28,994 nt of DNA, from positions 1-28,994 of IMG/VR virus record IMGVR_UViG_3300027742_000031. One strand, written 5' to 3'. The translations under genes were made by a program, and so were the position numbers. Below are positions 1-28,994 of the stretch, one piece after another. The DNA is from a virus. A model generated the notes under the pieces. It searched no databases. It was not told the origin of the DNA and was given only the letters and a program-made list of their open reading frames with translations. Numbering within the stretch: the first letter of the stretch is position 1; each line of letters opens with the position of its first letter.

Positions 1-49
1 TAAGACACCTGAAGAAAGAGTGGAAAAGGAATACTAGCAGAGGGGAATA
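1..49. other. probable chromosomal flank
   Basis: These 49 bases lie outside the tRNA-Lys fragment that marks the attachment site, so they are probably host chromosome. I see no gene, promoter or repeat in them. The assignment rests only on position. Confidence 0.45.
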
Positions 50-98
50 TGGTGGGCCGTGATGGATTCGAACCATCGACCAATTGGTTAAAAGCCAA
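50..98 (-). other. 3' fragment of tRNA-Lys(UUU): prophage attachment core
   Basis: Read on the minus strand this is the 3' part of a tRNA: anticodon loop CTTTTAA with anticodon UUU (94-88), the 3' side of the anticodon stem, a short variable region, a perfect five-pair T stem (GATGG/CCATC) around TTCGAAT, the acceptor strand ACGGCCC, discriminator A and an encoded CCA (52-50). It closely follows the E. coli tRNA-Lys pattern. Beyond 98 the sequence stops matching a tRNA: no D arm and no 5' acceptor strand follow. Phage integrases commonly recombine in the 3' half of tRNA genes, leaving such a fragment at one prophage end and a rebuilt gene at the other. The fragment touches the end of the late operon, so the intact tRNA-Lys should lie past the integrase, to the right of this window. 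It could instead be attP of a circular phage genome. Confidence 0.85.
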
Positions 99-349
99 GC
101 GCGTGAAGTGCATTTTATCATTTAAAAACAGCGCGTTAACTGTTGTCGGCATCCCATAGCGGCAATATCATAGGCATTGATTTTAGCGGCCTGCAGCGAA
201 TAGCTAAATCCCTATGGGACAGTTTTTCGGCTTGCTGCACTATATAAAATAACCCCAATTCCCTTCATCTGCATAGCTAGTAAAGCTCCGTTTCTCTAAC
301 AAGGTAGATGTCTCTGTTGGGTTATCTGAATCTCGGATATGTTGTTTCA
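99..349. other. non-coding region between attachment core and tailspike gene
   Basis: No convincing gene is visible here. An inverted repeat, TCCCATAG (152-159) and CTATGGGA (212-219), is separated by 52 bases, and TAGCGGC occurs twice (157-163 and 184-190); these could be integrase arm sites but are short. On the minus strand, AACAG and CTGTT (144-140 and 131-127) form a weak stem followed by TTTT, a possible weak terminator for the tailspike transcript. Function is inferred from position only. Confidence 0.4.
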
Positions 350-2254
350 TTAGAATGGATCCACCCTGCCAGCATATAAGATGCTCTCACTAATAGCTGA
401 TTTTATTCTTAATAAGCCTGCAGCCGTTAGAATGACATCAAAATTAGCATCTAAGGCATCGCCACCAGTTTGTGTTAGTAGATAGTTTGTGGTATCTGCT
501 GAGCGTTTCAATGCAATTGCTTCGTATGCTTTGCGCGAACCATCTGGCCTTAAATACGCGACCATGATTTTCACAATTGAATACCCGGACGCAGGCGAAA
601 CGGTTCCTGAAAAATCATACTCAACATAGCCAGTCGTTGTTGCAAATGAGGTTTGTGACGCCCCCTTTATCCAATCACCTGAGTTAACATTGACGTAAGC
701 TTGCTGCGCCTCTTTCCACCCAGGAATAGCAGAGGTATCCTCTGAATAAGTGTAAGTGACCGCCCCAACATCCTCTGTGCCAGCGGTTCCGCCCTGATCT
801 GCAAAGTATGCACCCTCCAGCTTTGTCTTAGCCGTGCCCCACTTATATAAATCAACAGTGCCAACGATTTTAGCTGATATGTAATGGTAGGAATGGCCAA
901 ATTTCACATCACCGCCAGCGGCATCGTTCCATCTACCGCGCCATTTTATAACGCCCGCCCCACTTATAGAGCTGCCTTGCCACCTAACGTTTGTGATGTT
1001 GCTTTCCATGTGAAGATCAATGTCAGCTTCAGAAACTCCATACACTCCTAAGTGTGTCACTCCGTTTGTCCCTGCTTCACTTGATCCTCGGAGCTTTATA
1101 GTATTTATCCCGGCAATGGTGCTATCAAGTAGAATGTTATGCTCGAAGCCCTGTACTCTAATTTGCGTAAGGTTATGCGAGTTAACACTATCATTACTAT
1201 CTGTTGTTGGGCGAATAACAAGCCCGGAACCAGTTTTTGCGACAGGGTTATTTATTAACGCTATTGGCCCCCAGTTTGTATACCATAGCTTGTCGCATAC
1301 TATGGCCTCACTACCAACGCCAACATTAGCTACTTCTATTCCGCCAACAGCAGATTGATTGGTGAAATAAACAAGCGATATACCTCGAACGTAGGCAATG
1401 CTACCAAGATCAACCTTGATGTCCTCAAAGCCACCTCCTGACACCGCCCCTCGCGCTGCTGTTCGCAACTTGATAAATTCAACTTCATTACCTAAAGTAC
1501 CGGCGGCTCCGACATAAGTAAGAGTTGTTCTGTTCCTGACGCCTTTTATCTTCTTTCCATCGGTAGGTTGATACGGCCAATTTTCATTGCCAGTAAATGA
1601 GTGCGGCCCCAAGTGAATCTCATCAATATCTGAGGCCATAAAAGTTGTAATAATGTCGGTAATGTCACCGCCATCAACTGCACCAAAATCTTTTGCAGTG
1701 ACAATGGAATCAAATATTCTTTCAAGCTGCAAAGGTAGCGTATCGTGATCGAAATAACTCGCGCCGTCTGCTGTGCCAGTACCAGCAGGGACAGCTTTAA
1801 ACTTTAACTCTCCCGCTCCATTCCCATCTGCATAATCTCCGCAACTGTAATAATCTCCTAATTCCATAAATGGGTCTGCGAGCATTTCCGCTATGGTGTC
1901 TACTGCAGCGATGGTATCGCCAGTCCCTGGTGATCCACTGACGTTATCGCTGTAGAATTTTTGCGCGCCCAGCTTGTCGTTTACTTTTATCGAATAGCTT
2001 CCGCTCGTCAGTACGGTGACCGGTGAGCCGTTATATAAAATATATCCACCCGCCCCAGTATTTAGTGGCTGGCCAGCAGGCAGAATGGTAACCTCGGTGC
2101 CATTTTCTTGCTGTAGAACTACGTTTTTCCGATTACCAAGAATTCCTGGGTCAAAACCGGGCTCGCCGATATAGATATCGCCGTTTGGCACTGGCTTCCC
2201 TTTTGTGGGGTCGCCAAAATAATCCATTGGTAGTCGTACTAGGTTCTTTGCCAT
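350..2254 (-). CDS. P22-type tailspike protein with head-binding domain
   Basis: Receptor-binding tailspike of 634 residues (P22 gp9 has 666). Residues 1 to about 110 match the P22-type head-binding domain, with the hallmark PVPNGDIYIGEPGFDP followed by a small beta-rich unit, so the protein should dock on a P22-like tail. From about residue 188 (AKDFGAVDGGD) the sequence looks like the entry to a right-handed pectate-lyase-type beta-helix, running through serine-, glycine- and asparagine-rich strands. About the last 120 residues are a separate beta-rich domain of unknown role. Whether it cleaves surface polysaccharide cannot be read from the sequence. It is the last late gene, next to the attachment site, and starts at ATG 2254, only about 20 bases after the U-run of a terminator, so it is probably read by antiterminated polymerase. 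Confidence 0.88.
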   Translation of the reverse strand: MAKNLVRLPMDYFGDPTKGKPVPNGDIYIGEPGFDPGILGNRKNVVLQQENGTEVTILPAGQPLNTGAGGYILYNGSPVTVLTSGSYSIKVNDKLGAQKFYSDNVSGSPGTGDTIAAVDTIAEMLADPFMELGDYYSCGDYADGNGAGELKFKAVPAGTGTADGASYFDHDTLPLQLERIFDSIVTAKDFGAVDGGDITDIITTFMASDIDEIHLGPHSFTGNENWPYQPTDGKKIKGVRNRTTLTYVGAAGTLGNEVEFIKLRTAARGAVSGGGFEDIKVDLGSIAYVRGISLVYFTNQSAVGGIEVANVGVGSEAIVCDKLWYTNWGPIALINNPVAKTGSGLVIRPTTDSNDSVNSHNLTQIRVQGFEHNILLDSTIAGINTIKLRGSSEAGTNGVTHLGVYGVSEADIDLHMESNITNVRWQGSSISGAGVIKWRGRWNDAAGGDVKFGHSYHYISAKIVGTVDLYKWGTAKTKLEGAYFADQGGTAGTEDVGAVTYTYSEDTSAIPGWKEAQQAYVNVNSGDWIKGASQTSFATTTGYVEYDFSGTVSPASGYSIVKIMVAYLRPDGSRKAYEAIALKRSADTTNYLLTQTGGDALDANFDVILTAAGLLRIKSAISESILYAGRVDPF

Positions 2255-2274
2255 AATTCAAATATCCCAGGCAT

Positions 2275-2302
2275 AAAAAAAGGCCGCTGGATGGCGGCCT
2301 TT
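2275..2302 (-). terminator. intrinsic terminator between ejection gene and tailspike gene
   Basis: A nine-pair stem, AAAGGCCGC with GCGGCCTTT (2279-2287 and 2294-2302), has a six-base loop and on the minus strand ends in an unbroken run of Ts down to 2275. It lies 27 bases after the stop of the gp16-like gene and about 20 bases before the tailspike ATG. Bases 2268-2285 are identical to 20105-20122 in the proposed tR' terminator. Confidence 0.85.
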
Positions 2303-2328
2303 AAAGGGGTTGCGTTTTTTAACGTTAT

Positions 2329-4560
2329 CTATTCACTAGAAGCGGTCGCCGCAATAGCTCCGGCTGTACCCGCTGAAACCGCACCTTCTATTGCGCGTGA
2401 CTTTCGCAATACTTCAAACATTTTTCGAGTATTGTCGGCTTCAATCTTTGCGAGATCATCAATGATATTCAAAACCTGCTTTTCTGTTGCGTTTTCCTTT
2501 ATGGGCTTAATTAAAGCATCCGATATTGCGCCATAAATAATACCGAGCTTTAATGACAAGGTTTGCTCGGCAAGCTTAATTGCAGGACTGCTTGGGCCGC
2601 TTCCTGTAAATGTTCCAGGCGGCGGCTCTTTTAGCGCGGCCACTGCTGCAATTTTATTAAGCAAGCCTCGCTCGTTTGGTGAAAATAACACATTAAGCTT
2701 TTCGCTGCCGATTGACTTAAGCGCTTGGCTGTACTTGGCCCTTGATAAGCTTCTTGTGCCCAGTCTTGTTTCTGCGCCCGTAAAGGCTGTGTCGGCAATA
2801 TGCCTTAAAGCATCGCCCCTGACGTTGTTCCAGGCGGCTATCCCGGCCTGTATCTGCTCTGGAGTGCCTTCATGCAGGTAGTTTTTAAGCTCTACAAGAT
2901 CGGCAGCTTTATACCGTGATTTTGCTTTAACGGCCCGGTCAAAAAAGTCCTCTGGAGCCACTTTATTATTGAGCATGTCCCGAACAAGTGAAACTTTATT
3001 AGTATCGAATTTATGCAATTTATTTTTGGTTAGGCCGCGCTCAAAGTTTGTTTTTGCTTTCCGCGCAGACTTAAAAACATCGTCCCCAGTCGCACGAAAA
3101 ACATCATCATCTAGCGCGTCTTTAAACTCCCGAATAACCCCTTTTGCAACTGGATTCGCTCCATCAAAAAGAGAATTTGAGATTATTCTAAGCTCTTCGG
3201 CTTGCTGCACTGAAATTTTACCGGTTGGCTTGAAGTTTTTATTTAAAACGCCCATTTCAACCATTTCATCACGTAGAGCCTGAACCGTTCCTTCTGATCT
3301 GGTGTTTCTAGGGGCAAGCCTTCTTAATTTCTCGGCTGTTTGGTTAAACTGAATATTTTTTCCTTCGCCCGCCCGATCTCTTGCTATCTTGTAAAGATCG
3401 CCGATCTCGTCATCCAAAAACAGGGATTTGTTAACTACGGCATTAATAGGGGTGTCGGCAGAAGTCGCGCCAGCTCTGGCATTCTGCTGAGCCGTTCCGA
3501 TTAGCTCATTTAATTGGAATTCGCGTTTTTCAACCAGGTCTTTTACGCGCCCAGACATTCTAAATGCGTCCTGCTGCTTAACAAACAAATCGGTATTGCG
3601 AGTCCTCTCCGCCTCGGTCACATCAAGCCCTAGCTCTTTAAAAGCCTTCTCTCTACCAAGGTTGGCAGCTACATCATCAGCCGCATACGGCACTTCATCG
3701 GCCGCCCTCTCTAGGTCAACGGCCTCCATCAAGTCATCAATGCTGGTGTTTGATTGGTCTAAAGCTTCGGCGAACTCTTTGGTAATCGCCCCCTCTGGAG
3801 TCAGAGCGTCAGCCGTTTTGCCTGTTATTTTATTTATTAATTTACGACCAAGGCGATTAACGATAGGCAGAGCAAGTTCAGCGCCACCGCCAATAAGAGT
3901 GCCCAAAGTCGCGCCCACGAGTATATCGGCTGTTTCTTTTGCTTGTCCTGCTGGGATTGCTGCACCTTCTAGGCCTCCTATGGCTGCTGTAGTGGCTGCG
4001 CGAGCGGGCAAGCTGGCGACACCTCCCGCGCCAATGCCTGCCGGGATAAATGGCAGCGCTTGACCGGCTATTTCACCGGCAACGGCTGCTCCGCTAACGT
4101 CTTTTAGCTCTTTAAATAATCGCTCTTCGTCTTGAGTGTTTTCATGAATACCAAGCTTACCACCTAACCCAGCAGCTTGCGCAATATCTGAAAGCCCTTT
4201 TCCTGTGCCAACAAGTAGCCGCTCTGCTGTCCCCATATCGTCAATGACAGAGGCAAGATAAGGGTTTCTTCCTCGCAGCTCTTCTAGTTTATTGAGCCTA
4301 TCCTGTCTAACTGTTAGCGGTGTCGGGCTGCGCTTTGTTCTGGCCCTGCCCATGCTCCTGCTTCGTTCCTGCTCGCCGCTATCTGCATCCTGTGGCGTAA
4401 TGTCATCCGCTGCAACTGCGCCACCTGTAGTGTCGTCTTCTTCGTTCCTCTTGGCTCTTTCTGCCGCCACTCGCTGCCGCAAAATATCCGAATCAGAGGC
4501 GATATCATCAGGAATATTAGCTATCGTTATTCCGTCTTTTGTTTCAATCGAGTATGGCAT
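2329..4560 (-). CDS. DNA ejection protein, in the position of P22 gp16
   Basis: Large virion protein of 743 residues, the third and last of three adjacent ejection-type genes, where P22 has gp16 (609 residues). Ejection proteins leave the head with the DNA and help it cross the envelope. The N terminus (MPYSIETKDGITIANIPDDI) is a type often seen in internal virion proteins. It is followed by a charged linker, then an alanine- and glycine-rich hydrophobic stretch around residues 155 to 235 that could interact with membrane, then a long helical, charged region, and a second Ala/Gly-rich segment at the C terminus. I see no clear lysozyme or transglycosylase motif. The ATG overlaps the upstream stop as TAATG. 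The role rests mainly on position and composition. Confidence 0.7.
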   Translation of the reverse strand: MPYSIETKDGITIANIPDDIASDSDILRQRVAAERAKRNEEDDTTGGAVAADDITPQDADSGEQERSRSMGRARTKRSPTPLTVRQDRLNKLEELRGRNPYLASVIDDMGTAERLLVGTGKGLSDIAQAAGLGGKLGIHENTQDEERLFKELKDVSGAAVAGEIAGQALPFIPAGIGAGGVASLPARAATTAAIGGLEGAAIPAGQAKETADILVGATLGTLIGGGAELALPIVNRLGRKLINKITGKTADALTPEGAITKEFAEALDQSNTSIDDLMEAVDLERAADEVPYAADDVAANLGREKAFKELGLDVTEAERTRNTDLFVKQQDAFRMSGRVKDLVEKREFQLNELIGTAQQNARAGATSADTPINAVVNKSLFLDDEIGDLYKIARDRAGEGKNIQFNQTAEKLRRLAPRNTRSEGTVQALRDEMVEMGVLNKNFKPTGKISVQQAEELRIISNSLFDGANPVAKGVIREFKDALDDDVFRATGDDVFKSARKAKTNFERGLTKNKLHKFDTNKVSLVRDMLNNKVAPEDFFDRAVKAKSRYKAADLVELKNYLHEGTPEQIQAGIAAWNNVRGDALRHIADTAFTGAETRLGTRSLSRAKYSQALKSIGSEKLNVLFSPNERGLLNKIAAVAALKEPPPGTFTGSGPSSPAIKLAEQTLSLKLGIIYGAISDALIKPIKENATEKQVLNIIDDLAKIEADNTRKMFEVLRKSRAIEGAVSAGTAGAIAATASSE

Positions 4561-5813
4561 TAGAAATCCACTGTTATTTTTCGTTGCGTCTGCTCGGCTG
4601 GCGCTGGCACCGCTTCCGCTGCTTCTGATTGATTACCCGAAAGCTGTCCTAACAACGATTGTAGCTCGGCATTCTCCGCGTTAAGCTCGTTTATAAACTC
4701 CTTTAGAAGGGCTATGTTCACTTCTTCGGCTCGGCCTACTCCGAACATAGCCTGCTTCATGCCTTGAACATCTGAATCCGTAGGCCTGGTTTCGCCTGAT
4801 GCCTTTAGCTTTTGCCTTGCCGCTACTTCTGCGAAAGCGTTAAATTTTTCATCAAACTGGCCTTGGCTTGTGTAGACCCCTGGGACAAAAGACGCCGCAT
4901 GCCTGCCTGCGCCGCTCTTTGCTCCTTTTTCAAATTCCTTAAGGAATCCTGTTGCTTTGGTTAGCGCGGCAGCTCGACCTATATTCGAGTCTTTAAGCAC
5001 TTTAAGCCTCGATACATTTGATTTAGCGGTGCCTATCTCCTGCTCTGTTTGTACTCGCCCTGGCCTTTCGCTTTCTATAATTGAGGCAGCGATAGGGCCC
5101 GCCGTTCCCAGCTCCACGTCAGCTTTACCCTGTGCTGCTGCTGCTGCCTTGCCGCCCGCCATTTCATATCTAGACTTTAGTGCATCTTTTAATGTTTTCT
5201 TCCTGGCCTCGCCGGTAACAATGTTGCCTGCCGGGTCTAAAACTTGAGAAGTATTGTTTGGCAAGCTCTGCACAACAGTCCCGTCAGGATATATTTCTGT
5301 TTTTGCAGACGCCATGCCGCCAGCTCGAGAAGTTTTAAGAAGCTCAGGACTAAGCATCATTGCAATACTTTTCACCTGTTCGAGGCTTTGGGTGCCGTTG
5401 CGCAAACCGATTAAAGCATTAGTCAGATGCAACGGTTCTCCGCCAGCATCACTCATCAGAGGTAAATACTGGTCAATAATATCTGCCGCCTGGTCTGGGC
5501 TATTGGCGTTCACTACTTGGGCGGCTAATTCTTGGGTAAGCTTTCTGGTATGGTTATTGGTGATGCCAAACGCTCTTTCTGTCGCCGCTGCCGTTTCTGG
5601 ATATTTTGCAGTGATGGCGCTTATTTGCTTTGGATCGCCGCTATCTAAAGCGTCCTGCGTTTCCTCTTGTCGCTGCGCCTCTTTTTGCTTCACTTCTGTC
5701 TCGTCACGTTTTTGCTGGAGTATTTGGCCAAGGCCCGTTAGTTGATCACTAAAACTTGAAACGGCATTAGGGTCGCGCCCTTTATTTGGGTCGATATAAA
5801 ATTGATTCGGCAT
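4560..5813 (-). CDS. DNA ejection protein, in the position of P22 gp20
   Basis: A 417-residue protein, close in size to P22 gp20 (471). Its N-terminal 60 residues are a charged, glutamine-rich helix with coiled-coil character. The rest is mostly helical and Ala/Gln/Glu-rich, with an alanine run near residues 220 to 230 and a helical C-terminal segment (residues 360 to 395). The acidic, Pro/Ala-containing tail looks flexible. No signal peptide or catalytic motif is visible. It is coupled by TAATG junctions to the gp7-like gene before it and the gp16-like gene after it, so the three are translated as a block, as in P22. The function is inferred from gene order. Confidence 0.65.
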   Translation of the reverse strand: MPNQFYIDPNKGRDPNAVSSFSDQLTGLGQILQQKRDETEVKQKEAQRQEETQDALDSGDPKQISAITAKYPETAAATERAFGITNNHTRKLTQELAAQVVNANSPDQAADIIDQYLPLMSDAGGEPLHLTNALIGLRNGTQSLEQVKSIAMMLSPELLKTSRAGGMASAKTEIYPDGTVVQSLPNNTSQVLDPAGNIVTGEARKKTLKDALKSRYEMAGGKAAAAAQGKADVELGTAGPIAASIIESERPGRVQTEQEIGTAKSNVSRLKVLKDSNIGRAAALTKATGFLKEFEKGAKSGAGRHAASFVPGVYTSQGQFDEKFNAFAEVAARQKLKASGETRPTDSDVQGMKQAMFGVGRAEEVNIALLKEFINELNAENAELQSLLGQLSGNQSEAAEAVPAPAEQTQRKITVDF

Positions 5814-6688
5814 TACGCGGCCTCCGCTTGGGGTAATGTGATTGTGATATAGCCCTCTTTAAAGCCGATTAGCTCAGGCCTGATCTCATAGATCTCATGC
5901 GCCATAAACCCGGTAGAGCTACCATATAGCCCAACGTTGGCCGCTTCGTCATTCCAATCCCAGGAATAAAGATTTACGCCATTTTTGGAATCAATGAGTT
6001 TGATGTTTTCTTTTAGTCGCATGTCTGAAAAAGCCATCGCGCCTGCTGCTCCTAGCTGACCGAGACCCATTAACTGATTCATTCCTGCGTTCTGAGCGGC
6101 TATATCCGACTGCACGCCACCGATCAGGCCTTGGCTAAGAGTATTGCCGATATTTGCCGTGCCTTGCGCAATTTGAGGGGCGTAGCTTGGAAGCTGAGCC
6201 AAGCCTTGCAGAATGTTTGTATCATAAGACCGCTCGTTTAATCGATCGGCTTCCGCCTGGCTGTAGGAATCCAGTAGCGCCTTGTTTTCCAGCTGCGCAT
6301 TGTATTTGTAAAAAGCGTCTTGAGTATTGCCGGAACGAAGGCCGCCGGTTGCTGCCGCATTTCTCGCTATGGCCTCCTCGCCCGCCTCCCTGCCGCCCAT
6401 GATTGATTGGTACAAAGGGGATGCCTTGGCTTCGCTGATTAAGGCCTGCTGATCAATAGGCTGCCCGGTCATGCCGCTAAGCTGACCTAATGCCTGGTCT
6501 CGATAGCGCTGAGGAAGAGCTTCTTTTTGTTTTAGATACTCCAGGGCCTCCCTTTGAGCATCAACAGATAGTTGCGCCCCTTGCATAGATGCTTGTCGCG
6601 CCTTTTTGCCCGCTTCTTCACCACTAAAATCGGTGTCGATTAAGCCTAGCGAGCCTACTTTTATCACGTCATCTGCAACGCTGCCCAT
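5813..6688 (-). CDS. ejection protein (P22 gp7 position) with C-terminal S74-like segment
   Basis: I start this gene at ATG 6688 rather than 6748, because AAGGGGAAGG lies just upstream and the ATG overlaps the previous stop as TAATG. The product has 291 residues. The first 220 are Ala/Gln/Gly-rich and helical, typical of small phage ejection proteins. The C terminus begins FSDMRLKENIKLI at about residue 220 and continues SWDWNDEA and GFMAHEIYEIRPELI. This is the signature of the peptidase S74 intramolecular chaperone domain, in which a Ser/Lys pair cuts in front of the conserved aspartate. Here the segment is only about 70 residues, shorter than the S74 domains I know from tail fibres, and it is attached to a presumed ejection protein. 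Whether it cleaves is unknown. Confidence 0.65.
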   Translation of the reverse strand: MGSVADDVIKVGSLGLIDTDFSGEEAGKKARQASMQGAQLSVDAQREALEYLKQKEALPQRYRDQALGQLSGMTGQPIDQQALISEAKASPLYQSIMGGREAGEEAIARNAAATGGLRSGNTQDAFYKYNAQLENKALLDSYSQAEADRLNERSYDTNILQGLAQLPSYAPQIAQGTANIGNTLSQGLIGGVQSDIAAQNAGMNQLMGLGQLGAAGAMAFSDMRLKENIKLIDSKNGVNLYSWDWNDEAANVGLYGSSTGFMAHEIYEIRPELIGFKEGYITITLPQAEAA

Positions 6689-7020
6689 TACCTTCCCCTT
6701 GCGTAAATTTTTACTGCGCCATGGTTTGCTAAATGCTTGAAACCACACTTTCTTACAAGTCGCTCGACACTCGCTTTCTCAATCATTGCAAAAACCATTC
6801 GGCACCATTTGTATGAATCAAACACCCACTCACAAAAATCATTAATTGCGCTTTTTAGGTGTCGCAACCCAGCTTTATTTGACGAAAAGTGCGCAGAAAC
6901 TCCATTGCCCTTACGGGAAAACGAGCAAATTATCCGTCCAGGGCCAGACCATACGAACGTTAAGTGATTCTTATTTGTTGGGACATTTTGCAAATTGCTT
7001 GTGGTCGGCGTGAATGTCAC
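6688..7020 (-). CDS. small GNAT-like head/virion protein, P22 gp14 position
   Basis: A 110-residue protein starting at GTG 7020, which overlaps the previous stop as GTGA. The C-terminal half (FAMIEKASVERLVRKCGFKH) resembles the last helix and strand of GNAT-fold proteins, as in the small acetyltransferase-like proteins that phages encode next to their ejection genes (P22 gp14 lies in this place). The acetyl-CoA binding loop is not visible, so an enzymatic role is unlikely. Similarity to gp14 is by position and general pattern, not by a clear match. Confidence 0.5.
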   Translation of the reverse strand: MTFTPTTSNLQNVPTNKNHLTFVWSGPGRIICSFSRKGNGVSAHFSSNKAGLRHLKSAINDFCEWVFDSYKWCRMVFAMIEKASVERLVRKCGFKHLANHGAVKIYARGR

Positions 7021-7349
7021 AACTCAGCCCCAGTAACGTAAAAATTCAACCCGGCAGCATTACTGCTTTCGATTCTCAGTGAGCCGCCAGCCGGGATAAC
7101 TTGACCAATGATCGACGCGCCGTAATCAGCTCGATCTTTTACGACAACAGTAAATGGAATAACCGGGCTCACTGCAACGCCAGCAGCATTGTAGATATAA
7201 GCCTTATATGATTGGCTTGTGGCTGTATCGTTTGATGCCGTGAAAGATTTTAATTTTGTGCCTCGCCCTGTCGCGGGAGAAACATAAACGCTCTCAATCG
7301 TGTCAGCTGCAGCGCTTTGAGCATTAAATACCAGAACCTTGTCTGTCAC
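7017..7349 (-). CDS. small beta-rich structural protein, function unknown
   Basis: A 110-residue protein that starts at GTG 7349, overlapping the previous stop as GTGA. The sequence alternates short hydrophobic strands with Ser/Thr/Gly turns (for example VYVSPATGRGTKLKSF and VIPAGGSLRIES), as in small beta-sandwich proteins used for capsid decoration or as fibre tips. It has no cysteines and no signal peptide. It lies directly after the 430-residue fibrous protein and may be its partner or chaperone. I do not recognise the family. Confidence 0.6.
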   Translation of the reverse strand: MTDKVLVFNAQSAAADTIESVYVSPATGRGTKLKSFTASNDTATSQSYKAYIYNAAGVAVSPVIPFTVVVKDRADYGASIIGQVIPAGGSLRIESSNAAGLNFYVTGAEL

Positions 7350-8638
7350 TGTAATGCGCTCACAATTATGCTGGATGAGCTGACTTCAATATTAGCTGTG
7401 GAATCTTCGTTGCCGACAAACAATTGAAGTGTATCACCAGTCGATAAGGTAAATAGTCCTTGGGAGATCACCCCAGTAGGGCTTGCATTCTCAGTGCAGC
7501 CTATTGTTTTATCTTGCACCGTTCCATTAAGTGCTATTTTTGAACATATTTGGTCGGCACCGCCGCCAACTTTTGCGACAGTGGCTTGAGACGTTATTAT
7601 TAATTCAACATTATCCAGACCAAGATAAGTGATTATTCCGGCTGCTGATACGGTAAAGCGATCATCTATATCAAACGTCCAATTGGCTCCGCCCACCGCC
7701 ACATAAACACCGATAGTGCTGATAGTGACCGTTTCCAGCGAGGTTAAATAGCAATCTGCCAAGCTGCGAGTATTAAGGGTGGCGCCGTCTTCAAAAATAT
7801 TCCCAGAAAATTCCCACTGCAAATCCAAAGTATCGATATTATTCAGGGCGGCCCCCGCACCTTCGAATAAACAAGCATCAACTTTGGCCCTGCCTCCAGC
7901 TTTTAAATTTCCGCTAGCCGTTAATCCGCTTATCGTTGTGGCGCCTAATGGGGCCGTAAAACGGCAATCACCAGAAATATTAATAATATCAAACGTAGCT
8001 GACCCTAAATCAAATAGCGTGGCTGCCCAGTTGATGCCAATAAAATCAGTTATATTTATTTGACCGTTTGCGGTTCCAGTCCATGTGAAACCACTTGTTT
8101 GCGCATCAACAACGGTTAGGAGCTGGAATATGGTCGCATAAGCTCCCGCAATGGTTCCGAGCGAGTCACAATCACTAATCACTACACCGCTACCAACTAA
8201 AGACTTAAGCCCGCCTAGCGAATTTGTGAAATCGACCCATTTAGCATTAGGGCATGTAAAACCAATAAGATCTTGAAAGAATGATCCATTACTACAAGTG
8301 AACATTGTTCCGGCAGCTGTAGTGGTTAATCCTGATGCAGATCGATGCAGGCCCACAATGGCCACATCCCCACCCGTAATGGTGAAAACATTCGGCGAAA
8401 CATCGATATCTTGGGCGCCAATCATGTATGTAATCGGAACGCCTGCCGTTTGAACTAATTCAATCACCCCGCCAACCGGGGCTGGAAAGTCAGCCAGAGA
8501 ATTTATATTAACCACGTTGGTTAATGGATTTGAATAAAGCTCTGTAAAATTAGCATTGGCTTTAATAAATGCATCACGCCACGTATCACCAGTGCGATCA
8601 TTAGCGGCAGCGCCAACGCCGATTACTTGCTGAGCCAT
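7346..8638 (-). CDS. putative tail fibre/appendage protein, beta-helix-like
   Basis: A 430-residue protein whose N terminus (IGVGAAANDRTGDTWRDAFIKANANFTELY) carries the motif found at the start of many phage fibre and appendage proteins (ND-TGD-RDAF-KVN-NFTELY). The rest is made of short Val/Ile strands, Gly/Asn/Asp turns and Ser/Thr, a composition that suggests a beta-helix or stacked trimeric beta structure. It lies where P22 encodes its tail needle gp26, but has no long coiled coil, so it is not a needle of that type. It may be a second adhesin or a replacement for the needle. ATG 8638 has GAGGCG upstream. Confidence 0.6.
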   Translation of the reverse strand: MAQQVIGVGAAANDRTGDTWRDAFIKANANFTELYSNPLTNVVNINSLADFPAPVGGVIELVQTAGVPITYMIGAQDIDVSPNVFTITGGDVAIVGLHRSASGLTTTAAGTMFTCSNGSFFQDLIGFTCPNAKWVDFTNSLGGLKSLVGSGVVISDCDSLGTIAGAYATIFQLLTVVDAQTSGFTWTGTANGQINITDFIGINWAATLFDLGSATFDIINISGDCRFTAPLGATTISGLTASGNLKAGGRAKVDACLFEGAGAALNNIDTLDLQWEFSGNIFEDGATLNTRSLADCYLTSLETVTISTIGVYVAVGGANWTFDIDDRFTVSAAGIITYLGLDNVELIITSQATVAKVGGGADQICSKIALNGTVQDKTIGCTENASPTGVISQGLFTLSTGDTLQLFVGNEDSTANIEVSSSSIIVSALQ

Positions 8639-8640
8639 TC

Positions 8641-8940
8641 TTACGCCTCGTTCATATCTACTGTTAATTTACCTGAATCGACCGTGAAGCCGGTTTCATC
8701 AGATGTGAGCGGGTTGCCGCTGCCTACCTGGGCTCTTAAGTCATTAATTAGCGCCCTTATGAGTGGCGCATCTTCGGCTTCAGACTCCTGAACTTCGTCC
8801 GCCGAATCAGCAGTTGTTTCCAGGTCTCTTTTTAACGATAGATAGTCTTCTATCATTCGATCTGACCAATCGGGGTTCGCATCTTTTACATCTTTGTAGG
8901 TCAGAAATATTTGCGTGAAACCGCTGCTTAAATTAGCCAT
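8641..8940 (-). CDS. small acidic protein of the tail module, unknown
   Basis: A 99-residue acidic protein. Its first half is predicted helical (YKDVKDANPDWSDRMIEDYLSLKRDLE), the middle is Asp/Glu-rich, and the last 20 residues look like a beta hairpin (GFTVDSGKLTVDMNEA). Its ATG overlaps the end of the gp10-like gene by eight bases, and the next gene starts two bases after its stop, so it belongs to the operon. It could be an adaptor linking the gp10-like ring to the fibrous protein encoded next. I do not recognise the family. Confidence 0.55.
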   Translation of the reverse strand: MANLSSGFTQIFLTYKDVKDANPDWSDRMIEDYLSLKRDLETTADSADEVQESEAEDAPLIRALINDLRAQVGSGNPLTSDETGFTVDSGKLTVDMNEA

Positions 8941-10345
8941 ACATTAGCTTGATAAAAGTAAAATTCAGTCTTTCGATTGATGCACATCGCACCTTGAGGC
9001 CAATCTTCTCACTTACATAGCCGAGACGATTAAGAATAAATCGAGTCCCGTAGCGCGACTGCTGGCCATACAGCGCCCACCACTCTGCTCCGTATGACAG
9101 CCCGTCATAAGTAAGCGAAACCGCGCAGGTAACGTCATCGGTATTAATTTGGTGGCCGGGAATGGTTTTTACTTCCAGCTGATCGATGCTTATCGCCTCA
9201 AGATCGATCATCGGTGAGTAAAATATTGACTCAACCATGTCGTCGTATTGAGAGGCGACCGAATCATCAAGCAGGCCAATATTTGAATTTTGATTGTCCC
9301 CGTAAACCCAGCCGAGGCGGGGGTCTAAAACTCCATTAATGCCGCGCCATTTTTCATCAGTAGTCACGCCAGATTTAACAATTGTCCAGGCGTATTCTTT
9401 GCCTAATTTCCTGGCAATGGTCGCATTAAATAAAAGCGTTTCATTTGGGAGCCGAACAACTAAAAACCTGTCTTCATCTTCAACCCTGGTTTCAAGCACG
9501 GCATCTGCAAGCTCAGCTTCTGTATAAGCTTTAATAATCTTAGTTACTTCACGAGTTGCGATGCTGCTATAAGTCCCAGCTGAAATAACGTGGATACTGA
9601 CTGACTCTTCGCGCCCGCCGCCAATAATATAAAACTGTCCTTCTAGCTCTGTTTCACAATGAGTGCCAACCACGCCACACTTAACGGCCTTACCTTCGAT
9701 GCGCCGAAAAGCAAAGTTGTCTGTCGCTTGGTTGACGAAGTATTCAGTTGTGTATCGGTTAAAAGCAATAATCTGATTGTCTGACGTCCTATCAACAGCA
9801 AGCGTTGGATCTGGCGAGAATTCAGATGTAGCGAATTTTAGCGGATCAATACTCGCTTCATTTAAAATATCTGTATGAAATAAATATTCGCCGTCTGTAA
9901 AAAAGTAATAACCATCAATCCATGTGTGATCGATGGGAGACCCCAAGTCAGAGTCAGTGCTTTGCGTGAGCGTGGTGCCGTCATAGCGCCACCACTTGCC
10001 ATCAGCAACAACTGATTGCGTGTTGAATGAATGGGCCATTGATGCCCGTTTTAAGCCGCTTATATCGCCAATCTGGGAAATACTGCCATCAGCTTCCACG
10101 CTGATTAGCTTGCCTCCAGATACCCGGTAATGATTACCCTGCCTTTCATTCCAGTACCCGCCGCGATCAACGCCAACACCAGCTCCATGAAAAACTAGAC
10201 CTGGGTGAGATAACAAGTACCCACTGGCGCCCAAGATATCCTTCGCTACCGCTGTAAAATTTACCGGCAATAAATCCCGATAGTCTGCATTTTTTACGGT
10301 TGAGTCGCCCTTGATGATCGGTATTGATAGGCTCTTTTGTGGCAT
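8933..10345 (-). CDS. packaged DNA stabilization protein, P22 gp10-like tail hub
   Basis: A 470-residue protein, nearly the same length as P22 gp10 (472), which forms a ring under the portal and gp4 and closes the filled head. The N terminus keeps the pattern NADYRDLLPVN followed by SGYLLSHPGL. The body consists of repeated strand units with aromatic and glycine turns (GKWWRYDG, DGYYFFTDGEYLFHTD, GVVGTHCETELEGQFYIIGGG), as in a beta-propeller. The gene follows the gp4-like gene through a TAATG overlap, as expected for two parts of one complex. Assignment is strong from order, length and motif. Confidence 0.88.
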   Translation of the reverse strand: MPQKSLSIPIIKGDSTVKNADYRDLLPVNFTAVAKDILGASGYLLSHPGLVFHGAGVGVDRGGYWNERQGNHYRVSGGKLISVEADGSISQIGDISGLKRASMAHSFNTQSVVADGKWWRYDGTTLTQSTDSDLGSPIDHTWIDGYYFFTDGEYLFHTDILNEASIDPLKFATSEFSPDPTLAVDRTSDNQIIAFNRYTTEYFVNQATDNFAFRRIEGKAVKCGVVGTHCETELEGQFYIIGGGREESVSIHVISAGTYSSIATREVTKIIKAYTEAELADAVLETRVEDEDRFLVVRLPNETLLFNATIARKLGKEYAWTIVKSGVTTDEKWRGINGVLDPRLGWVYGDNQNSNIGLLDDSVASQYDDMVESIFYSPMIDLEAISIDQLEVKTIPGHQINTDDVTCAVSLTYDGLSYGAEWWALYGQQSRYGTRFILNRLGYVSEKIGLKVRCASIERLNFTFIKLMYG

Positions 10346-11076
10346 TAAGTCACCGCCGGTACTGAGCGAACATCAAAATTTATCACTCTGATTTCTACGC
10401 GCCCAGCATCAGTAGTGATTTGTATTTTCACTTGCTGCCAGCTGCCCTCCGTTGCGTTGCTGCTGGCTTTAATGCGATAACTGATAACCGGGTCATCATT
10501 AGAGTCAGATTCAATATTAAGGCCTGCATCCGCTGTAATCGCATAGGAGCTGATGGCCTCGCCAGAAAGGTAAGAAGAAAAATCTTCCTTGTAATCGTTA
10601 ATTTCCCCGATTTCTATTATTTTGGTGGCGCACTCGTTTGGAGGTAATGCCGAAGGAGATTGGTAGCGGCGATGCCGACCGCCTCTTGAATTACCGTTGC
10701 CCAGTGGCATTCTTTGCGGGTACTGCACTTGCTGAATGCTTTTACTAGCCGTAATGGATGCGGCGCTAGAAAGAGCCCCTGACGCAATTGATGCTAATGC
10801 AAGCGGCACGTCTTTGCCGAAATCAGGGCATAGCCGCACAGCAAGATTTGTTTCCAGCATGCTCTTAAATTTGCGAGCGATATTGGTGAAGCTATTTAAG
10901 CCTGGGGTTTCTTCAAAATTGTAGCCAACGCATACATTGTTCGCGCGCAACTCTTCCGCCAAATCTTCAAGGCGATCAAGAGCAACAGCGTTATCCTCAG
11001 GCGTAGGCTGAACAGTCAGGCCCGAAACCCGCATCCGAGAATAAGCGCCGTTTATTATTTCGCTCTTAAGCGTCAT
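10345..11076 (-). CDS. head completion protein, P22 gp4-like, with extra C-terminal beta domain
   Basis: Residues 1 to about 135 match P22 gp4, the tail accessory factor that binds the portal after packaging: an N-terminal helical unit (MTLKSEIINGAYSRMRV), a second helix with LDRLEDLAEELR, and the motif YPQRMPLGNGNS, which corresponds to YPSRMPTGSGNS in P22. P22 gp4 has 166 residues; this protein has 243. About the last 85 (from KEDFSSYLSGEAISSY to VINFDVRSV) form a separate beta-sandwich-like domain of a type often found on phage fibres and decoration proteins. The ATG lies inside the end of the preceding 92-residue gene (11-base overlap). The extra domain may project from the tail or bind neighbouring parts; that is inference. 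Confidence 0.85.
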   Translation of the reverse strand: MTLKSEIINGAYSRMRVSGLTVQPTPEDNAVALDRLEDLAEELRANNVCVGYNFEETPGLNSFTNIARKFKSMLETNLAVRLCPDFGKDVPLALASIASGALSSAASITASKSIQQVQYPQRMPLGNGNSRGGRHRRYQSPSALPPNECATKIIEIGEINDYKEDFSSYLSGEAISSYAITADAGLNIESDSNDDPVISYRIKASSNATEGSWQQVKIQITTDAGRVEIRVINFDVRSVPAVT

Positions 11077-11344
11077 AACCTAGTTCCGACCTGAGTGTAC
11101 TAATGCGCTTGGTATCCCATTTGTCGATACCAGCAGCCTTGGCGGCTTCACGAATATCATCATTCGATGGTTCGGATGCATTAGAGTCATCATCTTGATC
11201 TTGATCAGTATCACCTTTTTCATGCTCTTGATCAGAATCATCATTCGATGGTTCGGATGCAGACCAACCAGCGTTTAGCATTTGAGGTACGTGAGCTGGA
11301 TCAACCAGCTCTTTTTCCCCATCTTTATGAAGCCATGTAGCCAT
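11066..11344 (-). CDS. small acidic repeat-containing protein between coat and gp4-like genes
   Basis: A 92-residue protein with three parts: an N-terminal 30 residues with two tryptophans (WLHKDGEKELVDPAHVPQML, AGW), a very acidic middle of about 35 residues rich in Asp, Gln and Ser, and a C-terminal helical unit (REAAKAAGIDKWDTKRISTLRSEL). The peptide SEPSNDD occurs twice, flanking the acidic linker. The start at 11344 has a good ribosome site (GGAGAAGAAAA). It is the first gene after a terminator that follows the coat gene. The layout suggests a two-headed linker protein of the head, but I know no matching family. Confidence 0.6.
   Translation of the reverse strand: MATWLHKDGEKELVDPAHVPQMLNAGWSASEPSNDDSDQEHEKGDTDQDQDDDSNASEPSNDDIREAAKAAGIDKWDTKRISTLRSELGYDA
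11156..11261. repeat. 25-base direct repeat pair inside the acidic linker gene
   Basis: Bases 11156-11180 and 11237-11261 are identical over 25 bases. The copies begin 81 bases apart, a multiple of three, so recombination between them would remove or add 27 codons without shifting the frame. They encode the two ASEPSNDD peptides. Confidence 0.9.
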
Positions 11345-11360
11345 TTTTCTTCTCCGGATT

Positions 11361-11390
11361 AAAATAAAAAAGGGGCCGTTAAGCCCCTTT
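11361..11390 (-). terminator. intrinsic terminator after the coat gene
   Basis: An eight-pair stem, AAAGGGGC with GCCCCTTT (11369-11376 and 11383-11390), has a six-base loop and is followed on the minus strand by TTTATTTT. It lies 27 bases after the coat stop and 16 bases before the next start codon. It probably trims most transcripts after the coat gene, so coat protein is made in excess over tail parts unless polymerase is antiterminated. Confidence 0.82.
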
Positions 11391-11417
11391 CTGGTTTTAC
11401 TACTAATTTTGCTAATA

Positions 11418-12683
11418 CTAGTAGGTTACGCCCACGCCAACCCGCGATGGGTCTTTGATGGTGATGCCATACCAGGTGAATAAACGGTAACGAAAGGTCA
11501 TGGTTGCAATGTCGCCATCGTAAACCATGTACATTTTCTGGCCGTTTTTCATGGTGTGACTGATAACCTTCATTCCGCTGAACTGCTTGAACAATTCGGC
11601 AGGAATGGTTCCGCCAAGCACTTCGACAGCCTCTTTGTCCCAAAACAAATTAGACTTGTTGGTCGCATCAATGTTCACACGGTCAACAGTGTCCAGGTTG
11701 GCGATAGTGGTATTAATATTGGCATACGCTTTTTCGGTCTCGGTCAAGGCCGCATCATCTGCCGCAATGGGTTTAGGATAGACAGTGATTGACGTGCCGG
11801 TTGGCTTGGCAACAACGGTGAACGTCATTAGCTGCCCGGTTGCCACCTTGTCTGTCAGACCTACAGATTGAATTGCTCCAAACGTTACCTTGTCGCCAAC
11901 GTTATACCCCGCTGATGCCGCGACAGGAATTGTTGCTGAGCGATAATCCACGTTCGTTACAACGCCGGTTGTCGCGTCAACAGACCCACCCTCTGGCTTA
12001 AAGGATTGAGCGCCCGTTACGGTTGTCGCCGGATTAGCTCCGCCAGCCAGATTGGGCAGGAACGAACCTGTGAAAACATCGAATCCGGCTATATTTGCGC
12101 CAATCTGCCCTTTGCTCCACGCATCGCTCTCAGGTCGCCCCTGGAGTGTTTGGCGCGCAGCAAGGTCGCTGGAGAATAACTTTGTATCTCGGTCATTCAG
12201 CATGAAACAACGCTTATTATTCATGCCTTGGCGCTCATTCATTATCGCCTGAGCTTCCGATACGAAGTTATAGCCACTGGTTGCGTTTGAGCGAATAACA
12301 AGCGACCCCTGTGTCGCCATAGCAGCGGCAATGGCTCGATTAAGCTCCGTTGCCTGCTTTCTGCCTGACTCTTTCCCGCGATCCTCCCAGAACCGCTGGT
12401 CGCGCATTTTGTCTGCGCGCTGCTCAACGAAATCGTTTGAAGGAGTGCCCAATACAGCCGGGTAAGTCTCCTCGATGATTTCTTGCTCTTTGCCGGTCAA
12501 ATCCCATCCAGATATAACTGGGGCATGTTGCTGAGCTGGTCGCCACACGAAGTTTTCACCGTTCTGCATCGCTTCGGGATCGGGCTCGTGATAATCAACC
12601 AAGCCGAGCATCGCTTCTTCATGCTCGTGCGTTTCAATAGCGTTCTCAAAAAGAACTTGTGCAATCTTTCCTGTGCTAGCCAT
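11418..12683 (-). CDS. major capsid (coat) protein, P22 gp5-like
   Basis: A 421-residue coat protein, close to P22 gp5 (430), which assembles with scaffold into a T=7 procapsid. The match runs along the whole chain: an N-terminal arm with ENFVWRPAQQHAPVISGWDLTGK (compare the P22 IWMP-EQ-GWDLTDK pattern), NDFVEQRADKMRD, GSLVIRS, then VTGAQSFKP, GDKVTFGA and YPKPIAADDAALTETEKAYANINT, and a C terminus with GDIATMTFRYRLFTWYGI. The segment around residues 225 to 315 corresponds to the inserted I-domain of P22 coat, which folds as a six-stranded barrel and helps form correctly sized capsids. AGGAG precedes ATG 12683. It follows the scaffold gene closely. Confidence 0.95.
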   Translation of the reverse strand: MASTGKIAQVLFENAIETHEHEEAMLGLVDYHEPDPEAMQNGENFVWRPAQQHAPVISGWDLTGKEQEIIEETYPAVLGTPSNDFVEQRADKMRDQRFWEDRGKESGRKQATELNRAIAAAMATQGSLVIRSNATSGYNFVSEAQAIMNERQGMNNKRCFMLNDRDTKLFSSDLAARQTLQGRPESDAWSKGQIGANIAGFDVFTGSFLPNLAGGANPATTVTGAQSFKPEGGSVDATTGVVTNVDYRSATIPVAASAGYNVGDKVTFGAIQSVGLTDKVATGQLMTFTVVAKPTGTSITVYPKPIAADDAALTETEKAYANINTTIANLDTVDRVNIDATNKSNLFWDKEAVEVLGGTIPAELFKQFSGMKVISHTMKNGQKMYMVYDGDIATMTFRYRLFTWYGITIKDPSRVGVGVTY

Positions 12684-12697
12684 GGGCTATCTCCTAA

Positions 12698-13792
12698 TTA
12701 CCAATTACTTACATTGGCACCGGCTTTGCGCGCCTTCATTCTGGCGTCGAAAGCTGCTTGCGTGTCATCCGAAGCACTCGCTTTGTCGTACGCTTTCTTC
12801 AAAGCTTTGTGCTCATCTCCGCCAGCAGCATCGCCTTCTAGATGCGGCGCGGGTTTCGGTGCATTCGATTTTCGTTTTTGAGGCGCGCTCAATTGGGCCT
12901 TAAGCTCACCAAGATACATGGCGGCTTTAAGCCCGCTGGAATCAGAGGTAAGCAAATTCTGCAGTTTTGTGCGCTTGTCGGCATTAACGCCAAGGCTATA
13001 AAAAACCTTCTCGCTGCCTGCACCCAAATCTGAAATAAGCTTATCGGTCACAGCATCGCCGCCGCCCGGAACAATGGCATCAATTGACGCCCTCACCGTT
13101 CTATCTGCAGCTTGATATGTTTCCGCCTTGATTCCGCTTTCTTTCGAAAGCTTGACTGCGCGCTCGTAATGCTGATCAACGCCGGTATTAATTTCTTCTA
13201 AAAGCGCCTGCTGCTGCCGATTGGTTTCGGCTTCTTTGGCTTGGGCCGCCTGCTTCGCTGAGCTTTTTTCCATGTTGAAATCTGACAATGCCTCTAGATA
13301 AGCTTCATCAGGATCATCATGCTCATAAAAGTCTTCGCGCTTAGGGCGGTTAAGCTGTTTCGCGGGTGGCGGGCCGTTTTCCAATTCGGCAACTTTGGCT
13401 TTTAGCTTATCAACTTCGGCGTTATGCTCTTCCTTCGCTTTAGAAAGTTTCCCTTTGTAATGCTCTCGGGCACCTTTCCATGCGGCGTTAGGAATTTCAT
13501 CAGCTGACTGTTCTTCACCAGAGTCCATCCAGTCTTCAATATCAGAATCGCCGGGTTCGCCTTCGGAGGCTTCCGCATCAGGCTCATTGCCATTTGGCTT
13601 GCTGCCGTCAGACTCATTGCCATTTGGCTTATCGCCATCGGGCTTATCGCCTGAATCCTCGTCGCTTACTTCCGGGTCGCCATCAATCGCGTCTGCGTTA
13701 GCGTCTTCTTTGCCCGCCTGCGGAGGAAGGTTAGCGCCTGCTTCTGCTTCGGCGTTTTCAGCCTTCAGTTCTTCTAGTGTTTTTTCAGCCAT
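12698..13792 (-). CDS. scaffolding protein, P22 gp8 position
   Basis: A 364-residue, highly acidic, helical protein between portal and coat genes, the place of P22 scaffold gp8 (303 residues). Residues 15 to 100 are Asp/Glu/Gly/Pro-rich and contain a repeated SKPNGNEPD-type unit; residues 110 to 200 are a charged coiled coil (KGKLSKAKEEHNAEVDKLKAKVAELENG). The C-terminal 60 residues are basic, helical and Ala/Lys-rich (KRKSNAPKPAP, HKALKKAYDKA, FDARMKARKAG), fitting the coat-binding helix-turn-helix end of P22 scaffold. An 18-base direct repeat (13583-13600 and 13613-13630) encodes the N-terminal repeats. GAGG precedes ATG 13792. I see no protease, so the scaffold is probably released intact. 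Confidence 0.85.
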   Translation of the reverse strand: MAEKTLEELKAENAEAEAGANLPPQAGKEDANADAIDGDPEVSDEDSGDKPDGDKPNGNESDGSKPNGNEPDAEASEGEPGDSDIEDWMDSGEEQSADEIPNAAWKGAREHYKGKLSKAKEEHNAEVDKLKAKVAELENGPPPAKQLNRPKREDFYEHDDPDEAYLEALSDFNMEKSSAKQAAQAKEAETNRQQQALLEEINTGVDQHYERAVKLSKESGIKAETYQAADRTVRASIDAIVPGGGDAVTDKLISDLGAGSEKVFYSLGVNADKRTKLQNLLTSDSSGLKAAMYLGELKAQLSAPQKRKSNAPKPAPHLEGDAAGGDEHKALKKAYDKASASDDTQAAFDARMKARKAGANVSNW

Positions 13793-13867
13793 GGTCTAGC
13801 CTCGCGTTTGGTAATAGCGATAACTCTGTGTATCTCACAGATAAGATTGCCGTTTGACCTGTCGGCG

Positions 13868-15997
13868 TCAGTAAGTTTGGTTAACCCTTGCGCGGAATGA
13901 CCCGTTCGACCTGGTGGGTTGGGTTATTTTGAATGCGTTGTCGATTTGCTGGCCTTGTGATTTATGCTTTATAAATTCAATATCAGCGCCGGCCTTCTGC
14001 GCCGCAACTTCCACATTTGCGCGGTCTGTTTCGGCTTTGAATATATCAATCTGTAATTTGCCTTGGTCGTTCTGTGCTTTAGCCTGGTCGACTTGAGCTT
14101 GCCTCTGCTCGCGCATTATTTGAGCGTCTGCCTTTTTATTTTCGGCTTGAGCGGCAACCATCATTGGGTCTGGCTGCTGTCCTTGCTGTGCCTGGGCGAC
14201 CATTTCTTTTTCTTCGTCGGTTTCGGGCTCAACAACACCGCTAAGAATTAACTGCTTACGGGCATAATCACGAATATCATCAAAAGCAACGCCGTCGATT
14301 AATGTGGCCTGCTTCAGGATTAACAATTTCATCAATGCCGGATCAACCTGAGCAACTGCCGCTGCCATGCTGCTCAACTGCTCGATAGTCTGTTCTTTTT
14401 TCGTTGAGTAGCTGGGGCCAATCTCAGCGAATACATTGAATTCCATGTTGGTGATATCGTTCAGGATTAGCATTTCGCCGGTTTCTTCGTCCTGAATTGA
14501 TTCCATTACCTCTGATGATTTTGTTGTTCCATCGGGCAGAGTTAGCAATACCTTCCTGGGCGCATCGTAAACACTGGATGCCATGGATGCATAAATTTCA
14601 GCATCGCGGCGCTTGGCATGCTTGAGGTTTTGCTGGTAAACAATGGATTGCTGATCAAGGCGGTTTTGCAGTGCGTTAACAGCTTTACCGGATAAATCAG
14701 GGTCGGCAATATCTTGTGGCAAACCTGGGTTTGCGACATCTTCAACGGCCTGCTTGGATAGCTCGATTGATGCGACTAATGAGGTCGGCACCGGTTGTTC
14801 TGGCATCTGGGCAACTGGGCCGATAGGCAGCTGCTCCCCATTTATCGTTGTTCTGTTTTGCAGATTGTATGGAAAATTGGAATCAGCCCCGTTCTCCTGG
14901 TACATGTGCTCATGCCCCAAGATTTGCTCAGGGTAGAAGATGGGCTTGGGTCTTGGTGACCTTGAAGTAATATCCGCCAAATAACTTAACTGGAAATTGC
15001 GTAAGCGCTGAGGGTCTTTTGCCAATCGCGTGACGCCTTCGTAATGCTCCTCGTCCTCAACAAATGCGCGCTCACCATAGGTCGGCACAACAGGAAGGTT
15101 TTCACCTGCGATAACGTAATCAGAAATAATTTGAGCGCCAGAAGCAATGTACTTGGTAACCTGCCAGCGGGTAATTTTTCTCTCTTCATCTATGGTGTAA
15201 CCAGCATCAATCAGCTCATCCATGTGATCAACCAGGTCAGATTCCAGCAGCATTAAAGGCTGACCCAGCGGATCCATCATGGTAAATACTTTATCTTTTA
15301 CTTTTTTCTTGTGGTAGAAGGAGGCCACATAAATGACTTCATTCTGGCTCTGAACCCACGGGTAAGTATAAGAATGCTCTGGCTGTGCAAATGATGAGAA
15401 ATTGTAGTTTTCTTTTTCGCCAATATCTTTGCCGGTTTCTTCTTTAATTAATTCCCGGTAACCATCGTACGAGTAAGCCGTTAACAATGAGACGTACTTT
15501 GCGTCAGACTTGTCCAGTGATTTTGCATTAGGATCCCAGAAGCATTTGTTGTTGGCTTCATAGATCGGGCGGCGTCGAATAACCTGGTTCTTGTTGCCCG
15601 CCCTATTTGATACATATTTGGTGTAAAGCTCCCATGCTCCCACGCCACACACTACGGCTTCAGCAGATGCGTTCTCGTAGGACTCTAGGCTGGTATTCAC
15701 CCTATCATCGGATAAGTACAGGCCATCAATTAAATCAGCGCCATCCTCGCGATCATCATCCGTAGGTTGGAAATCTATCTGAATTGGATTTGCTCTTAAA
15801 TCGCCAATAATCTGCCGACCAGCCTTACGCAAAACATTAAACTCCCCGCGATACGCTAACGAAGAATCGCCAAGCAAAGCATCATCCCATTGCGTCACCC
15901 AGTAGAACGTCATGTCATCAGCGGCGCGCTCGCGAGTAGTCTGCCCATTGATATACGCCTTGTCATGCAGGCGCTTTATATCTTTTAGCTCAAGCAT
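13868..15997 (-). CDS. portal protein, P22 gp1-like
   Basis: A 709-residue portal (P22 gp1 has 725), the dodecameric ring through which DNA enters and leaves the head. The N-terminal region (DDMTFYWVTQWDDALLGDSSLAYRGEFNVLRKAGRQIIGDLRANPIQIDFQPTDDD, quoted here only by its residues 27-82 span) matches the P22-type portal core. The middle contains the wing and stem segments, and the C-terminal part (residues 600 to 690) is a long Gln/Ala/Lys-rich helix like the barrel of the P22 portal. ATG 15997 overlaps the large terminase stop as TAATG, so the packaging motor and portal are made together. Confidence 0.93.
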   Translation of the reverse strand: MLELKDIKRLHDKAYINGQTTRERAADDMTFYWVTQWDDALLGDSSLAYRGEFNVLRKAGRQIIGDLRANPIQIDFQPTDDDREDGADLIDGLYLSDDRVNTSLESYENASAEAVVCGVGAWELYTKYVSNRAGNKNQVIRRRPIYEANNKCFWDPNAKSLDKSDAKYVSLLTAYSYDGYRELIKEETGKDIGEKENYNFSSFAQPEHSYTYPWVQSQNEVIYVASFYHKKKVKDKVFTMMDPLGQPLMLLESDLVDHMDELIDAGYTIDEERKITRWQVTKYIASGAQIISDYVIAGENLPVVPTYGERAFVEDEEHYEGVTRLAKDPQRLRNFQLSYLADITSRSPRPKPIFYPEQILGHEHMYQENGADSNFPYNLQNRTTINGEQLPIGPVAQMPEQPVPTSLVASIELSKQAVEDVANPGLPQDIADPDLSGKAVNALQNRLDQQSIVYQQNLKHAKRRDAEIYASMASSVYDAPRKVLLTLPDGTTKSSEVMESIQDEETGEMLILNDITNMEFNVFAEIGPSYSTKKEQTIEQLSSMAAAVAQVDPALMKLLILKQATLIDGVAFDDIRDYARKQLILSGVVEPETDEEKEMVAQAQQGQQPDPMMVAAQAENKKADAQIMREQRQAQVDQAKAQNDQGKLQIDIFKAETDRANVEVAAQKAGADIEFIKHKSQGQQIDNAFKITQPTRSNGSFRARVNQTY

Positions 15998-17661
15998 TAT
16001 CTACGTCCCATGGGGCGAATGGGCTGAGGTGACTTAAATGTCATAATATTATTAATAATGCACCCGTTATCAAAAGACATCATTACGTCATCACCAAGGT
16101 TGGGCGAAGGAATTCGCAGCTTTGAGCCGTCTGGCATTAATATTCCTTTCCGCATTTCTTGCTTCGAATAAAGTTCAATAGAGTTTGTCGCATTGGGCTT
16201 TATTGGTAGTCGACATAATTCAGACCTGAGCTTAGCCAGGCACTTGATGTCGCTTGAGAAGCTAATTAGATCATCGGGGTCTGAATACTTTTTGTGAACA
16301 ACCGCTTCATACGTTTTTCGGCATCGCTCGGCAATGGCAACGTAATTTTGAGCCCGCTTGTTTTTAAACACATCTTTGTTTGTTTTGCTGCCGTGCATGC
16401 CGTAGAACTCGTTGGCTTCACAGATCGCCTCGGGGTTGTGCACGCCTTCAGATCCCTTAAACATCACTGAATTGATTTTCGTTCCTTTGAAATTGGTCGC
16501 AGCCTGGTTTCTTAGTAGTGCACCCATGCCATCACAATCCCAAACAAACACGTCAATATTTTGTTTCAGCGCTTCACCGCACGCATAATCAAACGCATCA
16601 TTGCCGTTGGCTGCTTGAATCTCTTCCATGTGGGTGAAAACAACACCGTGCCGTATGGCCAAGGTTTTGGCGTCTCCGCCTACATCGGCAACATCGTGCG
16701 AGGCAATCTTTGCCCCCTTGGGCTCAAATCCAAGTTTAATGTGAGCATCGACACAAGCATCAAACCAATCTTCTTCAATGAGCGAGTTTTCAATGTCGTC
16801 ACTGAACTCACCATTCCAAATGTGATTGAACCGGGCTTTACTCATTAAACCTTTGTCGCGCTTTGATTTATCTTTTTTGTACTCAGTGGTCAGCGCTTCA
16901 TCGCCCTCAAACCAAGGGTTGTCTCGAAACGAGAGGTTGATGATTAGGTGAAATTCGTCTTCGTAAAGACCATCTCTATCCAGCGCGTCCTGGTACGGAG
17001 TAATGAATTCCAGGCTCATTGGGTCGTTGGCGCTCTTGGGGTTCCATAAATACCAAAGTTCAGCGCCGGGCACGCCCCTTAATGTTGGGCCCAGCGTATC
17101 GATTGCCATTTGCGATGTGTTTGCAGATTCTTCAAGCAGGAAATACTTATATTCAAACAGCGACTTCATGTCTTCAACGTTGCGCAGGCCGCCGAATGAA
17201 ATAATCCCGCCATTAACGTGACTAACTCGCCACTTGGATTCAATGGGCCTAAAACCGGCAAGCTTTAAAGCCGAAATCCTTCCGTTAATCCCTTTATAAA
17301 TCGACTGGCTCAAGGACTTCATCTGCTCACGTAAGCAAAACACCCCAGAGCCGTTCGAATTGACCTCGCCAATCATTGCATCCATTGCGAATATGGATTT
17401 GGTTGCGGCCCTACCGCCAAACAGGCATTTGTATTTTTTATGCTTAAGGATTACCGGCTCTAATTTTTCAGCCAGGTAAATGGTTGGCTCTTCGTCGGTA
17501 GCAACCATGTTGCCAATAGTGCCTTTCCATCGTCTTATTACGTTTGGCTGACCATAAACAACCTTATCAACAACGCCGTAAACTGATTTCTCCAGCTTGC
17601 CTGTACTCGCCTTGGCAAGGGGCTCAACCCGGTCTAGCCGTTTTTTTAGAGAGCTAGCCAC
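15997..17661 (-). CDS. terminase large subunit (ATPase and nuclease)
   Basis: The 554-residue packaging motor. The N-terminal ATPase has a Walker A GGRAATKS (residues 82-89), a Walker B strand KYFLLEES (172-179) with the catalytic glutamate, and a coupling motif LWNPKSAN (205-212). The C-terminal RNase H-like nuclease has acidic residues in SHDVADVGGD (D323, D326) and in VFVWDCDG (D375, D377), with a further Asp in the ISFSSD region near residue 480, fitting the metal-binding triad. It starts at GTG 17661, eight bases inside the small subunit gene. P22-like phages package by headful cutting, which is likely here but cannot be shown from this sequence. Confidence 0.94.
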   Translation of the reverse strand: MASSLKKRLDRVEPLAKASTGKLEKSVYGVVDKVVYGQPNVIRRWKGTIGNMVATDEEPTIYLAEKLEPVILKHKKYKCLFGGRAATKSIFAMDAMIGEVNSNGSGVFCLREQMKSLSQSIYKGINGRISALKLAGFRPIESKWRVSHVNGGIISFGGLRNVEDMKSLFEYKYFLLEESANTSQMAIDTLGPTLRGVPGAELWYLWNPKSANDPMSLEFITPYQDALDRDGLYEDEFHLIINLSFRDNPWFEGDEALTTEYKKDKSKRDKGLMSKARFNHIWNGEFSDDIENSLIEEDWFDACVDAHIKLGFEPKGAKIASHDVADVGGDAKTLAIRHGVVFTHMEEIQAANGNDAFDYACGEALKQNIDVFVWDCDGMGALLRNQAATNFKGTKINSVMFKGSEGVHNPEAICEANEFYGMHGSKTNKDVFKNKRAQNYVAIAERCRKTYEAVVHKKYSDPDDLISFSSDIKCLAKLRSELCRLPIKPNATNSIELYSKQEMRKGILMPDGSKLRIPSPNLGDDVMMSFDNGCIINNIMTFKSPQPIRPMGRR

Positions 17662-18394
17662 CTGATATATCCATCATTTTTTCAATCTCATCCAGGCGAG
17701 CAGCAATCTCAGTGAGCTCCTCAATCCTCAACATTGATGAAATACTACTGATAAACATTTGGGCGACATCTGGGGCAATCTTGCCGCGCGCCGCCTCGCT
17801 AATAATTTGGGCGGCTTGCTCGCTTGGGGTTGCTCCGGCCTTAAAATCAAACTGCACAACGGGCACGGTGGGCTTTGTGGGTAGCGCCCAGCCCAGCATG
17901 TCGCTTAACTGCTTAATAGATGAGTTGCTATCGTAAAGCTCTAATTTGGGGCCTTCTCTCGTGATAGATACCGATTTAATACAGGCCGCAATGTGACTTG
18001 GAATATCTTCAGCGTTTTTTACTGTCCAAACCGTTTGGTGGACAGGGTCGCCATTCTCGTCCTCGCCTACCTGTATATTCCTAAAGTCGCACACATCTTT
18101 CATTGTCACTTTAGCGGACTGCGTGAGGCGAACTAGGGCCTGTTCCTTGGTCATTACGGCGTTAGACTGAGCTTCTTCAATCAAAGAATCGTAAAAAGCC
18201 CTTACCTTAGACCGGCTTAGCATTACGCTTGCGGAATTGTCTTGCGCCCCAGGGGTTTTTGCTCGCCCGCCAGCTTCTATGTACGCCTGCCTCTGGGTCA
18301 TCCCAGAGACCAGATTAACAACGAATCTGCGCTGTAAGTCAGTCAGCCCTTTTGATAATTCAAGCTGCTCTTTCGAGAGTTTTTTAGCCTTCAT
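17654..18394 (-). CDS. terminase small subunit
   Basis: A 246-residue DNA-recognition subunit of the Terminase_2 (XtmA) type. Residues 15 to 60 form the typical opening (GLTDLQRRFVVNLVSGMTQRQAYIEAG followed by ASVMLSRSKVRAFYDSL, residues 16-42 and 55-71), a helix-turn-helix that binds pac DNA. Residues 80 to 170 contain the KEQALVRLTQ helix and a mixed region, and the C terminus has a helical oligomerisation segment (LTEIAARLDEIEKMM). It is longer than P22 gp3 (162) and of a different family, so this module is a mosaic. It begins eight bases after the Fn3-like gene. The pac site is probably inside or near this gene, but I cannot locate it. Confidence 0.9.
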   Translation of the reverse strand: MKAKKLSKEQLELSKGLTDLQRRFVVNLVSGMTQRQAYIEAGGRAKTPGAQDNSASVMLSRSKVRAFYDSLIEEAQSNAVMTKEQALVRLTQSAKVTMKDVCDFRNIQVGEDENGDPVHQTVWTVKNAEDIPSHIAACIKSVSITREGPKLELYDSNSSIKQLSDMLGWALPTKPTVPVVQFDFKAGATPSEQAAQIISEAARGKIAPDVAQMFISSISSMLRIEELTEIAARLDEIEKMMDISGG

Positions 18395-18402
18395 GAGTGA
18401 TG

Positions 18403-18834
18403 CTAGTTAATAACCACTTCACCAGAAAACATTATGGTTTTTGGAGGGTTGACCGGATTGATTTCTCTACTTATTTCATTCGATAGTTCGCTATGAATGC
18501 CATTCGTATCAGTTGTTATGCCTGCGATAAAATAATTGCCTGACTCTTTAAAGCCAAACTCGCTACATTCCACCTCTGTCGCACCGGTAACTTCTACCTG
18601 ATGCGTATAAACCCCAGGCTCCAGTCCAGCGTATATCGTGTAACTGCCTATTTCTTCGGGTTTCAGTGCGCTTCCGTCTTCGCGTTCAGTTGGTGCCTTC
18701 CAAGTGATTGGCCTGCAATCATCGCCAGGGGTAACCTTGATAACAATAGGCTCAATACTTATTGTTAAAACCGTTTCAGCACTCGCCAGCCCGGTAAGCG
18801 CCAGCAATAAAAACGCGAACATGAATTTTTTCAC
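18403..18834 (-). CDS. secreted Fn3-like protein between lysis and packaging genes
   Basis: I start this gene at GTG 18834: it overlaps the holin stop as GTGA, AAGGAAA precedes it, and it begins exactly at a signal peptide (MKKFMFAFLLLALTGLASA, cut before ETVLT). The longer reading from 18942 has no such support. The mature 124 residues look like one fibronectin type III domain: TWKAPTEREDGSALKPEEIGSYTIYAG is the classic B-C strand region (residues 46-73), followed by YTHQV and SGNYFIAGITTDTNGIHSELSNEI. Two cysteines could form a disulphide in the periplasm. It is coupled to the lysis genes, so it may act in the envelope late in infection, or modify the surface of the lysogen. Function unknown. 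Confidence 0.65.
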   Translation of the reverse strand: MKKFMFAFLLLALTGLASAETVLTISIEPIVIKVTPGDDCRPITWKAPTEREDGSALKPEEIGSYTIYAGLEPGVYTHQVEVTGATEVECSEFGFKESGNYFIAGITTDTNGIHSELSNEISREINPVNPPKTIMFSGEVVIN

Positions 18835-19064
18835 TTGTCTATTTCCTTTTTGTTTGCTTCGTTTTGGAGCTGAAGGCTCTTTATCTTGAAATATAAATTG
18901 GTGAGGTACGTTGCAGACCCTAGAAAAATACCAAACAACCAATACAGCTCTTGTGAAGTCATCCCAGACACCGTTAGTCCGCCGCTAATTCCGTATGAAG
19001 CCCAAGTTGTGATTCGCTCTAAAATCGGCTCATGGAAATCACTATCTACCAGCACTTTATTCAC
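18831..19064 (-). CDS. class II holin-like membrane protein
   Basis: I choose GTG 19064, which overlaps the upstream stop as GTGA and has AGGGG seven bases before it, over GTG 19082. The 77-residue product has two hydrophobic segments, WASYGISGGLTVSGM (about residues 21-35) and LYWLFGIFLGSATYLTNLYF (about 40-60), then a charged tail KIKSLQLQNEANKKEIDK. This matches small two-helix holins of the HP1/P21 type, which open the inner membrane and release or activate the endolysin at a set time. It sits at the far end of the lysis block rather than before the endolysin, which is less common. Confidence 0.7.
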   Translation of the reverse strand: MNKVLVDSDFHEPILERITTWASYGISGGLTVSGMTSQELYWLFGIFLGSATYLTNLYFKIKSLQLQNEANKKEIDK

Positions 19065-19333
19065 TCCGACACCCCTGCGCACTGCTCAAGAGAGATTATG
19101 TAAACCATGATGTTTTCCATATCAGAGGCCAGGAGTGTTGTGTAGCCGTTACTTGTCGTCGGCCTTTCGTTCAGCATTGGCTTTATCGCCAGGCATGGCC
19201 CCGTGGCCGCTGGCCTTGTCGCGCAGCCCGAAATGCTCAGCCATGGCAGCATCGTTATCAGCAGCAATGCGGCGATACTTTTCCTGAAGCTCTTTACTGG
19301 TTTTCTCGTCTTGCTTTTTTTTCTTATACTCAC
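19061..19333 (-). CDS. outer-membrane spanin-like lipoprotein (Rz1-like)
   Basis: The reading frame has a strongly basic start (RKKSKTRKPVKSFRKS), a hydrophobic segment (IAALLLITMLPWL) and a lipobox ISGC, so the mature product should be a lipoprotein beginning CATRPAATGP. Its Pro/Thr-rich early part is typical of Rz1-type o-spanins, which join the i-spanin to fuse inner and outer membranes at the last step of lysis. It overlaps the 79-residue gene (19149-19388) in another frame, the usual Rz/Rz1 arrangement. The start is uncertain: GTG 19333 or TTG 19345, neither with a clear ribosome site. The C-terminal half is not Pro-rich. Confidence 0.6.
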   Translation of the reverse strand: MSIRKKSKTRKPVKSFRKSIAALLLITMLPWLSISGCATRPAATGPCLAIKPMLNERPTTSNGYTTLLASDMENIMVYIISLEQCAGVSE

Positions 19334-19388
19334 GATAAGAGCCAAAAAGCTTAACCAGGCCTTGTATCAGGGCTATCCACGTCTTCAT
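19149..19388 (-). CDS. small amphipathic protein, possible i-spanin (Rz position)
   Basis: A 79-residue protein beginning MKTWIALIQGLVKLFGSYREYKKKK (residues 1-25), then a charged helical stretch (QDEKTSKELQEKYRRIAADNDAAMAEHF) and a Gly/Asp/Lys-rich tail. An o-spanin-like gene overlaps it in the +1 frame, so by position it should be the inner-membrane spanin. However, the hydrophobic part is only about 15 residues and the periplasmic helix is short compared with usual Rz proteins. It overlaps the end of the upstream gene by 38 bases. It could instead be an unrelated lysis accessory protein. Confidence 0.5.
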   Translation of the reverse strand: MKTWIALIQGLVKLFGSYREYKKKKQDEKTSKELQEKYRRIAADNDAAMAEHFGLRDKASGHGAMPGDKANAERKADDK

Positions 19389-19662
19389 ATTTTCGATACC
19401 CGTCCAATTTGTCTTTAAGCTTTTCCACTTTTTCAGCGTTTTCAGGCGTCACGTAGTCGTCGATAAAATCGATTTTGCTATAAATAAACTCGATCACTTC
19501 ATCCGGCTTACTGCCATGTTCAAACGTGTTTTCTGCAGTAGCACGAAACGCCATGATTCGTGGCAAAACACCGATTAAAAACGGCAGGATGATGACCGCA
19601 TAGCCCAAAGCCACGCTGGCAGCAGCAAGAAAATTATCTAAATAAGCGAGAAACTGTTCCAT
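19351..19662 (-). CDS. single-span membrane protein of the lysis block
   Basis: A 103-residue protein with a long hydrophobic segment at about residues 11-39 (FLAAASVALGYAVIILPFLI and onward) and then a charged, probably cytoplasmic or periplasmic, region (HGSKPDEVIEFIYSKIDFIDDYV, EKVEKLKDKLDGYRKYEDVD). It follows the endolysin gene by eight bases. It could be a second holin, an antiholin or a pinholin-like regulator, since phages often pair two small membrane proteins to set lysis time. The topology and role are inferred. Confidence 0.55.
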   Translation of the reverse strand: MEQFLAYLDNFLAAASVALGYAVIILPFLIGVLPRIMAFRATAENTFEHGSKPDEVIEFIYSKIDFIDDYVTPENAEKVEKLKDKLDGYRKYEDVDSPDTRPG

Positions 19663-19670
19663 TTTTTATC

Positions 19671-20078
19671 CTATGGGTTAAATACTTTAATTCGTTGGCA
19701 ATTACGCACATCAAAATGGAGCCAGCTAACATTGCCTTCTACGCACGTAATAAGAGGAAATGAGCCTGGATTATCCAATATGTCCTGCCTGACCTCTTCC
19801 GCCTTGATGTTCTCAAACGTCATATCTAAAGCCCGGCCAAACTTATGCTGGCTAAGCGTGGCACCGACATCGCAGCCCATCGGCCGCCACCCGCGATATT
19901 GATTTTTGCCACCAAAATTCCAGTCATTTACCGTTGCGGGGCCGTATCGTGAACGTAGCGCATCGGCGGTAATCAATACCCGCTCGTCCATTAAGCCCTT
20001 TAAAATCCCTTGGTGGTAATTGTCATACGTGTACTTTGGTACTAGCTCGAAATAACTAAAATACTTTGGTGTGTACAT
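19671..20078 (-). CDS. endolysin, M15-family peptidase
   Basis: A 135-residue zinc peptidase of the M15 (VanY/L-Ala-D-Glu peptidase) type that cuts cross-linking peptides of the cell wall. The zinc site is visible: H78 and D85 in SQHKFGRALD and H121 in WLHFDVR. The residue pattern RPMGCDVGATLSQHKFGRALD is typical of compact phage enzymes that consist of the catalytic domain only. There is no signal peptide, so it needs the holin to reach the wall. It is the first gene after the proposed late promoter and tR' terminator, as lysis genes are in lambdoid phages. Confidence 0.85.
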   Translation of the reverse strand: MYTPKYFSYFELVPKYTYDNYHQGILKGLMDERVLITADALRSRYGPATVNDWNFGGKNQYRGWRPMGCDVGATLSQHKFGRALDMTFENIKAEEVRQDILDNPGSFPLITCVEGNVSWLHFDVRNCQRIKVFNP

Positions 20079-20111
20079 TTTTAGCTATCCAGAGCATTGA
20101 ATTTCAGGCAT

Positions 20112-20141
20112 AAAAAAAGGCCCACCGAAGTGAGCCTTTTT
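20112..20141 (-). terminator. intrinsic terminator at the head of the late operon (tR'-like)
   Basis: A stem made of AAAAAGGC with GCCTTTTT plus an inner CAC/GTG (20114-20125 and 20130-20141), with one mismatch, ends on the minus strand in a run of seven Ts (20118-20112). It lies between the proposed late promoter and the endolysin start, just where lambdoid phages place the terminator that Q overrides. Bases 20105-20122 repeat exactly at 2268-2285. Confidence 0.8.
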
Positions 20142-20180
20142 GAGGGAGCAACCATGTTAGTGAGCAACTCTAACTCTGCC

Positions 20181-20209
20181 AGTATTCACGGGTTTTTGTC
20201 CGTACACAA
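20181..20209 (-). promoter_or_regulatory. candidate late promoter and Q-response region
   Basis: On the minus strand TTGTGT (20209-20204) and AATACT (20186-20181) are spaced by 17 bases, and would start transcription near 20174, about 35 bases before the terminator stem. The match to consensus is moderate. The hexamers overlap the end of the Q-like gene. GTTGCTC occurs twice just downstream (20168-20162 and 20152-20146) and could be part of a Q-binding or pause site. The case rests on position after Q and before terminator and endolysin. Confidence 0.45.
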
Positions 20210-20572
20210 CTTTTTTCCTAATAAAATGCCATCTATTTTGCAGACCGCCTGATCCTTGATGTTTTTGGTTGTTGTTTTGCCGCGCCCAAGCTGCTTGGCG
20301 ATGGATCGAATATCCATGCGAATCAAAAAATAATTCACCAAAATTTCATTTAGCAGGGCATCTGAATTTTTTATAGCTGATACTGCAGAATCAACATCAA
20401 GCGCATCTTTGTGGCTAATAGAAGATGGCGGCATTATGCGCCTGCGCGCCATTTCTTTAGCAAAAGATGTTTCTGACGGGTAGCTTAGCGATACACCTGG
20501 GTTTTCTCTGGCCCACTGCCCCCATTCAAAAAGCAATTCCTCGGTAGTTTCTTTGGTTGTCGAAATTTCCAT
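20186..20572 (-). CDS. late antiterminator, phage Q-type (PF06530-like)
   Basis: A 128-residue regulator. The N-terminal motif LLFEWGQWARENPGVSLSYPS matches the opening of the antitermination Q family found in lambdoid phages (LL-WG-W-R followed by YPS). The middle has DALDVDSAVSAIK, and the C-terminal half (LVNYFLIRMDIRSIAKQLGRGKTTTKNIKDQAV, about residues 81-113) is a helix-turn-helix like that of sigma region 4. Q binds DNA at the late promoter, joins paused RNA polymerase and lets it pass downstream terminators. It is the last gene of the early right operon, directly before the late promoter and terminator described here. Confidence 0.8.
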   Translation of the reverse strand: MEISTTKETTEELLFEWGQWARENPGVSLSYPSETSFAKEMARRRIMPPSSISHKDALDVDSAVSAIKNSDALLNEILVNYFLIRMDIRSIAKQLGRGKTTTKNIKDQAVCKIDGILLGKKLCTDKNP

Positions 20573-20575
20573 TCG

Positions 20576-20869
20576 CTACCCCCTGTATAATGGGTGATTC
20601 CGCTTTAAATGGTCGGGGCGCGCAAGCATTTGTTCTGCAGGGCTGACATAGTGCTTTTTAGGTCGATCTCCCCGCTTTTTAGATGCGCATCCGCAAGAGG
20701 TGTAAATTTTATTGCATAAATTATACAAAGTTACCTCTGCTTCACTCCCGCATTTGCATTTACACAAACATTTTACGCCACCCAGCTTTCCGATCTTGAA
20801 TGATAAAACCTCAAGAAATCCGAATTGCTCCCCAATCAAATCATCTTTATCGACTTCGCCTACATACAT
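20576..20869 (-). CDS. small zinc-ribbon-like protein of the nin region
   Basis: A 97-residue protein with the pattern LIGEQFGFLEVLSF, then CLCKCKCGSEAEVTLYNL and TSCGCASKKRG. This is the widespread phage pattern G-FG-L-VL ... W-C-CDCG ... SCGC, which has four or more cysteines likely to bind zinc and often accompanies homing-endonuclease-type DNA-binding domains. Here it stands alone with a basic C-terminal tail (KKRGDRPKKHYVSPAEQM). It may bind DNA; no enzyme domain is present. It is translated from an ATG inside the end of the previous gene and ends three bases before Q. Confidence 0.6.
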   Translation of the reverse strand: MYVGEVDKDDLIGEQFGFLEVLSFKIGKLGGVKCLCKCKCGSEAEVTLYNLCNKIYTSCGCASKKRGDRPKKHYVSPAEQMLARPDHLKRNHPLYRG

Positions 20870-21084
20870 TGCTCGCGCTCCTTTGCTGCTTTTCGCTCAC
20901 TAATAAACTTTTCCGCATCTGGCTCCGTCACGAACCATTGGCCAAGGGCGGTCTTACATCTATGCGTGCCGGACGTTCCGCCGCCCTCAGAAAGCCTGGC
21001 TATGCGGCTTGGCGTAAAACCACGGACTTTGATTTTTTGTATCTCATCGTTGAAATTACCAACCCGGTACAAGTGAATGCTCAT
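20860..21084 (-). CDS. small hypothetical protein downstream of ninG
   Basis: A 74-residue basic protein whose ATG overlaps the ninG stop as ATGA. It contains a region SRIARLSEGGGTSGTHRCKTALGQWFVTEPDAEKFI (residues 26-61) that looks like a compact alpha-beta fold, then a charged helix ERKAAKEREQ. I do not recognise it. Overlaps on both sides show that it belongs to the operon. Confidence 0.55.
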   Translation of the reverse strand: MSIHLYRVGNFNDEIQKIKVRGFTPSRIARLSEGGGTSGTHRCKTALGQWFVTEPDAEKFISERKAAKEREQCM

Positions 21085-21737
21085 GATGCCCCCTTGGTCT
21101 TCTCGTTACGCTTAACCTGAACCCGATATTTTTTGTTAAAAATGCGCTTTATTCGTCGATAATAATCAGCATCAAATTTTCTTATGTCGTTGTTATTCTT
21201 TAGCCAGTCAACTTTCTCTTGTCCTATTTTGGCTATGAGATTAACTTCGTATTGCGCATCAACGGTCGCGGCTTTAGCGGAGAACTTGCCGCCTCCGCCG
21301 TTGCATGACTTGCACTGCTTGTGGACGTTAAATACGTTAAACCGAAGCTGAGGCTTTGCCCCGCGTGATTTAAAGTGACCTGCGTCCCAGCATCCACCAA
21401 CTTTCCAGCCTTGCGTGGCCTCGATTTCTTCTTTGGATTTGCCGCAACTAATACACGGCTCAAAATAATCCCTGGCTCTGATCCATTTATTGAAAGATGC
21501 TTGGGCCTCGGCTTGTAATTGCCTGTCTGTCTTGATGGCTTCCTTCTGCTCTCTGTGCTGCTGCCTGAGCTGCTTATCTCTTTTTGCCTTGTCTCGTTCT
21601 GCCTTTTTTTTCTGCGCAGACTGGGCGAACAGTACAGCGTGATCCATAGTGCAAAATCGGCCCCTCGGCAGCTTTATCATTGCCTCGCGCCGAAACCATT
21701 CTTTGCACTGCTTGCACTCCAGCTTGCTTGCCATCAT
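21081..21737 (-). CDS. ninG: NinG (Rap) recombination protein
   Basis: A 218-residue NinG family protein. In lambda, NinG (Rap) is a Holliday-junction endonuclease that helps phage recombination. Visible marks are the N-terminal zinc site CKQCKEWF with a later cysteine (RGRFCT), a long charged coiled coil (residues 40-75), then CISCGKSKEEIEATQGWKVGGCWDAGHFKSRG (residues 93-124) and HKQCKSCNGGGG, the conserved Cys/His core, and a C-terminal basic region (YYRRIKRIFNKKYRVQVKR). Its ATG overlaps the previous stop as ATGA. Length and motif order fit the family. Confidence 0.9.
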   Translation of the reverse strand: MMASKLECKQCKEWFRREAMIKLPRGRFCTMDHAVLFAQSAQKKKAERDKAKRDKQLRQQHREQKEAIKTDRQLQAEAQASFNKWIRARDYFEPCISCGKSKEEIEATQGWKVGGCWDAGHFKSRGAKPQLRFNVFNVHKQCKSCNGGGGKFSAKAATVDAQYEVNLIAKIGQEKVDWLKNNNDIRKFDADYYRRIKRIFNKKYRVQVKRNEKTKGAS

Positions 21738-22204
21738 TCCCCGTTATGCTCTCGCTGCAATTTCGCAAACTCGCCTTTGCTTTCTAATATCAGTCCATCT
21801 TCTGCAGCAAGCATTTGCAGCCAGGTTAAAACTAGAAACATTTCGCCCTTTTTCCAGTCGGCCGAGCTCGTGTAATCCTTTTTTGTTTCGCCGGTGAATG
21901 GATTAATAACCTCATGAACCATCCACCCGTAACAATGAGGATGCGACGAAGTGAACCGCTTTTTAACGATCCGCTTCATGCCAACCAATAACCCTTTGGA
22001 GACTTCTTTTTTCGTAATGCTTGCGCAGTATGCGGCGTACTCAGTGCACCAGACATGAAATAGCGCATTTTGATTTAACGATCTATCAGCGCCGATACGC
22101 GGAGCGCTGAACGTTAAATACCTGTGCTTGCTAAACAGCTTCTCGACATTCTTATTGAATGCCAAGAGGCTAGGAGCGCTGTTTATTGTGAAGTTTTCGG
22201 TCAT
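21734..22204 (-). CDS. NinB-like recombination protein
   Basis: A 156-residue protein placed directly upstream of ninG, where lambdoid phages carry NinB (Orf), a single-strand DNA binding recombination mediator. RYLTFSAPRIGADRSLNQNALFHVW resembles the R-L-QNALF core of NinB. The remaining sequence, with WMVHEVINPFTGETKKDY and a C-terminal helix (MFLVLTWLQMLAAEDGLIL), is not clearly like lambda NinB, so this may be a distant member or a functional substitute. It overlaps both neighbours by ATGA. Confidence 0.5.
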   Translation of the reverse strand: MTENFTINSAPSLLAFNKNVEKLFSKHRYLTFSAPRIGADRSLNQNALFHVWCTEYAAYCASITKKEVSKGLLVGMKRIVKKRFTSSHPHCYGWMVHEVINPFTGETKKDYTSSADWKKGEMFLVLTWLQMLAAEDGLILESKGEFAKLQREHNGE

Positions 22205-22872
22205 TTCTTGTTTATTGCCAAGCTGTGCACCACCTGCTTAAACAGGTAATCCTTTGCTTTTTGCTCTGGCGGCAACTCGTGATACTCCACGCAACACGGG
22301 TGAGTTTTAGCTTCAGGATTCTTTATTTCACCGTAAACCCACCCGGCTTCTCGCTTTTCTTTGAGCCAATTATCATGGCTTGAACTTGGGCTGGCGTCAG
22401 GATTGGCAAGGTGAAACTTAACGCCGTTAATTGCAGATTCCCGCTGCCATTCTGGGGCCTCGCTCCATGAGGGTTGGGAAGCGTCCCCGTAGGCAAGGCA
22501 GAAGGCGGCATTAATCTCGTGTGCCACCTTGGCGATCTTCTCTGCTGTGCTTACAAAAGGCGAGAATTTGAGTCGGTAGCCTTCTAACTCCCATAGCTTT
22601 TTTTGTGCCTTGTACTCAGCATCAATGATCGCGTATTTGCGACCAAGCTCTTCATTGAAATTGGTCGGATCAACGCAGGCAGTTTGCCCGATAGACAGAG
22701 TGAATCCATCAAGCATTGCGGTAGCCTGTGTCGTTGTCGTGCCTTCCACAACGTGAACTTTGTATTGAACGCGAGCCATTAGCGCTTCTATAGCCTCAAG
22801 CGTTATGCGTGGCGCAGTAAGTCCAAGTGTTACGATTTCATTTTCCATTTTCTCGTCGGTGGTTTCTAGCAT
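22201..22872 (-). CDS. Gp49-like / RyR-domain fusion protein
   Basis: A 223-residue protein with two recognisable parts. Residues 24 to 100 (LEAIEALMARVQYKVHVVEGTTTTQATAMLDGFTLSIGQTACVDPTNFNEELGRKYA, cited by span) match the phage N4 gp49 / Sf6 gene 66 family. Residues 116 to 218 match the RyR domain named after ryanodine receptors: WSEAPEWQRESAINGVKFHLANP, then HDNWLKEKREAGWVYG, then HPCCVEYHELPPEQKAKDYLF. RyR domains in phages and bacteria are thought to bind small nucleotide-like ligands, but no function is settled. It starts after GAGGA at ATG 22872; it is the first gene of the nin-like block and is linked by ATGA to the NinB-like gene. Confidence 0.78.
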   Translation of the reverse strand: MLETTDEKMENEIVTLGLTAPRITLEAIEALMARVQYKVHVVEGTTTTQATAMLDGFTLSIGQTACVDPTNFNEELGRKYAIIDAEYKAQKKLWELEGYRLKFSPFVSTAEKIAKVAHEINAAFCLAYGDASQPSWSEAPEWQRESAINGVKFHLANPDASPSSSHDNWLKEKREAGWVYGEIKNPEAKTHPCCVEYHELPPEQKAKDYLFKQVVHSLAINKK

Positions 22873-22947
22873 TTCGGTATTCCTCTTGGTTTAATTAATT
22901 ACGTTTAATAGTGCCGTTAAAAACATCTAATCTTGACCCCATATCTA

Positions 22948-22965
22948 TTTCGTGGCGTCACGAAA
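22948..22965. other. small perfect hairpin between dnaC-like and Gp49-RyR genes
   Basis: TTTCGTG (22948-22954) pairs with CACGAAA (22959-22965) around a four-base loop, in the 104-base gap between two early genes. No T-run follows on the minus strand, so it is not an obvious terminator. It could be an operator, an RNA stem or a processing site. Confidence 0.4.
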
Positions 22966-22976
22966 ATGATAAAGCG

Positions 22977-23762
22977 TTACTTTCTCCCGCTCTCGCCATC
23001 GAGTACAAAAAGCTCTCCTCCGCCTTGTCTCAATCTATCCACCACCCTATCCCCGATAAACTCGGAAATCTTATTCATTGGCTGATTTGAGATTAAAACC
23101 GTGGGCAAGGCGTTTTCATATCGGCCATCGATAACATCAAAAATAAACATTTTCTCTGTGTCAGATCCAAACTGAACGCCCACTTCATCGATCACCAAAA
23201 GATCTAGCTGGGTGTATTTCTCGATGATTTCTTTTTCTGTTTGCTCGTTGTTTCTGTTCCAGGTGGCTTTTAGGCTCCGAATCAAATCAATGCATTTGAT
23301 AATCTCGCACTGCTTTCGCTCGACAATCGAATTAATTAAAGCGCTTGCCATCATGGTTTTACCGGTGCCGACTCCGCCGGTTATGATTACGCTGTTTGAA
23401 GCTGTTCCGGCCATAATTTCTGATGAATACACTCTCAGGTAATCAATGGCCCGAGCTTGTTGCGCGCTACAGGGGGCCAAGTTGTCAAGCGAAGCATCAA
23501 AGTATCGGTTGGATATGCCAGAGTTATGCTTGCGCGTTTTAAAGCTCATGGCGGCCCTTAGCTTTCGATCTGCCTTGGCTTTTTCGTCCCGCTCAACCTT
23601 TAAAATCTCGTAGCATTTTTCGCAGTTATCGAACTCGAGAAATTTATCGATAACTTGCGTTGATCGACTTGAGTACTCGCCGTGAATCTCGCAGGTGAGA
23701 ATTTTTGGCTCAGGCTTGGCGCTCAAAAAATTATTATTGGATTTCAGGATGTGATTAAACAT
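22977..23762 (-). CDS. DnaC/IstB-type AAA+ helicase loader
   Basis: A 261-residue replication protein that probably loads the host DnaB helicase at the phage origin, the job of P in lambda. Walker A is GGVGTGKT (129-136), Walker B LLVIDE (188-193), a sensor I strand is LISNQ (223-227), and GDRVVDRLRQGG near residue 237 carries the arginine finger region. A likely zinc site lies before it: C24-x2-H27 and C47-x2-C50, as in several phage DnaC proteins. The ATG follows the stop of the DUF1376 gene by one base, so initiator and loader are coupled. Confidence 0.88.
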   Translation of the reverse strand: MFNHILKSNNNFLSAKPEPKILTCEIHGEYSSRSTQVIDKFLEFDNCEKCYEILKVERDEKAKADRKLRAAMSFKTRKHNSGISNRYFDASLDNLAPCSAQQARAIDYLRVYSSEIMAGTASNSVIITGGVGTGKTMMASALINSIVERKQCEIIKCIDLIRSLKATWNRNNEQTEKEIIEKYTQLDLLVIDEVGVQFGSDTEKMFIFDVIDGRYENALPTVLISNQPMNKISEFIGDRVVDRLRQGGGELFVLDGESGRK

Positions 23763-23763
23763 T

Positions 23764-24507
23764 TCAAAATTTCCTTGATTCGCCGTAGTCGATTTTGCTC
23801 AGGTCGTGTGGTGATTTTTTTGGTTTCGGTTTGATCGGGATTGCTTCGGTGCGAGCCAGCCAGGTGCGAACCGCCGCTGGCCAGGATTTCATTTTATTTT
23901 TTCCGACCTGCCAGCCGTTGGATTCGTAAAAATCAAAAAATCTACTGGCCTCGGTTTCGTCGCCGCGATCCAGCTCGGCCATGTAATTTTTGATCTCGAA
24001 AACCGTGGGCGGGGTGAAGCGCTTGCGCGGAGCTTTTTCTTTTCCCTTTTCTTTTTCTTTATATATATCTGTATCTGTATCTGTATCTGTATGGCATTGC
24101 GCTGGCAATGCGGTCGCATTATCGCTTTCGTTGTTTTTAAAGGGTTTTTTAGGTTCGGTTTTGGTTTCTTTGCTCCACCGTTTGTTTGCGTTCTCAACAT
24201 TTTTCTTAGACTTTTCGTTAAAAAGTTGTAACTCTTGTGTCAGTCTTTCGTTAAAAAGACGTTCGTTTTCCAGTTGAATTACGCCAGAATCGAGCAATGT
24301 TTTCCTGATTTTTTTCCATTTTGCGGGTCTGCATCGAAGGATATTGCAGCACAGATTTTCTTTGTCCGGGAGCATGCCATCCCGTTTCCACATTGCCGCT
24401 AGAATTCTTATATAAGCACCTTCGCACTCAAGGCTCATATCAAAAATGCGCTCATCATCAAGCCAGTCATCAGCGTAAAATGGGAAATAAGGCGCAGAAT
24501 TAGCCAT
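23764..24507 (-). CDS. phage replication protein with DUF1376 domain (O-like)
   Basis: A 247-residue protein. Residues 6 to about 80 form a DUF1376 winged-helix domain (YFPFYADDWLDDERIFDMSLECEGAYIRILAAMWKRDG, cited as residues 7-44), which occurs in phage replication initiators. The middle is a Lys/Glu-rich linker containing a DTDTDTD run coded by tandem hexamers. The C-terminal part (SRFFDFYESNGWQVGKNKMKSWPAAVRTWLART) is the helical segment often found before a DnaC partner. The gene lies where lambda has O, upstream of the helicase loader. The TAATG overlap with the preceding gene shows operon translation. Confidence 0.8.
   Translation of the reverse strand: MANSAPYFPFYADDWLDDERIFDMSLECEGAYIRILAAMWKRDGMLPDKENLCCNILRCRPAKWKKIRKTLLDSGVIQLENERLFNERLTQELQLFNEKSKKNVENANKRWSKETKTEPKKPFKNNESDNATALPAQCHTDTDTDTDIYKEKEKGKEKAPRKRFTPPTVFEIKNYMAELDRGDETEASRFFDFYESNGWQVGKNKMKSWPAAVRTWLARTEAIPIKPKPKKSPHDLSKIDYGESRKF
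24033..24090. repeat. tandem hexamer repeat and pyrimidine tract, candidate replication origin
   Basis: Four perfect ATCTGT units (24067-24090) follow a short TA run (24061-24066) and an almost pure pyrimidine tract (24033-24060), all inside the DUF1376 gene. Lambda carries its origin inside O, as iterons next to an AT-rich, strand-biased segment. The layout here is similar but the repeats are short, so they may only reflect a low-complexity protein linker. Confidence 0.4.
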
Positions 24508-24704
24508 TACTTATTTTCGCCTCGCGCGTCCTCAGAAGGGTTTTTCATTTCCTGAGAGTCCCTATTCGCGGCAAAAAAACGTTTTGCAATCATGGTTTCA
24601 GCGCAATCAAAAGAGACGCCGTTCATCTCAGCGAAATCACAAATAAATTGCCTTTCTTCGGGCGTGTAGAATTGCCCATCTATTATGGTGCTATCCTTTT
24701 CCAT
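24507..24704 (-). CDS. small hypothetical early protein
   Basis: A 65-residue protein with EERQFICDFAEMNGVSFDCAETMIAKRFFAANRDS, mostly helical, and an acidic end. It has AAGAGG directly before ATG 24704 and its stop overlaps the next start as TAATG. It lies between the ribbon-helix-helix gene and the replication initiator. I do not recognise the family. Confidence 0.55.
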   Translation of the reverse strand: MEKDSTIIDGQFYTPEERQFICDFAEMNGVSFDCAETMIAKRFFAANRDSQEMKNPSEDARGENK

Positions 24705-24724
24705 CCTCTTAGTCCCTTCAGTTT

Positions 24725-24916
24725 TTAGTAGATTTTAAATAGCATTTCGCGGCGCTCTTGATCGGGCATTGAAAGGGTCTTTTTAACGATCATACGAAGG
24801 TAAACATTTGGCTTTACTGCCAATCGGTCGGCCTCCTGGAGGATTCGCTCGTAGGTCTCGTCGTCGAATCTTGGGCGCATGTCGTTATGGTTTAGGTCTT
24901 TGGTGTTTATGGTCAT
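24725..24916 (-). CDS. small ribbon-helix-helix regulator, cII position
   Basis: I start at ATG 24916, which has GGGGA nearby; the longer reading from 25048 overlaps cro and its added 44 residues look non-coding. The 63-residue product contains MRPRFDDETYERILQEADRLAVKPNVYLRMIVKKTL (residues 13-48), one strand and two helices as in the Arc/MetJ/CopG fold, with an N-terminal strand that would enter the DNA groove. It follows cro, where lambda has cII, and could control early genes. Function inferred from fold and place. Confidence 0.6.
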   Translation of the reverse strand: MTINTKDLNHNDMRPRFDDETYERILQEADRLAVKPNVYLRMIVKKTLSMPDQERREMLFKIY

Positions 24917-24942
24917 GGTTGTCCCCGTTTGCTTATTGCGTT

Positions 24943-25137
24943 TTAAAAAATCTCTGGGCGCAGTTCTTTGCGCGTTACTTGGCCGCTTGTTGCCTTTTCG
25001 ATCTCGATGGCCCTTTCGGCGGTTATGCGCGTGCGCCCCGTTAGCCATTGGTAAACTAAGCCCTGGGACACCCCGATTCTGGCCCCTAGCTCTTTCTGGG
25101 TTGTCTCTGTGTTTTGGAGATAAGTCTGCAAGTCCAT
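24943..25137 (-). CDS. Cro-like repressor
   Basis: A 64-residue helix-turn-helix protein, the first gene of the early right operon, divergent from cI. The sequence LQNTETTQKELGARIGVSQGLVYQWLTGRTRITAERAIEIEKATSGQVTRKELRPEIF (residues 7-64) holds a complete five-helix HTH of the Cro/YdaS type, with the recognition helix at VSQGLVYQWL, and ends with the common motif VTRKELRP. AAGGCGA precedes ATG 25137. It should bind the operators just upstream and turn off cI during lytic growth. Confidence 0.85.
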   Translation of the reverse strand: MDLQTYLQNTETTQKELGARIGVSQGLVYQWLTGRTRITAERAIEIEKATSGQVTRKELRPEIF

Positions 25138-25148
25138 GTGTTTCGCCT

Positions 25149-25222
25149 TAGTTTATAAACTAGTAACCACTAGGATACCTATTTAAACCGTCAATAGCAA
25201 CGCTAGTGGACTAATTAATAGT
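25149..25222. promoter_or_regulatory. cro/cI operator region (oR-like)
   Basis: The 104 bases between cro and cI are packed with inverted repeats: TAGTTTATAAACTA (25149-25162, perfect), CTAGTAACCACTAG (25160-25173, perfect arms around AACC), TAGCAACGCTA (25195-25205) and ACTA-N5-TAGT (25210-25222). TAGT/ACTA half-sites recur seven times in 74 bases. TAGCAACGCTA occurs again, inverted, at 28602-28612, and the 18 bases 25191-25208 match the complement of 28574-28591 at 17 positions. CI and Cro probably bind here; I cannot say which protein prefers which repeat, and I could not fix the promoters. Confidence 0.75.
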
Positions 25223-25241
25223 AGAGCTTATTATTGCCACC

Positions 25242-26006
25242 ATGAAAAAAGAGAAGAGAAAAATGGACAAGTGGCAGGTTGATGACGCCTACCGACTGAA
25301 GAAGATTTTTTCTGAGCGGTCAGAGCTTAGCCAGGAGGCCTTCGGTGATAAGTTTAAAATTGGCTCCCAAGGGATGATATGGCAGTACCTTAACGCTAGA
25401 ACCCCGCTAAACCTTGCTGCAGCTATTAAGTTTGCGAAAGGGTTAAGAGTTAAGGTTTCCGACTTCAGCCCTAATCTTGCCGAGGAGTTAGCGCAGCCAC
25501 CTGGGAGCGGTCGCACGCAGCACGAGCCCAATGGTGAGCGAACTGACGACTTATATTTATGGGATAGCAATACACCGCTAGGCGAGGATGATGTTGATCT
25601 GCCGCTTCTTGAAGAAGTTGAGCTTTCGGCTGGCAATGGCGTATGCGAGGCGCAAGTAAATTACAATCAAAAAATGCGCTTCTCTAAATCCAGCTTAAGG
25701 CGCTGCAATGTCGATATAAATAATGCAGTTTGCGTAAAAGTCACCGGTAGCAGCATGAGCCCAGTGCTGCCGGATGGCTCTACGGTCGGCATAGACACAT
25801 CAAAAATAAGCATCACGGACGGCAAGATGTATGCGATTGATCACGGAGGCATGCTGCGCGTTAAATACCTTTATCGCATACCTGGCGGCGGAGTTAGAAT
25901 TAAAAGCTTTAATAGTGAAGAGTACGAGGATGAGAGCTACTCTAAGGAGCAGGCTGTAGAGATTAAAATCATTGGGCGAGTGTTTTGGCACTCAGTATTT
26001 TATTGA
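25242..26006 (+). CDS. CI-like repressor with S24 self-cleavage domain
   Basis: A 254-residue repressor that keeps the prophage silent. Residues 14 to 75 are a helix-turn-helix domain (LSQEAFGDKFKIGSQGMIWQYLNAR). A charged linker follows, then a LexA-type peptidase domain from residue 120. The self-cleavage site is A130-G131 (SAGNG), the nucleophile S171 in GSSMSPVLPDG and the general base K208 in LRVKYLY. So RecA-stimulated cleavage after DNA damage should induce the prophage. ATG 25242 has no clear ribosome site; ATG 25263 has a purine-rich AAGAGAAGAGAAAA before it and would give 247 residues. Divergent from cro. Confidence 0.92.
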   Translation: MKKEKRKMDKWQVDDAYRLKKIFSERSELSQEAFGDKFKIGSQGMIWQYLNARTPLNLAAAIKFAKGLRVKVSDFSPNLAEELAQPPGSGRTQHEPNGERTDDLYLWDSNTPLGEDDVDLPLLEEVELSAGNGVCEAQVNYNQKMRFSKSSLRRCNVDINNAVCVKVTGSSMSPVLPDGSTVGIDTSKISITDGKMYAIDHGGMLRVKYLYRIPGGGVRIKSFNSEEYEDESYSKEQAVEIKIIGRVFWHSVFY

Positions 26007-26025
26007 TAAACCAAGGGTGGTCGAA

Positions 26026-26652
26026 ATGAGATTATTAGTATTATCGCTAGTCATGATGTTAGCAGGCTGCGCATCTACAAACATGAGCGCCTATAAAGAT
26101 CCTGAATTTTCTGATACCAAGTACAGCTCATTCGTGGTGATTACGAATTTCAAAAGCCTTACAGATAGAGACTTCCTGGAATCAAGGATGTGCGACAAAC
26201 TCTCTCTTGTTGGCGTTGCATGCAAGAGAGGCCTTGACGTTTTCCCGCCAACAAGAGAGCTTTCTGAAATCAAGTGGATAAAGACTTTCCGGGATAGTGG
26301 AGCCGAGGCATTGATTTTTATTGAGCTTACTGGCGCATACAGTACGCAAACCTACATACCAGAAAGATCCATCACCACGGGAACATTATCATCGTTCGGC
26401 GACACAGCGACATATAGCGGGAAAACAAATACTTATGGTGGGCACGCAATAAGCAAACCGGTCGAGACTTACAAGATAACGGTTATGGATGGCAAGAGCG
26501 GGAAAACAGCGCTGTTGGCAACAAGTGAGACCGGCGGTAACGCAATGGCCAATCAGAACACTTTATCTATTTCGCTAACCTCGAAGTTGATTCAAACGCT
26601 AAGCAGTAATAGTTTGCTTGCAAGTGATGCCGGTGAGCCGCTAGCGCCATAG
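26026..26652 (+). CDS. lipoprotein of the accessory block
   Basis: I start at ATG 26026 because AAGG lies upstream and the sequence begins at once with a lipoprotein signal: MRLLVLSLVMMLAGC with the lipobox LAGC. The mature protein has about 190 residues (of 208 in all) with mixed alpha-beta composition: SSFVVITNFKSLTDRDFLESRMCDKLSLVG, ALIFIELTGAYSTQTYIP, KITVMDGKSGKTALLATSETGGN. The order is strand-helix-strand, like small envelope lipoproteins such as DUF4136-type proteins, but I cannot name the family. It is 19 bases after cI, so it may be co-transcribed from the prophage maintenance promoter and change the envelope of the lysogen, for example to exclude other phages. Confidence 0.65.
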   Translation: MRLLVLSLVMMLAGCASTNMSAYKDPEFSDTKYSSFVVITNFKSLTDRDFLESRMCDKLSLVGVACKRGLDVFPPTRELSEIKWIKTFRDSGAEALIFIELTGAYSTQTYIPERSITTGTLSSFGDTATYSGKTNTYGGHAISKPVETYKITVMDGKSGKTALLATSETGGNAMANQNTLSISLTSKLIQTLSSNSLLASDAGEPLAP

Positions 26653-26727
26653 CGCTGGAACCATGGCGTAACAATATAATGTGGCTGCCAAATATCATCA
26701 GGGAGGCGTAATGAAAACGGAAGCAGT

Positions 26728-27087
26728 TTGATTAAAGCCGCCTGGTTGCTGCTTGCGCTTCCAATGCTAGCCAGCGCCGAGCCTGAGCGCTTCTACCAAG
26801 ACGCCCACTGCAAAGGCAGTAAAGAGCACGTCTTGCATGATAGGACGCGCGTAGACTGCCTCACCGACTCTCACGCTATAGAGTACGACTTTGGCCGCAA
26901 GTGGGCCGAGGCCATAGGCCAGTCTTTGGGTTACGCCTTTGAGACAAACAAAAAGGCCGGCATCGTGCTTATTCTTGAGTCGCGAAAGGATTTAAAATAC
27001 TGGATTAAGCTCAATAGCATTATTGAGCACTACAGATTGCCTATTGATACCCGGAAGATTGAGGCCTGGGACAGGCTGGCTAGATAA
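26728..27087 (+). CDS. exported protein with PD-(D/E)XK nuclease-like motifs
   Basis: A 119-residue protein read from TTG 26728. A signal peptide (MIKAAWLLLALPMLASA, cut before EPERF) is followed by CKGSKEHVLHDRTRVDCLTDSHAIEYDFGRKWAEAIGQSLGYA (residues 28-70). D43, the E52-x-D54-x3-K58 group and Q65-x3-Y69 resemble the catalytic and QxxxY motifs of RecB-type PD-(D/E)XK nucleases, followed by the strand GIVLILES. If active, it would be a nuclease in the periplasm. The start is odd: ATG 26711 has a good ribosome site (GGGAGG) but its frame stops after six codons at TGA 26729, overlapping the TTG as TTGA. One extra T in TTT 26727-26729 would join both into MKTEAVLIKAAW. Confidence 0.6.
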   Translation: MIKAAWLLLALPMLASAEPERFYQDAHCKGSKEHVLHDRTRVDCLTDSHAIEYDFGRKWAEAIGQSLGYAFETNKKAGIVLILESRKDLKYWIKLNSIIEHYRLPIDTRKIEAWDRLAR

Positions 27088-27320
27088 TAAGTAAGTCTTT
27101 GAGATAGAGGCGCCTTACGTTTAAGCAGCTGCTCTACATAAGCCTTATCCTCGCCTACACAAGCATCATAAACGTAATCCACTATTTGGCTATGTAGCTT
27201 TTCCTTCGCTTCTTCGAGTGTATCACCCTGCGCAGCCAGGCATAAATCAATACACACGGCCACCCAAAGGCCATCTTTTTTAGTGGCATAAGCTCTAAGA
27301 ATTAGGTTGTTGACATGCAT
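27030..27320 (-). CDS. HicB-like protein, without a HicA partner
   Basis: A 96-residue protein. Residues 5 to 50 (LILRAYATKKDGLWVAVCIDLCLAAQGDTLEEAKEKLHSQI, cited by span) have the strand-strand-helix pattern of HicB/DUF1902 proteins, which fold like a degraded RNase H and act as antitoxins to HicA. No HicA-type toxin lies next to it and no DNA-binding tail is obvious; the C-terminal 40 residues are a basic, hydrophobic helix (LKRKAPLSQRLTYYLASL). AAGGAG precedes ATG 27320. Its 3' end overlaps that of the exported nuclease-like gene by 58 bases, tail to tail. Confidence 0.65.
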   Translation of the reverse strand: MHVNNLILRAYATKKDGLWVAVCIDLCLAAQGDTLEEAKEKLHSQIVDYVYDACVGEDKAYVEQLLKRKAPLSQRLTYYLASLSQASIFRVSIGNL

Positions 27321-27423
27321 GATTACTCCTTGTCAATAAGCGCCGATCTGGCCGCGCCGAGGATTGTTTTTTACGCTAACCACATGATTTAGGTATATGC
27401 TTACAATATAGCGCGATTTATTG

Positions 27424-27452
27424 TTGAATTATTTTTAGAATAACTATCTAAT
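27424..27452 (+). promoter_or_regulatory. candidate promoter of the Panacea operon
   Basis: TTGAAT (27424-27429), a 17-base spacer and TCTAAT (27447-27452) form a sigma70-type promoter in an AT-rich gap. GGAG (27466-27469) and ATG 27475 follow at normal distances. No operator is obvious. Confidence 0.6.
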
Positions 27453-27474
27453 TCGCGCACCATACGGAGCTCAT

Positions 27475-28035
27475 ATGCTAGTCACAAGAGAGCGCGATAA
27501 AATGTTTCACGCGCTCATTTACTTTACCAAAAATGTGCAAAAGCCAGGGAAAACAAAGCTCTTCAAGTTGCTTAATTTCTTGGACTTCTCTCATTTTGAA
27601 AAAACAGGCCGCTCGGTTACAGGCCTGGAGTATTCTGCGTGGGAAAGAGGGCCTGTGCCTACCGAGCTATATGAAGAATGGAAATCTCCTACCCCAGAGT
27701 TTATAACGCATTGCTATAAAGAGCAGGTCAAAGCAGGTTCTTTTACGCGCCAAGTGCTGAAGCCCAGGCATAGTTTTAATGAAAAGTTCTTTTCGAAATA
27801 TGAATTGAAGCTAATGAAGAGCCTGGCCAAACAGCACTTTAATGATAACGCCGATGAAATGTCAGAGCTATCGCACTTCGACACAGGCTGCTGGGCTGAA
27901 GTCTGGAATAGCGGCGAAGGTTCCGGTGAGCGCATCCCTTATGAGTTAGTGTTGCTGCGTAGAAATAATAATGCCGACAAAGCCGTTATGGAGCGGCACA
28001 CAGAAGACCTGGAAATACGGAATAATTACGCATGA
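27475..28035 (+). CDS. Panacea-domain (SocA/DUF4065-like) antitoxin
   Basis: A 186-residue protein of the Panacea family, known from work on SocA and PanA as antitoxins that pair with many unrelated toxins. The motif appears over residues 9-70: KMFHALIYFTKNVQKPGKTKLFKLLNFLDFSHFEKTGRSVTGLEYSAWERGPVPTELYEEW (cited by span), with the typical K-x-K-LFKLLNFLDF helix and the Y-x-A-W-x-x-GPVP turn. The remainder is helical and holds the conserved LSHFDTG-W pattern (about residue 132). GGAG precedes ATG 27475. The next gene starts inside its stop (ATGA), as in toxin-antitoxin pairs with antitoxin first. Confidence 0.82.
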   Translation: MLVTRERDKMFHALIYFTKNVQKPGKTKLFKLLNFLDFSHFEKTGRSVTGLEYSAWERGPVPTELYEEWKSPTPEFITHCYKEQVKAGSFTRQVLKPRHSFNEKFFSKYELKLMKSLAKQHFNDNADEMSELSHFDTGCWAEVWNSGEGSGERIPYELVLLRRNNNADKAVMERHTEDLEIRNNYA

Positions 28036-28451
28036 TTCCCGTTGTGGGTGACGTGTTATTTGATGAAGAGTTCGTGTTCTCTGATGGCAAAAAAGGCAAG
28101 AAGTGGTTCGTGGTTCTCGCTGATGTAGGCGATGATACCAGCAATATCTATGTTGCCAGGGCCACATCAAAAGAAAAATCTCCCAAGGTTGAAGCGTGTC
28201 ATTTAGACGATTTTGAGCCTGTTTATTTTTTGCCTGCAGGAAAAACCTTTAAGGTTGATACATGGCTGCAATTCGACCAAGTTCTAATATTCGATTTCTC
28301 CAGGGCAGAACGGCTCAAGCGCGCCTCATTCAGCAATAAGCAGCTCAGCATGCCAACTATGCACAAAGTCATTAGCTGCGCGGCGCAAAGCGATCATATA
28401 GACGGCTACACCGAAGAGGCCCTGCTTAAGCAAGCCGAAATATTCAAATAG
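28032..28451 (+). CDS. putative toxin partner of the Panacea antitoxin
   Basis: A 139-residue protein coupled by ATGA to the antitoxin gene. The start, VGDVLFDEEFVFSDGKKGKKWFVVLADVGDDTSNIYVARATSK (residues 5-47), resembles the SH3-like barrel of MazF/PemK-type proteins (GD-V/L near the N terminus, then a strand and a T/S pair), but lacks an obvious full MazF active site. The C terminus is helical (MHKVISCAAQSDHIDGYTEEALLKQAEIF). In Panacea systems the toxin is highly variable, so the true activity cannot be read from sequence; an RNase or a MazF-fold relative is possible. The strong terminator 50 bases downstream closes the operon. Confidence 0.7.
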   Translation: MIPVVGDVLFDEEFVFSDGKKGKKWFVVLADVGDDTSNIYVARATSKEKSPKVEACHLDDFEPVYFLPAGKTFKVDTWLQFDQVLIFDFSRAERLKRASFSNKQLSMPTMHKVISCAAQSDHIDGYTEEALLKQAEIFK

Positions 28452-28501
28452 CCCCCTCTTATACCCCAAACCCATAACCCGCCTCACGCAGGCACCTCAT
28501 G

Positions 28502-28523
28502 CCCGCACTACGCGGGTTTTTTT
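28502..28523 (+). terminator. strong intrinsic terminator after the toxin gene
   Basis: CCCGC and GCGGG (28502-28506 and 28512-28516) form a GC-rich stem followed by seven Ts. A second pair, GCAGGCAC (28487-28494) and GTGCCTGC (28524-28531), flanks it as an outer stem. It insulates the cI-side accessory block from the pL-like promoter. Confidence 0.88.
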
Positions 28524-28573
28524 GTGCCTGCTGGGTTGCTTTAATCGATCAATGTGAAAATAAATAACAAAAA

Positions 28574-28614
28574 CACTAGCATTGCTATTGATCTATAGTA
28601 ATAGCGTTGCTAGT
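28574..28614. promoter_or_regulatory. oL/pL-like operator pair and promoter
   Basis: Two copies of TAGC-N3-GCTA, at 28577-28587 (TAGCATTGCTA) and 28602-28612 (TAGCGTTGCTA), have centres 25 bases apart. They also form the arms of a larger inverted repeat, ACTAGCATTGCTATT against AATAGCGTTGCTAGT, which match at 13 of 15 positions. The second is the exact complement of TAGCAACGCTA between cro and cI. TTGATC (28588-28593) and TAGTAT (28611-28616), spaced by 17 bases, could be a promoter reading right. This matches oL/pL in lambda: CI-controlled, on the far side of cI from cro. Confidence 0.75.
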
Positions 28615-28652
28615 ATATTCCCATGCCTAACCAACAACGCACGGAGCAAAGC

Positions 28653-28994
28653 ATGGAAATCCTAATACTAGAAAATAAAGACTTTAACGAAAACGGCGAA
28701 TATATCGGCCCAGAAAATCTTAGTGATTTTAACGGCAGCATAGAAATTAATGCCGATTTTAAAATTTGTAAATTTGGGGCGTTAAAAGTAACTGGAAGAA
28801 TCTTTGCCAAATTCGGCATTAAGGCTGGCGATGGCATTGAGGCTGGCGATGGCATTGAGGCTGGCTGTGGCATTAAGGCTGGCGATGGCATTGAGGCTGG
28901 CTGGGGCATTGAGGCTGGCTGGGGCATTGAGGCTGGCTGGGGCATTGAGGCTGGCGATGGCATTGAGGCTGGCTGGGGCATTGAGGCTGGCTGT
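28653..28994 (+). CDS. hexapeptide-repeat protein, first gene of the left operon (partial)
   Basis: An open frame starting at ATG 28653 (GGAG lies 8 bases upstream; ATG 28623 in the same frame is possible) that runs off the window, so the stop is not seen and at least 114 residues exist. Residues 1 to 55 (MEILILENKDFNENGEYIGP, then LSDFNGSIEINADFKICKF and LKVTGRIFAKFG) look like a short beta-rich start. From residue 56 the protein is a run of IEAGWG/IKAGDG hexapeptides. Isoleucine every six residues with glycines suggests a beta-helix-like or layered repeat fold. Related phage proteins with GIEAG repeats are known to me only as hypothetical. It should be an early lytic gene under CI control. 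Function unknown. Confidence 0.75.
   Translation, partial: MEILILENKDFNENGEYIGPENLSDFNGSIEINADFKICKFGALKVTGRIFAKFGIKAGDGIEAGDGIEAGCGIKAGDGIEAGWGIEAGWGIEAGWGIEAGDGIEAGWGIEAGC
28818..28994 (+). repeat. 18-bp tandem repeat encoding IEAGWG/IKAGDG hexapeptides
   Basis: Almost ten units of 18 bases, ATTGAGGCTGGCTGGGGC and variants (ATTAAG for ATTGAG, GATGGC or TGTGGC for TGGGGC), run head to tail to the window's end. Frame is kept in every unit. The regular unit can expand or contract by slippage or recombination without a frameshift. A minus-strand open frame over the same bases is a by-product. Confidence 0.95.

Follow-up and report, generated by a model that had tools for sequence, protein, structure and literature searches.

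A hexapeptide-repeat protein of uncultivated phages with a predicted beta-solenoid fold and a rapidly changing surface

Introduction

The left-handed beta-helix of LpxA, LpxD and GlmU (Hexapep, PF00132) is built on a six-residue period, described by the pattern [LIV]-[GAED]-X2-[STAV]-X, with the aliphatic residues pointing inward. Pentapeptide-repeat proteins, including Qnr and MfpA, are beta-solenoid rods of even shorter period, with the five-residue pattern A(D/N)LXX, and some of them are DNA mimics. Bactofilins are triangular beta-helices as well. TAL effectors consist of helical 34-residue repeats that carry repeat-variable residues and are reshuffled by recombination between units, whereas diversity-generating retroelements vary their targets at template adenines. 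For mobile elements, a report on Borg amino-acid tandem-repeat proteins describes in-frame, fast-evolving repeats under protein-level selection, which are commonly intrinsically disordered and often reside in extracellular or membrane proteins (PMC9879509).

Here, we describe a phage protein family built of I-[E/K]-A-G-X-G hexads, starting from a gene in a DNA stretch of 28,994 bp (referred to as the window) that comprises the whole linear virus record IMGVR_UViG_3300027742_000031. The family resembles the left-handed beta-helix in its six-residue period, its inward aliphatic residue and, probably, its three hexads per coil. However, its repeats are near perfect, it has no catalytic domain, it lacks a match to the Pfam hexapeptide profile at an E value of ≤1, and its Foldseek E values are ≥0.56. 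It has Ile at position i but not the small residue at i-2, the place of X, where large or charged residues predominate and W, E, S, L and D are the main letters (approximately 21% S/T/A/V). With TAL effectors it shares fixed scaffold repeats, few hypervariable residues per unit and recombinational reshuffling; in contrast, its hexads are predicted to form a beta-solenoid, are not homologous to TAL repeats and are known without a target or code. The period of six residues (18 bp), the near-neutral variable surface and the lack of a Pfam match set it apart from the pentapeptide-repeat proteins. Bactofilins, with their triangular beta-helix, are among its weak Foldseek matches; unlike them, the family combines a near-perfect variable tandem array with a place among phage early genes, and it shows no sequence or profile match to them. 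Its pattern of variation is unlike that of diversity-generating retroelement targets, in that codon 2 of the hexad changes only between G and A at its first base while the A at its second base is kept. The hexad family shares with the Borg proteins its location on a mobile element and tandem repeats that evolve fast and in frame under protein-level selection, but differs in its predicted ordered solenoid and in lacking a signal peptide by inspection.

Results and discussion

Phage background and control region of the repeat gene

Judged from its gene content, which includes a P22 tail-spike head-binding domain, a P22 tail accessory factor, Terminase_3 and NinG, the window phage seems to be a temperate podovirus of the P22 type. 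Its large terminase shares 64% identity with the counterpart in Vibrio phage 1.275.O, and the annotation of the 20.0- to 37.9-kb region of that phage names no gene as a repeat protein. The presumed regulator is a CI-like repressor with helix-turn-helix and peptidase S24 domains (25242 to 26006, plus strand; Pfam PF00717, 2.4e-21; PHROG 4, 1.1e-43), divergent from which lies a Cro/YdaS-like repressor gene (24943 to 25137, minus strand; PF15943, 1.6e-18).

An inverted repeat (28570 to 28589 and 28600 to 28619) is located directly upstream of the repeat gene. Here, a putative CI-type operator, ACTAGCATTGCTATT, occupies positions 28575 to 28589 on the plus strand without mismatches, as one half of an inverted pair. 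A motif and inverted-repeat search yielded a second operator-like site, ACTAGCAACGCTATT, at 28600 to 28614 on the minus strand and another match, ACTAGCGTTGCTATT, in the cI-cro intergenic region (25193 to 25207, minus strand). The 15-bp motif ACTAGC-N3-GCTATT has three mismatch-free sites in the window, one between cI and cro and the inverted pair before the repeat gene. As this pattern was derived from the very sites that it finds, the informative part is that two separate intergenic regions have it in common. A terminator-like hairpin with a T-run (28501 to 28517, plus strand) parts the repeat gene from a SocA/Panacea-domain gene pair, leaving it as the first gene behind its own operator/promoter region. 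The initial annotation had proposed such a CI-controlled, early position, which is supported by the shared operator motif, as a putative control element, together with the early-gene neighbors of the relatives described below.

Other genes of this immunity region are noted in passing. In the pair upstream of the terminator (27475 to 28451, plus strand), the SocA/Panacea-domain gene (PF13274, 4.1e-15) overlaps a partner encoding 139 amino acids (aa) without a database match; it is probably a toxin-antitoxin or defense pair. For the gene that precedes the repeat gene (28032 to 28451), IMG/VR contains no recognizable relative. A 96-aa protein, HicB-like by eye, is encoded at 27030 to 27320 on the strand opposite to its neighbors (minus strand; phrog_12841, 7.8e-31). 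Downstream of cI, two genes at 25972 to 27087 (plus strand) have signal-peptide-like starts, the first of them lipoprotein-like, and are possible lysogenic-conversion genes.

The repeat gene and its array

The repeat gene extends from the ATG at position 28653 to 28994 on the plus strand (114 codons), open up to the final base of the window. A ribosome-binding-site-like GGAG (28643 to 28646, plus strand) lies 6 nucleotides ahead of this ATG, which coincides with the N-terminal start of the family members. The first 55 residues (28653 to 28817, plus strand) contain no repeats and form an N-cap, conserved in the family by alignment and predicted to continue into the solenoid. The hexad array follows (28818 to 28994, plus strand), with nine complete units and five of the six residues of a tenth: IKAGDG IEAGDG IEAGCG IKAGDG IEAGWG IEAGWG IEAGWG IEAGDG IEAGWG IEAGC. 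Position 5 of the unit (X) is occupied by D, W or C, and position 2 by E or K. Tandem Repeats Finder reports a period of 18 bp with 10.0 copies and 89% matches at 28815 to 28994.

The open hexad-repeat frame of the initial annotation is confirmed by translation, by Tandem Repeats Finder and by the same architecture in hundreds of other viral contigs, a recurrence that shows that the array is not a product of chance. Its count of at least ten units stands if the incomplete tenth is included. It had described a single variable position with W, D or C; X is truly variable, but there are two variable outward positions, E/K and X, instead of one. Alignments with relatives also bear out that the N-terminal ~55 residues are conserved in other phages.

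The gene is 3'-truncated because the contig stops within the array; the N-cap and array are present in this copy, and the position of a C-cap would fall past the contig end. Many relatives are likewise cut inside their arrays (e.g., L004, L012 and L036), as expected if short-read assembly breaks down in repeats.

Distribution and architecture of the family

Relatives confirmed by tblastn numbered 160, 202, 182 and 288 in four overlapping viral scans and 48 in one genome scan, amounting to at least 288 in IMG/VR and 48 in GTDB genomes. The genomic relatives, mostly from metagenome bins, represent many phyla and include Proteobacteria, Firmicutes, Planctomycetes, Verrucomicrobia, Acidimicrobia and Thaumarchaeota, and complete copies occur in the cultured bacteria Ruminiclostridium cellobioparum, Paenibacillus senegalimassiliensis and Aquitalea aquatica. 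Hundreds of uncultivated phages carry a family that is absent from the tested Pfam, NCBIfam and PHROGs models: none gave a convincing match, the relatives produced weak unrelated matches only, and the window protein matched nothing in Pfam at an E value of ≤1. Sequence matches in the PDB (5vj4, 9e5c and 8uut) were discarded as A/G/E-rich or low-complexity proteins that are not homologues. Literature searches on the repeat motif, on hexapeptide repeats in phages and on hypervariable phage solenoids returned nothing on the hexad-repeat family.

In complete members, the N-cap is followed by 6 to 36 hexads and, in most cases, by a C-cap with the conserved pattern 'LRIFAGLCxWR'. Class 1, which includes the window protein, has the N-cap pattern METLKITKxDL...FxGHIEIExxLGxVxF..., while class 2 (e.g., L107 from R. 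cellobioparum and L100 from P. senegalimassiliensis) joins a different N-terminal domain to the same type of array. Where the 3' end can be read, most members terminate in an 'IFAGL'-type C-cap (72 of class 1 and 25 of class 2). A few end directly after the array, including L003, a close N-cap relative of the window protein that ranked among the top two matches in the first viral scan.

Among annotated phages, queries with the window protein (tblastn, phage collection) and with L013 match only the ctKR88 group, and a class 2 query matches two unannotated fecal phage records. The relative in phage ctKR88 itself (L082, MW202524.1, 6001 to 6420) has only about three hexads, and its conserved C-cap runs on in another frame (tblastn in two pieces), the result of a true frameshift or of an error in sequencing.

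Gene neighborhood of the relatives

The relatives sit among early recombination and replication genes. Matches to known families among 136 near neighbors include helicases, exonucleases, RecT/Bet annealing proteins, SSB, Gam-like proteins, an antirepressor and methyltransferases. The nearest genes are mostly on the strand of the family gene (33 of 43 upstream and 35 of 41 downstream). Clustering of these neighborhoods revealed no conserved partner gene; in this respect, the family gene resembles a mobile accessory gene within the early region. A surrounding defense system was considered and set aside, as the PADLOC matches among the neighbors are mostly methyltransferases and nucleases. No reverse transcriptase is present among the 25 neighbor families listed. 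Annealing proteins that the phages encode nearby could plausibly drive array turnover.

Predicted fold

The initial annotation had suggested a stacked beta fold. This agrees with AlphaFold models of two relatives and with a charge pattern in the arrays. The model of L018, which has 19 hexads, reaches a pLDDT of 78.3 and a pTM of 0.61, with pLDDT values of 82 to 95 in the N-cap and over the initial half of the array; that of L013 has a pLDDT of 83.5 and a pTM of 0.52. In the L018 model, every hexad contributes a strand, with (G)I-[EK]-A as the strand and G-X as the turn, and a single solenoid runs through N-cap, array and C-cap. The N-cap contains strands at high pLDDT in the models of the relatives. 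The family is accordingly predicted to be a beta-solenoid in which the turn is G-X-G and both E/K and X face outward.

Two Foldseek searches against the PDB gave no significant match to a solved structure (best E values, 0.69 and 0.56). The non-significant matches (E of about 0.5 or more) include LpxD, GlmU, bactofilin and ice-binding proteins, with LpxD, GlmU and other beta-solenoids as the best matches of the L018 model. A single match in BFVD is significant, to an uncharacterized Caudovirales protein.

Within arrays, the E/K charges are anticorrelated at a lag of three hexads but show no clear anticorrelation at the other lags between 1 and 9. The discovery set of 83 arrays gave a z score of -4.8 (sign test, P = 1.1e-5), and a replication set of 45 arrays was weaker (z of -2.0; sign test not significant). 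Across all 129 non-redundant arrays, z equals -5.1 (sign test, 5.9e-5), and 54.2% of pairs at lag 3 are of opposite charge, versus approximately 47% at other lags. The effect size is modest, and the permutation null does not account for descent shared within arrays; we therefore take this as support rather than proof. Most likely, three hexads make up one coil of 18 residues, the length of a coil in a triangular beta-helix, whether left- or right-handed.

Variation within and between arrays

Diversity was calculated for 106 non-redundant arrays comprising 1,502 perfect units. The silent third positions of the I, A, G and G codons show a mean within-array diversity of 0.034, and exactly 0 in 76 of the 106 arrays, whereas the base that toggles between Glu and Lys (E1) reaches 0.479 and the X codon 0.456 and 0.581 at its first and second bases, respectively. 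E1 diversity exceeds silent diversity in 105 arrays and falls below it in none. Codon 2 toggles between G and A at its first base only, with the second base fixed as A (E2 diversity, 0.019). Between phages, the same silent positions differ widely (diversity, 0.25 to 0.68). Silent sites that are uniform within arrays in which E/K and X vary point to recombinational homogenization combined with strong selection for outward variety.

At position X, Trp is present in 107 of 111 arrays and accounts for a mean of 31% of residues, while Pro never occurs. Each phage draws on a small X alphabet (median, 4 letters). Autocorrelation and periodic placement of X (Trp stacking), tested across arrays, revealed no pattern and no preferred order.

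Repeat number and the variable position, whose comparison among related phages the initial annotation had envisaged, both change fast. L033 and L054 have 2.5-kb flanks that are 100% identical on both sides but contain 12 and 22 units, respectively. As L033 corresponds to L054 without the segment that separates two occurrences of the three-unit word EL-ES-KW, the difference can be explained by one deletion between repeated units. With nearly identical flanks, L052 exceeds L038 by a block of five units, and L130 exceeds L133 by four units; in L049 and L081, the X letters differ although the flanks are about 92% alike. These repeat numbers were taken from metagenome assemblies with possible miscounts, and assembly error could contribute to single length cases; it would not produce the contrast between silent and replacement sites in more than 100 arrays.

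Possible functions of the hexad-repeat proteins

A letter-perfect scaffold, varying outward residues and length changes between otherwise identical genomes usually mark molecular conflict, which makes the family a candidate early host-interaction or counter-defense protein. Its surface behaves as if under pressure to keep changing, with the scaffold fixed and the outward residues and repeat number moving fast. The explanation that we favor, with about as much doubt as confidence, is that these proteins are early, cytoplasmic phage beta-solenoid rods encoded by a self-recombining array, whose variable surface meets a changing host factor. The components of this explanation differ in standing. 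Directly observed features are the family and its architecture, the position of the relatives among early genes, the contrast between uniform silent and variable outward sites, and the gain or loss of blocks. The solenoid with three hexads per coil is supported by prediction and statistics. From these, we infer an early-expressed multivalent binding surface that would face a changing host factor in counter-defense or takeover. Each hexad would form one short strand with I and A inward and E/K outward, the G-X-G turn would display X, and E/K residues of adjacent coils would tend to pair. Recombination of the DNA array with itself would keep the silent sites uniform and add or remove whole blocks in frame, while selection would maintain mixed E/K and a varied X. 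Against this explanation, no neighboring gene is sufficiently conserved to point to a partner, and the lack of a preferred order of X is a poor fit to one defined binding site.

A possible but less probable alternative is a multivalent sponge, in which the rod would bind and withdraw a small molecule or peptide (e.g., a nucleotide signal) in many copies via Trp and charged side chains, so that repeat count and composition would matter and order would not. The prevalence of Trp, the random order of X and the shifts of array length in large blocks are all consistent with it. However, the different X letters of L049 and L081 behind such similar flanks would be odd for a fixed ligand.

We consider it unlikely that the protein is a structural rod or filament that self-assembles within the infected cell in a bactofilin-like manner, with X as a loosely constrained surface. 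Although the model joins both caps and the array in a single solenoid and bactofilin 6rib is among the non-significant Foldseek matches (E value, 1.5), the family has no Pfam match to bactofilin or any other family, and a polymer interface should conserve surface residues, whereas the surface is the most variable part here. Also unlikely is a modular recognition rod, the beta-solenoid counterpart of TAL-effector arrays, in which each X (with E/K) would make one contact and recombination of 18-bp units would re-tune binding or escape within a few generations.

Mimicry of DNA against restriction or gyrase, as in pentapeptide-repeat proteins (Qnr/MfpA), was rejected as very improbable. It would suit a beta-solenoid of the early region that adjoins DNA methyltransferases in several phages, but the mean net charge is just -0.36 per hexad (range, -1.30 to +0.57), close to neutral where steady acidity would be expected, and pentapeptide-repeat matches are absent. 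DNA binding by the window protein, also raised in the initial annotation, receives no support from the net charge or from the failed family matches. Finally, neutral expansion by replication slippage into a low-complexity protein with no selected function, to which tandem 18-bp repeats of rapidly changing length are prone, was dismissed as scarcely credible because drift cannot yield near-invariant silent sites beside highly variable E1 and X codons, Pro is missing from X, and the caps are conserved across unrelated phages.

Independent of its function, the hexad offers a natural template for designed beta-solenoids in which the turn residue can be freely chosen.

Additional repeat proteins at family loci

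Several near neighbors of family genes are themselves repetitive. At L025 (6823 to 7000), a neighboring gene encodes a further perfect tandem repeat with the four-residue unit (A/T)QSV, and a DUF6745-type repeat protein lies near L017. A link between the family and such xxSV repeat proteins (DUF6745-like) was dropped, as it came down to one distinct locus. One near neighbor matches the YdcK beta-solenoid repeat (PF18836, 1.8e-27), placing a second solenoid protein beside the hexad gene. In addition, L095 (6608 to 7770) and L098 each contain two separate hexad-array frames, in L098 on opposite strands, which suggests duplicate family genes at these loci.
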